Positions 1 to 51,135 of a DNA stretch of 51,135 nucleotides are shown here, one piece after another. The stretch is from Candidatus Thermoplasmatota archaeon (GTDB taxonomy: Archaea; Thermoplasmatota; SW-10-69-26; JACQPN01; JAJPHT01), in assembly GCA_035540375.1 (NCBI GenBank), contig DATLGO010000107.1, positions 1-51,135 of the forward strand, written 5' to 3'. Made by a program: the position numbers and the translations under genes. The notes below the pieces were generated by a model. The model was given only the letters and a program-made list of their open reading frames with translations. It ran no database searches and was not told the DNA's origin. Position 1 is the first letter of the stretch. Every line of letters begins with the position of its first letter.

Positions 1-7061: not shown

Positions 7062-7852
7062 GCCTCGGCTTCGCCGCGCTGGAACTCGCCCTTGCCGCCG
7101 CGCTTCGCGATGATCTTGATCGCGCGGTCCGCGGCTTCGCGGAGCTGCTCCTCGGCCACCTTGTAGTCCGGGGCCTTCACGCGGATGCGGTAGCGGGGCG
7201 CGCCGACGTACTGGATCGCGATCTCGACGTCCTCGAACTCGCTCTCGCCGGCCTTCTCGAGCGCGGCCTTGAGGTCCTCGATGCCGTCGGGGTTCGGGGT
7301 CTCGAGCTGCACGAAGCCCTTGATGACGACGAAGGGGATCGCGATGTTCTCGCGCGCGACCTCCATGTAATGGGTCGTCCAGGGGCCTTCGAAGCCCTCT
7401 TCCACGAGCATGTCCTCGTTCATCGCCGCGGCCTCGAAGGCGCGGTACATGGAGCCGAACTTCTCGGCGAGCGAGAAGCCGTACTTCTCCCAGGCCTGCT
7501 CGACGGGGACGGAGGCGCGCTGCGCGACGATCTCGAAGAGCTTGTCGGCCTTCTGCTCGTTCTTCCACTCGTTGATCTTCTCGCGGCGCTGGTGGTCGTT
7601 GACGCGCTTGAGCGAGAGGTCGACGTGGCCGCGGCCCTGGTCGACCTGCACGACCTTGCACACGACCTTCTGGTTCTCGCGCACGTGGTCGCGCACGTAC
7701 TTGACCCAGCCGGCGGCGACCTCCGCGATGTGGATGAAGCCCTCGCGGCCGGGGTACTCGTCGAGGTTGACGAACGCGCCGAAGCCCTTGACGTCCTTGA
7801 CGGTGCCGACGACGAGTTCGCCTTCTTCCGGGAACTTGGATTTCTTCACCAT
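7058..7852 (-). CDS. eif2a: Translation initiation factor aIF2 subunit alpha
   Basis: Alpha subunit of the heterotrimeric factor that brings initiator Met-tRNA to the small ribosomal subunit. The first 85 residues form an S1 domain (ELVVGTVKDVKGFGAFVNLD, GFIHIAEV, VDLSLKRV), followed by a helical domain and a C-terminal alpha/beta domain with YRIRVKAPDYKVAEEQL. The length of 264 residues is normal. The start MVKKSKFPEEGE at ATG 7852 is where S1 begins. A TATA box at 7935-7943 lies about 85 bases upstream. It heads the aif2a-nop10-PAC2 operon. S27e and L44e, which often precede it, are cut off here by a gene on the other strand. Confidence 0.95.
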   Translation of the reverse strand: MVKKSKFPEEGELVVGTVKDVKGFGAFVNLDEYPGREGFIHIAEVAAGWVKYVRDHVRENQKVVCKVVQVDQGRGHVDLSLKRVNDHQRREKINEWKNEQKADKLFEIVAQRASVPVEQAWEKYGFSLAEKFGSMYRAFEAAAMNEDMLVEEGFEGPWTTHYMEVARENIAIPFVVIKGFVQLETPNPDGIEDLKAALEKAGESEFEDVEIAIQYVGAPRYRIRVKAPDYKVAEEQLREAADRAIKIIAKRGGKGEFQRGEAEA

Positions 7853-7934
7853 GACGAGAGCCTCGATGAGCGTGAATCTCCGGGCGGACGGCGGGGCCGC
7901 GGGCCCGGGGGATGGCTCCAAGACAGCGGGGTCG

Positions 7935-7943
7935 TATAAATAC
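7935..7943 (-). promoter_or_regulatory. TATA box upstream of aIF2 alpha
   Basis: The strand facing aIF2 alpha reads GTATTTATA. It is the best TATA match in the 180-base gap between the divergent genes and would give the factor its own promoter with a leader of about 55 bases. It could also serve the rightward gene at 8032. Confidence 0.6.
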
Positions 7944-8031
7944 CTGCGGCTTGCCGAACCGGGCCCGCGCAAGGCCCGATGCGCGCACGGTGCGCGCGGA
8001 TTGATCCCGCGCGCCGCCCACGCCCCCCGCG

Positions 8032-8400
8032 ATGTCGCGCCCCTTCGTCGCCGCGGGCGTCGCCGCCTTCCTCGCGGGACTCCTGCTCCTCGCCCTGGCC
8101 GAGGTCGAGGCGCGGGCGATCCTGGAGTGCTACACGAACCCGGGTTGTCCCGGATTCCGCGAGTACGGGATCATGAACCCGAAATACGTCGGCGCGAGGC
8201 TCTGGGCCGCCGCGGGCGTCATGGTCGCGGTGGCGGGCGGATCGACGGCCGTGGCCGGAGTGGTCACGCGGCGCGCGAAGCGCCGGCGGATGACCGTCGC
8301 GCGCGCCCCGACCCGTTTCTGCGATGCGTGCCGCTCCGCGATCCCGTCCGACGCCGCCCTGTGCGCGGAGTGCGGCGCCGCGCTCGTCGCGGCGTCGTGA
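8032..8400 (+). CDS. Two-helix membrane protein with C-terminal zinc ribbon
   Basis: A 122-residue protein. A hydrophobic helix (about residues 5-25), a short loop containing ILECYTNPGCPGF, a second helix (about 58-80), a basic stretch (TRRAKRRRMT), then a zinc-ribbon-like FCDACRSAIPSDAALCAECG at the end, probably cytoplasmic. The two loop cysteines could form a disulfide outside. Many archaeal membrane proteins carry such ribbons but no function follows from this. It lies between the S27e and aIF2 alpha genes on the opposite strand. Confidence 0.7.
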   Translation: MSRPFVAAGVAAFLAGLLLLALAEVEARAILECYTNPGCPGFREYGIMNPKYVGARLWAAAGVMVAVAGGSTAVAGVVTRRAKRRRMTVARAPTRFCDACRSAIPSDAALCAECGAALVAAS

Positions 8401-8444
8401 CGCGGCCAAGCGCGCGCTCGGGGCATGAAATGGAGAGAAGAGAG

Positions 8445-8465
8445 CCCCGGTCGCGAGGACCGGGG
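8445..8465. terminator. Hairpin between convergent genes
   Basis: CCCCGGTC (8445-8452) and GACCGGGG (8458-8465) pair perfectly around a 5-base loop. The stem lies 45 bases after the zinc-ribbon gene and 12 bases after the S27e stop, so it could separate both transcripts. No T-run is present, so a terminator role is inferred from position. Confidence 0.5.
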
Positions 8466-8476
8466 AACGCGAAGGC

Positions 8477-8656
8477 CTACTGGACTTCGCCGACAAGCTC
8501 CGCGCGGAACTTGCCGAGGCCGCCCGCGGGCTCGGCGAGAACGGCCCCGCAGACGAGGCAGTTCACGACCATCGCGGGCTTGTTGAAAACGACCTGCTCG
8601 TTCGAGCAGTCCGGGCACTTGGCCTTGACGAACTTGGAGGTGGTCTGGCGCGGCAT
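8477..8656 (-). CDS. rps27e: Ribosomal protein S27e
   Basis: A 59-residue zinc-binding protein of the small ribosomal subunit. [20 protein letters not shown] and [19 protein letters not shown] show the two CxxC pairs and the conserved LAEPTGGK-like tail of archaeal S27e. ATG 8656 lies 4 bases after the L44e stop and the end of the L44e gene provides GGAG as ribosome site. It is cotranscribed with L44e. It is too short for many gene finders. Confidence 0.93.
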
Positions 8657-8660
8657 CGTC

Positions 8661-8939
8661 TCACTCCTTGAGCTCGAACTTCTTCGCGCGCAGGCACGGG
8701 GCCTGGTTCGCCTTCTTGCAGGCCTTGCAGCGGTAGCGGAGCGCGACGCGGCGCGTGGCCTTTTCGCGGCCTTCGGGCTTGGGGCGCGGGAAACCGCGGT
8801 AACCCGAGGTGACGCGGCGGAAACGCCGCTGGCCCTGCTTCAGTTCGCTCGCCTTGCGCTTCTTCACGCGCTCGACTTCCTGCTCCGTGTGCTTCTTGCA
8901 CGACGGGCAGTACCGCTGGATCATGCGGGGTCGGATCAT
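8661..8939 (-). CDS. rpl44e: Ribosomal protein L44e
   Basis: A 92-residue zinc-ribbon protein of the large ribosomal subunit near the E site. [20 protein letters not shown] at the N-terminus and [13 protein letters not shown] near the end give the two CxxC pairs; the middle [20 protein letters not shown] is the usual basic loop. Two ATG starts are possible, 8939 and 8924 (MIQRYCPSC); I list the longer. The S27e gene follows after 4 bases. A palindromic TATA box lies 175 bases upstream. Confidence 0.93.
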
Positions 8940-9110
8940 GGTTATCACCGGTGCTCCGCGACGCGTCGCCGGGGAACGATGCCCGCGAGCCGGAGCCCGT
9001 CGGGTTCGCATCGGTCGGGCCGGAGCCCGCCTTTCCGCTCGGAACGCCCTCGACCGGAAACGGACCGGCCGTGGGCGGACGTCGGGTGCAAGCGCTCCGA
9101 AGGCGGGGTG

Positions 9111-9122
9111 CCTTATAAAAGG
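9111..9122 (-). promoter_or_regulatory. Palindromic TATA box of the L44e-S27e operon
   Basis: CCTTATAAAAGG reads nearly the same on both strands and is the only strong TATA match in the 255-base gap 8940-9194. Read leftward it would start a transcript near 9090 and leave a leader of about 150 bases before L44e, unlike the leaderless layout elsewhere in the window. The leader holds repeated GGGCTCCGGC-type segments but no recognised riboswitch. Confidence 0.55.
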
Positions 9123-9194
9123 CTTGCTGGCCGGGAAGGGGGTGCCCGCCGGGCCCGCCCCCGGCCCGGCGGGACCGGGTCCAGGCGATCAGGC

Positions 9195-9494
9195 TCAGAC
9201 GGTCCGCGGGGGCGACGGCTTCTTCGCCTCGCGGTTCTCGAAGGCGTCGCCGATCCAGACGCCCACGACGAACGCGAGCACGATGACCAGCGTCGCGATG
9301 ATGAGGTCGATGAATCCGGCGCCGCCCAGGCCAAGCGGGTTCGCGCCGAAGATCGCGCCCAGGATCGAAAGCACGACCGCGATCACGAGGCCGATGAGGA
9401 AGCCTTTGACCAAGAGCCGGGACTTGTCCTCCCGTCCGGGCGAGAGATAGCCGTAAGCGATGCCTCCGATGAGGGCGAGCAGTGGACCCCACAT
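9195..9494 (-). CDS. Small hydrophobic membrane protein
   Basis: A 99-residue protein beginning MWGPLLALIGGIAYGYLSPG, with three hydrophobic segments (about residues 2-18, 28-52 and 60-83) and a charged tail NREAKKPSPPRTV. A glycine-rich turn (GANPLGLGGAG) separates the last two helices. I recognise no family. It lies upstream of and codirectional with L44e but is separated from it by the TATA box at 9111-9122. Confidence 0.6.
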   Translation of the reverse strand: MWGPLLALIGGIAYGYLSPGREDKSRLLVKGFLIGLVIAVVLSILGAIFGANPLGLGGAGFIDLIIATLVIVLAFVVGVWIGDAFENREAKKPSPPRTV

Positions 9495-9593
9495 GATCCA
9501 TCGTTTGCGGGGCGATCCGGCAAGTAGGCACTGGCCGCTTCCTTGATCCCGGCGAGAACGTTCATCGGCCCCGCGCGCCCCGTTCGGTCCAGG

Positions 9594-9602
9594 GATACAA
9601 AT
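9594..9602 (+). promoter_or_regulatory. TATA-like box of the PRTase-hydrolase gene
   Basis: GATACAAAT lies 27 bases before the ATG at 9625, the spacing expected for a leaderless archaeal transcript. It is a moderate match to the consensus. Confidence 0.5.
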
Positions 9603-9624
9603 GCGCGCCTCGGAGGACTGCTGA

Positions 9625-10923
9625 ATGCCGTTCACCGACCGCCGCGACGCGGGCCGCCGCCTCGCCAGGGTCCTCGACCGGTTCTCCACCGAGGACCCGC
9701 TCGTCCTCGGCATCCCGCGCGGCGGCGTCGTGGTGGCGCGCGCGGTGGCGGACGCGCTCGGCGCGCCGCTCGACGTCGCGGTCGCGCGCAAGCTGGGCGC
9801 GCCATCGCAGCGCGAGCTTGCCCTCGGCGCGATCGCGCCGGGCGACGTTCGGGTCGTCGACGAGCGCCTCGTCTCGGCCTTGCGGGTGGGCCGCGACGAC
9901 CTCGAGGAGATCGTGGCCGCGGAGAGGGACGAGATGAAGAGGCGTCTTGCGCGATACCGGGGCGAAAACGCGCCGCCCGACGTCCGCGGCCGCGTCGCGC
10001 TCGTCGTGGACGACGGGCTTGCGACCGGCGCGACGGCGACGGCGGCGGTGCGGTCCTTGCGCGCGGGCGGTGCCTCGAAGGTCGTGCTCGCCATCCCCGT
10101 CGCCTCGCCGGAAGCGATCGCGCGCCTCGAGCGCGAGGCCGACGAGGTCGTCTGCCTCGAAGCGCCGCACCACTTCCGCGCCGTCGGCCTCTGGTACGAC
10201 GACTTCACTCAGACGACGGACAAGGAGGTGATGGACGCGCTCGCCCCCCCGGGGTCCGAGGGCACGCGCGCCGTGTCCATCCCCGCAGCCGATCGCGTCC
10301 TCGACGGGGACCTCGCGATGCCTTCCCGCGCGAAGGGTCTCGTCGTCTTCGCCCACGGTTCCGGCTCCGGCCGCGCGAGCGCGCGCAACCGGGCCGTCGC
10401 CGAGCGCTTCCGCGAAGCGGGTTACGCGACGCTCCTCTTCGACCTTCTCGCGCGCGAGGAGGCCGCCGTCGACGCCGTGACGCATCACCTCCGCTTCGAC
10501 GTCCCGCGGCTTGCGGACCGCGTCGTCGCGGTCGTCGACTGGTGCCGGCGCGAGCCTTCGACGTCGCGCCTCCCCGTCGCGCTCTACGGCTCGAGCACGG
10601 GCGCAGCGGCGGCGCTCATCGCAGCCGCCGAGCGGCCCGGCGACGTCGCCTCCGTCGTGTCGCGCGGCGGCCGACCGGACCTCGCCGCCGCCTCCCTTCC
10701 GCGCGTCGAGGCGCCGACGCTTTTCGTCGTCGGGGCGCGCGACGATGCGGTGCTCGACCTCAACCGCCGCGCCCTCGCGGACATCCCGGGCGAAACGGCG
10801 TTGACCGTGATCCCGGGCGCGGGCCACCTCTTCGAGGAGCCCGGGACGCTCGACCGCGTCGCCGAGGCCGCCGTCGACTGGCTCGACCGACGCCTCTCCC
10901 CGGCGCCCGCGCGCGGCGCTTGA
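9625..10923 (+). CDS. Phosphoribosyltransferase-alpha/beta-hydrolase fusion
   Basis: A 432-residue two-domain protein. Residues 1-215 are a type I phosphoribosyltransferase with the PRPP-binding loop VALVVDDGLATGATATAA (about 124-141). Residues 230-430 are an alpha/beta hydrolase of the dienelactone-hydrolase type: oxyanion region VVFAHGSGSGR, nucleophile elbow YGSSTGAAAA, acid in VGARDDAVLDLN and His in IPGAGHLFEE. The fusion is widespread in prokaryotes but its substrates are not firmly known. It sits 57 bases before a uracil-type NCS2 permease, which invites a role in nucleobase or nucleoside salvage; that link is inference. Confidence 0.85.
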   Translation: MPFTDRRDAGRRLARVLDRFSTEDPLVLGIPRGGVVVARAVADALGAPLDVAVARKLGAPSQRELALGAIAPGDVRVVDERLVSALRVGRDDLEEIVAAERDEMKRRLARYRGENAPPDVRGRVALVVDDGLATGATATAAVRSLRAGGASKVVLAIPVASPEAIARLEREADEVVCLEAPHHFRAVGLWYDDFTQTTDKEVMDALAPPGSEGTRAVSIPAADRVLDGDLAMPSRAKGLVVFAHGSGSGRASARNRAVAERFREAGYATLLFDLLAREEAAVDAVTHHLRFDVPRLADRVVAVVDWCRREPSTSRLPVALYGSSTGAAAALIAAAERPGDVASVVSRGGRPDLAAASLPRVEAPTLFVVGARDDAVLDLNRRALADIPGETALTVIPGAGHLFEEPGTLDRVAEAAVDWLDRRLSPAPARGA

Positions 10924-10980
10924 CCCTCCTGTGGCGTCCGTGACAAATCCGGCAGCGCGCTTCGGCGAGGCGACACCCCT

Positions 10981-12378
10981 ATGCACGCGATGACCGTCGC
11001 TCGCCCGATGGCGGATGCGGATCTCGTCTACGCGCCCGACGAGAAGCCGAGATCCGCGTTCGACTGGGGCCTCTACAGCCTGCAATGGGTCGTCACGATG
11101 TTCTACGCGGTCGTGTGGGGCTACGCGATCGTCGGGCTCGGCCTTGGATTCGAAGGCGCCGAGTTCTCCGCCTACATGTCGGCGATCGTCCTGACGATCG
11201 GCGTCGGGACGCTCGCGCAGGCCCTCGCGGGCCATCGTTTCGCGATGGTCTCTGGACCGAACATCATCCCGTCCCTCGCAATCGTCGCGGCGCTTGCGGC
11301 CGGAGGACGCGAATACGCGCTCCAGGCGTTCACCGCCCAGGCGATCACGGGCATCGCCGTCGCCGCCCTGGGGCTCGTCGGCGTCCTCGGTCTCGTCCGG
11401 AAGGTGTGGAGCCCGCTCGTGCTCGGAAGCATGGTCTTGACGGTCGGCCTCGCGATCGCGGGCGTGGGCCTCGAGCAGCTCGCGGCCCTCGGCTTCGGGT
11501 GGCCCTTCGCCTTCGGCCTCGCGCTCGCCGTCGGCGGCGCGGCGCTCTCGATCCGTGGACGTGGCCTCGCGGCCACGCTCGCGCCGCTCCTCATCATCGG
11601 CCTCGGGTACCTCGTCTTCGCGGCGACCGGCGCGCTCGACTGGAGCCTTTCCGCGGCCGCGCCGACCTTCGTCCTCCCCGCCCTCTTCCCCTACGGCCTG
11701 GCGATGCCGCCGCTCGACCTTCTCGCGGTGATGCTCGTCGTCAACCTCATGGCGGCGCTCAACCTCTTCGGGAATCTCCGAGGCTACGCCGACGTCGTCG
11801 GCGAGGAGGTGCCGCCCCGTCGCGAGCGCCGCTCGTTCGCGATCCTCGGAGCGGTCGAAACCGGCCTCGCCGGAGTTCTCGGCGTTCCCGCCACGGTCGC
11901 GTACGGCGAGAATCTCGGGATCGTCCTCCTCACGCGCGTCGCGGCCCGCGCGTTCATCATCGTCGCGGCGGTCGTGTTCATCCTCCTCGCGTTTCTCGGT
12001 CCCGTCGGCGGCTTCCTCGCGGCCATGCCGGGCCCCATCGCCGGGGCCGTCCTCCTCGGCGTCGCCTCGACCGTCATCGGCATCGGGGCTTCGATGATGG
12101 CCGACGCGCCGGAGTTCGGACGCCGCGAGCAGACGCTCGTGGGCTTCTCCGTCTTCCTCGCCCTCGGCCTCTATCTCCTGCCCGAGGGCGCCTGGTCGGG
12201 GGTCCCCACGCTCGTCACCACGGTCCTCTCGAACCCCGTGATCAGCGTCATTCTCTTCGTCATCGTGATGGAGCAGGTCATCCTGCGCAAGACGAAGCCG
12301 CGGCGTTCTACGCCGCGCCAGGAATCGGGGGCGCCCGATCGACCGGCGCGCGGGGATCGCGGGACCACCGCGCGATGA
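10981..12378 (+). CDS. NCS2-family nucleobase permease, uracil-type signature
   Basis: A 465-residue polytopic membrane protein with about 12-14 helices. The nucleobase-ascorbate transporter signature reads YGENLGIVLLTRV, with Glu in the position seen in UraA-like uracil carriers. VSGPNIIPSLAIVAAL and the late DAPEFGRREQTLVGFSVFLA support the NCS2 family (proton or sodium symporters for uracil, xanthine and relatives). The gene is followed by an amidohydrolase and a second NCS2 carrier, with the first junction only 20 bases apart. The C-terminal tail is basic and probably cytoplasmic. Confidence 0.88.
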   Translation: MHAMTVARPMADADLVYAPDEKPRSAFDWGLYSLQWVVTMFYAVVWGYAIVGLGLGFEGAEFSAYMSAIVLTIGVGTLAQALAGHRFAMVSGPNIIPSLAIVAALAAGGREYALQAFTAQAITGIAVAALGLVGVLGLVRKVWSPLVLGSMVLTVGLAIAGVGLEQLAALGFGWPFAFGLALAVGGAALSIRGRGLAATLAPLLIIGLGYLVFAATGALDWSLSAAAPTFVLPALFPYGLAMPPLDLLAVMLVVNLMAALNLFGNLRGYADVVGEEVPPRRERRSFAILGAVETGLAGVLGVPATVAYGENLGIVLLTRVAARAFIIVAAVVFILLAFLGPVGGFLAAMPGPIAGAVLLGVASTVIGIGASMMADAPEFGRREQTLVGFSVFLALGLYLLPEGAWSGVPTLVTTVLSNPVISVILFVIVMEQVILRKTKPRRSTPRQESGAPDRPARGDRGTTAR

Positions 12379-12398
12379 CGACGGAAGGAGGACTGGAC

Positions 12399-13376
12399 AT
12401 GGCGAAGGAAACCCAGGCAACGAAAAGGCAGGGCGGATCGAGCGAAGCGGAGGAGCACCGGCCCGGCGCGACGCCGCGCCCCGGACAGAAGACCTACGAG
12501 GCCTTCATGGACGCCGGCCGGGAGCGCGTTCTCGAGCAGGTCCGCAAGGGCTACGAGTCGTTCATGGAGACGCGGACGTTCAAGGTCCCCACGTGGCTCT
12601 ACGGCCCGCCCAAGGGGACGCTTTTCAAGGTCAAGTGCGAGGACAGCCCCGACTTCGGCGAAACGTCGCATCTCGAGTTCGATTCCGGCCGCACGGCCTT
12701 CCTGAGCATCGACATGCAGATCGACTTCGCGGGCGACCGCGGGTACGTGGACGTCATGGGTTACCCGCTCGAGAACACCGCCCGCGCGATCGCCCCCATC
12801 CAGCGGTCGCTCGAGGCCGTCCGGGGCACCGACATCACCGTCGTGCACACGCGCGAAGGCCACCTGCCGGACCTGAGCGACGCCCCGTACAACAAGCTTC
12901 TCAGGAGCAAGATCATCGGCAACGGCGTCGGCATCGGCGAAGCCCCCGAAGGCGGCCTGGGTCGACTGCTCGTGCGCGGCGACACCAACTGGGACATCAT
13001 CGACGAGCTCTACCCGCTTCCCGGCGAGATCGTGGTCGACAAGGCCGGGAAGGGGGCGCTCGCCGTGAGCACGCTCTTCATGAGGCTCCAGAACCAGGGC
13101 ATCACCCACCTCGTCATCACGGGCATCACGACGGACGTGTGCGTGGACACCATCATGACGCAGGCCAACGACCTCGGATTCTGGTGCATGCTCCTCAAGG
13201 ACTGCACCGGCGCGACGGACGACAAGAACTACGAGGCCGCGGTCAAGATGATCAAGATGCAGGGCGGCGTCTTCGGCTGGGTCTCCGATTCGGCTTCCTT
13301 CATCCAGGGGCTCGAGGAGGCCGGACTGGCGCGCCAGGGCAAGGGCGTGCGACGCGAGCCGTCCGGGTCGTCGTGA
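12399..13376 (+). CDS. Isochorismatase-fold amidohydrolase (biuret/ureidoacrylate type)
   Basis: A 325-residue cysteine hydrolase. The fold's triad is visible as D105 (FLSIDMQIDF), K215 (VVDKAGKGAL) and C248 (TGITTDVCVDT). Segments HTREGHLPDL, NWDIIDELYPLPGE, LLKDCTGATD and KMQGGVFGWV closely follow biuret amidohydrolase and are near RutB, the ureidoacrylate amidohydrolase of pyrimidine breakdown. These enzymes split a ureido C-N bond. The N-terminal 90 residues are an extension I do not recognise. ATG 12399 is chosen because GGAAGGAGGA ends 6 bases before it. Its stop overlaps the GTG of the next permease. Confidence 0.85.
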   Translation: MAKETQATKRQGGSSEAEEHRPGATPRPGQKTYEAFMDAGRERVLEQVRKGYESFMETRTFKVPTWLYGPPKGTLFKVKCEDSPDFGETSHLEFDSGRTAFLSIDMQIDFAGDRGYVDVMGYPLENTARAIAPIQRSLEAVRGTDITVVHTREGHLPDLSDAPYNKLLRSKIIGNGVGIGEAPEGGLGRLLVRGDTNWDIIDELYPLPGEIVVDKAGKGALAVSTLFMRLQNQGITHLVITGITTDVCVDTIMTQANDLGFWCMLLKDCTGATDDKNYEAAVKMIKMQGGVFGWVSDSASFIQGLEEAGLARQGKGVRREPSGSS

Positions 13377-14785
13377 GCGGCTCCGTCGCGGCCGGCGGCG
13401 ACGAGGAAGGCCGCGTGGTCTACGGCCTCGACGAGCGCCCACCCACGGGGCGCGCCGTCGTGTATGCGTTCCAGCACATCTTCGCGATGATCGTGGGGAG
13501 CATCACGGGCGCGGTCGTGATCGGCACCACGATAGGCCTCGACGACGCCGCCATCGGCCGACTCGTGGGGATCATCAACGTCGCCGTGGGCATCGCCACG
13601 ATCGCGCAGGTGCGCTGGGGGGTCCGCCTCCCCGTGATCCAGGGCTCGACCTCGGGACACCTTCCCGCCTACCTCGCGCTCGGATCGGTCGGCGTGGCGC
13701 TCTTCCAGGACGCGACGCTCACGATGCAGTACATCGTCGGCGCGCTCCTCGTCGGCGGCGTGATGGAGGCCGCGATCGGCTTCGGCAACGTGATCCCGAG
13801 GCTGCGGCGCTTCGTGTCGCCGATCGCCGTCGGCATCGTGATCATGATGGTCGGCCTCGGGCTCTGGCCGCTCGTCAACGACTTCATCGGCGACGCGTGG
13901 GGCGTCGCGATCGCCGTCTTCGTCCTCGTCCTCGTCTTCAGCTTCGCGTTCGGGACCACCGCCCGGACCATGGCCGTGTTCCTCGCCGTGATCGTGGGCT
14001 ACGGCGCGGCCGCGGCCGGCACGGCCCTGGGATGGTTCGGCGCCGGCCACGCGCTCCACGTCGATTTCGGCGCCATCGCGGCCGCGCCCTGGTTCCAGGC
14101 GCCGACGCCCTTCGCGTGGGGCGCGCCCCGGTTCGACGTGGGCTTCATCCTGGCGATGACGATCCCCTATTTCGCGACGATCTTCGAGTCCTTCGGCGAT
14201 TACCTCGCGGTCGCCCGGTCGAGCGGGGTCGAGACGCCGTCGCCGCGCAGGATCAGCCGCGGGATCGCGACCGAGGGGCTCGCGAGCGCCCTGAGCGCGA
14301 TCCTCGGAGGCACCGCCACCAGCTCCTTTTCGCAGAACGTCGGCGTCGTGAGGCTCACGGGCGTCGCGAGCCTCTTCGTCTGCGTGCTCGCGGGCGCGAT
14401 CCTGATCGCGCTCGGGATCTTCGGCAAGCTCGGCGCCACGCTCGGGGCCGTCCCGCGATCGATCCTGGGCGCGGTCTACCTCGTCGTCTTCGGCGTGCTG
14501 GTGATGACGGGGCTCCGGCTCGTCCTCAGGGCGCGCGTGACGACCTCCCGCAACGAGGCGATCATCGGCACCGCGCTCCTCCTCGGCCTCGCGCTGCCCG
14601 CCTACGTGCGCGAGAATCCCATCGAGGCGGGAGAAACGGGCGTCCGCGTCCTCGCGAACACGTTCCTCGCGACGCCCATGATGGTCTCGGGTCTTTGGGC
14701 GCTCGTGCTCGACAACCTGATCCCGGGAACGGACGAGGAACGGGGACTCGTCGGTTGGCTGGAGCCGTCCCCGGGGAAACCTTAA
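13373..14785 (+). CDS. NCS2-family permease, purine-type signature
   Basis: A 470-residue polytopic carrier. The family signature reads SFSQNVGVVRLTGV, with Gln rather than Glu, the form usual in xanthine, urate and other purine carriers. VIQGSTSGHLPAYLALGS early and ESFGDYLAVARSSG in the middle are further NCS2 motifs. GTG 13373 overlaps the upstream stop by 4 bases (GTGA), so it is translationally coupled to the amidohydrolase. Two carriers of different signature around one ureido hydrolase suggest import of two related nitrogen compounds. Confidence 0.87.
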   Translation: MSGSVAAGGDEEGRVVYGLDERPPTGRAVVYAFQHIFAMIVGSITGAVVIGTTIGLDDAAIGRLVGIINVAVGIATIAQVRWGVRLPVIQGSTSGHLPAYLALGSVGVALFQDATLTMQYIVGALLVGGVMEAAIGFGNVIPRLRRFVSPIAVGIVIMMVGLGLWPLVNDFIGDAWGVAIAVFVLVLVFSFAFGTTARTMAVFLAVIVGYGAAAAGTALGWFGAGHALHVDFGAIAAAPWFQAPTPFAWGAPRFDVGFILAMTIPYFATIFESFGDYLAVARSSGVETPSPRRISRGIATEGLASALSAILGGTATSSFSQNVGVVRLTGVASLFVCVLAGAILIALGIFGKLGATLGAVPRSILGAVYLVVFGVLVMTGLRLVLRARVTTSRNEAIIGTALLLGLALPAYVRENPIEAGETGVRVLANTFLATPMMVSGLWALVLDNLIPGTDEERGLVGWLEPSPGKP

Positions 14786-14826
14786 ACTCCGAAACCCGCC
14801 ATCGCTCGTCCGTCGGGAGACGAGCC

Positions 14827-15705
14827 ATGGCGAACGCGAAGGAGCGGAAGGTCACGGTCGGCCTCGTGCAGATGCAGGCGCGCGACGAGCCCGCCTCGTC
14901 CCTCAAGCGCGCGATCGATCTCATCGGGCAGGCCGCGGACAAGGGCGCGGAGATCGTGCTTCTGCAGGAGCTGTTCCTCACGAAGTACTTCTGCCAGACG
15001 GAGGACCCCGCGAACTTCGACCTCGCGGAGAGCGTCCCGGGCCCCACGACCGACGCGCTCGCGAAGGTCGCAAAGGCGCGCGGCGTCGTCATCGTCGCGA
15101 GCCTGTTCGAGCGCCGCGCGGCGGGCGTGTACCACAACACGGCCGCGGTCATCGACGCGGACGGCACGTTCGTCGGCAAGTACCGCAAGATGCACATCCC
15201 CGACGACCCGCGCTTCTACGAGAAGTACTACTTCACGCCGGGCGACCTCGGCTTCAAGGCCTTCGACACGAAGAAGGGCCGCATCGGCGTCCTCGTGTGC
15301 TGGGACCAGTGGTACCCCGAAGCCGCGCGCCTCGCCGCGCTCGCGGGCGCCGAGATTTTGTTCTATCCGACGGCGATCGGCTACTGGCCGGGCGAGCCGG
15401 ACGGCATCCCCGACAAGCAGCACCAGGCGTGGGAAACGATCCAGCGCGCGCACGGCGTCGCGAACGGCGTCTACGTGGCCGTCGCGAACCGCATCGGCGT
15501 CGAGGACGATCTCGTCTTCTGGGGCCGCAGCTTCGTGTCGGATCCGCTCGGGACGATCCTCGCGAAGGGCTCCGACGACAAGGAGGAGGTCGTGCTCGCG
15601 ACGCTCGACCTCGGCGCGATCGAGCGCACCCGGCAGGGGTGGCCCTTCCTGCGGGACCGCCGCATCGACGCCTACGGACCGATCACCTCGCGCTATCTTG
15701 ACTGA
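14827..15705 (+). CDS. aguB: N-carbamoylputrescine amidase
   Basis: A 292-residue nitrilase-superfamily enzyme that hydrolyses N-carbamoylputrescine to putrescine, CO2 and ammonia. The catalytic triad is visible as E48 (LLQELFLTKYFC), K121 (GKYRKMHIPDD) and C158 (GVLVCWDQWYPEAARL). YFCQTED and FYEKYYFTPGD are particular to the AguB/CPA group rather than beta-ureidopropionase. The agmatine deiminase gene follows after 9 bases, supplying its substrate. A possible promoter element CCTTAAACT lies at 14780-14788, so this pair may also be transcribed apart from the permeases. Confidence 0.93.
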   Translation: MANAKERKVTVGLVQMQARDEPASSLKRAIDLIGQAADKGAEIVLLQELFLTKYFCQTEDPANFDLAESVPGPTTDALAKVAKARGVVIVASLFERRAAGVYHNTAAVIDADGTFVGKYRKMHIPDDPRFYEKYYFTPGDLGFKAFDTKKGRIGVLVCWDQWYPEAARLAALAGAEILFYPTAIGYWPGEPDGIPDKQHQAWETIQRAHGVANGVYVAVANRIGVEDDLVFWGRSFVSDPLGTILAKGSDDKEEVVLATLDLGAIERTRQGWPFLRDRRIDAYGPITSRYLD

Positions 15706-15714
15706 GGCATCCGC

Positions 15715-16770
15715 ATGACGCCGACGACCCCCCGCGCGATGGGCTACCGCATGCCGGCCGAGTGGGAGCCCCACGAAGCCACGTGGCTCGCGTGGCCGCA
15801 CGACCCGATCACCTGGCCCGACCGCGTGGCGCAGGTCGAGGAGATCTTCCTCGACTTCTGCGAGGCGCTCGCGCCGCACGAGCGCGTCGAGCTCCTCGTG
15901 AAGGACGAAAACCTCCTCGCGAGCGTGCCGAAACGCCTCCGCGCGCGCGGCGTCGACGAGGGGCGCGTGCGCCTGCACCTCGTCCCCACCGCCGACTCGT
16001 GGATCCGCGACTACGGCCCCATCTTCCTCACGCGCCCCGGCGGTCCCGAGCCCCGGCTCGCCGCGACCGACTGGATCTTCAACGCCTGGGGCGGCAAGTA
16101 CGACGCGCTCCTCCCGGACGACGACATCCCGCAGCGGGTTCGGCACCTCTTCCCCGCGGGCACGCCGCTCTTCGAGCCGGGCATCGTGATGGAAGGCGGC
16201 TCGCTCGACGTGAACGGCGCGGGCACGGTGCTCACGACGGAGCAATGCCTTCTCAACAAGAACCGCAACCCGAAGCTCTCGCGCGAGGACATCGAGGGTT
16301 ACCTGCGGGACTACCTCGGCGTTTCCAAGGTGCTGTGGCTCGGCGACGGCATCGAGGGCGACGACACGGACGGCCACGTCGACGACATCACGCGTTTCGT
16401 CGCGCCCCGCAAGGTCGTGACGGTGATCGAAGAGGACGAGACGGACGCGAACCACGCGCCGCTCGCGGCGAACCTCGCGCGCCTGAAGGAGATGACGGAC
16501 CAGGACGGCCGCAGGCTCGACGTCGCGACGCTCCCGATGCCCGACTTCGTCGGCGACGAGGAGGGCCGGCTCCCGGCGAGCTACGCGAACTTCTACATCG
16601 CGAACAACGTCGTGCTCGCCCCGGTTTTCGGCCACGATGCGGACGCCGAGGCCGTGGACGTGCTGAAGAAGCTCTTCCCGACGCGGCGCATCGTGCCGAT
16701 CAACTGCGAGCCGCTCGTGTGGGGCTTCGGCGCCATCCACTGCGTGACGCAGCAGCAGCCGAAGGTGTGA
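15715..16770 (+). CDS. aguA: Agmatine deiminase
   Basis: Converts agmatine to N-carbamoylputrescine and ammonia. The 351-residue protein has the guanidine-deiminase fold with MPAEWEPHEATWLAWPHD at the start, SWIRDYGPIF, DTDGHVDDITRF with the catalytic His, and the nucleophile C343 in GAIHCVTQQQP. Length and motifs are typical. With the amidase just upstream it forms the two-step route from agmatine to putrescine that releases two ammonia and one CO2. A Cys-rich mini-protein starts 2 bases after its stop. Confidence 0.95.
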   Translation: MTPTTPRAMGYRMPAEWEPHEATWLAWPHDPITWPDRVAQVEEIFLDFCEALAPHERVELLVKDENLLASVPKRLRARGVDEGRVRLHLVPTADSWIRDYGPIFLTRPGGPEPRLAATDWIFNAWGGKYDALLPDDDIPQRVRHLFPAGTPLFEPGIVMEGGSLDVNGAGTVLTTEQCLLNKNRNPKLSREDIEGYLRDYLGVSKVLWLGDGIEGDDTDGHVDDITRFVAPRKVVTVIEEDETDANHAPLAANLARLKEMTDQDGRRLDVATLPMPDFVGDEEGRLPASYANFYIANNVVLAPVFGHDADAEAVDVLKKLFPTRRIVPINCEPLVWGFGAIHCVTQQQPKV

Positions 16771-16772
16771 GC

Positions 16773-16952
16773 ATGGCCGCGGCCGCGCACCGTTTCGCGG
16801 TCTGCACGGCGTGCGGCCACGGGGCCGTCGCGAGGTCGGCGCGCGCCGCCTGTCGGCTCTGCGGCGCGCCCCTCGCGGAGCGCGCGGCGCCGGCCACGCT
16901 TTTCGCCGGCTGGCGGTGCGCCTGCGCGGCCTGCCGCGTGTCCCCCTGTTGA
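16773..16952 (+). CDS. Cysteine-rich mini-protein
   Basis: A 59-residue protein with eight cysteines: CTAC (11-14), CRLC (27-30), CACAAC (49-54) and the C-terminal C59. The first two pairs look like a zinc ribbon; the last group resembles a second metal site. ATG 16773 lies 2 bases after the agmatine deiminase stop, so translation is likely coupled. I recognise no family. Codon use matches the neighbours. It could be a metal-binding partner or a chance frame, but the regular CxxC spacing argues for a real product. Confidence 0.55.
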   Translation: MAAAAHRFAVCTACGHGAVARSARAACRLCGAPLAERAAPATLFAGWRCACAACRVSPC

Positions 16953-17002
16953 CGTCCGAAACCAGGCGCGAGGGGGGCCACGCGTCCCGATCCGGACATC
17001 GC

Positions 17003-17009
17003 CTATATG
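17003..17009 (+). promoter_or_regulatory. TATA box of the HMA-like gene
   Basis: CTATATG-type box centred near 17006, about 30 bases before ATG 17036. It decides between the two in-frame ATGs (17024 and 17036) in favour of the second if the transcript is leaderless. Confidence 0.5.
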
Positions 17010-17035
17010 ATCGAGCGCGACCGATGGAAGGCAGG

Positions 17036-17257
17036 ATGAGGCGCGTCGCGCTCGAGGTCGACACGCTCCGCTGCGAAGCGGACGAGGCGGCCATCCTCGA
17101 CGAGGTGCTCGCCCAGGAAGGCGTGCTCGCGGCCGAAGTGGACCTCGCGTCCGAGCGCGTCTCGCTCGCCTTCGACGAGCACGTCACCACGAAGGCCGCC
17201 CTGCTCGGTCACCTCCGTTTCTTCGGTCTAACCCCTCGCCCGGCCCGCCCCTTGTAG
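17036..17257 (+). CDS. HMA-like small protein without metal-binding Cys pair
   Basis: A 73-residue protein, MRRVALEVDTLRCEADEAAI, with a predicted beta-alpha-beta-beta-alpha-beta pattern like heavy-metal-associated domains. The usual CxxC is reduced to a single Cys (TLRCEAD). GVLAAEVDLASERVSLAFDE matches the strand-turn-strand typical of the fold. Without the second Cys it is unlikely to be a normal copper chaperone. The assignment is by pattern only. The gene stands alone between the agmatine block and a small acidic orphan. Confidence 0.55.
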   Translation: MRRVALEVDTLRCEADEAAILDEVLAQEGVLAAEVDLASERVSLAFDEHVTTKAALLGHLRFFGLTPRPARPL

Positions 17258-17376
17258 CGGTTTGAAGGACCGCTCCGGACCCGTTCCAGCGATCGTACGG
17301 GACGCTTCATTTTCTGATCCAGCGAATGCAACACAATCTTCATGGTGTAGGAAGCCCCATGGAATGAACGGGCTCC

Positions 17377-17760
17377 ATGGAATCGATCGTCTGGAGGATG
17401 GATTGGAATCCGGAGTTCGAGGATGAGCCGCGGCTCAAGCGCGAGATCCTCAAAGCGCTCCAGGACGACAAGACGATCGAGACCATCAAGCGCTTCGCCG
17501 AGACGGCGCACAAGGAGGCCCTCGAGGACGGGCTCGAAACCGAGCACCTCCTCTGGCTCGACTCCTCCTTCACCTACGCCTTCTTCGTCCGGGTCTGGTA
17601 CGAGGTGAGCGAGAAGAAGCTCTTCATCATCGTCGAGGAGAACGACCTCGGCGACGTCGGCTTCCTCATCCTCGAGGATCTCGACTGCGCCTCCTACAAC
17701 GAGGAGAACACGCTCAAGGTCGAGTTCCGCGAGCCGGACGACCTCGGCGTTTCGCTCTGA
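17377..17760 (+). CDS. Acidic protein of unknown function beside GINS
   Basis: A 127-residue acidic protein rich in Glu, Asp and aromatic residues (WLDSSFTYAFFVRVWYEVSE, KLFIIVEENDLGDVGFL). The pattern of an N-terminal helical part and a C-terminal sheet of 4-5 strands suggests a compact alpha/beta fold. I recognise no family. ATG 17377 is used; ATG 17398 (MDWNPEFEDEP) is an alternative. Its TGA abuts the stop of the GINS gene in TGATCA. No membrane segment or signal peptide is visible. Confidence 0.6.
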   Translation: MESIVWRMDWNPEFEDEPRLKREILKALQDDKTIETIKRFAETAHKEALEDGLETEHLLWLDSSFTYAFFVRVWYEVSEKKLFIIVEENDLGDVGFLILEDLDCASYNEENTLKVEFREPDDLGVSL

Positions 17761-18489
17761 TCAAGCGGGCGTGAGCGTCCAGCCGATCGGCTCGGCCTTT
17801 CCGCGCATGACAAGCGCGCGCGCCGTGTCGCGCGGGAGCGAGGCGACGTCCTCCTCGGCGAGCTGGTACGTCTTGAGGTCGCTTGCGACGAACGGCTCGA
17901 TCTCCGTCGTGACGCGGACGAGCGCGTGCGTCGGCTCGTGCGGCGCGGGCGCCGCCGCCTCCGCAGGCGCGGCCTCGGCGGGCTGGAACGTGGTGAGGGC
18001 GGGCTCGGGGCCCGTGCGCGTCGTCGCCATCATCTCGTCGAGGAGCGCGGCCGGGTTCGCGTGGGCGGAGACCGGGGGCGGAGGCACGACCGCCGCCTCG
18101 CGCTCGCCGCGCTTCAGGAGATTCTTGCGCGCGTCGCGGAACGCGCGGAGGATCTCGTCGAAAAGCTCCTGCTCGCCCTTCGTCATGTTCGCGCGGTCGG
18201 GATTGCCGCCGCGCGCCCCGATGAGGGCCGCGACCGCGATCTTCTTCTCGCGCAGGTCGTAGAAATCGTCGCGCGCCCGCTGGAGATTGCGCAGCTCGTC
18301 CTGGAGGATCACGGCCTTCGGGGCCGCGGGGTTGACGCCGCTTTCGCGCTGGTAGTCCTCGGAGAGCGCGCGAAGATGAGCCTCGAGCGCGAGGTAGAAG
18401 CCGGGATCGATCTTCGTGAGGGTGGGCGTCGAACGCTCCCGGCGCCATCGGTTCATGAGCGCCTCGTACGACACCTCCTCGGCCGGCAT
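17761..18489 (-). CDS. gins51: GINS complex subunit (Gins51/Gins15 type)
   Basis: A subunit of the archaeal GINS complex, which joins MCM helicase and Cdc45/RecJ at the replication fork. The N-terminal A domain begins with YEALMNRWRRERSTPTLTKI and FYLALEAHLRALSEDY, followed by a long helix with LQRARDDFYDLREKKIAV. A Pro/Ala-rich linker (about residues 130-185) leads to the small B domain VRVTTEIEPFVASDLKTYQL with LARDTARALVMRGKAE-like end (observed LPRDTARALVMRGKAEPI). This A-B order marks the Gins51 type. ATG 18489 is used; GTG 18495 would add two residues. Confidence 0.85.
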   Translation of the reverse strand: MPAEEVSYEALMNRWRRERSTPTLTKIDPGFYLALEAHLRALSEDYQRESGVNPAAPKAVILQDELRNLQRARDDFYDLREKKIAVAALIGARGGNPDRANMTKGEQELFDEILRAFRDARKNLLKRGEREAAVVPPPPVSAHANPAALLDEMMATTRTGPEPALTTFQPAEAAPAEAAAPAPHEPTHALVRVTTEIEPFVASDLKTYQLAEEDVASLPRDTARALVMRGKAEPIGWTLTPA

Positions 18490-18757
18490 CGTCACTCGTA
18501 CGCGGAACCGGCTGACAAAGGTTTCCCCCGGATCACGCCGAGCTTCCGCTCGGCGAGCGGGGTGAGAAGAAGATGTTCCGGGTGACGAGCTCCGCCGCGG
18601 ACCGCCGCGGCTTCATGGCCCCGAAGGGCGCCCCGGAAGACGCCGCTTCAAGTATCCTCGACCCCCAGGAACCATGCTCCCCCCTATAACTCATTCGCAA
18701 TCGGCGGGCGCGCGGCCTTCGACGCTTGACGGGTTCCGTTTCGCGCGTGCGGCGCGC

Positions 18758-19426
18758 TCACGCGGCGCGGGCCACGACGCGCGCGTCCAGGGGCGGAAGG
18801 CCCGGCGCGCGCGCTTCGAGGCGATCCCCGGGAGAAACGGGCCCGACCCCCTCGGGGGTTCCCGTCGCGAGGATGTCGCCCGCTTCCAGGGTGACGTGCC
18901 TCAGGACGGACGCGAGGAGCGCGCCGACCGGGTGCGCCATGTCGCGCGTGTTGCCGCGCTGGCGCACGGCGCCGTTCACGGCGAGCGTGAGGTCGAGCGA
19001 GCCCGGGTCGATCGCCCCCGGGGGAACGGCCTCCCCGATCGGAGCGAACGTGTCGATGCCCTTCGAAAGCGACCAAGGATTCCCGGCCTTCTTCGCGGCG
19101 GCCTGCAGGTCGCGCGCCGTCATGTCGAGGAAGAGCGCGTAACCCCAGAGGGCCGCGAGCGCCGTCCCCGCGTCGGACCCGCGCGGGACGTCGCGACCGA
19201 CGATCGCCGCCAGCTCGACCTCGTGGTGCACGCTTCCGATGCCGGGGGGAATCTCCACCGCCCCGCCGGAGTGGACGAGCGCGCTTCGCGGCTTCAGGAA
19301 CCACATCGGCTCCGCGGGCGCCTCGCCCCCCATCTCGCGCGCGTGCGCCGCGTAGTTCTTGCCGATCGCGACGATCTTGCCTGCGACGAGCGTCGCGCCG
19401 TCCGTCCGGCGCAGCGTGAAGGGCAT
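18758..19426 (-). CDS. Fumarylacetoacetate hydrolase (FAH) family protein
   Basis: A 222-residue FAH-fold enzyme of the FAHD1/acylpyruvase group. KIVAIGKNYAAHAREMG is the usual N-terminal signature; VHHEVELAAIVGRDVP supplies the two Glu ligands of the metal and YALFLDMTARDLQ the Asp; GDILATGTPEGVGPV forms the substrate loop. Relatives cleave acylpyruvates, decarboxylate oxaloacetate or act in aromatic breakdown; which applies here cannot be read. ATG 19426 fits the family start; an earlier in-frame start at 19456 is less likely. Confidence 0.85.
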   Translation of the reverse strand: MPFTLRRTDGATLVAGKIVAIGKNYAAHAREMGGEAPAEPMWFLKPRSALVHSGGAVEIPPGIGSVHHEVELAAIVGRDVPRGSDAGTALAALWGYALFLDMTARDLQAAAKKAGNPWSLSKGIDTFAPIGEAVPPGAIDPGSLDLTLAVNGAVRQRGNTRDMAHPVGALLASVLRHVTLEAGDILATGTPEGVGPVSPGDRLEARAPGLPPLDARVVARAA

Positions 19427-19506
19427 GCCTCCGCGAACGCGCGGCCCCCACGTCAAGCCTCGCCCGCTCCGCGAAGGCTTATGCGGCGGGGCGGCGAGGA
19501 ATCCTC

Positions 19507-20241
19507 GTGCGCGTCACGGTTCTTGGAAACTCCGGCCGGCTCCTCCTGCCCCTCGGGGCGGGCGCGAGCTACCTCCTCGAGGCCGCGGGCCGCCGCGTCC
19601 TTCTCGACGCGACGAACGGGACGCACTTTCGCCTCGCGGGTTCGCGTCTCGACGCGGTCGTCATGACGCATCTGCACCTCGACGCGTTCGCCGACATGCT
19701 GCCCGTCCTCGCGTCGCTCGACCGGCCGACGCCGTTCTTCGTGCCCGCGGGCGCCGAGCGCCACATCCGCGACATCTTCGACCGGCGCGCGATGGACCCG
19801 AAAGCGATCGCCCTCGCCGAGATGCGGCCTGCGAGCGCGGGTTCCGAAGCCTGGGTCGGCGACCTTCGCCTGCGCTTCGCGAAGGCGCGCCACGGCTGCA
19901 TCGCGGTGGCGTTGCGCGCGGACGCGGACGGCGCCGCGCTCGCGTATCTCGCCGACACGGGCGCGCGCCCCGGCCTCGTCGACCTCGCGCGCGGCGCCGA
20001 CCTCGTGGTCGCGCATACGCTCCTCCTCGACCGCGAGGCCGGGAAGGAGGTCGCGACGACCAACATGACCGCGGGCCAGGCCGGTCGCCTTGCGCGCGAA
20101 GCCGGCGCGCGCCGGCTCGCGCTCGCCCACGTCCCGTTCTACCTGCGCCGCGAGGATTCGCTCCTCGAGGCGAAGGGGCATTTCGGCGGCGAGGCGTTCG
20201 TGCTCGAGGACGGCCGCGCCTACGACGTTAGGGCGGAATGA
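19507..20241 (+). CDS. Metallo-beta-lactamase-fold protein with altered metal motif
   Basis: A 244-residue protein with the start MRVTVLGNSGRLLLPLGAGASYLL and later MTHLHLDAFADML, YLADTGARPGL and LALAHVPFY, the order of strands and loops seen in RNase Z-like/MBL hydrolases. The hallmark HxHxDH reads HLHLDA, so the last His, which normally binds the second metal, is Ala. The Asp in ADTG is kept. It may bind one metal or act on a different substrate. GTG 19507 follows a GAGGAAT ribosome-site-like sequence. Confidence 0.8.
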   Translation: MRVTVLGNSGRLLLPLGAGASYLLEAAGRRVLLDATNGTHFRLAGSRLDAVVMTHLHLDAFADMLPVLASLDRPTPFFVPAGAERHIRDIFDRRAMDPKAIALAEMRPASAGSEAWVGDLRLRFAKARHGCIAVALRADADGAALAYLADTGARPGLVDLARGADLVVAHTLLLDREAGKEVATTNMTAGQAGRLAREAGARRLALAHVPFYLRREDSLLEAKGHFGGEAFVLEDGRAYDVRAE

Positions 20242-20266
20242 GACCGCCGGGCGCGGTCGATCCGCC

Positions 20267-21022
20267 TCACGCCCACTCGATCGTGGCCTTCTTGAGATCC
20301 ACCGGCGAGAGCGGGCGGTCCGTGGGTCGACCCGTCGTCGGGACCTTGTTGATCTCGTCGTTCACCGCGAGGCTTGCCGGGTCCGCGACCTGACCGAAGA
20401 TCGGATGCGCGCCGTCGAGGTGCGACGCGGGGGCGGCCGTGATGAAGAACTGGCTGCCGCCCGTGTTCGGGCCCGAGTTCGCCATGCTGAGAACGCCGGG
20501 CTTGTCGTGCTTGTACTTCAGCGCGCCGCCGCACGGCTGATAGCGGTACGTCTCGCCCGGGCGCTGGAGGTACTGAGGCTCGTTCATGCGCGCGTCGATC
20601 GTGCCGTTCTTGCAGGTGAACTCGTCCGTGATGCGGTAGCCGGGCCCGCCCGTGCCCCAGCGGCTCTGCTGCGCGTCGTCCTTCGAAAGCGGGTCGCCGC
20701 CCTGGTTCATGAAGCCCCGGATGACGCGGTGGAAGCGCGTGCCGTCGAAATAGCCGTCTTCCGTGAGATCGACGATGTTCTGGGTCGTCTTCGGTGCGTC
20801 TTCGCAGAAGAGCGTGATGCGCATGACGCCCTTCGACGTGTTGAGGACCCACGTCGGGGTCTTCGCCGTCACGTTCGTGTCCTTCGACGAGACGCAGCCC
20901 TTCGCGGCGGCGGGGGCGCCCTTCCCGTCGTCCTTGGGCGGGGCGGGGGCATCGGGCTGGAGGCAGCCGGCGAAACCGGCGGCGAGGAAGAGCAGCGGGA
21001 CAAGGATCGCAAGGGCGCGCAT
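20267..21022 (-). CDS. Secreted cyclophilin-type peptidyl-prolyl isomerase, lipoprotein-like
   Basis: A 251-residue protein with a signal peptide ending in the lipobox-like AGFAGC (Cys about residue 20), a Pro/Ala-rich linker, then a cyclophilin domain (about 70-250). GYFDGTRFHRVIRGFMNQGG and NSGPNTGGSQFFITAAP hold the catalytic Arg and substrate-binding residues; HLDGAHPIFGQV completes the site. It would speed proline isomerisation in proteins outside the membrane. The core is like bacterial PpiB, suggesting an old transfer from bacteria. Confidence 0.9.
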   Translation of the reverse strand: MRALAILVPLLFLAAGFAGCLQPDAPAPPKDDGKGAPAAAKGCVSSKDTNVTAKTPTWVLNTSKGVMRITLFCEDAPKTTQNIVDLTEDGYFDGTRFHRVIRGFMNQGGDPLSKDDAQQSRWGTGGPGYRITDEFTCKNGTIDARMNEPQYLQRPGETYRYQPCGGALKYKHDKPGVLSMANSGPNTGGSQFFITAAPASHLDGAHPIFGQVADPASLAVNDEINKVPTTGRPTDRPLSPVDLKKATIEWA

Positions 21023-21062
21023 GGAACTCGTCCGCGCATGCGCGACTTCAGAAATAAGGGTT

Positions 21063-22340
21063 TCACGCGAGCGGCAGCAAGGCCTTGCGGCGGAGCATCA
21101 TGAAGATGGCCGCCTTCTCGGGCAGCTCCTGGAGGCCCGGCTTGATCTCGAATCGCGTCGTCCCGAGCGTCAACGTCTCGGGTTTCGAGACCACGACCTC
21201 CACCGGCTCCTCGCCGAACGCGACGGCGTCCCGGAGGGGCTCGAAGTCCCGGAAACCCCCGATCGGGACCGGCGTCACCACGAGGCCCGTCTTGCCGTGC
21301 AGGCTCCCGGGGAGGCGGATGAGGCGCTTCACGTCCGCGGTCACCGGCTCGTCCGACTCGCCCATCTCGTCGTTGATGCCCCTGACGCGAAGCTCGGTGA
21401 TGGAAGCGAGCTTCATGAGTTCCCCGTGGCCGAGGACCCCCGTCGCCGCCGCGATCTCGAGCGGGGAGAGGCCGCTTGCGTCCTCCTTGTGCAGCTCCGC
21501 GACGATCGCGGCCGCCTTCTTCGGGCCGATCCCCTCGAACTCCTGCAGCTCGCGGGCTGCATCGCGATCCGGCATCGCGCGGTAGCGGGCGAGTTGCGCG
21601 AGGAGGCCGCGCGTCGATCGCCCGCGCCAGCCCGGCTCCGTGGGCTTCGGGATGACGAGGGATTTCGTTCGGTTGCCGAACTTGTCCTTGTCGCGCGTGG
21701 CCTCGATCGCGAGGGAATCCGTCGCGAAACCCTGCGCTTCGAGATAATCCACGATCTCGCGCCGCTCGCTCGCGCCGAGCCGCCACACGCGCTCGTTCGA
21801 GACGTGGAAGTGGAAGCCGCGACCGCCCGAGAACACGATGCGGATGTCCTCGGGCTCGAAACCGAAATCCGGGAGGAGGAAATCCTCGAGAAGCTTCACG
21901 GCCTCCGTCTTCACCGCGCCGAGCTGCTCCTCGAACGAGAGCTTGTCGGCGCCTTCGAGATGGTCCGCGTCCAGGTCGAAGATGAGGTCGGCGCCGAGCC
22001 ACTCCTTCTCCTTCATCGTGGGCGCGTCCGGCCGCTTGTAGTAGGCCGTCGAGTAATAGCAGTGGCCCGGGGTGCGGTCCACGAGGAAGCGCGCGAGGTC
22101 GGCCCGCGTTGGGAACGCGACGTGCCGCTGCATGAACGTCTTCGCGAGCCACATGAATCCGAACTCGCGGCGACCGTACCGCGGCGGCATCTCGGGCGGG
22201 TTCGCGCGGTACCATGCGCCGAAGCGCGCCTGGAGCCAGTCCACCGTCTTCTGGATCTGCTCCGGGGGCGGCGGACCGCCCTTCGGGGGCCCGGACGGCG
22301 GGGGCGAGACCTCCGCCTGCTTCGCCTCCGGGTCGGCCAT
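21063..22340 (-). CDS. priS: DNA primase small (catalytic) subunit PriS
   Basis: Catalytic subunit of the archaeo-eukaryotic primase. DLIFDLDADHLEG carries the metal-binding Asp residues, VFSGGRGFHFHVSNERV the SGxxGxHxHV nucleotide-binding motif, and VKRLIRLPGSLHGKTGLVV the conserved RLPGSLHGKTGL end of the core. At 425 residues it is longer than the usual 330-400. No cysteines of the zinc knuckle follow the DxD motif, as in haloarchaeal and methanosarcinal enzymes. An inserted segment LQEFEGIGPKKAAAIVAEL reads like a helix-hairpin-helix. PriL lies 9 kb away on the same strand. Confidence 0.92.
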   Translation of the reverse strand: MADPEAKQAEVSPPPSGPPKGGPPPPEQIQKTVDWLQARFGAWYRANPPEMPPRYGRREFGFMWLAKTFMQRHVAFPTRADLARFLVDRTPGHCYYSTAYYKRPDAPTMKEKEWLGADLIFDLDADHLEGADKLSFEEQLGAVKTEAVKLLEDFLLPDFGFEPEDIRIVFSGGRGFHFHVSNERVWRLGASERREIVDYLEAQGFATDSLAIEATRDKDKFGNRTKSLVIPKPTEPGWRGRSTRGLLAQLARYRAMPDRDAARELQEFEGIGPKKAAAIVAELHKEDASGLSPLEIAAATGVLGHGELMKLASITELRVRGINDEMGESDEPVTADVKRLIRLPGSLHGKTGLVVTPVPIGGFRDFEPLRDAVAFGEEPVEVVVSKPETLTLGTTRFEIKPGLQELPEKAAIFMMLRRKALLPLA

Positions 22341-22430
22341 CGCATCCCGAGACCGCCCGCGCGCCTTGAGCCTTCCCTTCGCGACGGCGCCACCGGAGGG
22401 GTTTTGTGGCGCCCCGCGTCTGGCCGCCCC

Positions 22431-22658
22431 GTGGCCAGCCCCGCGGTCCCCCCGGCCGAGATCCGCGCGAGCCTCCTGCGCGGGGCCCTCGTGGCGCTCG
22501 GCGGCCTCCTCCTTGCGGCCCTCGCGCTCTACGTCGTCGGCCCGATGCAGGGCGTCGTGTTCAACCTCGCGGCGGGCCTCCTCGCGCTCGCGGGCCTCAC
22601 GGGCATCGTGCTCGGCGTCTTCGTGTGGATCCTGCCTGCGATCCTGCCCGCGAAGTGA
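22431..22658 (+). CDS. Small membrane protein with two helices
   Basis: A 75-residue hydrophobic protein with helices at about residues 14-36 and 44-68 and a PMQG turn between them. It starts at GTG 22431; no ATG is available. Both helices are Ala/Leu/Gly-rich. The gene lies in the gap between primase and a convergent sensor-like gene, and its TGA forms a TGATCA with that gene's stop. No family recognised; confidence is limited by size. Confidence 0.5.
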   Translation: MASPAVPPAEIRASLLRGALVALGGLLLAALALYVVGPMQGVVFNLAAGLLALAGLTGIVLGVFVWILPAILPAK

Positions 22659-23705
22659 TCAGGCCGCGACCGCGCGAGCCGCCTTCTCGCGCAGCTGCCG
22701 TTCGAGGAGGTTGTGCTCCTCCATCGACACGCCGAGCTCCTCGCGAAGCCCCTTCAGGACCCGGACCTCGGTCGTCTCCACGACGCCATCCGCGAGGATG
22801 CCTTCGAGCGCGACGCGATACAGCTCGAGCCGGCGGAAGTTCAGGTAGCTCTCGGTCGCCGAGACGTTCGGCATCGCGCGCTCGCTCAAGCGTTCCGCCG
22901 CGCGCTGGAGGGGGGTCGCCGCGAAGATCGCGAGCCCCGCGACCAGGCCGCCCACGACGACGCCCTGCTCGCTCCCGACGTACTGCTCGATCATCTGCTG
23001 CACGACGAGCAGGATCGCGAGGGCGACCGCGCCAAGCGTGCCGCGCTTGATCCCCCTCTTGACCGCGATGTCGACGTCGAGGATCTGGTACCGGACGGCG
23101 CCGTACGCGAGGATCGGGAGCACGAGGACGTCCACCGCGAGATGGACCCTCATCATGGGATAGGGCAGGTCGAGGAATTGAAGGGCGGCGAAGGGAGCCG
23201 TCAGTCCGAAGGCCACGAGCATCGCGCGATCCTCGGGCGCGTGAGCGCGGGAGAGGACGCGTCGCGCAGAGTGGCCGACGACGGCGAGCGCCAGGAATAC
23301 GCCCGCGGCGTGAACGACGGCGTTGGCCAACGCGATTGGTCGATCGATCTCATGGGACGCGAGGGCGTGGACCCCGCTCAGCCCGTCATGGAGCGCCCAG
23401 AAGGCGAGGGCCAGAAGGACGAAGGAGAACTGCGCGCGCATCGGCCCGTCCGGCTGTCGGACCCAGCGGGGCAGGAAGACGGCGAGCATGAAGGCGTAGG
23501 AAACGCCGGTGACGAGAAACGTGACCTCCATCGCGCTCGGCGTCGCGAATCCGCTTTCGCGCACCATCAGGCCGGGCCAGGCGACGACAGCGATGAGGAA
23601 CGCGAGGGCCGGCGTGAAGGACCAGGCGACGAACCAGCGACGCCGCGTCGTCAGGACCCGATGGGGGTACGCGGCGGCGAAGGCGAAACCCAGGCATCCG
23701 AGCAT
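22659..23705 (-). CDS. 7TM sensor-like membrane protein with C-terminal ALxDG domain (5' end frameshifted)
   Basis: The main frame codes 348 residues with about six membrane helices followed by a cytoplasmic part. LAYGAVRYQILDVDIAVKRG followed by a helix and FAATPLQRAAERL resembles the 7TM region of histidine-kinase-like receptors, but no kinase follows. Instead the end reads YRVALEGILADGVVETTEVR, KGLREELGVSMEEHNLLE, a small EF-hand/TerB-like helical module seen in other archaeal proteins. Its first ATG (23705) falls inside what should be a membrane helix; the true 5' end continues in another frame (next entry). Confidence 0.7.
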   Translation of the reverse strand: MLGCLGFAFAAAYPHRVLTTRRRWFVAWSFTPALAFLIAVVAWPGLMVRESGFATPSAMEVTFLVTGVSYAFMLAVFLPRWVRQPDGPMRAQFSFVLLALAFWALHDGLSGVHALASHEIDRPIALANAVVHAAGVFLALAVVGHSARRVLSRAHAPEDRAMLVAFGLTAPFAALQFLDLPYPMMRVHLAVDVLVLPILAYGAVRYQILDVDIAVKRGIKRGTLGAVALAILLVVQQMIEQYVGSEQGVVVGGLVAGLAIFAATPLQRAAERLSERAMPNVSATESYLNFRRLELYRVALEGILADGVVETTEVRVLKGLREELGVSMEEHNLLERQLREKAARAVAA

Positions 23706-23707
23706 GC

Positions 23708-23878
23708 TCAGCGCGAGCGTCGAGATCCACCCGTGCCCGTGGCGCAGGCCCCGAAGAGGACGAGCGTCGCCGCGAGGAACCCCGTCGAGGCCGTGCGGCT
23801 TCCGCGCCGCAGGAGAAAGGCCGCAAAGGCAAGGACGGCGATGCCCTCGATGACGAGAAGGACCTCAAGGGCATCCAT
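23708..23878 (-). pseudogene. Out-of-frame N-terminal piece of the 7TM sensor
   Basis: ATG 23878 opens a frame coding MDALEVLLVIEGIAVLAFAA and TGFLAATLVLFG, one to two membrane helices with normal codon use, but it ends early at TGA 23710-23708. Upstream of 23705 the main frame still reads sensibly as RHGHGWISTLALSMLG. Adding one base at the C4 run 23749-23752 (G4 on the coding strand) would join the two into one protein of about 405 residues beginning MDALEV. So there is a one-base loss, either a real mutation or a sequencing error in the homopolymer. Confidence 0.7.
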
Positions 23879-23958
23879 CGATCCGAAGGACCCGCGCCAG
23901 GCGACAAATAGCCTTCGGGCGGGAAACCCTCAAATCCGACGCCCACCTACCCGCGGAC

Positions 23959-24903
23959 GTGGCCACGGTCGTGGACGTCTTCGCGGGCGCCGGGGGTTTC
24001 AGCTTCGGCTTCGCGGAGGAAGGGTTCGAGATCCTCTCCGCGGTCGAGAACTTCCGCACGGCCTGCGAGACGTACGCGGCGAACGTGCCCGTCGGCGAGG
24101 TCCTGCAGGCGGACGTGCGCAACGTCGACGAGACGGACTTCCCGAAGCCCGACGTGCTCATCGGCGGACCCCCGTGCGAGGGCTTTACCGTCGCGAACGC
24201 GGCGCGCCGCGTCGATCCCCTCGACCGGCTCTACAAGGATCCCGCGGGGTCGATGACGCTCGCCTACATCAAGCTCCTCAAGCTCGTCAAGCCGCGCGTC
24301 TTCGTGATGGAGAACGTGCCGCAGATCATGGAAGGCGCGCTCAAGGACGAGCTCCGGATGCTCTTCGCGCGCGCCGGCTACGACACGATCCACTTCAACG
24401 ACCTCCTCGCGGAGGAGCACGGCACGCCGTCGCGCCGCCGGCGCCTCTTCGTCTCGAACGTGCCCATCGCGCCGCCGAAGTCGAGCCGCCGCGTCCCCGT
24501 CTGGGAGGCGATCGGCGACCTCGAGTCGCTCGACGTCGACCTCCCGAACCACGTCGAGGTGCCCGTGCGCGGCAAGCGCGGCCGCGCGATGAAGGACCTC
24601 GAGGAGGGCGAGAGCATCTACCATTACCGCGCCGCGGACGGTCGCGTGCACGGGTCCTGGACGCGGCTTCCGAAGGACGACCTCGCGCCCACGATCAAGG
24701 GACTCGGCCGCTTCATCCACCCGACGCAAGACCGCCTCGCGACGGCGCGCGAGCACGCGCGGCTCATGGGCTACCCCGACGACTACGTGTTCCACGGCGG
24801 CAAGAACGACGCCTACAACCAGGTGGGCGAATCCGTTCCCCCGCCGCTCTCGCAGGCCATCGCGCGCGAGGTCCGCAAGGCGCTCGACGGAGGGCAAGGC
24901 TGA
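23959..24903 (+). CDS. DNA (cytosine-5) methyltransferase
   Basis: A 314-residue C5-type DNA methyltransferase. Motif I is VVDVFAGAGGFSFGFAEEG (SAM site), motif IV GGPPCEGFTVAN with the catalytic C73, motif VI MENVPQI, motif VIII TPSRRRRLFV and motif X YNQVGESVPPPLS. The target-recognition stretch between VIII and IX is short, about 90 residues. Motif IV has Glu after Cys where Gln is commonest. It starts at GTG 23959. No restriction endonuclease gene is adjacent, so it is probably an orphan regulatory or protective methylase. Codon use fits the chromosome. Confidence 0.92.
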   Translation: MATVVDVFAGAGGFSFGFAEEGFEILSAVENFRTACETYAANVPVGEVLQADVRNVDETDFPKPDVLIGGPPCEGFTVANAARRVDPLDRLYKDPAGSMTLAYIKLLKLVKPRVFVMENVPQIMEGALKDELRMLFARAGYDTIHFNDLLAEEHGTPSRRRRLFVSNVPIAPPKSSRRVPVWEAIGDLESLDVDLPNHVEVPVRGKRGRAMKDLEEGESIYHYRAADGRVHGSWTRLPKDDLAPTIKGLGRFIHPTQDRLATAREHARLMGYPDDYVFHGGKNDAYNQVGESVPPPLSQAIAREVRKALDGGQG

Positions 24904-24929
24904 AACGACCGACGCGCGATCGATCCCCC

Positions 24930-25349
24930 ATGACGGGCCCCAACAGCCAGACGGCCTACGCCCTCTCCCTCGCGGCCGGCATCATCGCGCTTGCCATGGC
25001 GTTCTTCACGGGCGGCATCGTCTCGTTCTTCGCGGCGCCGGCATTCATGGAGTGGGACATGGGCCACGGCATGAGCTTCTTCCCGATGGGAACGGGCATG
25101 GGCCCGTTCTTCGCCGTCGTCGGCCTCGTCTGGTTCCTCGGCAGCATCGTCATCGGCGTCGTCCTCCTTGCGGCCGCGCCGAAGCTCAAGGATCCCTCGC
25201 CGGACACGCGCCGCACGTGGGCCACCTACGCCATTGTGGCAGGCGCCTTCGGCCTCATGGCCTCCTTCGGCGGCCTTGTGGTCGCGGGCCTCGGCATCGC
25301 GGCGGGCGTCCTCACCCTCATGGACCTCAACCAGCCGCGCGCGGCGTGA
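24930..25349 (+). CDS. Membrane protein with four helices
   Basis: A 139-residue hydrophobic protein with helices at about residues 11-33, 53-82, 97-115 and 116-132. The loop after the first helix is Met/His/Phe-rich (WDMGHGMSFFPMGTGMGPFF). I recognise no family; small DUF-type membrane proteins in archaea look similar. It starts 26 bases after the methyltransferase and could be cotranscribed. The Met/His loop could bind copper, which is speculation. Confidence 0.6.
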   Translation: MTGPNSQTAYALSLAAGIIALAMAFFTGGIVSFFAAPAFMEWDMGHGMSFFPMGTGMGPFFAVVGLVWFLGSIVIGVVLLAAAPKLKDPSPDTRRTWATYAIVAGAFGLMASFGGLVVAGLGIAAGVLTLMDLNQPRAA

Positions 25350-25459
25350 CGCTCGTCGCGCGTTCGCGGTGGCCACGGGTGTTCCCACGCTCGTGGACCC
25401 GCACCGCGCGCGATCGACTTGAGCCGGGGTCCCGCGCATACCGGCAGGAGGGGGGTGGA

Positions 25460-26116
25460 TCACCGAAGCCCGAGCGCGCGGGCGTGCCGCGACGCGAGCG
25501 CCATGGCGAGGGCCCCCGCGGCCACGAGGCCGACGAGGAGCCCGACCTCCGCGCTCATGGGAGCCTTGTCGCCGATGAGCCGCTCCGCGACGAGCGCAAC
25601 CCCGCCGAGGACCGCGACGCCGCCGGCGGCGAGGCCGACGCGCGCGCGACCGGCGCGCGCGAGGAGCGCCCCCGCGGGCGCCGCCTCGGCGGACGGGAGC
25701 CCCCGACGCTCGAGGTCGCGCGCGAACCGCGCGGCGGCCACCTCGGCTTCGAGCGCGAGGAGCGCCGCGAGCGCGCCGATGGACGCGGCAAGCCGCACGA
25801 CGGGGGCGCGCGTTCCCGCAAGCGTCCCGGGTTCGCTGCTGAACCAGCGGATGCTCGTCGCGTCGAGCGAGAGCGCGACAAGGGTGACGACGGCGAACCA
25901 CAGCGCGGGCTGGCGGCGCGGACCCCAGGCGGCGAGCGCGCCGACGGCGAGGGCCGCCGCGCCGAGGAACGCGAGCCGCCCGTCGGGGAAGAACCATAGG
26001 GGCATCGGGGCGCTCGCGAGGTCGAGCACCGTCGAGCCGAAGGCGGCGCCGATGATGCCGGCGGCAAAGAGCGCGACCCACGCGGCGCGGCGCGCGTGAC
26101 GCTCGAGGAGGCTCAT
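25460..26116 (-). CDS. Membrane protein at the end of the MoxR-DUF58 operon
   Basis: A 218-residue protein with six hydrophobic segments, starting MSLLERHARRAAWVALFAAG. No enzyme motif is visible. Its ATG overlaps the DUF58 stop by 4 bases (ATGA), so it belongs to the leftward operon that starts near 30677. Proteins in this position of MoxR operons are often poorly conserved membrane partners. Confidence 0.65.
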   Translation of the reverse strand: MSLLERHARRAAWVALFAAGIIGAAFGSTVLDLASAPMPLWFFPDGRLAFLGAAALAVGALAAWGPRRQPALWFAVVTLVALSLDATSIRWFSSEPGTLAGTRAPVVRLAASIGALAALLALEAEVAAARFARDLERRGLPSAEAAPAGALLARAGRARVGLAAGGVAVLGGVALVAERLIGDKAPMSAEVGLLVGLVAAGALAMALASRHARALGLR

Positions 26117-27381
26117 CGCCGGCCTCCCGCGAGGAGCGCGCTCAACGGCGAGCGGTCAGGCTCCCAGAGGAGCACGTCGACGCCGAGCGCGGCGAGCGAG
26201 CGTCGCTCGCCCGCTTCCTGGGCGGCGAGGAGCGCGCCCGAGGGCGTGTCCTCGACGGGCACGCGGGGGGCGACGAGGAGCGGCGGGGGCGGCCGACGCC
26301 TCCCGGTGGCCGCGAGGGCGCGGGCCCGCGCGAGCCCGGCGACAAGGCCCGGGTCGCGCCCGAGCGGCGCAAGGACGACGAGAAGGGGCTTCTCGCGCGC
26401 GAGGAAGCCTTCGGTAGCCGCGACGCCAACCTCGAGTCCCGAGGACGTCTCGCCGGGGCGCGCGGTGGCGAGCGCGCGCGAGACGCGCCGGCGCTGGCCG
26501 GAGCCCGACTCCGGATAGACGAGCGTGGGGGCGGGCGACCCGTAGAGCGTGAGACCGACGCGGTGACCCCGCTGGATGTAATGCGTCGCGATCGCTTCGG
26601 CCCCCTCGGCGAGGTGATCGAACGTGGACGCGAGCGAGGAGCCGGAGGCGGTGTGCGCGCCGGCATCGACGAAGATCCAGACGCTCTTCTTGCCTTCGGC
26701 CTCGTACTCGTTGACGACCAGGCTCATCTCGCGCGTGCTCGCGCGCGCCGTCGCCTTCCAGTTGATGATGCGGAGAGGATCGCCCGGCGCATAGGGCCTG
26801 AGCTCCCGGAAGTCGGTCGTGCGCGTGCCCCGCTCCGCGCGGTCGCCGTCCGGGAGGAGCCCCTGTCCCTGCATCGTGGGGGCGCGCACGCGGTCGACGG
26901 GCGTCGGCGCGGCGGTGGCGACCGCGACCTCGGTCTCGCGGCCCGCCTTCGCGAGCGCGCCCTCGGCGACCGCGGCGGGGTCGGGCGCAAACACCTCGCT
27001 CGGCGGGAGCGCGAATGCGCCGCGCCGGGGCAGGCGCGCGCTGAACGTCGCGTCGAGGATCCCGTCCGTGTGGACGCGGAAATTGGATCCAGTCTCCAGG
27101 ACGAAGCCGTCCGGGAGCTTGTCGTGCACGGTCGCGACCGTGGCGCCGGCCACGGCGCCTTCGAGACGGACGCCGAGGATCGAGCCGCCGCGCGGCTCGC
27201 CCGCGCCGTCGACCGCGCGCTCGAGCCGGACCTCCGGGGCAAAGCGGCGCGAAAGCACGACGTGCGCGGCGAGGAGCGCGCCCAGGAGCAGGTGCACGTA
27301 GTTTCCAAGGGCGAGCCCGAGGCCGAGGAGCGTCGCCGCGGCGAAGGCGAGCGAGCGCCCCCACGGCAGGAGGCGGCCCAC
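26113..27381 (-). CDS. DUF58 domain protein
   Basis: A 422-residue membrane-anchored protein: two N-terminal helices (about residues 9-45), a beta-rich middle, and the DUF58 core DFRELRPYAPGDPLRIINWK (about 195-215) followed by KSVWIFVDAGAHTASGSSLA, a von Willebrand A-like start. The metal site DxSxS is replaced by DAGAH, so it probably lacks a normal MIDAS. DUF58 proteins act with MoxR ATPases in assembly or maturation of envelope proteins. It begins at GTG 27381, one base after the MoxR stop. Confidence 0.85.
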   Translation of the reverse strand: MGRLLPWGRSLAFAAATLLGLGLALGNYVHLLLGALLAAHVVLSRRFAPEVRLERAVDGAGEPRGGSILGVRLEGAVAGATVATVHDKLPDGFVLETGSNFRVHTDGILDATFSARLPRRGAFALPPSEVFAPDPAAVAEGALAKAGRETEVAVATAAPTPVDRVRAPTMQGQGLLPDGDRAERGTRTTDFRELRPYAPGDPLRIINWKATARASTREMSLVVNEYEAEGKKSVWIFVDAGAHTASGSSLASTFDHLAEGAEAIATHYIQRGHRVGLTLYGSPAPTLVYPESGSGQRRRVSRALATARPGETSSGLEVGVAATEGFLAREKPLLVVLAPLGRDPGLVAGLARARALAATGRRRPPPPLLVAPRVPVEDTPSGALLAAQEAGERRSLAALGVDVLLWEPDRSPLSALLAGGRR

Positions 27382-27382
27382 G

Positions 27383-28384
27383 TCACGACCCCTTCGCGCG
27401 CGGAACGGGCACGCTCGCGACGGCTTCCCGCACGACTTCGCTCGACGCTTCGCCCGCGAGCAGGTGCTCGACCTTGAGGATCGTGCGATGCGCGAGCGCC
27501 TCGACGGCGAACGCCTTCACGTCGTCGGGAACGACGAAGTCGCGGCCGGAGAGGAGCGCATGCGCCTTGCCGAGCTTGAAGAGGGCGAGTGATCCGCGCG
27601 GCGAAGGTCCCACGCGCACGCGCGGGTGCGCGCGCACCGCGCGCACGAGACGCGCGATGTAGAGCTCGACCTCGGAGGAGACATGCACGCCCTTCTCCAC
27701 CGTCGCGAGGAGCTCGCGGAACGTGGGGAGATCGCAGGCGGGCGCGAGGTCGGTGGTGGGGTCGTCGCGTCCCCAGGAGGCGCGCCGGGCGAGGATCGCC
27801 GCCTCCTCCTCGTCGGTCTTCGGATAGCCCATCGAGAGCCGGATGAGGAATCGGTCCATCTGCGCCTCGGGAAGCGGATAGGTTCCCTCCTGCTCGATGG
27901 GATTCTGCGTCGCGAGCACGAAGAACGGCCGTCCCAGGGGCATCGATTCGCCGTCGATCGTGACCTGTCGCTCCTCCATGGATTCGAGGAGCGCGCTCTG
28001 CGTCTTCGGCGGAGCCCGGTTGATCTCGTCCGCGAGCAGGATGTTCGTGAACACCGGTCCGCGGTGCAGCTTGAATTGGCGGGACTCATTGTCCCAGATC
28101 TTCGTTCCCAGGATGTCCGTGGGGAGGATGTCGGGCGTGAACTGCACGCGGCGGAACTCCGCGCCGATGTTGCGCGCGAACGTCTTCACGAGAAGCGTCT
28201 TGCCGAGGCCGGGATAATCCTCCATGAGGACGTGGCCGCCCGCGAGCGCGCCGGCGACGAGCTTCTCGACGATGCGCTCCTTGCCGACGATGGTGCGCGT
28301 CATCCCGTCGACCAGGCGACGGAGCTGGGCGACCTCGCCCGCGTAGACGGCGTGGCTCTTTTCGAGGAACTCGTGGGACTTCAT
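27383..28384 (-). CDS. moxR: MoxR-family AAA+ ATPase
   Basis: A 333-residue AAA+ ATPase of the MoxR group. Walker A is EDYPGLGKTLLVKTFA, Walker B LLADEINRAPPKTQSALLE, with ATQNPIEQEGTYPLPEAQ as sensor region and the C-terminal lid ending HRTILKVEH. It should remodel or load a cofactor on a partner, typically the neighbouring VWA/DUF58 protein. ATG 28384 overlaps the upstream stop (ATGA). It is the fourth gene of the operon that starts near 30677. Confidence 0.92.
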   Translation of the reverse strand: MKSHEFLEKSHAVYAGEVAQLRRLVDGMTRTIVGKERIVEKLVAGALAGGHVLMEDYPGLGKTLLVKTFARNIGAEFRRVQFTPDILPTDILGTKIWDNESRQFKLHRGPVFTNILLADEINRAPPKTQSALLESMEERQVTIDGESMPLGRPFFVLATQNPIEQEGTYPLPEAQMDRFLIRLSMGYPKTDEEEAAILARRASWGRDDPTTDLAPACDLPTFRELLATVEKGVHVSSEVELYIARLVRAVRAHPRVRVGPSPRGSLALFKLGKAHALLSGRDFVVPDDVKAFAVEALAHRTILKVEHLLAGEASSEVVREAVASVPVPRAKGS

Positions 28385-29265
28385 GGGATCACGGGGGTGG
28401 AGCGTGGCGTTTCGAGTCGGCGGACGATGGCGTCGACGGCCGCGCGGAGATCATCCTCGCGCGTCGTGCCGGCGCGCGCGACGGCCTCGCGCACCTCGCG
28501 CTCGAGGTCGGGCATGTCGCGCTCGGGGAGGGACGCGAATCGGGCGGCGCGGCGCGCCGCGGCGAGGACGCCTTCGAGGTCGCCGTCGGCGAGGAATTTC
28601 GCGAAGCTTGCCTCGATGGCCCGCGCCGCAGGGTCCGGAAGCAGGCGCTCCGTGCGCGCGTGGACGCGATGCCCGGGCGGTGGCCGCGCCGACGCCGGCG
28701 GAGCCTTGCCGGGCGCGAGGAGACCACGCCACGCGAAGGCGCCCGCAAGGATGCACGCGAAGCCCCAGTCGAGCAGCACCGCGTACGGAAACCGCGAGGC
28801 GACGACGACGTGGAAGGCGCCGAGCAGGGCGAGCGCGCCGAGGGCGACGAGGAATTCGCGTCCCGGAAGGGGAATGCGCGGGATCGGAATCCGCAACCGC
28901 CTTCGCGCGCCCGGGCGGCGCTTGGACAGCGCGCCGGCGGCATCGAGCGCGACATAGGCGCCGAGCGCGAGGAGCCCGGGACCGTCCGCGATGAGGCCGA
29001 AAAAGAAGAAGACGACGAGGAGCGCGGCCCACGAAGCGATGCGCCATCCCCACGCCATGCTGTCGCGCTCGCGGTGGACCGCGACGGAGTGTCCCACGAA
29101 CCGAAGGAAGAAGAAGGCGGCAATAGGCGGCGCGGCGAGGTTCATCGGGAGGTAGCCGTACCGCGTGACGACGCCCGAATCCATGAGGGCCGCGAGGCCG
29201 AAGGCCGCCGCCCCGAGTCCGTGGAAAACCTGCCCCGCGCGCGGGCGGAGAAACGGCTCAAGCAC
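28381..29265 (-). CDS. Membrane protein in the MoxR operon
   Basis: A 294-residue protein with about six hydrophobic segments in the first 165 residues (GLGAAAFGLAALMDSGV, AAFFFLRFVGH, IASWAALLVVFFFFGLIADG, EFLVALGALALLGAF) and a soluble helical C-terminus (about 215-294) with repeated charged helices. It starts at GTG 29265, which overlaps the upstream stop by 8 bases; no ATG is near. No family recognised. The cytoplasmic tail may dock the MoxR ATPase encoded next. Confidence 0.6.
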   Translation of the reverse strand: MLEPFLRPRAGQVFHGLGAAAFGLAALMDSGVVTRYGYLPMNLAAPPIAAFFFLRFVGHSVAVHRERDSMAWGWRIASWAALLVVFFFFGLIADGPGLLALGAYVALDAAGALSKRRPGARRRLRIPIPRIPLPGREFLVALGALALLGAFHVVVASRFPYAVLLDWGFACILAGAFAWRGLLAPGKAPPASARPPPGHRVHARTERLLPDPAARAIEASFAKFLADGDLEGVLAAARRAARFASLPERDMPDLEREVREAVARAGTTREDDLRAAVDAIVRRLETPRSTPVIP

Positions 29266-30103
29266 GCGCCTCGGCCCCCTGGCGGGGCTTGATGTGGGCC
29301 TCGACGTCGGCGACCGCGCGCGCAAGCGCGAGGTACGTCGCGCGGTCCGCGGCGCGCTCGCCGTAGGCGACCACTTCGTAGATGCGCGTCGCCTCGAGGA
29401 TGGCGGCGCCCGCCGCGGGGGCGCGGTCCGCGAGGCCGTCCGCGATCTCGCGGGCGGTGAGCGCGTCCCGCCCGCCGGGCAGGCTTTCCTGGGCTCGGAC
29501 CCGCATCGACTGGTAGGCCTCCTTGATCTCGTCCTCGTACCGGACGATGCGGAGGCGTCGCGACGCGCGCGCGATGGCGCCCGCATGCTCGACCTCCGCC
29601 ACGAGGTCGAGCGATTGCGGAGACTCGAAGGCGATCGCGAAGCGGGCGATGGCCCGCGCGTCGAGCACGCCTTCTGCGACGGCGTCGCCCGAAGCCACGA
29701 TCCGCGCCCGCGCGCCCGCCGCCGGGATCCGCGCGTCGCGGGTCGCGGAGACGATGATCTCGAGCGCCTCGCCGATGCCCCACACGGGTGGCGCGCCGTC
29801 GGCGAGTCCAGGCAGCGTGAGACCGGCCGCGAGCGTGGTCGCGGAGGCGACGGGCGTCGGCGCGGCTTCGGCGACTTGCGTCGCGGGCGTCCGCGCGGCC
29901 GCGTTCCTGAGGCGCGGCCCGAAGCGGATGGCGGCCCATGCCGTCGCCGTGACGACGAGACCGAGGGTGACGAGGCCCGCGAGGCCCTGGACGAGATTCA
30001 CCGCGGGAAGAAGGCCCCCCACGAGCGACCCGAGGAGGACTCCCGCGAAAGCGCCGGCGAGCGGGAAGAGGATGAACGGCAACCACGGACGGACGTCACG
30101 CAC
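29258..30103 (-). CDS. Membrane protein with DUF4129-like C-terminal domain
   Basis: A 281-residue protein with two N-terminal helices (about residues 5-30 and 32-52), a Pro/Ala linker, a beta-rich extracellular-like domain (EALEIIVSATRDARIP, QSLDLVAEVEHAGAI), and an end with LTAREIADGLADRAPAAGAA and ATRIYEVVAYGERA that resembles DUF4129. DUF4129 usually follows a transglutaminase-like domain in MoxR-DUF58 loci; no transglutaminase is present here. GTG 30103 overlaps the upstream stop by 8 bases. Confidence 0.6.
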   Translation of the reverse strand: MRDVRPWLPFILFPLAGAFAGVLLGSLVGGLLPAVNLVQGLAGLVTLGLVVTATAWAAIRFGPRLRNAAARTPATQVAEAAPTPVASATTLAAGLTLPGLADGAPPVWGIGEALEIIVSATRDARIPAAGARARIVASGDAVAEGVLDARAIARFAIAFESPQSLDLVAEVEHAGAIARASRRLRIVRYEDEIKEAYQSMRVRAQESLPGGRDALTAREIADGLADRAPAAGAAILEATRIYEVVAYGERAADRATYLALARAVADVEAHIKPRQGAEARA

Positions 30104-30677
30104 GGGGGACGCCTCCGGGGAGCTTGCCGCATGGATAGTACACGAGGAACAGGACCTGGGCCTCGCCGGAAAGGATGTGACGGTTCCACCGCAGCGACCA
30201 TTCGCCAGGACCCGGCTTCTCGACGCTGGCCTCGACGCTCTCCGGGGCGGCGACGCCGCGGGGGGTCGGCGCCAACGAGACGTCGATCGAACCCGCCTCG
30301 CCTCCATCGGGCCGCACGACTTCGAGCGCGATCGAACCGGTGAAGCGGGTGAGGTTCACGATGCCGTGGATGACCGCCGCTCCGCCCTCGACGATGAACG
30401 GCGCGCTTCCAGGCGTCGCGAGCGGCGTGAAGCCCCAGACCTGGGCATAGACCGCTTCGGTCACGGCCGTGCGGTTGCAGCTCGGGCCGTCCGGATCCGG
30501 CATGACGGGGGGCAGCTCGATCGCGGGGCCGCGCTCATCCCCCGGGACGCCGCCGTCGACCTGGAGCGGAGGTTCCACGTCATCGATGTGCGTCTGGTTG
30601 ATCGCGTTGAACGCGGGGAGGAGCGCGACGACGAGGAGGGCGGCGACGCCGAGTGGAACGAAGGAATTCGCGACCAT
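30096..30677 (-). CDS. Membrane-anchored extracellular protein, first gene of the MoxR operon
   Basis: A 193-residue protein with one N-terminal membrane helix (FVPLGVAALLVVALLPAFNA) acting as signal anchor, then an acidic, Pro-rich stretch and a beta-rich domain with two cysteines (C67 region SCNRTA and C186 region YYPCGK) that may pair. No family recognised. A TATA box at 30718-30725 lies about 44 bases upstream, so this gene opens the six-gene leftward operon that ends at 25460. Confidence 0.65.
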   Translation of the reverse strand: MVANSFVPLGVAALLVVALLPAFNAINQTHIDDVEPPLQVDGGVPGDERGPAIELPPVMPDPDGPSCNRTAVTEAVYAQVWGFTPLATPGSAPFIVEGGAAVIHGIVNLTRFTGSIALEVVRPDGGEAGSIDVSLAPTPRGVAAPESVEASVEKPGPGEWSLRWNRHILSGEAQVLFLVYYPCGKLPGGVPRA

Positions 30678-30717
30678 CGCCTCCCGCCTATTCGCGTCGA
30701 AACCCCGTCCGTCGCGT

Positions 30718-30725
30718 TATATAGT
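30718..30725 (-). promoter_or_regulatory. TATA box of the MoxR operon
   Basis: The strand facing the operon reads CTATATAA, a strong TATA match, about 44 bases before the first ATG. No other strong promoter is seen until 25460, and gene junctions downstream overlap or nearly touch, so one transcript over six genes is likely. Confidence 0.7.
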
Positions 30726-30801
30726 TTGTCGATGCCCCCTTGAACGGAGAACGAGCACGCGACCGTCAGGGCCAAGCAGGGGCGCGCGCCGTATCGGGTC
30801 C

Positions 30802-31548
30802 GTGGACGTCGTCCTCGTCATCATCGGCGACGAGATCCTGACCGGGAGCACGGTCGATTCGAACGGCGGTTGGCTCGCCCAGCGGCTCGACGGGCTCGGT
30901 CATCGCGTCTCCCGCATCGTGGTCGTGGGCGACGACGTGGACGCGATCGGCGAGACCGTCGCGGACGCCCTCCGCCGCGCGCCCATCGTGATCACCACTG
31001 GCGGACTCGGCCCCACGCACGACGACCGCACCACCGAATCGCTCGCCCGCGCTTTCGGCCGCGCCCTCGTCGTCGATGCCGAAGGCCTCGCGACGCTCGA
31101 GAAGCGGTACCGCGAGCGCGGGCTCGAGCCCAACGAGGCGGCGCGACGCATGGTCACGGTCCCGGAGGGTTCGCTCATCCTGCGCAATCCGAAGGGCTCC
31201 GCGCTCGGCTACGTCCTTCGCGAGAACGATCGGCGCGTCCTCGTCCTGCCGGGCGTCCCCGCCGAGATGCGCGCCATCTTCGACTCCGCCGTCGCGGGCG
31301 TCATCCTCGGGGACGAGCGCGGAGACCGCATCGTGGTCGAAGCCGTCGTGTACCACCCGGAAAGCGCCTTCAGCGCCGAGCTCGGTCGCGTCGCGCAGGC
31401 CCACCCGGCCGTCGCGATAGGCTCCTATCCCAAGGCCGGAGAGAAACGGGTCGTCGTCCGCTTCCGCGGAGGAAAGGCCGAAGCCGAGCGCGCCCGCGAC
31501 GAATTCCTCGCGGCGCTCGGGACGCTCGACGCGGAGCCGCGCGCCTGA
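30802..31548 (+). CDS. CinA-like molybdopterin-binding domain protein
   Basis: A 248-residue protein with the MoaB/MogA-like fold of the CinA N-terminal domain: VDVVLVIIGDEILTGSTVDS, ITTGGLGPTHDDRTTESLA and VLPGVPAEMRAIFDS are its hallmark loops. Archaeal stand-alone copies are annotated as nicotinamide-nucleotide amidase-related or competence/damage-inducible; the NMN-deamidase C-terminal domain of bacterial CinA is missing. The start is GTG 30802, next to the first strand. Its TGA abuts the priL stop in TGATCA. ADP-ribose pyrophosphatase activity is known for the bacterial domain but is not proven by sequence here. Confidence 0.85.
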   Translation: MDVVLVIIGDEILTGSTVDSNGGWLAQRLDGLGHRVSRIVVVGDDVDAIGETVADALRRAPIVITTGGLGPTHDDRTTESLARAFGRALVVDAEGLATLEKRYRERGLEPNEAARRMVTVPEGSLILRNPKGSALGYVLRENDRRVLVLPGVPAEMRAIFDSAVAGVILGDERGDRIVVEAVVYHPESAFSAELGRVAQAHPAVAIGSYPKAGEKRVVVRFRGGKAEAERARDEFLAALGTLDAEPRA

Positions 31549-32655
31549 TCACGGCTTGGACGGCGCCGGGGCCGCGGTCGCCGCGGCCGGCGGGGCGGGC
31601 GCGTCGCGGGCCTTGCGCTTGAGCGCCCATTTGTAGTACGAGAGCGGATGGTTGACGTAGCGCCCGCTTCCGTCCTTGCGCTCCATGCGGCACCACTGAT
31701 CCTCGTTGTAGCAGATGCCGTACGTCTTCATCGCCTGGCATCCCGGGGGCGAGTATTCGGTGCCGGAGGTGACGCCCGTGATGTGCTCGACCTGGTAGCG
31801 CGTGAGGTCCTCGCGGAAGTCGGGCGCGGTCGAGAAGAGCTTCATGATGTCCTCGCTCGTCATTCCGATCGCGTGGAGGAACGACGTGATCGCGAACCGC
31901 GACGTGTGGGCCGCGTTCTCGCCGCGCTGGAGCTGACCAAGGATGTATTTCATGCAGGGCGGCAGGAGCTGGAGATCGACCTCGCCGAACTGCTCCGTCT
32001 GCATCGCGTCCTTGCGCGTCTTCGCCTCCTCGACGACGGCGGCGAGCTCCTCGGCGAGGCTCTTCGCGACCTCGTCGCTCACAGGGCGCGGAAGCTCGCC
32101 CTCGATGCGGCGTCGAAGCGCCTCCTGGACGAGTCGAGATAGATCCTTCGCGTCGAGCGTCAGGACGCCCTTCGCGAGGGGGCGGTTGACGAGCTTCCAT
32201 TCGGAGGCCTTGAGATGGACCGCGAGGCGCAGGTAGTCCGTGAAATGCAAGCGGTAGGCATCGCCCGCCGACTCGACCTCGAGGCCGACGTCGCGCGCGG
32301 CGGCGACGATGGCGGCCGTCGACTCCTCGCGCTCGAGAAACGATTTCACGCGCACGGCTTCCGCGAGGGCGTGGCGGCGGACGACGTAGGCGTCCTTCGT
32401 CAGCGACACGAGGATGCGCGCCACGCCGTACGAAAGGAGGTCCGTCATCGTCTCGGCGACCGGCGTCCCGCGCCCGAGGTTCGCGGGCGGAAGCGCTCCG
32501 TCGCGGAGCGCCGCGAGGACGCGGTCGCGCCCGGCCCGGCGCACGCGCGCCCACACCGCGTCGTTGAGCAGCTCCTCCAGCGACGGCCCTTCTTCCGCGA
32601 CGTAGCGCGAGGCGTCGGGGAGGAACGGGTAGCGCGCGCAGTGGAGGACGTCCAC
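31549..32655 (-). CDS. priL: DNA primase large subunit PriL
   Basis: Regulatory subunit of the archaeal primase. The C-terminal half shows the four cysteines of the 4Fe-4S cluster: QLLPPCMKYILGQL, SPPGCQAMKTYGICYNEDQWC. The N-terminal helical part is typical. A Pro/Ala tail of about 25 residues closes the 368-residue protein. GTG 32655 is the only reasonable start, with a CATAAGG element about 25 bases upstream. It lies 23 bases after homoserine dehydrogenase on the same strand, so it may share the threonine operon transcript. Confidence 0.9.
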   Translation of the reverse strand: MDVLHCARYPFLPDASRYVAEEGPSLEELLNDAVWARVRRAGRDRVLAALRDGALPPANLGRGTPVAETMTDLLSYGVARILVSLTKDAYVVRRHALAEAVRVKSFLEREESTAAIVAAARDVGLEVESAGDAYRLHFTDYLRLAVHLKASEWKLVNRPLAKGVLTLDAKDLSRLVQEALRRRIEGELPRPVSDEVAKSLAEELAAVVEEAKTRKDAMQTEQFGEVDLQLLPPCMKYILGQLQRGENAAHTSRFAITSFLHAIGMTSEDIMKLFSTAPDFREDLTRYQVEHITGVTSGTEYSPPGCQAMKTYGICYNEDQWCRMERKDGSGRYVNHPLSYYKWALKRKARDAPAPPAAATAAPAPSKP

Positions 32656-32678
32656 GCGCGACCCATCGCGAGGCCGCC

Positions 32679-33683
32679 TTATGTGGCTTTGCCGGCCGCG
32701 CCCCGGGGACTCGTCGCCTGGATGACGTCCGAAAGGACCGCGGTCGCGGTCTCGCGCCCGCCCGCGCCCTTCCCCACGAGCGTGAAGGCGCCCGCGTGCT
32801 CCGTCGTGTAGCGGACGACGTTCAGGGTCCCGTTCACGTTCAGCTCGCTCGAGCGGGGGACGAGCTTCGGCGCGACCTCGGCGGGGCCGTCGAGCCCGAC
32901 GCTCGCGACGAGCCGGATCGCGTATCCGCGCTCCCGCGCGAGCCGCATCGCGGCGCCCGACACCGACCGGATGCCGGTCGTCGCGACGTCCCCGAGGTGC
33001 AGGTTGCGACCGAGGACGTGGTTCGCGAGGATCACGACCTTTGCGGCCGCGTCGTGGCCGTCCACGTCCGCCGACGGATCGGCTTCCGCGTAGCCCAGCT
33101 CGCGCGCCTCGTCGAGCGCGGGCTCGAAGCCGAGACCCTCCTCCGCCATGCGCGTGAGGATGAAGTTCGACGTTCCGTTGAGAATGCCGTCGACGCGCGT
33201 CACGCGATTGCCTGGAAGGCAGCGATCGTGCAGGTTGAGCGTAGGGATGGCCCCCGCGACCGAGCCCTCGAAGAGGAAGGGAACGCCCTTCGCGCGGGCA
33301 AGCTCCGTGAGCTCGCGGTAAGCGACGACGAGGGGGCCCTTGTTCGCGGTGACGACGGGAATGCCCCGGCCGAGCGCTCGGCGCGTGATCTCGAGGCCGA
33401 CGCCGCCCGTCGCGAGGTTCGTGGGCGTGAGGTCGACCACGAGGTCGCACGCCACGGAAGCCGCGAGGTCGGCCGCGGCGCCCGGCTTGCGCCGCGCGAG
33501 GACGTCCGCGCCGGGCGCGAGGCCCGCGGGATCGATCCAAGCGCCGGAGGACCGCACGATGGCGACGACGGAGGGGTCGATGCCGTGGATCGATCGCAGG
33601 CGATCCCGGTCGGACGCGAGGATCTGGTGGAACGCCTTCGCCACCGCGCCGTAGCCGAAAAGCGCGATGCGCACGCGCTTCAT
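32679..33683 (-). CDS. hom: Homoserine dehydrogenase
   Basis: Reduces aspartate semialdehyde to homoserine with NAD(P)H. IALFGYGAVAKAFHQIL is the Rossmann loop, VVTANKGPLV and SVAGAIPTLN carry the conserved active-site region, GILNGTSNFILTRM and YAEADPSADVDGHDAAAK the catalytic Lys/Asp stretch. At 334 residues it has neither an aspartokinase domain nor a C-terminal ACT domain; a separate ACT protein is encoded just upstream. ATG 33683 overlaps that gene's stop (ATGA). Fourth gene in the order thrB-thrC-ACT-hom. Confidence 0.93.
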   Translation of the reverse strand: MKRVRIALFGYGAVAKAFHQILASDRDRLRSIHGIDPSVVAIVRSSGAWIDPAGLAPGADVLARRKPGAAADLAASVACDLVVDLTPTNLATGGVGLEITRRALGRGIPVVTANKGPLVVAYRELTELARAKGVPFLFEGSVAGAIPTLNLHDRCLPGNRVTRVDGILNGTSNFILTRMAEEGLGFEPALDEARELGYAEADPSADVDGHDAAAKVVILANHVLGRNLHLGDVATTGIRSVSGAAMRLARERGYAIRLVASVGLDGPAEVAPKLVPRSSELNVNGTLNVVRYTTEHAGAFTLVGKGAGGRETATAVLSDVIQATSPRGAAGKAT

Positions 33684-34177
33684 CGCGCCGCCTCCTCGAT
33701 CGCCGGAACGACCACGAGTCCGCGCGCCCGCGCAAGGGCTTCGACGCGTTCACGGGCGTCGGCGAGCACGCGCGCGGAAGGCGATTGGAATTCGATCAAT
33801 ACGGCGGAGGGCTTGTCCTTGTGCTCGATCTCGGCGCGCACATGCCGCACGTCCGCGCCGGCCGTGAAGAGCGCGTCCGTGAAGTCGCCGAGCTGCGCGC
33901 GGAATACATGACCGACGAGCAGAAGGGCGTGCGACGTGCCCGCGGCGCGGCCCGACACCGTCGTGACCCGGACCTCCGCGGAGAGCGCCGCGGTGAGCGG
34001 CTCCACCGCCGGCTCCTCGACGTCGAGCGCGAGGCGCACGGGCACGAGGTCGCCGCGGGCGCGCTCCCGCTCGTGCACGATGCTCAGGATGTTGGCCCCG
34101 AAGCGCGCGACGATGCCGAGCACGAGGCCGAGCTGGCCCGGCTGGTCGCGCAGCTCCACGAGGTATTCGACCTTCAT
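33680..34177 (-). CDS. ACT-domain amino-acid-binding regulator
   Basis: A 165-residue protein beginning MKVEYLVELRDQPGQLGLVL, the first strand and helix of an ACT domain; ILSIVHERERARGDLVPVRL continues it. A second, more divergent ACT-like half follows (TSHALLLVGHVFRAQLGDFT). ACT proteins bind amino acids and control enzymes allosterically. Placed between threonine synthase and homoserine dehydrogenase with ATGA overlaps on both sides, it probably gives threonine feedback to the ACT-less dehydrogenase; this is inference from context. Confidence 0.85.
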   Translation of the reverse strand: MKVEYLVELRDQPGQLGLVLGIVARFGANILSIVHERERARGDLVPVRLALDVEEPAVEPLTAALSAEVRVTTVSGRAAGTSHALLLVGHVFRAQLGDFTDALFTAGADVRHVRAEIEHKDKPSAVLIEFQSPSARVLADARERVEALARARGLVVVPAIEEAAR

Positions 34178-35358
34178 CGGAGGATCGCCTCCAGGGCTTC
34201 GAGCGTGGGATCGATCACGCGGGGTTCGGGCTTCCAAGCCGCCGCGTCCTTGAGGCCGTGTCCCGTCGCGACGAGAACGACCGATTCGTCCGCGGCGATC
34301 GCGCCCTGGGCCGCGAGCTTCCGCCAACCGGCAAGCGGCGCCGCGGAGGAGGGCTCGACGAAAAGGCCTTCGCGCGCCGCGAGGTCGCGCTGCGCCGCGA
34401 GGATCTCGTCGTCGGTCACCGTGAGCACCGCTCCCTTCGATTCGCGGAAGGCGGCCATCGCCTTCGTCGCGTTCACGGGATCGCCGATGCGGATCGCGGT
34501 CGCGACGGTCTCGGGCTTCGCGACGGCCGTGACCTCGGAAGCGCCCGCGGCGATCGCCCGCGCGATCGGGGCGGCGCCCTCGGCCTGCACGCCGACGAGG
34601 CGCGGGAGGCGGTCGATCATGTGGAGCGCCTTCAGCTCCTTGAGCGCCTTCCAGGCGGCGCTCACGTTCCCCGCATTGCCGACGGGGAACACCATGACGT
34701 CGGGCACGTTCCAGCCCATTGCCTCCACGACCTCGAAGGCGAGCGTCTTCTGGCCCTCGAGCCGGAGCGGATTGAGCGAGTTGACGAGGTACACGTCGCC
34801 CTTCGCCGCGAGGGCGGATACCATGCCCATCGCGTCGTCGAAGCTTCCGCGCACCGTCACGAGGCGCGCGCCGTGCGCGACCGCCTGCGCCACCTTGCCT
34901 TGCGCGACCTTGCCTTCGGGGAGGAGCACGATGCAGTTCAGCCCGGCGCGCGCGGCGTAGGCGGCCGCGGAGGCGCTCGTGTTGCCGGTGCTCGCGCACA
35001 CGACGGCCTTCGCGCCCAACGCCTTCGCCCACGTCAGGCCGAGCGTCATTCCGCGGTCCTTGAACGACCCCGTCGGGTTCGCGCCCTCGAGCTTGACGGC
35101 GACCTTGTTTCCGCCTTCCTTCGATAGCGGCACGAGCGGCGTGGCGCCCTCGTTCAGCGTGACCCAGGGCGCGGCGTCCGGGAACGGCAGCATGGACGAG
35201 TAGCGCCACACGCCGCGGCCGGAAAGGAGCGACGGCTCGATCCACCACGCGCCGCGCGCCTCCAGGAGGCCGCCGCAGTCGCAGACGTAGCGCGTGAGCG
35301 TGACGGCGTGGACGCGGGCGCATTGCAGGCAGTGGAGCGCGAGGTCATGGGGCGGCAA
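34174..35358 (-). CDS. thrC: Threonine synthase
   Basis: PLP enzyme making threonine from O-phosphohomoserine. A short zinc-like N-terminus (LHCLQCARVHAVTLTRYVCDCGG) precedes the core, with the PLP lysine in NPTGSFKDRGMT, the STGNTSASAAAYAARAG phosphate loop and VGNAGNVSAAWKAL. The frame has no ATG or GTG before CLQC. TTG 35358, preceded by GGAGGTG with 9 bases between the core and the start, is the evident initiator and lies within the end of thrB. The stop overlaps the ACT gene (ATGA). Length is 394 residues. Confidence 0.92.
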   Translation of the reverse strand: MPPHDLALHCLQCARVHAVTLTRYVCDCGGLLEARGAWWIEPSLLSGRGVWRYSSMLPFPDAAPWVTLNEGATPLVPLSKEGGNKVAVKLEGANPTGSFKDRGMTLGLTWAKALGAKAVVCASTGNTSASAAAYAARAGLNCIVLLPEGKVAQGKVAQAVAHGARLVTVRGSFDDAMGMVSALAAKGDVYLVNSLNPLRLEGQKTLAFEVVEAMGWNVPDVMVFPVGNAGNVSAAWKALKELKALHMIDRLPRLVGVQAEGAAPIARAIAAGASEVTAVAKPETVATAIRIGDPVNATKAMAAFRESKGAVLTVTDDEILAAQRDLAAREGLFVEPSSAAPLAGWRKLAAQGAIAADESVVLVATGHGLKDAAAWKPEPRVIDPTLEALEAILR

Positions 35359-36268
35359 CGGGGAGCACCTCCCGCGCGGGCGGCGCCGCGAAGGCGTCGG
35401 CCGGGACGCCCGCTTCGCGGTACACGTCCGCGAGCGCCCTCGCGACCGATTCAGCCTGCGTCTTGAAGTCGCAGACGGCGAACATGGAGGGGCCCGACCC
35501 CGAGATGGCGAACCCGTGCGCGCCCGACGCGAGCGCGGCGGCGCGCGCCTCGGCGTGCCGGGGAATGAACGCCGCGCGGTGCGGCGCCGCGAGCGCGTCG
35601 TCCATCGCCGCGCCGAGCGCGACGACGTCGCCGCGGTGGCACGCGTCCACGACGCGCGCGACGCGCGCCATGTTCGCGACGACGGCCTCCATCGGGACGC
35701 TGCGCGGCACGACGGCGCGCATGCGGCGCGTTTCGAGCTTGACATGCGGCCGGACGACCGCGAGGTAAAGCGTCTGGGGCGGCTCGACGCGCACGACGTC
35801 GTCGCGGCCGGGGCAGACGAGCGCGAGCCCGCCGAAGAGCGCCGCCGAGACGTCGTCGCGGTGCGACCCGGAGACGGCGGCCTCGCCCGCGGCGGCTGCG
35901 GCGAGGAGGTCGGCGGCGCCGATCGCGTGGCGCTTGCCGTACGCAGCGAGAAAGGCCTTCGCGGCCGCGGCGGAGGAGGACGCCGAGGAGCCGAGGCCCG
36001 ACCCGGGCGGCACGCCCTTCTCGACATGCACGTGGAGCGCGTCCTTCACGCCGAAGCGCCGGCGCAGGTGCTCGACCGCGACGGCCGCGCAGTTGCGGCG
36101 CCAGTCCGCGGGGATGTCCGCCGCGCCGATCCCGGACACGGTCACGCGGTCCTCGGCCGCCTCGGCGAGGCGCACGCTGTCGCCGCGGATCGCGAGCGCG
36201 AGGCTCATGACGTCGAAGCCGGGCCCGAAGTTGCCGACGGTCCCGGGAGCGTGCCCGGTCGCTTCCAT
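35345..36268 (-). CDS. thrB: Homoserine kinase
   Basis: GHMP kinase that phosphorylates homoserine, the step before threonine synthase. The 307-residue protein begins with APGTVGNFGPGFDVMSLAL and has the ATP loop PGSGLGSSASSSAAAAKAF; the C-terminal GAHGFAISGSGPSMFAVCD is the third GHMP motif. It is the first gene of the thrB-thrC-ACT-hom set. Its 3' end carries the ribosome site and TTG start of threonine synthase. Confidence 0.94.
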   Translation of the reverse strand: MEATGHAPGTVGNFGPGFDVMSLALAIRGDSVRLAEAAEDRVTVSGIGAADIPADWRRNCAAVAVEHLRRRFGVKDALHVHVEKGVPPGSGLGSSASSSAAAAKAFLAAYGKRHAIGAADLLAAAAAGEAAVSGSHRDDVSAALFGGLALVCPGRDDVVRVEPPQTLYLAVVRPHVKLETRRMRAVVPRSVPMEAVVANMARVARVVDACHRGDVVALGAAMDDALAAPHRAAFIPRHAEARAAALASGAHGFAISGSGPSMFAVCDFKTQAESVARALADVYREAGVPADAFAAPPAREVLPVAAP

Positions 36269-36303
36269 GAGGAGAGCGGGTCACGACTGGTCGGGGTCGG
36301 GCT

Positions 36304-37203
36304 TCAAGATGTCGGAACGGGCGGCGCCTCGGGGGCCAAGGGAAGCTCCACATCCGCCGCGAGCAGGTAGAACTCCGCAAGCCCCGAGATGCCGCCGCCC
36401 GCGCCCGTCGCGTGGAACGTGTAGTCGCCGGGCCCTCGCGCGTCGGGACCCGTCGTTTCCCCCCAATGGCAGATGGGCTGGAGCGCGATGAAAACATCCG
36501 TGCACGGCTCCACGCCCTGAGGGCCCGTGACGGCGAAGGCATTCGCCGACGCAAGGACCGGCGCGTAGATGCCGACGAGCGCGCGCTCGATCGAGAGGTC
36601 GCGCATCGAGGCCACGTTGGCGCGCACGCCCCACCCGTCCTCGTACGCGTGCGCGCTCGCCGCCGAGCGGAACTCCGAGGAGGTGAGGAGGTACGCTTCG
36701 ACGCCGCTCGTGATGCCGAGGATCTCGACGCCCTCGCCGCCCTGGAGGCGCCAGGCGAAGCGCTCGATGTCGCCCGCGGCGAAGAGGAGGAGGACGCGCT
36801 CGCCGACGATCGTGACGGGGGACCGGGGGTCGTTGAATCCGCTTCCCACGCCGACGCCTTGCCAATGGAAATCGCCGCGGTTTAGCGCGTCGTGCCGGAC
36901 GGCGCCGAATCCCGCGTCGACGGCGACGCCATGCTGGCCGGGGAAGCCCGCATACGTGTTGGTGGACTGCCAGGAGCCATTGCCCGCGTAGCCGAAGGAA
37001 GCGGCGCCCACGGGCCCCCCCTTGCCCCACACGGAAGCCTCTCCGACGACCTCGGTGCCCGGCGTCGACAGGCGGATCGCGACCCAGCCCGGGCCCGCGA
37101 ATTCGCCGCTCGCGAGCGTCGGGAGATCAGGGTCGTGGATCGCGAACGCAGGCGCGGCGAGGGCAGCGACAAGACAGAGGGCGAGCGCGGTGGAGCGGAG
37201 CAT
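36304..37203 (-). CDS. Secreted protein of unknown function
   Basis: A 299-residue protein with a clear signal peptide (MLRSTALALCLVAALAAPAFA, cleavage after FA near residue 21) and a beta-rich mature part, with aromatic and Gly-rich repeats such as GFPGQHGVAVDAGFGAVRH. Two cysteines (VEPCTDVF and LQPICHWG) could form a disulfide. There is no C-terminal anchor, so it is likely released or attached by another route. ATG 37203 is chosen because it precedes the signal peptide directly. No family recognised. Confidence 0.65.
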   Translation of the reverse strand: MLRSTALALCLVAALAAPAFAIHDPDLPTLASGEFAGPGWVAIRLSTPGTEVVGEASVWGKGGPVGAASFGYAGNGSWQSTNTYAGFPGQHGVAVDAGFGAVRHDALNRGDFHWQGVGVGSGFNDPRSPVTIVGERVLLLFAAGDIERFAWRLQGGEGVEILGITSGVEAYLLTSSEFRSAASAHAYEDGWGVRANVASMRDLSIERALVGIYAPVLASANAFAVTGPQGVEPCTDVFIALQPICHWGETTGPDARGPGDYTFHATGAGGGISGLAEFYLLAADVELPLAPEAPPVPTS

Positions 37204-37411
37204 GGCGGAAGGCCTCCCGGCCTCAGGACGAAGGGCGGGGTCTTGGTCTTGCCGCGCAGCGTTCGGCGGCGGACCCGCGTGGGTACGGGTCAGCCCGGAA
37301 GCCGCACGTCGCCGAACGGGCACGTCTCCTCATCAGGTTGGCACGGCGCCGGCGTGGCCGCCCAGCCATGGAGCGCGTCCGCGCGGGGGGATACAGAAGG
37401 GGAAGGCCGTC

Positions 37412-38146
37412 TCAGCTCTCGATGCGCGGCGCGAGCAGGTACGTGACGTGCCCGTTGCCGCCCGCGATGTCGAACTCCATCCGCACGGGGTAGTCCGACC
37501 CGAGGTTGAGGTGCACGCCCTCGGACCCCTTCGCGGCCTTGACCATGTTGGAGAAGTAGTCGAGCGAGAAGAGCGACTTCACGCGCTCGTTCGTCTTGAG
37601 CTCCGGGAGCGTGGCCTTGTCGAGCTTGAGGTTCACCGTGTCGGTGTCGCCCTCCGCGAGAAGCTCGAAATGGTCCTTGTCCGCGATGAGCGCCACGTGG
37701 TCCGAAACGGCCTCCGAGGCGCGGATGCCGCGCTCGAGCTCGGAGGCGGCGACCGTGACCTGGCAGGGAAGATCGAGCTTCGGGACCTTCGGGTCCGTCA
37801 TGCCCGAGGTGTCGACGAGCGACATGCGCCGCACGAGGTTGCCGATCTTGAGAACGAGGCGGTGGTTGTCCGCGTCGTACGTGACGTCGACGATGTCGTC
37901 CGAGGCGGCGAGCTTCAGCACCTCCTTGAACTTGTCCATGTCGATGCCGATCTCCATCTTGTCGGCCTCGAACTTCTCGAAGGCCGACTTGCGGATGGTG
38001 AGCTCGACCATCGCCACGTGCGCGGGGTCCACGGCCTTCAGGGAGATCCCGTCGGCGCTGATGTGGAACTTGGCCTCGTCCACCAGGGTCGAGGTGGCGT
38101 CGATGACGTTCTTCAGAACGTCGGCCTTCACGCGCGCGTGGAGCAT
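37412..38146 (-). CDS. pcn: DNA sliding clamp PCNA
   Basis: Ring-forming processivity factor for DNA polymerases, ligase and FEN1. MLHARVKADVLKNVIDATST, FHISADGISLKAVDPAHVAM and the C-terminal DYPVRMEFDIAGGNGHVTYL with LLAPRIES match archaeal PCNA over the full 244 residues. ATG 38146 lies 27 bases after the TTTTAAAA box, so the message is probably leaderless. It stands alone on its strand, with a PP-loop-like gene divergent from it. Confidence 0.95.
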   Translation of the reverse strand: MLHARVKADVLKNVIDATSTLVDEAKFHISADGISLKAVDPAHVAMVELTIRKSAFEKFEADKMEIGIDMDKFKEVLKLAASDDIVDVTYDADNHRLVLKIGNLVRRMSLVDTSGMTDPKVPKLDLPCQVTVAASELERGIRASEAVSDHVALIADKDHFELLAEGDTDTVNLKLDKATLPELKTNERVKSLFSLDYFSNMVKAAKGSEGVHLNLGSDYPVRMEFDIAGGNGHVTYLLAPRIES

Positions 38147-38168
38147 GGACGCTTGAACGGGGGGCACG

Positions 38169-38177
38169 TTTTAAAAG
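38169..38177 (-). promoter_or_regulatory. TATA-like box of PCNA
   Basis: CTTTTAAAA on the coding strand, centred about 27 bases before the PCNA ATG, the spacing seen at several other genes in this window. Confidence 0.65.
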
Positions 38178-38292
38178 CTTCTCCCAAGCGATCAGCCAGC
38201 CCCCGAAAAACCCCTCGAACACTTGCCGAAACGGACCCTTGTTTCCGATGGAGATCGGGCACCTTGAAGCGTCGCGGCGGCCGTCCCCGGCC

Positions 38293-38913
38293 ATGCGCGT
38301 CGCGCTCGCCTGGGCGGGAGGTCTCGGAAGCGTCCTCGCGCTCGACGCGCTCCTCGACGCCGGCCACGACGTGACGCTCGTGAACGTCGTCGACGCGGCC
38401 TCGCGGCGCGACCCCGCGCGCGGCGCGCCCGACTTCCTTCTCGACGCGCAGATGGCGCTCACGGGCGCGCGCTTCGCGCAGACGCGGTTCGACGGCGGCG
38501 TGCAGGCAAAGTCTCGCGAACCCCCCGCGTTCGCGCCCGTGGTCGCGCTCGCCGCGCGCGCGTCGGGCGCGGAAGCGCTCGCTGTCGGCGGCGCGCTCGA
38601 CGGAGCGTGGACGCGCGCCGCCCACGCCGCGGGGCTTGAACCGCTCGCGCCCGTCGCGGGCCTCGACGCGGCAAGCGCCCTCGCGCGCGCTCGTGAACGA
38701 GGACACCGAGCGTTCACGGTCGCGGTCGCGCAGCGCGCGGACGCGGCGCGCCTCGGCCGGTTCGTCGACGAGACGGATGGCGCGCCGCGGGCGGGCGACC
38801 GCACGCTCGTCGTCGCGAGCCCCCGATTCGCGCGGCGGCTCGACGTCGCGGCGGGCGAGGCGCGCGAGCACGGCGACGGGATGGCGCTCGACGTGACCTT
38901 GCGGGGATGCTGA
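38293..38913 (+). CDS. PP-loop-like (Dph6-related) protein with degenerate loop
   Basis: A 206-residue protein starting MRVALAWAGGLGSVLALDAL. The position and flanks resemble the PP-loop SGGKDS of diphthine-ammonia ligase-like ATP pyrophosphatases, followed as usual by AGHDVTLVNVVDA, but the loop reads AGGLGS, with Ser to Ala and Lys-Asp to Leu-Gly. GAEALAVGGALDGAWTRAAH and GLEPLAPVAGLDAASALAR follow the order of Dph6. It may have lost ATP cleavage. ATG 38293 is used. The assignment is by pattern and moderate. Confidence 0.55.
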   Translation: MRVALAWAGGLGSVLALDALLDAGHDVTLVNVVDAASRRDPARGAPDFLLDAQMALTGARFAQTRFDGGVQAKSREPPAFAPVVALAARASGAEALAVGGALDGAWTRAAHAAGLEPLAPVAGLDAASALARARERGHRAFTVAVAQRADAARLGRFVDETDGAPRAGDRTLVVASPRFARRLDVAAGEAREHGDGMALDVTLRGC

Positions 38914-39094
38914 TCGGATCGGCGCCCGAAACCCGGATGCCCGTCGACGTGCCGGCCGTGCCCAGGACGAACTCTTGTGTCAACGATGGCGGCGGTAGGT
39001 TCGCGTCGCAAAATTCCGGGCCCGATCGAGCAACATCGAGGATGCTTGAGCGCGCGATCTGCAGCGCGATCGAAGGAGTCGGCGAGCCACCGAG

Positions 39095-39116
39095 CCCGGC
39101 CGCATCGACGGCCGGG
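39095..39116 (-). terminator. Hairpin after the 39119 gene
   Basis: CCCGGCCG (39095-39102) pairs perfectly with CGGCCGGG (39109-39116) around a 6-base loop, 2 bases beyond the stop codon of the leftward gene. No T-run follows, so the terminator role is from position and strength. Confidence 0.55.
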
Positions 39117-39118
39117 TG

Positions 39119-39847
39119 TCAACGATCGTGCACGCGCAATTCCTCAAGCGGCACAATATCGTATCCCTCGATCGCGAACACGGGCGTTTCCCAGCTCATG
39201 TCGATCGCAACGGGCACCCCGAGAATCTTCGTGTCGTCTTCCGCGAAGCATCCCTGGTCTCGCAGGTGGCGCTCGCCCACGTCGCTCAGCACGACGCGCC
39301 GGATGCCGCGCCCGCTCGCCCAGCGCGAGCGGATTGCCTGTTCGACCTGGCCCCTGAGATGGCCCGCCTTGTCCTCCTCCTGGACGCTGCGGGCCGAGGA
39401 TTTCTGCGCGTGCGCCTCCGTGGTGAGGCCGCGGAGGGTTTCGCGCAACTGGTCGCAGATCTCGCGATGGAGGTCCGCCATCTCATCGAACGGCTCGCGC
39501 GTCTCGAGCGTCGGCGCCGAGCGCGCCATGAACGCAATGAGTCGCAACTGGTTCTCGGCGAGGTCGAGGAATGATTCGAGGATGAAACGCTCGCCCTCGC
39601 GCAGGAACCGCTCATCGAGCGCGCGGTTCCCTCGGGTGCGCGCCCAATCCTCGGCGGCGCGCCGCGCGAGACGGTGCGACCGCACAACCAGGCCCGGGAG
39701 GGCCGCGAGCGCGTCGCGCCGCTCCGGCACCGGATCATGATAGAGAATCCCGTGATATCGGGAATTGAGCATGGGCTCATCAAAGATGAGAAGGCCTTCC
39801 ACGATGTCGCGGATGCTGGGGTTCTTCGGCCCGCGCTCTGTTTCCAT
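39119..39847 (-). CDS. Orphan helical protein
   Basis: A 242-residue protein, METERGPKNPSIRDIVEGLL, with a helical middle rich in Arg/Glu/Leu (ERFLREGERFILESFLDLAE, MADLHREICDQLRETLRGL) and a C-terminal alpha/beta part (GRGIRRVVLSDVGERHL, VPVAIDMSWETPVFAIEGYD). I recognise no family. A TATA box at 39875-39883 lies 32 bases upstream and a strong hairpin follows the stop, so it is a single-gene unit. Codon use is somewhat less G+C-biased than nearby genes, a hint of later arrival. Confidence 0.65.
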   Translation of the reverse strand: METERGPKNPSIRDIVEGLLIFDEPMLNSRYHGILYHDPVPERRDALAALPGLVVRSHRLARRAAEDWARTRGNRALDERFLREGERFILESFLDLAENQLRLIAFMARSAPTLETREPFDEMADLHREICDQLRETLRGLTTEAHAQKSSARSVQEEDKAGHLRGQVEQAIRSRWASGRGIRRVVLSDVGERHLRDQGCFAEDDTKILGVPVAIDMSWETPVFAIEGYDIVPLEELRVHDR

Positions 39848-39874
39848 GGTCCAACATGTGCGAAGCGCGGGACT

Positions 39875-39883
39875 GAATATTTT
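39875..39883 (-). promoter_or_regulatory. TATA box of the orphan helical gene
   Basis: The coding strand reads AAAATATTC, a strong A/T element in an otherwise G+C-rich gap, centred 32 bases before ATG 39847. Confidence 0.6.
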
Positions 39884-39955
39884 GCCAAAGCCGCCCCGTT
39901 GTCCCCCCGGGCCTTCCTTCCGCCGGTCGCCAGCGACCCCGCCCGGTTTGGGCGT

Positions 39956-40204
39956 TCACCATCGGTCAGGGTAGCGCTCCTTTCCCGGTTTCGGCTTCCA
40001 ATCCTCGTGGTCTGTGCCGGCCCGTATGGGCGTCGAGATGCCGGGCATCACGTCGCCGCCCGTGTCGGGTCCCGATCGGCGGGCGAGGGGAGGGGCGCGC
40101 TGGCGCGCGGCGCGCGCTTCCTTCGCGCGGCGGCGATCCTCGTCGTAGGGCTTGTACGTGGGCTCGCCGTAGGTGAGCCGTTCGTACCATTCGCGCTCCT
40201 CCAT
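39956..40204 (-). CDS. Small charged protein of unknown function
   Basis: An 82-residue hydrophilic protein beginning MEEREWYERLTYGEPTYKPY, with a basic helix (DEDRRRAKEARAARQRAPPL) and a Pro/Gly-rich tail ending KPGKERYPDRW. It looks largely disordered. A GGTGA precedes the ATG at close spacing. An in-frame ATG at 40231 would add nine residues. No family recognised. Confidence 0.5.
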   Translation of the reverse strand: MEEREWYERLTYGEPTYKPYDEDRRRAKEARAARQRAPPLARRSGPDTGGDVMPGISTPIRAGTDHEDWKPKPGKERYPDRW

Positions 40205-40301
40205 GTTCGTCACCTTCCGGTTGCCGACCATGGTTCCGGAAAGCCCGGAAACGCATGATGAAGCATCTGGCCGGTTCATCGAGGACGGGGTGAAACAACC
40301 C

Positions 40302-41411
40302 TCAACCGGCGAAGGCCCGGATGGCCTCAGCGACCGCCTCGACATCCGCCGTCGTGAGCGCCGGATGCACGGGGAGCGCGAGGACTTCCTTCGCAAGCGC
40401 TTCCGCGTGGTGGAGGTCCGAGTGCCCGTAGGGCGCAAGGTGCGGGTACGCGTGGAGCGGTTTCGGATAATAGATACCGGACCCGATGCCCGCCGCGCGC
40501 AGGTGCTTCTGGAGCGCGTCGCGCTTCCCGCCCGCGACGCGGATCGTGTACTGGTGCCAGACGTGCCGCATCCCGGCGGGCTCGACCGGCGTCGTGATGC
40601 CGCGGATGCCGTCGAGGCGCTTCGTCAGGAGGGCGGCGTTCGCGCGCCGCTTCTCGTTGAACGTCTCGAGCTTCTTGAGCTGCTCGAGGCCGATCGCGCT
40701 GTGCACGTCCGTGAGTCGGTAATTGTAGCCCATCCGCACGTGGTCGTACGTGCCGAGCGTCGCGAGACCGCGGCCGTGGTTGCGGATCGAGCGCATGAGT
40801 TCGGCCATCGCGTCATCATTCGTCGTGACCATGCCGCCTTCCGCGCTCGTCATGTTCTTTGTCGGATAGAGCGAGAAGCCCTCGACATCCGCGAGCGAGC
40901 CGACGGGGCGGCCGTTCGCGGCGGCGCCGTGCGCCTGCGCGGCGTCGCCCACGATGACGATGCCGCGCTCCCTCGCGGGCGCGAGCGCCGCGACGTAGGC
41001 GGGGAGGCCGAAGAGATGCACCGGCATGATGGCCTTCGTGCGTGCGGTGATCGCGGCGAGCGCCATCTCCGTGTCCATGTTGTAGGTGACGGGATCGACG
41101 TCGACGAGCACGGGCTTCGCGCCGCAGGCGAGCACCATGTTCGCGGTGGCGATGAACGTGAAGGCTGGAACGATGACCTCGTCGCCGGGCCCGACGCCGG
41201 CGCCGAGGAGCGCGAGGTGCAGCGCGACGGATCCGTTCGCGACGGCGAGCGCTTGCTTTGCGCCCGTCATGCGCGCGAACTCGGCTTCGAAGGCGCGCGT
41301 GCGCGGGCCTTCCGCGATCTGGCCGCTTCTCAGCACTTCGAGGACGGCCGTCGCCTCCTCCTCGCCCACGAGGGGCTTCGCGATCGGGACGCGGATGGGA
41401 ACGTCGGTCAC
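40302..41411 (-). CDS. DegT/DnrJ/EryC1 sugar aminotransferase (WbpE-like)
   Basis: PLP-dependent aminotransferase acting on a keto-sugar nucleotide. The 369-residue protein starts IRVPIAKPLVGEEEATAVLE and has NGSVALHLALLGAGVGPGDE, GDAAQAHGA and the PLP lysine (about K185) in FSLYPTKNMTSAEGG; IRNHGR and YNYRLTDVHSAIGLEQL complete the family pattern. It is the last of three leftward genes with a Gfo/Idh dehydrogenase and a hexapeptide acetyltransferase, the set that builds a 3-acetamido sugar in the WbpB/WbpE/WbpD pathway. GTG 41411 overlaps the upstream stop (GTGA). Confidence 0.9.
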   Translation of the reverse strand: MTDVPIRVPIAKPLVGEEEATAVLEVLRSGQIAEGPRTRAFEAEFARMTGAKQALAVANGSVALHLALLGAGVGPGDEVIVPAFTFIATANMVLACGAKPVLVDVDPVTYNMDTEMALAAITARTKAIMPVHLFGLPAYVAALAPARERGIVIVGDAAQAHGAAANGRPVGSLADVEGFSLYPTKNMTSAEGGMVTTNDDAMAELMRSIRNHGRGLATLGTYDHVRMGYNYRLTDVHSAIGLEQLKKLETFNEKRRANAALLTKRLDGIRGITTPVEPAGMRHVWHQYTIRVAGGKRDALQKHLRAAGIGSGIYYPKPLHAYPHLAPYGHSDLHHAEALAKEVLALPVHPALTTADVEAVAEAIRAFAG

Positions 41412-42046
41412 AGGCTCGTCCTCCGCATGTTCGCCGCGACTTCGCCCGTGACGCGGGCCGGCGACCCCACGACGACCGCGCCGGCCGGGACGTCCTTCGT
41501 GACGACGGCGCCCGCGCCGACGACCGCGTCGCGGCCGATGCGCACGCCGGGCAGGATCGTGGCGTTCGCGCCGATGCGCGCGAAGTCCTCGATCACGACG
41601 CCTTCGAGCTTCCAGTCGCCGCGGCCCATCTTCTTGTCGTTCGTGATGCACGCGCGCGGGCCCAGGAAGACGCCGTCGCCGATCTTCGTGAAGGTCGGGA
41701 TGTAGACGCCCGTCTGGATGGAGCACTTTCGGCCGATCGTGACCGCGTTGTCGATGACGACGTTCGTGCCGACGAGCGTGCCGTCGCCGACCGTCGTGTC
41801 TTCGCGGACGAGGAAGGCGTGGCCCGTCGTCACGCGGTCGCCGAGCGTGGCGCGGCTGTAGACGATGCCGTTCGCGCGGAGCGTGCAGCCCGCGCCGATC
41901 CTCGCGCCCGCAAGCGTGTCGTAGGCGCCCGTGCGGAGCACCTCCGCCTCGTCCTTCCCGGGGTGGCCGACGATGACGTTCGGACCGAGGACGGTCCCCT
42001 CGCCGATCACGGACTTGCCCCAGACGACGGCGGTCGGGTGCTTCAT
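41408..42046 (-). CDS. Hexapeptide-repeat sugar N-acetyltransferase (WbpD-like)
   Basis: A 212-residue left-handed beta-helix protein. Many hexapeptide turns are visible: SVIGEGTVLGPNVIVGHPGK, RIGAGCTLRANGIVYS, TVGDGTLVGTNVVIDN, FARIGANATILPGVRIGRDA, VVGAGAVVTKDVPAGAVVVG. The ending GSPARV is typical of the WbpD/WlbB/GlmU-type transferases that bind acetyl-CoA. It should acetylate the amino sugar formed by the neighbouring aminotransferase. ATG 42046 is used. Confidence 0.9.
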   Translation of the reverse strand: MKHPTAVVWGKSVIGEGTVLGPNVIVGHPGKDEAEVLRTGAYDTLAGARIGAGCTLRANGIVYSRATLGDRVTTGHAFLVREDTTVGDGTLVGTNVVIDNAVTIGRKCSIQTGVYIPTFTKIGDGVFLGPRACITNDKKMGRGDWKLEGVVIEDFARIGANATILPGVRIGRDAVVGAGAVVTKDVPAGAVVVGSPARVTGEVAANMRRTSL

Positions 42047-42110
42047 GGTCGGGGCTGACCAAGCCGGCGGTCGGTTATCAGCCTTTCCTCTTCTCCCGGG
42101 GAGGACGGCT

Positions 42111-43091
42111 TCAGGGCGCGACGGGCGCGCCCTTTGACGCGCTCGCGACGGCGGCCTGCGCGACCGCGAGGGCCGCGACGCCGTCCTCGCCCGCGACGAG
42201 CGGGCGCCCGCCGGAGGCGCAGGCCCGCGCGAAGTCGGAAAGCTCGAGCTTGAGCGGCTCCTGCTTCTTGAGGGCGACGACGCGCTGGTGCAGCTCGAGC
42301 GGCACCTGGAAGAGGTTCGCCGGGTCGAGCGCGCCATACGTCGAGGACGAGATGACGGCCCGCTGCTCGATGTAGTCCGCCTCCACGTAGGCCTTCGAGG
42401 CCGTGAGGCTGAACTGCCGCACCTTCATCGGGGTGAGCCAGTTCACCTCGACGACGCCCGTGACGCCCGAGGCGAACTCGAGGAGCACGCTCGCGTGGTC
42501 CTCGAAGGCGAGATTCGGGGTGAACGTGCCGGCGCGCGCGTAGACGCGCCGGATCTCGGACCCGGCGACGTGGCGCAGCACGTCGATGTCGTGGATGCCG
42601 ATGTCCATGATGCAGCCCACGTCGCGGATGCGGCCCGGCAGGTTCGAGACGCGCCGCGCGGAGAGCGTGATGAGCTCGCCGAACTCGCCTTTCGCGAGCG
42701 CTTCGCGCGCGAAGGCCACGACGGGATTGTGCCGCTCGATGTGGCCCACGGCCAGGGTCCGGCCCGCCTTCTTCGCGCGCGCCACGAGGTCGCGGCCCTC
42801 CTCGAGCGAGCCCGCGATCGGCTTCTCCACGAGAACGTGCTTCCCCGCTTCGAGGAGGCGCGACGCCGTCGCGTGATGCGTGGACGTGGGCGTCGCGACC
42901 ACGACGGCGTCGATGGCGCGGTCGCTCGCGAGCGCGTCGAGGGAATCGTACGCCTTCGCGCCGTGCGCGCTCGCGACCTCGCGCGCGGCCTTCGCGTCCA
43001 TGTCGAAGACGCCCGCGAGGAAGCCCAGCTCCCGCGCGGCGCGCGCGTGGTTGCGACCCATGACGCCGGTGCCGACGACGGCGAGCTTCAC
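42111..43091 (-). CDS. Gfo/Idh/MocA-family sugar-nucleotide dehydrogenase (WbpB-like)
   Basis: A 326-residue NAD-dependent dehydrogenase. VKLAVVGTGVMGRNHARAA is the dinucleotide loop; VVVATPTSTHHATAS and HVLVEKPIAGSLEEGRDL hold the EKP motif, and CIMDIGIHDIDVLRHVAG the catalytic DxxxH region. It would oxidise the 3-hydroxyl of a UDP-sugar to a ketone before amination. GTG 43091 is the start. With the two following genes it makes a UDP-2,3-diacetamido-type sugar, a known component of archaeal N-glycans; the exact sugar is inferred. Confidence 0.88.
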   Translation of the reverse strand: MKLAVVGTGVMGRNHARAARELGFLAGVFDMDAKAAREVASAHGAKAYDSLDALASDRAIDAVVVATPTSTHHATASRLLEAGKHVLVEKPIAGSLEEGRDLVARAKKAGRTLAVGHIERHNPVVAFAREALAKGEFGELITLSARRVSNLPGRIRDVGCIMDIGIHDIDVLRHVAGSEIRRVYARAGTFTPNLAFEDHASVLLEFASGVTGVVEVNWLTPMKVRQFSLTASKAYVEADYIEQRAVISSSTYGALDPANLFQVPLELHQRVVALKKQEPLKLELSDFARACASGGRPLVAGEDGVAALAVAQAAVASASKGAPVAP

Positions 43092-43163
43092 GCCCCGGGG
43101 AGAAGGCCCCCCGGGGATGAGCGTTTCGGGATCGCCCCCGGACCGCGATGAAGGGAAGATTGA

Positions 43164-44261
43164 ATGCGGTTCGCGCGCCTGCGACGCCCGATGGCGGGGC
43201 GGGTCCTCCTCGGGCCGATGTTCGGCGAATTCGGGGGCGTGAGCCAGCACGTGCGGCAGCTCGACCGCCGCCTCGCCCACGAGCACGAGGCCTTCCGGCT
43301 TCCGCCCTGGTCCGTCTACCATCCCGTGTGGTCCGGCCTGTCGTGGCGCTTCGAGGCCGCCCGTCGGGCCGCTCCCGATCCCTTCGCGCTCGCGCTCTCG
43401 CGGAAGGCGCGCGCCTTCGACCTCGTGCACCTCCACGCCTTCCCGTTCTGGATCCGCGCCCACCTCAGGAAGTCGGCGCCGCGGGCGAAGACCGTCGCGA
43501 CGCTCCATCAGATCTTCTTCGAGGAGGACTTCTCGGAGGCCGACTGGCCTCGATGGCGCGCGGTGAACGAGAGCGTCCTCGAATCGCTCAAGGACGCCGA
43601 CCGCGTGATCGCCGTCGCGAAGTGGCACGTGCCGCTCCTCCGCGCGCGCGGCATCGAGGCGACGTGGATCCCGAACGGCGCCGACGTCGCCGCCTTCGCC
43701 GCCGCGGATGGCGCGCGCTTCCGGGCCAAGCACGGCCTCGACGAGCCGTTCTATCTCTGGGCCGCGGCGCTCCTGAGATACAAGCGCCCGAACCTCTTCC
43801 TCGACCTCGCGGACCGGTACCCCGACCGCCGGTTCGTGATGATGGGTCGCGGCGTGACCCCCGCGAACCTCCACGCGCTCACGGGCCGCGCGCCGCCCGA
43901 CAACGTGCTTCTCCTGGGCGAGGTGCCGCGCGCGGACGTGATGGACGCCTTCGCGGCGGCGCGCGCGTACGTCCTTCCCTCGAGCCGCGAGACGTTCGCG
44001 ATCGCGGTCCTCGAGGCGATGGCTGCAGGGTGCGCCGTGGTGGCCGCCCGGGGGACCGGAGCCTCCGACATCCTCACGGATGGGCAGACGGGGTTCCTTT
44101 TCTCCCCCGACGACGCGGACGACCTCGCCCGCGCCGCGGACCGGGCGTGGGACCGCCCCGAGGTGGGCGAAGCCGCCCGGGACCTCGCGGAGAGGCATTA
44201 CGCGTGGGACGCGGTCGTCGCGCGCATCGACGCGCTCTACGACGAGGTCCTCTCCTCCTGA
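43164..44261 (+). CDS. Glycosyltransferase family 4
   Basis: A 365-residue GT-B enzyme. RVLLGPMFGEFGGVSQHVRQ is the N-terminal acceptor-side loop, DRVIAVAKWHVPLL and WIPNGADVAAF the interdomain part, and SSRETFAIAVLEAMAAGCAV the E-x7-E nucleotide-sugar motif near residue 275. It transfers a sugar, probably to a lipid-linked or surface glycan. ATG 43164 is used; ATG 43191 (MAGRVLLG) is also possible. It opens the rightward glycan block that ends at 49335. Confidence 0.9.
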   Translation: MRFARLRRPMAGRVLLGPMFGEFGGVSQHVRQLDRRLAHEHEAFRLPPWSVYHPVWSGLSWRFEAARRAAPDPFALALSRKARAFDLVHLHAFPFWIRAHLRKSAPRAKTVATLHQIFFEEDFSEADWPRWRAVNESVLESLKDADRVIAVAKWHVPLLRARGIEATWIPNGADVAAFAAADGARFRAKHGLDEPFYLWAAALLRYKRPNLFLDLADRYPDRRFVMMGRGVTPANLHALTGRAPPDNVLLLGEVPRADVMDAFAAARAYVLPSSRETFAIAVLEAMAAGCAVVAARGTGASDILTDGQTGFLFSPDDADDLARAADRAWDRPEVGEAARDLAERHYAWDAVVARIDALYDEVLSS

Positions 44262-44309
44262 GGCGAAAGATAGAGACTTAAGAGTCGGCCCCCCGTTCCC
44301 CGGGCGACC

Positions 44310-45143
44310 ATGCGCGTCACCGTCCTCGTCACCCTCCTCAACGATCCGCGGGTGGCGGCGACGCTCGACTCCCTCCGCGCGCAATCCCGCCCCCCGGACG
44401 AGATCCTCGTCGCGGACGGCGGCTCCCGGCCCGACCACCTCAAGCCGCTCCTCGAAGCCGCAGCGCGGGACGACCGCGTCCGCATCGAGACGTGCCCCGG
44501 GTCGGTCGCGGAGACGCGCAACCTCGCGCTCCCGATGTCCACGGGCGACGTGATCGCTTTCCTCGACTCGGATGAGGTCGCGCCGCCCGGATGGCTCGAA
44601 GCCCTCGTCGCCCCGATCGAGGCGGGCGCGGCGGATTTCACGGGCGGGCCGACGCGCCCCCTCCGCGAGCCCCGCACGCGATCGGAGCGCTACGTGAACG
44701 ACTTCGACGCGTGGTTCTACCCGAACGTCGTCGCGAAAGACCCCACGATGACGCCGATGGGCAACTCCGCGTGGCGTCGCGCGGTGTTCGACGCGATCGG
44801 CAACTTCGACGACCGACTCGTGTGGGGCGGCGAGGACTACGACGTGAACCTCCGCGCCGTCGCCGCGGGCTTCCGCGGCGCGTACGTGCCGGAAGCGTGG
44901 GTCTGGCACGACCAGAGCCACCTCTCCTCCTTCCGCAGGATCCTGCGTCGCAAGTACCGCTATTCGGTCGGGGCGACGGTCGCCTACCTGAAGAACGGCG
45001 TCCTCGGCGCGAAGGCGGGGGGCGCGGCCGCGACCGCGGCGCGCTTCCGCCATCCGTACGAGTGGGCGAACGTCGTCGTGAAGCCCGTCGCCCTCGTCGC
45101 GGGTTGGCTGAAGTGGCGGCGCCTGAGGAAGGTGAAGCCGTGA
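44310..45143 (+). CDS. Glycosyltransferase family 2
   Basis: A 277-residue GT-A enzyme: MRVTVLVTLLNDPRVAATLD, EILVADGGSRPD, AETRNLALPMSTGDVIAFLD with the metal-binding DSD, and a C-terminal GGEDYDVNLRAVAAGFRG acid motif. The last 35 residues (VVVKPVALVAGWLKWRRLRK) could lie against the membrane. A weak TATA-like ACTTAAG (44276-44282) sits about 31 bases upstream. Its 3' end overlaps the next gene by 4 bases. Sugar and acceptor are unknown. Confidence 0.9.
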   Translation: MRVTVLVTLLNDPRVAATLDSLRAQSRPPDEILVADGGSRPDHLKPLLEAAARDDRVRIETCPGSVAETRNLALPMSTGDVIAFLDSDEVAPPGWLEALVAPIEAGAADFTGGPTRPLREPRTRSERYVNDFDAWFYPNVVAKDPTMTPMGNSAWRRAVFDAIGNFDDRLVWGGEDYDVNLRAVAAGFRGAYVPEAWVWHDQSHLSSFRRILRRKYRYSVGATVAYLKNGVLGAKAGGAAATAARFRHPYEWANVVVKPVALVAGWLKWRRLRKVKP

Positions 45144-46168
45144 AGGTCGCCCTCGTCGGCGCGGGCCGGATCCCCATCCCGCCCCCCGGGTACGGCGCGG
45201 TCGAGAAGCACATCGCGAACCTCGCCGAGGCGCTCCGGGCGCGCGGCCACGAGGTCCACGTCGTGAACGAGGCCCTTGGCGAATCGGGCGACGCCGAATA
45301 CCGTTTCGCGCTGAAGGCGCGCCGCGCTGTCGCGGGGCTCGCGCCCGACGTCGTCCACGTGCACACGCCGGGCGTCGCGCTCGTCTTCTCGCTCCTCGGT
45401 CCGAAGCGGTTCGTCTTCACGACGCACAGCCGCCACTGGACGACGGTCGAGGGGTGGCGCGAGCGGGTCGGCTTCGCGCTCGAGCGCCGCGCCGTCCGCA
45501 ACGCGGCGCGCGCGATCGCCGTTTCGCCGGAGGTGGGCGCGCTCGCGGGCGAGCGCCTCGGGGTGCGCGCCGCGGTGATACCCAACGGCGTCGACGTCGA
45601 GCGCTACGCGCCGGACGCCTCGAAGCGGGTCGAAGGCCTCGTCGTGGGCGTCGGCGAGGTGGCGCGCCACAAGCGATGGCATCTCGCGGCGCGCGCCCTC
45701 AAGGGTACGGGGCTCTCGCTCGCCGTCGCGGGCCCGATCCGCGACCCCGCCTACGCGAACGAGATCGAGGCCGAGGGCGGGCATACGCGGCTTCTCGGGC
45801 CGATGGACGAGGCCGAGCTCATCGACCATTTTCGATCGGGCGTCGCGCTCGCGCATCCGAGCGTCAGCGAATCCTTCGGCATGGCGGTCGTCGAGGCGAT
45901 GAGCTGCGGCCTTCCCGTCGTCGCGAGCGACATCCTCTCCTCGCTCGTGAAGCACGGCGAAACGGGGCTCCTCGTGCCGACGGAAGGCGACGACGACGCG
46001 CGCGCCGCCGCCCTCCGCGACGCGCTTCTCGCGCTTGCCGCGGATGCGAAGCGGCGGGAGCGCCTCGGCGAAGCGGCGCGCGCGCTGGCCGTCGACCGAT
46101 ACGCCTGGTCGAGCATCGCGCGCGACGTCGAGGCCGTCTACGAGGAGGTGCGCGGATCGCGACCCTAG
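45140..46168 (+). CDS. Glycosyltransferase family 4
   Basis: A 342-residue GT-B enzyme starting VKVALVGAGRIPIPPPGYGA. DVVHVHTPGVAL, FTTHSRHWTTVEG, IPNGVDVERY and the late SVSESFGMAVVEAMSCGLPV (E-x7-E) are family marks. GTG 45140 overlaps the stop of the GT2 gene (GTGA) and follows a GGAAGG-type ribosome site. Part of the surface-glycan operon. The end of the gene holds GGAGG (46144-46148), which appears to serve the flippase reading frame downstream. Confidence 0.9.
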   Translation: MKVALVGAGRIPIPPPGYGAVEKHIANLAEALRARGHEVHVVNEALGESGDAEYRFALKARRAVAGLAPDVVHVHTPGVALVFSLLGPKRFVFTTHSRHWTTVEGWRERVGFALERRAVRNAARAIAVSPEVGALAGERLGVRAAVIPNGVDVERYAPDASKRVEGLVVGVGEVARHKRWHLAARALKGTGLSLAVAGPIRDPAYANEIEAEGGHTRLLGPMDEAELIDHFRSGVALAHPSVSESFGMAVVEAMSCGLPVVASDILSSLVKHGETGLLVPTEGDDDARAAALRDALLALAADAKRRERLGEAARALAVDRYAWSSIARDVEAVYEEVRGSRP

Positions 46169-47757
46169 GCCGCAAGTCGGTCCTCATCTTCGGCAATTCC
46201 ATCGTCGGAGCGCTCTTCGGATTCGTCGCCATCCACTACGTCGCCGTCTACCTCGGCAAGGGGGTCATCGGCCAGGTGGACGGCGCCCTCGCCGCCCTCG
46301 GCATCCTGTTCTTCGTCACGGACCTCGGTTTCCCGATGGCGCACACGAAGCGCGTCTCGGAGGGCGCGGATCCCGGGGACTGCCTCGCCACGTTCACCGT
46401 GTTCAAGCTGGTGGCCACGGCGGCCTTCGCCCTCGTCACGACCCTGATCGTGGTCTACGCGACGTTCATCAATCCCGCCCAGTTCCAGGACTACTCGCCG
46501 GTCGTCCTCATCTTCGTCGGCGCCTATCTCGCGGCGAAGAGCTTCGCGGGCATTCCCCAGGCGAACTTCGACGCCCGGCTCGAGGCGGCGAGAAGCCAGC
46601 TCGTCACGTTCACCGAGTCGATGACGCGGATCGCGTTCACGATCCTTTTCGCGTGGCTTTACGCCGCCGTGGTCTCGCGCGACGGCCCGCTCGCCGGCCT
46701 CGTCTCGTCCGCCCCCGGGTTCGTCGGCGAATGGCTCGTCAGGCATCCCGCCGAATCGCTCGCGATCGCCTACATGCTCGGGGGCGTCGCCTCGGCCTTC
46801 GCCGCATTCCGCTATGTCAGGACGGCGCGCGACTTCGGCCGCTTCAGGTGGGACATCCTCAAGAGCTACTGGCAGTTCGCGCTGCCCCTTTTCATCGTCG
46901 GGACCGTCGGCGTCGTCGGCGCGAAGATCGACGCCGTCGCGCTCACGCTCTTCGGGTCGGACGTGAACACCGGGACGTTCACGGGCCTCAGGCGCATCAC
47001 GCTCTTCGTCGAAACGCTCCCGGTCGCGGTCGCCCTCATGCTTTTCCCGACCGTGAGCGCGCTCGCGGCGGCCGGCGACAAGCAGGGGGCGGTCGACACG
47101 ACCCGTCGAGCGCTCCGGTACACGAGCATGGTCGTCTTCCCGGCCGTCGTCTTCGTGATCGTCTTCGCGAAGCCGATCATCTCCCTCGTCCTCTCGAACG
47201 CGTGGCTCGACGAGGCGATCGTCCTCCAGGTTCTCGCGATCTATTCGCTCCTCTTCGCGATGTCCCGCCCGTTAAGCGCGCTCCTCACGGGCATCAACCG
47301 TCCCGACGTCGCCGCCCGGGCCGCGATCGCGATGAGCGTGACGCTCATCGTCTTCAATCTCCTCCTCATCCCCTCGGACATCAAGAGCCTCAACATCCAG
47401 CTCTTCGGCCTCTACGCGCTCGGCGCGGCGATCTCGACGGCGCTCTCCGGCCTCGTCGGGTACATCCTCTACTTCTACGCTTCCTCCCGTCTCGCGGGCC
47501 TCCATCACCCCCCGGAGATCCTGAAGCACCTCGTCGCCGCCCTCGGCATGGCGGCGGCCCTGTGGCTCCTCGCCGAGAGCGTCGTCGGTCTCGAGCGGTG
47601 GTACCACCTCCTCTTCTTCGGCATGATCGGCGGCGCGGTCTACCTCGCGCTCCTCTGGGTCCTCAAGGAGTTCCGCGACGAGGAGTTCCGCTTCTTCCTC
47701 AATCTCGCCCATCCGGGGCAGATGCTGCGGTACGTCCGAGGGGAGCTGAAGCGGTAG
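46156..47757 (+). CDS. Polysaccharide flippase (Wzx/MATE-like), apparent ATC start
   Basis: A membrane protein of about 533 residues with 12-14 helices, of the polysaccharide-export flippase type (MVF/PST). The N-terminus IATLGRKSVLIFGNSIVGAL, VAVYLGKGVIGQVDGALAAL and GLRRITLFVETLPVAVALML fit. It should move lipid-linked oligosaccharides across the membrane. The frame has no ATG, GTG or TTG near the expected start; the next is deep in the first helices. GGAGG at 46144-46148 is followed after 7 bases by ATC 46156 just before GRKSVL. I use this codon provisionally; a base error is the alternative. Confidence 0.85.
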   Translation: MATLGRKSVLIFGNSIVGALFGFVAIHYVAVYLGKGVIGQVDGALAALGILFFVTDLGFPMAHTKRVSEGADPGDCLATFTVFKLVATAAFALVTTLIVVYATFINPAQFQDYSPVVLIFVGAYLAAKSFAGIPQANFDARLEAARSQLVTFTESMTRIAFTILFAWLYAAVVSRDGPLAGLVSSAPGFVGEWLVRHPAESLAIAYMLGGVASAFAAFRYVRTARDFGRFRWDILKSYWQFALPLFIVGTVGVVGAKIDAVALTLFGSDVNTGTFTGLRRITLFVETLPVAVALMLFPTVSALAAAGDKQGAVDTTRRALRYTSMVVFPAVVFVIVFAKPIISLVLSNAWLDEAIVLQVLAIYSLLFAMSRPLSALLTGINRPDVAARAAIAMSVTLIVFNLLLIPSDIKSLNIQLFGLYALGAAISTALSGLVGYILYFYASSRLAGLHHPPEILKHLVAALGMAAALWLLAESVVGLERWYHLLFFGMIGGAVYLALLWVLKEFRDEEFRFFLNLAHPGQMLRYVRGELKR

Positions 47758-47780
47758 GCCTCCCCGAGAAACCGCCAACC

Positions 47781-47788
47781 TTTAAATG
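47781..47788 (+). promoter_or_regulatory. TATA box of the GT2 pair
   Basis: TTTAAATG, centred 27 bases before ATG 47811, gives the last two glycosyltransferase genes their own leaderless promoter after the flippase. Confidence 0.65.
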
Positions 47789-47810
47789 AAAAGGCAGGAA
47801 TGGTCCGCCG

Positions 47811-48632
47811 ATGTCCGCCGCCCACGGCTCCGACGCTCCCGAGAGCGTGAGCGTCGTGGTGACCGTGCGCAACGAGCAGCGGCACATCTCGGACCTCCTC
47901 GACAGCCTGGTCGTCCAGGAAGGCCCGCTCGAAATCCTCGTCGTCGACGCCGCGAGCACGGACAAGACGCGCTCGATCGTTCGGCAGTACGCCGAGCGAT
48001 TTCCCTTCGTGCGCCTCCTCGAGCGCGCCGGCACGCGCGCCGAATCCCGAAACTACGGCGTGAAGGAGTCCCGGAGCGCGATCGTCGCGTTCATCGACGG
48101 CGACTGCATCGCGAATCCGTTCTGGCTCCGCGAGCTCCGCCGCCAGCTGCGCCACTCGGACGTCGCCGCGGGACGGACCATCCAGATCGGCTATTGGGCG
48201 TTCGAGGCGCTGCACCGCGTCGAGCTGGGCCACCGCGGCTACGACGTCACGTTCCCCTCCTGCAATCTCGCCTACAAGCGGGGCCTCTTCGAAAAGATCG
48301 GAGGCTTCGACGGCTGGTTCCACACGGCCGAGGACATCGATCTGAACTATCGCGCCGTGGACACGGGCGCGACCATCGGCTACGTCGAGGACGCCATCGT
48401 GTATCACCGCGCGCGCGACACCTTCGGGAAGTTCTTCAAGCAGGCTTATTGGAACGGCTACGGCCGCAAGCAGCTCACGCTCAAGCACGGCAACCTCTGG
48501 TCGTCGTACTCGTTCAAGCGGATGTTCCGCCAGCAGCTCAACTTCTGGGGCGTCCTGCGCCTCGCGAGCGCGAGCCTCGGCTACATCGCGGGTCTTCTCA
48601 AGGAGGGAAGCTACCCTGGCCGAGCCGCGTGA
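47811..48632 (+). CDS. Glycosyltransferase family 2
   Basis: A 273-residue GT-A enzyme: ESVSVVVTVRNEQRHISDLL, ILVVDAASTDKTRSIV, AESRNYGVKESRSAIVAFID with the GDC metal region, and the C-terminal HTAEDIDLNYRAVDTG. A helix-rich end (NFWGVLRLASASLGYIAGLL) probably contacts the membrane. A TATA box lies 27 bases upstream. The gene's 3' end carries AGGAGGG and overlaps the next frame by 17 bases. Confidence 0.9.
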   Translation: MSAAHGSDAPESVSVVVTVRNEQRHISDLLDSLVVQEGPLEILVVDAASTDKTRSIVRQYAERFPFVRLLERAGTRAESRNYGVKESRSAIVAFIDGDCIANPFWLRELRRQLRHSDVAAGRTIQIGYWAFEALHRVELGHRGYDVTFPSCNLAYKRGLFEKIGGFDGWFHTAEDIDLNYRAVDTGATIGYVEDAIVYHRARDTFGKFFKQAYWNGYGRKQLTLKHGNLWSSYSFKRMFRQQLNFWGVLRLASASLGYIAGLLKEGSYPGRAA

Positions 48633-49335
48633 GCGCAAGCTCGTCTCCGTCGTGATCCCCGCCCTCAACGAGGAGGCGGGCATCGGCAAGGTCATCGACC
48701 AGGTGCCGCGCGAGGCGCTCGCCCGCCTCGGATACGACGTGGAGGTCATCGTCGTCGACGGCGAATCGCGCGATCGCACGCGCGACATCGCCGAAGCGAA
48801 GGGCGCGCGCGTGATCATCGAACCGCGCAAGGGCTACGGCCGCGCCTACAAGACAGGCTTCGACCGCGCGCGCGGCGACGTCATCGTGACCGCCGACGCG
48901 GACACGACGTATCCGGTGGAGACGCTTCACGAGCTGGTCGCGCGCCTCGACCGCGAAGGGCTCGACTTCATCACGACGAACCGCTTCGCGCGCCTCGCCC
49001 CGGGGGCGATGAGCGCGAAGCACCGCATCGGCAACTGGGTCCTCACGACCACCGCGAAGACGCTCTTCCTCGTCCGCATCGACGATTCGCAGAGCGGGAT
49101 GTGGGCCTTCCGTCGCTCGATCCTCCCGAAGCTGCGCCTCACGAGCGACGGCATGCCGCTCAGCGAGGAGATCAAGATCGAAGCCTTCCGGGCGGACGGC
49201 GTCAGGGCCGCCGAGGTTCCGATCGAGTATCGCGTCCGCGTCGGCGAGGTCAAGCTCTCGTCGTTCAAGGACGGCTGGCGCAACCTCTCGTTCCTCTGGA
49301 AGAAGCGGCTCGGCATCGCCGAGCCCGAAAGCTGA
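48616..49335 (+). CDS. Dolichyl-phosphate mannose/glucose synthase-like GT2, apparent CTG start
   Basis: A 239-residue GT2 enzyme: KLVSVVIPALNEEAGIGKVI, VIVVDGESRDRTRD, IEPRKGYGRAYKTGFDRARG and VTADADTTYPVE are very close to the DPM/DPG synthase group, which charge polyprenyl phosphate with a sugar. The first conserved strand KLVSVVIP lies before GTG 48652, so that start would cut the fold. The only upstream candidate is CTG 48616, 9 bases after GGAGG (48602-48606). No C-terminal membrane helices are present. Its TGA abuts the Nudix gene's stop. Confidence 0.88.
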   Translation: MAEPRERKLVSVVIPALNEEAGIGKVIDQVPREALARLGYDVEVIVVDGESRDRTRDIAEAKGARVIIEPRKGYGRAYKTGFDRARGDVIVTADADTTYPVETLHELVARLDREGLDFITTNRFARLAPGAMSAKHRIGNWVLTTTAKTLFLVRIDDSQSGMWAFRRSILPKLRLTSDGMPLSEEIKIEAFRADGVRAAEVPIEYRVRVGEVKLSSFKDGWRNLSFLWKKRLGIAEPES

Positions 49336-49725
49336 TCAGCCGGCGAGCTTCGCGACGAGCGTCCAGTTCGCGTCGGGTATCGCGAGATGCGCGATCTCCC
49401 AGGGGGCGACCCACCGGTGCTCGCCCTTCGCGTCCGCATCCGGCCGCGAGGGCTCCCCCCGGTAGGCCACGAGCACGACGTGGCGGCCGTCCTTGTAGAC
49501 GTGGCTCGTCACGTCGAAGAGCGCGAGCGGGCCGGCTTCGAGGCCTTGCTCTTCGAGAAGCTCGCGCCGCGCGGCGGCCTCGGGGGACTCGCCATGCTCG
49601 ACCTTGCCGCCGGGGAACTCCCAAAGACCCGCGAGATGAGAACCCTCCGGGCGCCGGGCGAGGAGGATGCGGCCGTCGCGCTCGAGGATGACGACGGCGA
49701 TGAGGAGCGGACGGTCCGGCTGCAC
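49336..49725 (-). CDS. Nudix hydrolase (MutT-like)
   Basis: A 129-residue Nudix protein. The Nudix box starts GGKVEHGESPEA and ends RRELLEEQGL, with all Glu residues kept; IAVVILERDGRILLARRPEG and LAGLWEFPGGKV before it match MutT/8-oxo-dGTPase relatives. It cleaves a nucleoside diphosphate linked to another group, likely an oxidised nucleotide. GTG 49725 is chosen because an ATTTTAGTG box (49746-49754) lies 26 bases upstream. That box sits between the TFE stop and this gene. Confidence 0.9.
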   Translation of the reverse strand: MQPDRPLLIAVVILERDGRILLARRPEGSHLAGLWEFPGGKVEHGESPEAAARRELLEEQGLEAGPLALFDVTSHVYKDGRHVVLVAYRGEPSRPDADAKGEHRWVAPWEIAHLAIPDANWTLVAKLAG

Positions 49726-49745
49726 GCGGGGGGAGGGCCCCGTCC

Positions 49746-49754
49746 CACTAAAAT
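49746..49754 (-). promoter_or_regulatory. TATA-like box of the Nudix gene
   Basis: ATTTTAGTG on the coding strand, 26 bases before the GTG at 49725 and 12 bases after the TFE stop codon. It separates the two transcription units and supports the GTG start. Confidence 0.55.
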
Positions 49755-49765
49755 GGCTTCGCGGC

Positions 49766-50302
49766 TCAGGCGCCTTCGGGACGCGCGGAGGCCGCTCGAA
49801 GCGCCTCGATGCGGGCGTGGATGGCTTCGATCTCCTTCGCGTTGTCGAAGGCGTCGAGCATCTCGCCGTGCTCCGGACAATGGAAATCCGTCTCGGTCGC
49901 GGTCGCGAAGTCGAAGCGTTCGTGGCCGGTCGGGCAGACGAAGAACTCGTGCTCCGACTCGAAGCGGAGGCGCTCTTCGAGGCGGTCGAGCTCGCGCTTC
50001 CTGCGCATCTCGAGGGCATGCTCCACGTGGTCCGGCGTGAGGTACCAATAGAAGGTGAGCCATCCGGTCTCCTTGTCCTTCTCCTTATGGTAGTCCGCGA
50101 CGCGCGCCTCGTAGAGGTTGTAGAGGACCTTGCGGACGTGGCTCGGCTTCTCGCCCAGCTCCTCCGCGATCTGCGTGTCGGTCGCTTCCTCCCTCGAGAG
50201 GAGGAGCTCCGCGATGCGCATGCCCTCGTCGCCGACGGCTTCTTCGATGTAGGCCTTCAGCCGGGGATCATCGAGAAGACGCATGGGGGTGGGCAACTCC
50301 AC
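49766..50302 (-). CDS. tfe: Transcription initiation factor E subunit alpha (TFE)
   Basis: Archaeal homologue of TFIIE alpha that helps RNA polymerase open promoters. The winged helix spans about residues 8-90 (RIAELLLSREEATDTQIAEE, KPSHVRKVLYNLYEARVADY, GWLTFYWYLTPD); the second part is the zinc ribbon FFVCPTGHERFDF and DFHCPEHGEMLD. The usual Cys4 site reads C-x3-H and C-x2-H here. GTG 50302 is favoured by the TATA-like element at 50323-50332, 24-26 bases upstream; ATG 50284 is the alternative. The linkage to Trm56 upstream is common in euryarchaea. Confidence 0.92.
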   Translation of the reverse strand: MELPTPMRLLDDPRLKAYIEEAVGDEGMRIAELLLSREEATDTQIAEELGEKPSHVRKVLYNLYEARVADYHKEKDKETGWLTFYWYLTPDHVEHALEMRRKRELDRLEERLRFESEHEFFVCPTGHERFDFATATETDFHCPEHGEMLDAFDNAKEIEAIHARIEALRAASARPEGA

Positions 50303-50322
50303 ACCTTCTTTCGTCTCCCGTC

Positions 50323-50332
50323 AATGATAAGG
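50323..50332 (-). promoter_or_regulatory. TATA-like box of TFE
   Basis: TTATCATTGA on the coding strand, about 25 bases before GTG 50302. It lies in the 131-base gap after the Trm56 stop. Confidence 0.5.
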
Positions 50333-50433
50333 GTTCGGAGAGTCCCGATGGACCCCCTCGGGAAGAACTCCCCACGGGAAGGACCCGGAAGGGACGCGGG
50401 CGGACGCGCGCGGCCGGAAACGACAGGGACCTG

Positions 50434-50982
50434 TCAAGGGTCGTCGGGCATCGCATCGGGATCCTCGTCGGTCGAACCCTCGACGATCTTCCCCCGGGCG
50501 CTCGGGCGGATGCGCATCGGGGCCCCGGGGAACTCGCGCGCGAGCACGTCCGGGCCGAGCGCCTCGTAGAGGAAGACGGCGAGGGCTGCGACCTCGGAGT
50601 GCGGCTGGTTGCCGACGGACACGTTCAGGTCCACGAGATCGTAGACCTCGCGCGGCACCTTCTCGGCCCCGACGACGACGAGGAGATCGCGGCCCGGCCG
50701 GACGGCGCCCGCGCCTTCGCGGACGGGGACGCCGTACATCGTGAGGTGCACCTTGACGCCGTCGAAGTCCTGGAGCACGCGCTTCCATCCCGTGCCGCTC
50801 TCGACGACGAAATCGCCGCCGAAGCGCTTCGCGACGCCGCGCACGTTCTCGACGAGCTTGTCGTCGCGCTCGGCGATGAGAACGCGGTCCGCCCCGAACG
50901 CGCGCGCCGTGAGGCACACGTGCGTCGTGATGCGCTTGTCGCGCTCTGGCCGGTGACCGAGGCGAAGGACCGTGACCGCCAC
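50434..50982 (-). CDS. trm56: tRNA (cytidine-56-2'-O)-methyltransferase
   Basis: Archaeal SPOUT enzyme that methylates the ribose of C56 in the T-loop of tRNA. VTVLRLGHRPERDKRITTHV, KVHLTMYGVPV, LLVVVGAEKVPREVYDLVDL and NVSVGNQPHSEVAALAVFLY are the conserved blocks, the last being the SAM-binding knot. GTG 50982 lies just before the first block. ATG 51030 would add 16 residues that overlap the end of the next gene. At 182 residues the length is normal. Confidence 0.93.
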   Translation of the reverse strand: MAVTVLRLGHRPERDKRITTHVCLTARAFGADRVLIAERDDKLVENVRGVAKRFGGDFVVESGTGWKRVLQDFDGVKVHLTMYGVPVREGAGAVRPGRDLLVVVGAEKVPREVYDLVDLNVSVGNQPHSEVAALAVFLYEALGPDVLAREFPGAPMRIRPSARGKIVEGSTDEDPDAMPDDP

Positions 50983-51007
50983 GCGGCCCCCAGGCGCGAA
51001 GGGCCTC

Positions 51008-51135
51008 TTACCGCTTGCGGAGGACCGCAACGCCGAGCCCGACGACGCCCGCGAGGAAGACGGCCCCGACGAGCAGGAACAGCGGGCTCAAGCCGGGGTC
51101 GACGGGGGGCGGAGGGGGATCCTTCTCGGTCGCGT
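51008..51135 (-). CDS. C-terminal end of a surface-anchored protein
   Basis: Only the last 41 or so residues are in the window, ending at TAA (51010-51008). They read as a Pro-rich stretch (EKDPPPPPVDPG), one membrane helix (LSPLFLLVGAVFLAGVVGLG) and a short basic tail (VLRKR). This is the usual C-terminal anchor of archaeal cell-surface proteins; the extracellular part lies beyond the window edge. Confidence 0.65.
   Translation of the reverse strand, partial: ATEKDPPPPPVDPGLSPLFLLVGAVFLAGVVGLGVAVLRKR

Follow-up and report, generated by a model that had tools for sequence, protein, structure and literature searches.

A predicted biuret-use cassette beside a separate agmatine gene pair in a Thermoplasmatota archaeon

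Does an unbroken run of rightward genes, with two nucleobase-type carriers, an isochorismatase-fold hydrolase and two agmatine enzymes, make up one nitrogen-scavenging operon, or do independent units lie side by side? The question is posed by a 51,135-nucleotide contig of a Candidatus Thermoplasmatota archaeon, analysed in its entirety and referred to below as the window, from a 97% complete MAG with a genome of 3.13 Mb. The window is archaeal (it encodes aIF2-alpha, L44e, S27e and PAC2); an Rfam search of it gave no match, and ARAGORN found no tRNA in it. The features of the locus are as follows.

9625–10923, plus strand: PRTase–dienelactone-hydrolase-like fusion (Pfam Pribosyltran 57 bits, DLH 40 bits)
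10981–12378, plus strand: NCS2a, non-canonical nucleobase-ascorbate transporter (NAT) and predicted biuret importer (Pfam Xan_ur_permease 141 bits; motifs)
12375–13376 or 12399–13376, plus strand: long-form BiuH-like amidohydrolase (PDB, NCBIfam, residue fingerprint, AlphaFold2/Foldseek)
13373–14785, plus strand: NCS2b, canonical purine-type NAT (Pfam 233 bits; GTG start overlapping the BiuH stop)
14776–14787, plus strand: TATA-like element in the GAAACCTTAAAC region, candidate aguB promoter, overlapping the NCS2b end
14827–15705, plus strand: AguB, predicted N-carbamoylputrescine amidase (carbon-nitrogen hydrolase family; TIGR03381 308 bits, cut-off 410; PDB 6mg6, 5h8i)
15715–16770, plus strand: AguA, predicted agmatine deiminase (PAD_porph 407 bits; PDB 1xkn, E=1.4e-105)
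16773–16952, plus strand: putative 59-codon Cys-rich frame (CxxC..CxxC; third-position GC 0.93)

All seven frames named in a preliminary description of the locus proved to be open, on the plus strand and in the order given there, with clear family matches for all except the Cys-rich frame. The short or overlapping junctions that it reported are likewise seen in the coordinates: NCS2a and the hydrolase overlap by four bases (ATGA), as do the hydrolase and NCS2b (GTGA), and gaps of 41, 9 and 2 bases follow between NCS2b and AguB, AguB and AguA, and AguA and the Cys-rich frame, respectively. NCS2a, the hydrolase and NCS2b (10981–14785) are a compact three-gene cassette, and a rare one. The PRTase fusion probably lies outside this cassette; no linked counterpart of it was found beside long-form BiuH genes, with weak remote matches only in two loci (L032 and L018).

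The hydrolase and its relatives

The central enzyme may start at 12375 or at 12399, the latter preceded by AAGGAGG. Its description as an isochorismatase-fold hydrolase with D105, K215 and C248 (numbered from the 12399 start) was borne out: these residues, together with K218, are invariant in an alignment of its relatives. BiuH structures are the best PDB matches (6azo, E=1.9e-66), and the AlphaFold2 model (mean pLDDT 74) has BiuH 6xjm as its top Foldseek match and RutB as a structural relative. The NCBIfam BiuH equivalog (NF050097) gave 265 bits, below its cut-off of 370, and because this cut-off was missed we file the protein, by its sequence, in a BiuH-like long-form sister clade rather than as a strict BiuH member. 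Its N-terminus carries about 70 conserved residues beyond characterised BiuH, which AlphaFold2 models as a confident helix (residues 32–58) followed by strands. To our knowledge, no long-form BiuH enzyme has been characterised.

Mutants have shown that biuret and triuret hydrolases are told apart by few second-shell residues (PMC7948467). In a 122-sequence alignment, the window hydrolase carries the Asp-Lys-Cys triad along with F41, K145 and Q215 (the last common to BiuH and TrtA types) and all five biuret-side residues, namely Y47, Y53, D173, T200 and V218 (positions as in PMC7948467). The TrtA set F35, N41, E160, Y187 and I205 is missing, with Y, Y, D, T and V in its place, and the sole TrtA-like position is an A instead of S147, where mutation is neutral in TrtA (PMC7948467). 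The biuret set recurs in all other long-form members, with one exception (Q to E in Nitrosospira, L022), and since second hydrolase copies in many bacteria show the triuret set, the comparison does discriminate. Judged by these residues, the hydrolase likely converts biuret to allophanate and ammonia.

The long-form clade is well supported in our tree (100/99, stem 1.24) and includes the Nitrososphaerota hydrolases examined, which fit the description of 'biuH' in ammonia-oxidising archaea; the substrate of the enzyme in these nitrifiers is unsettled (PMC12625717). In several Nitrososphaerota loci, the gene immediately 5′ of the hydrolase encodes an NCS1 carrier, not NCS2a. Elsewhere, atzF lies one base 3′ of long-form BiuH in Natronorubrum, cyanuric acid hydrolase lies near it in three loci (L005, L009 and L033), and AllFGHK and carboxyltransferases adjoin it in some others. 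All these neighbours, the urea-carboxylase-like protein of L022 included, consume allophanate or make biuret.

Some of these neighbourhoods are worth recording in their own right. In the Nitrosospira locus (L022:1544-6280), a urea-carboxylase-like protein of 1206 residues precedes the long BiuH with Glu for Gln at 215. Two further loci (L007:4651-13074 and L018:4909-12863) encode, consecutively, PucR, NCS2a, long BiuH, two carboxyltransferase-type proteins, a biotin carrier (AMKM) and a Na+-transporting decarboxylase beta subunit; CT_A_B was confirmed for the second carboxyltransferase-type protein in both, and the rows read like a sodium-pumping biotin-dependent allophanate decarboxylase. Where cyanuric acid hydrolase is present (L005, L009, L033), BiuH, AllFGHK-type genes and carbamate kinase lie nearby, a set that suggests that cyanurate or biuret is fermented, with ATP gained via carbamoyl phosphate. 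A conserved membrane protein of ~430 aa (L005:5156-6409, L008:627-1937, L009:9784-11034, L011:1437-2798, L033:5272-6573; partial in L026), whose gene has long BiuH and either AllFGHK or cyanuric acid hydrolase genes nearby, matched no NCBIfam model at 1e-10 and no Pfam model at 1e-5, and looks like a further transporter.

Two carriers and the origin of the cassette

NCS2a keeps the canonical TM10 E-N-x-G (E310, in ENLGIVLLTR) and lacks two other hallmarks of canonical NATs, with Q35-W36 in place of the TM1 Gln-His and N261-x-x-G-N265 at the site of the TM8 Glu. A HMMER alignment with UraA pairs the TM8 Asn with E241, a residue whose UapA counterpart hydrogen-bonds the purine (PMC4837479) and which a NAT family survey found absolutely conserved (PMC5972032). 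With this substrate-binding Glu replaced by Asn, the earlier label 'uracil-type' does not hold. In a survey that covered the window protein and its 14 orthologues, compared with UraA and UapA, TM1 QW and TM8 N-x-x-G-N occur in 15/15 members, all with the TM10 motif kept; one of three control NCS2 loci from within the phylum, L101, was read out of frame and gave no information.

Of 31 long-form loci, 14 have an NCS2a orthologue (49–65% identity) adjoining the hydrolase: directly upstream in 11, downstream in one and divergent in two. The hosts include Bacillota, Desulfovibrio, Acidobacteriota, Chloroflexota, Pigmentiphaga, Bdellovibrionota and Bathyarchaeota, and three loci (L006, L030 and L034) have the pair without other recognised pathway genes. 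No plasmid homologue of NCS2a was found at 1e-20. By motif and linkage, then, NCS2a represents a NAT clade that departs from the canonical pattern and repeatedly has a predicted biuret hydrolase as its partner. We know of no characterised relative of it, and among the few papers on biuret transport that we searched, we found neither an NCS2-family importer assigned to biuret nor a description of this clade. As the simplest reading, we propose from linkage and motif that NCS2a imports biuret; alternatively, it could carry triuret, cyanuric acid or some other ureide. We lean, at slightly better than even odds, towards the wider proposal that the QW/N-x-x-G-N NAT/NCS2 clade is a dedicated biuret (ureide) importer, spreading between bacteria and archaea paired with the long-form hydrolase.

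NCS2b has only canonical motifs (TM1 FQH, TM8 ESFGD, TM10 QNVGVVRLTG), in line with its earlier designation as a purine-type (QNVG) permease, and its top PDB match is SLC23A1, followed by UapA and UraA. Among the 31 long-form loci it recurs in one only, that of a Bdellovibrionales MAG (L004), where NCS2a, BiuH and NCS2b stand in the same order (identities 65, 70 and 64%) among unrelated genes. Lack of a conserved order, which the preliminary description named as grounds for refuting its own reading, applies to the block as a whole and not to these three genes. The hydrolase occurs in 1 of 390 phylum genomes (the other 389 were searched and lack it) and was found in none of six class relatives; in the tree, it groups with the Bdellovibrionales sequence and those of Acidobacteriota, Chloroflexota and Pigmentiphaga (support 100/100). 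Based on this distribution and the tree, the three genes were probably transferred horizontally together, whether the archaeal or the Bdellovibrionales lineage was the donor or a third source supplied both. Third-position GC does not set the cassette apart (0.90–0.95 versus 0.96 for aguBA), so composition lends no support to a recent transfer.

The agmatine genes and the competing readings

AguB and AguA miss their NCBIfam equivalog cut-offs (308 of 410 and 295 of 382 bits) and are still by far the best matches, adjacent and a conserved pair; their activities on N-carbamoylputrescine and agmatine are predicted. AguA is present in 7/7 class genomes, and the two genes lie close together in the order B-A in 6/6 class relatives, there without NCS2 or the hydrolase. 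None of the 31 long-BiuH loci has a match to AguB, AguA or the Cys-rich protein. Upstream of aguB by 46 bases is a CTTAAA at 14781; of the set of TATA-like hexamers searched for, only two occur on the plus strand within 9001–17500, a near-absence from this 70% GC stretch. Similar elements precede aguB at roughly similar distances in relatives (L095, GAAAGCCTTAAG; L093, CACTTTAAAG; L094, CGCTTATG). Because the pair is conserved in relatives, absent from long-form loci and preceded by a TATA-like element, aguB-aguA seem to have been inherited as a unit of their own, with a candidate promoter that abuts the cassette. Read-through from NCS2b into aguB is possible, given that only 41 bases separate them.

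The Cys-rich frame, possibly a zinc ribbon by its sequence, had no Pfam match, scored 17.3 bits against a cut-off of 32 with a rubrerythrin-like model and found no convincing match next to aguA in relatives. It is followed by a short protein resembling the heavy-metal-associated domain (HMA; 17036–17257, plus strand; 23 bits, just below cut-off). Farther on, an FAH-family hydrolase is encoded on the minus strand (18758–19456), and FAH genes also adjoin biuH in Nitrososphaerota; we rejected this gene as a part of the cassette, as it lies 5 kb off on the opposite strand, and the likeness is probably chance.

Taken as a whole, the locus is best explained, with a probability of roughly 0.6, as a transferred biuret-use cassette beside a separate inherited agu unit. 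NCS2a would import biuret, probably with a proton by analogy with other NAT carriers, and the long-form BiuH would split it at a Cys-Lys-Asp centre into allophanate and one ammonia, as fingerprint, fold and neighbours suggest. NCS2b would travel with the pair and probably import something else, for instance xanthine or urate. Downstream, aguB-aguA would form putrescine under their own candidate promoter. Allophanate decays spontaneously to urea and CO2. From each biuret the host would thus obtain a single ammonia, and the remainder would be lost or shared as allophanate or urea, barring an unseen enzyme or a missing contig.

We expect this loss because no known allophanate or urea enzyme was seen in the host. 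Its 97% complete genome was searched family by family: with working positive controls, AllG, the urea-carboxylase CT domain and urease were not found; allophanate hydrolase was not found either, the sole Amidase-family gene being GatA, beside GatB. The host has one isochorismatase-fold protein in total. What remains odd under this explanation is a hydrolase product without known local use. The case for NCS2a and BiuH appears strongest in their linkage across many phyla and in the constancy of the carrier motif.

The preliminary description had favoured one scavenging operon that begins with NCS2a, includes AguA and ends with the Cys-rich protein, with ammonia drawn from the carbamoyl groups of both imports and agmatine. 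A shared strand, short gaps, the four-base overlaps among the first three genes and the related carbamoyl chemistry of the enzymes fit such an operon, which is nevertheless very improbable in light of AguBA lacking the cassette in 6/6 relatives, agu genes beside 0/31 long-BiuH genes and the TATA-like element before aguB. The coupling of a ureido-splitting amidohydrolase to a carrier survives from that account (14/31 loci, biuret fingerprint) and the inclusion of the agmatine genes does not; the assembly was real and the enzyme class right, but two independent units had been joined.

Placing the hydrolase in pyrimidine breakdown, as a ureidoacrylate or other ureide amidohydrolase fed by NCS2a as a uracil carrier, would agree with the UraA-like E-N-x-G in TM10 and with the structural kinship to RutB. 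We consider this improbable too, since the RutB model (TIGR03614), with its cut-off of 378 bits, scores 104, the hydrolase residues are of the biuret type throughout, and both the Glu and the His of UraA TM8 are Asn in NCS2a. Unlikely, if less far-fetched, is that NCS2a brings in a triazine (cyanuric acid, for example) or a ureide other than biuret, with the hydrolase acting on biuret formed downstream: L005, L009 and L033 do encode the cyanuric acid hydrolase AtzD and a cytosine-deaminase-like protein close to the pair, but the pair stands without AtzD in L006, L030, L034 and the window, and AtzD was not found in the host genome in a search run without a positive control.

Fertilisers contain biuret and triuret as impurities, and both compounds also arise when triazines and purines are broken down. 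What deserves pursuit here is the NCS2a-BiuH pair with its motif: a carrier clade that can be read from its motif and is linked to the hydrolase across distant phyla predicts a substrate for the archaeal enzymes, and NCS2a would offer a test of how exchanging the most conserved binding residue of a nucleobase carrier fold could adapt it to a ureide that is small and acyclic.

Comparison with known systems

With BiuH of Rhizobium leguminosarum (6azo) and Rhodococcus Mel (6xjm), the window enzyme shares the core fold, the Cys-Lys-Asp centre and all biuret-type positions; it differs in its ~70 extra N-terminal residues, its separate clade and its sub-cut-off NCBIfam score. An annotated ABC transporter adjoins the BiuH genes of Rhizobium plasmids, whereas an NCS2 carrier takes this place in the window. 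The 'biuH' of ammonia-oxidising archaea (PMC12625717) belongs to the same long-form clade, the nitrifier sequences compared being ~60–70% identical to the window enzyme; their loci are linked to cytosine permease or ABC carriers, GatA-like, PurE and FAH genes, while in the tree the window enzyme falls among NCS2a-linked forms of bacteria. The AguB/AguA pathway from agmatine to putrescine is represented here by both enzymes, adjacent and in the B-A order of class relatives, and only the neighbouring cassette is unusual. Finally, both carriers fall in the Pfam family of UraA, UapA and SLC23A1: NCS2b carries all three canonical NAT motifs, whereas NCS2a keeps that of TM10 and has TM1 QW and TM8 N-x-x-G-N where the known carriers have QH and E-x-x-G-D/H.
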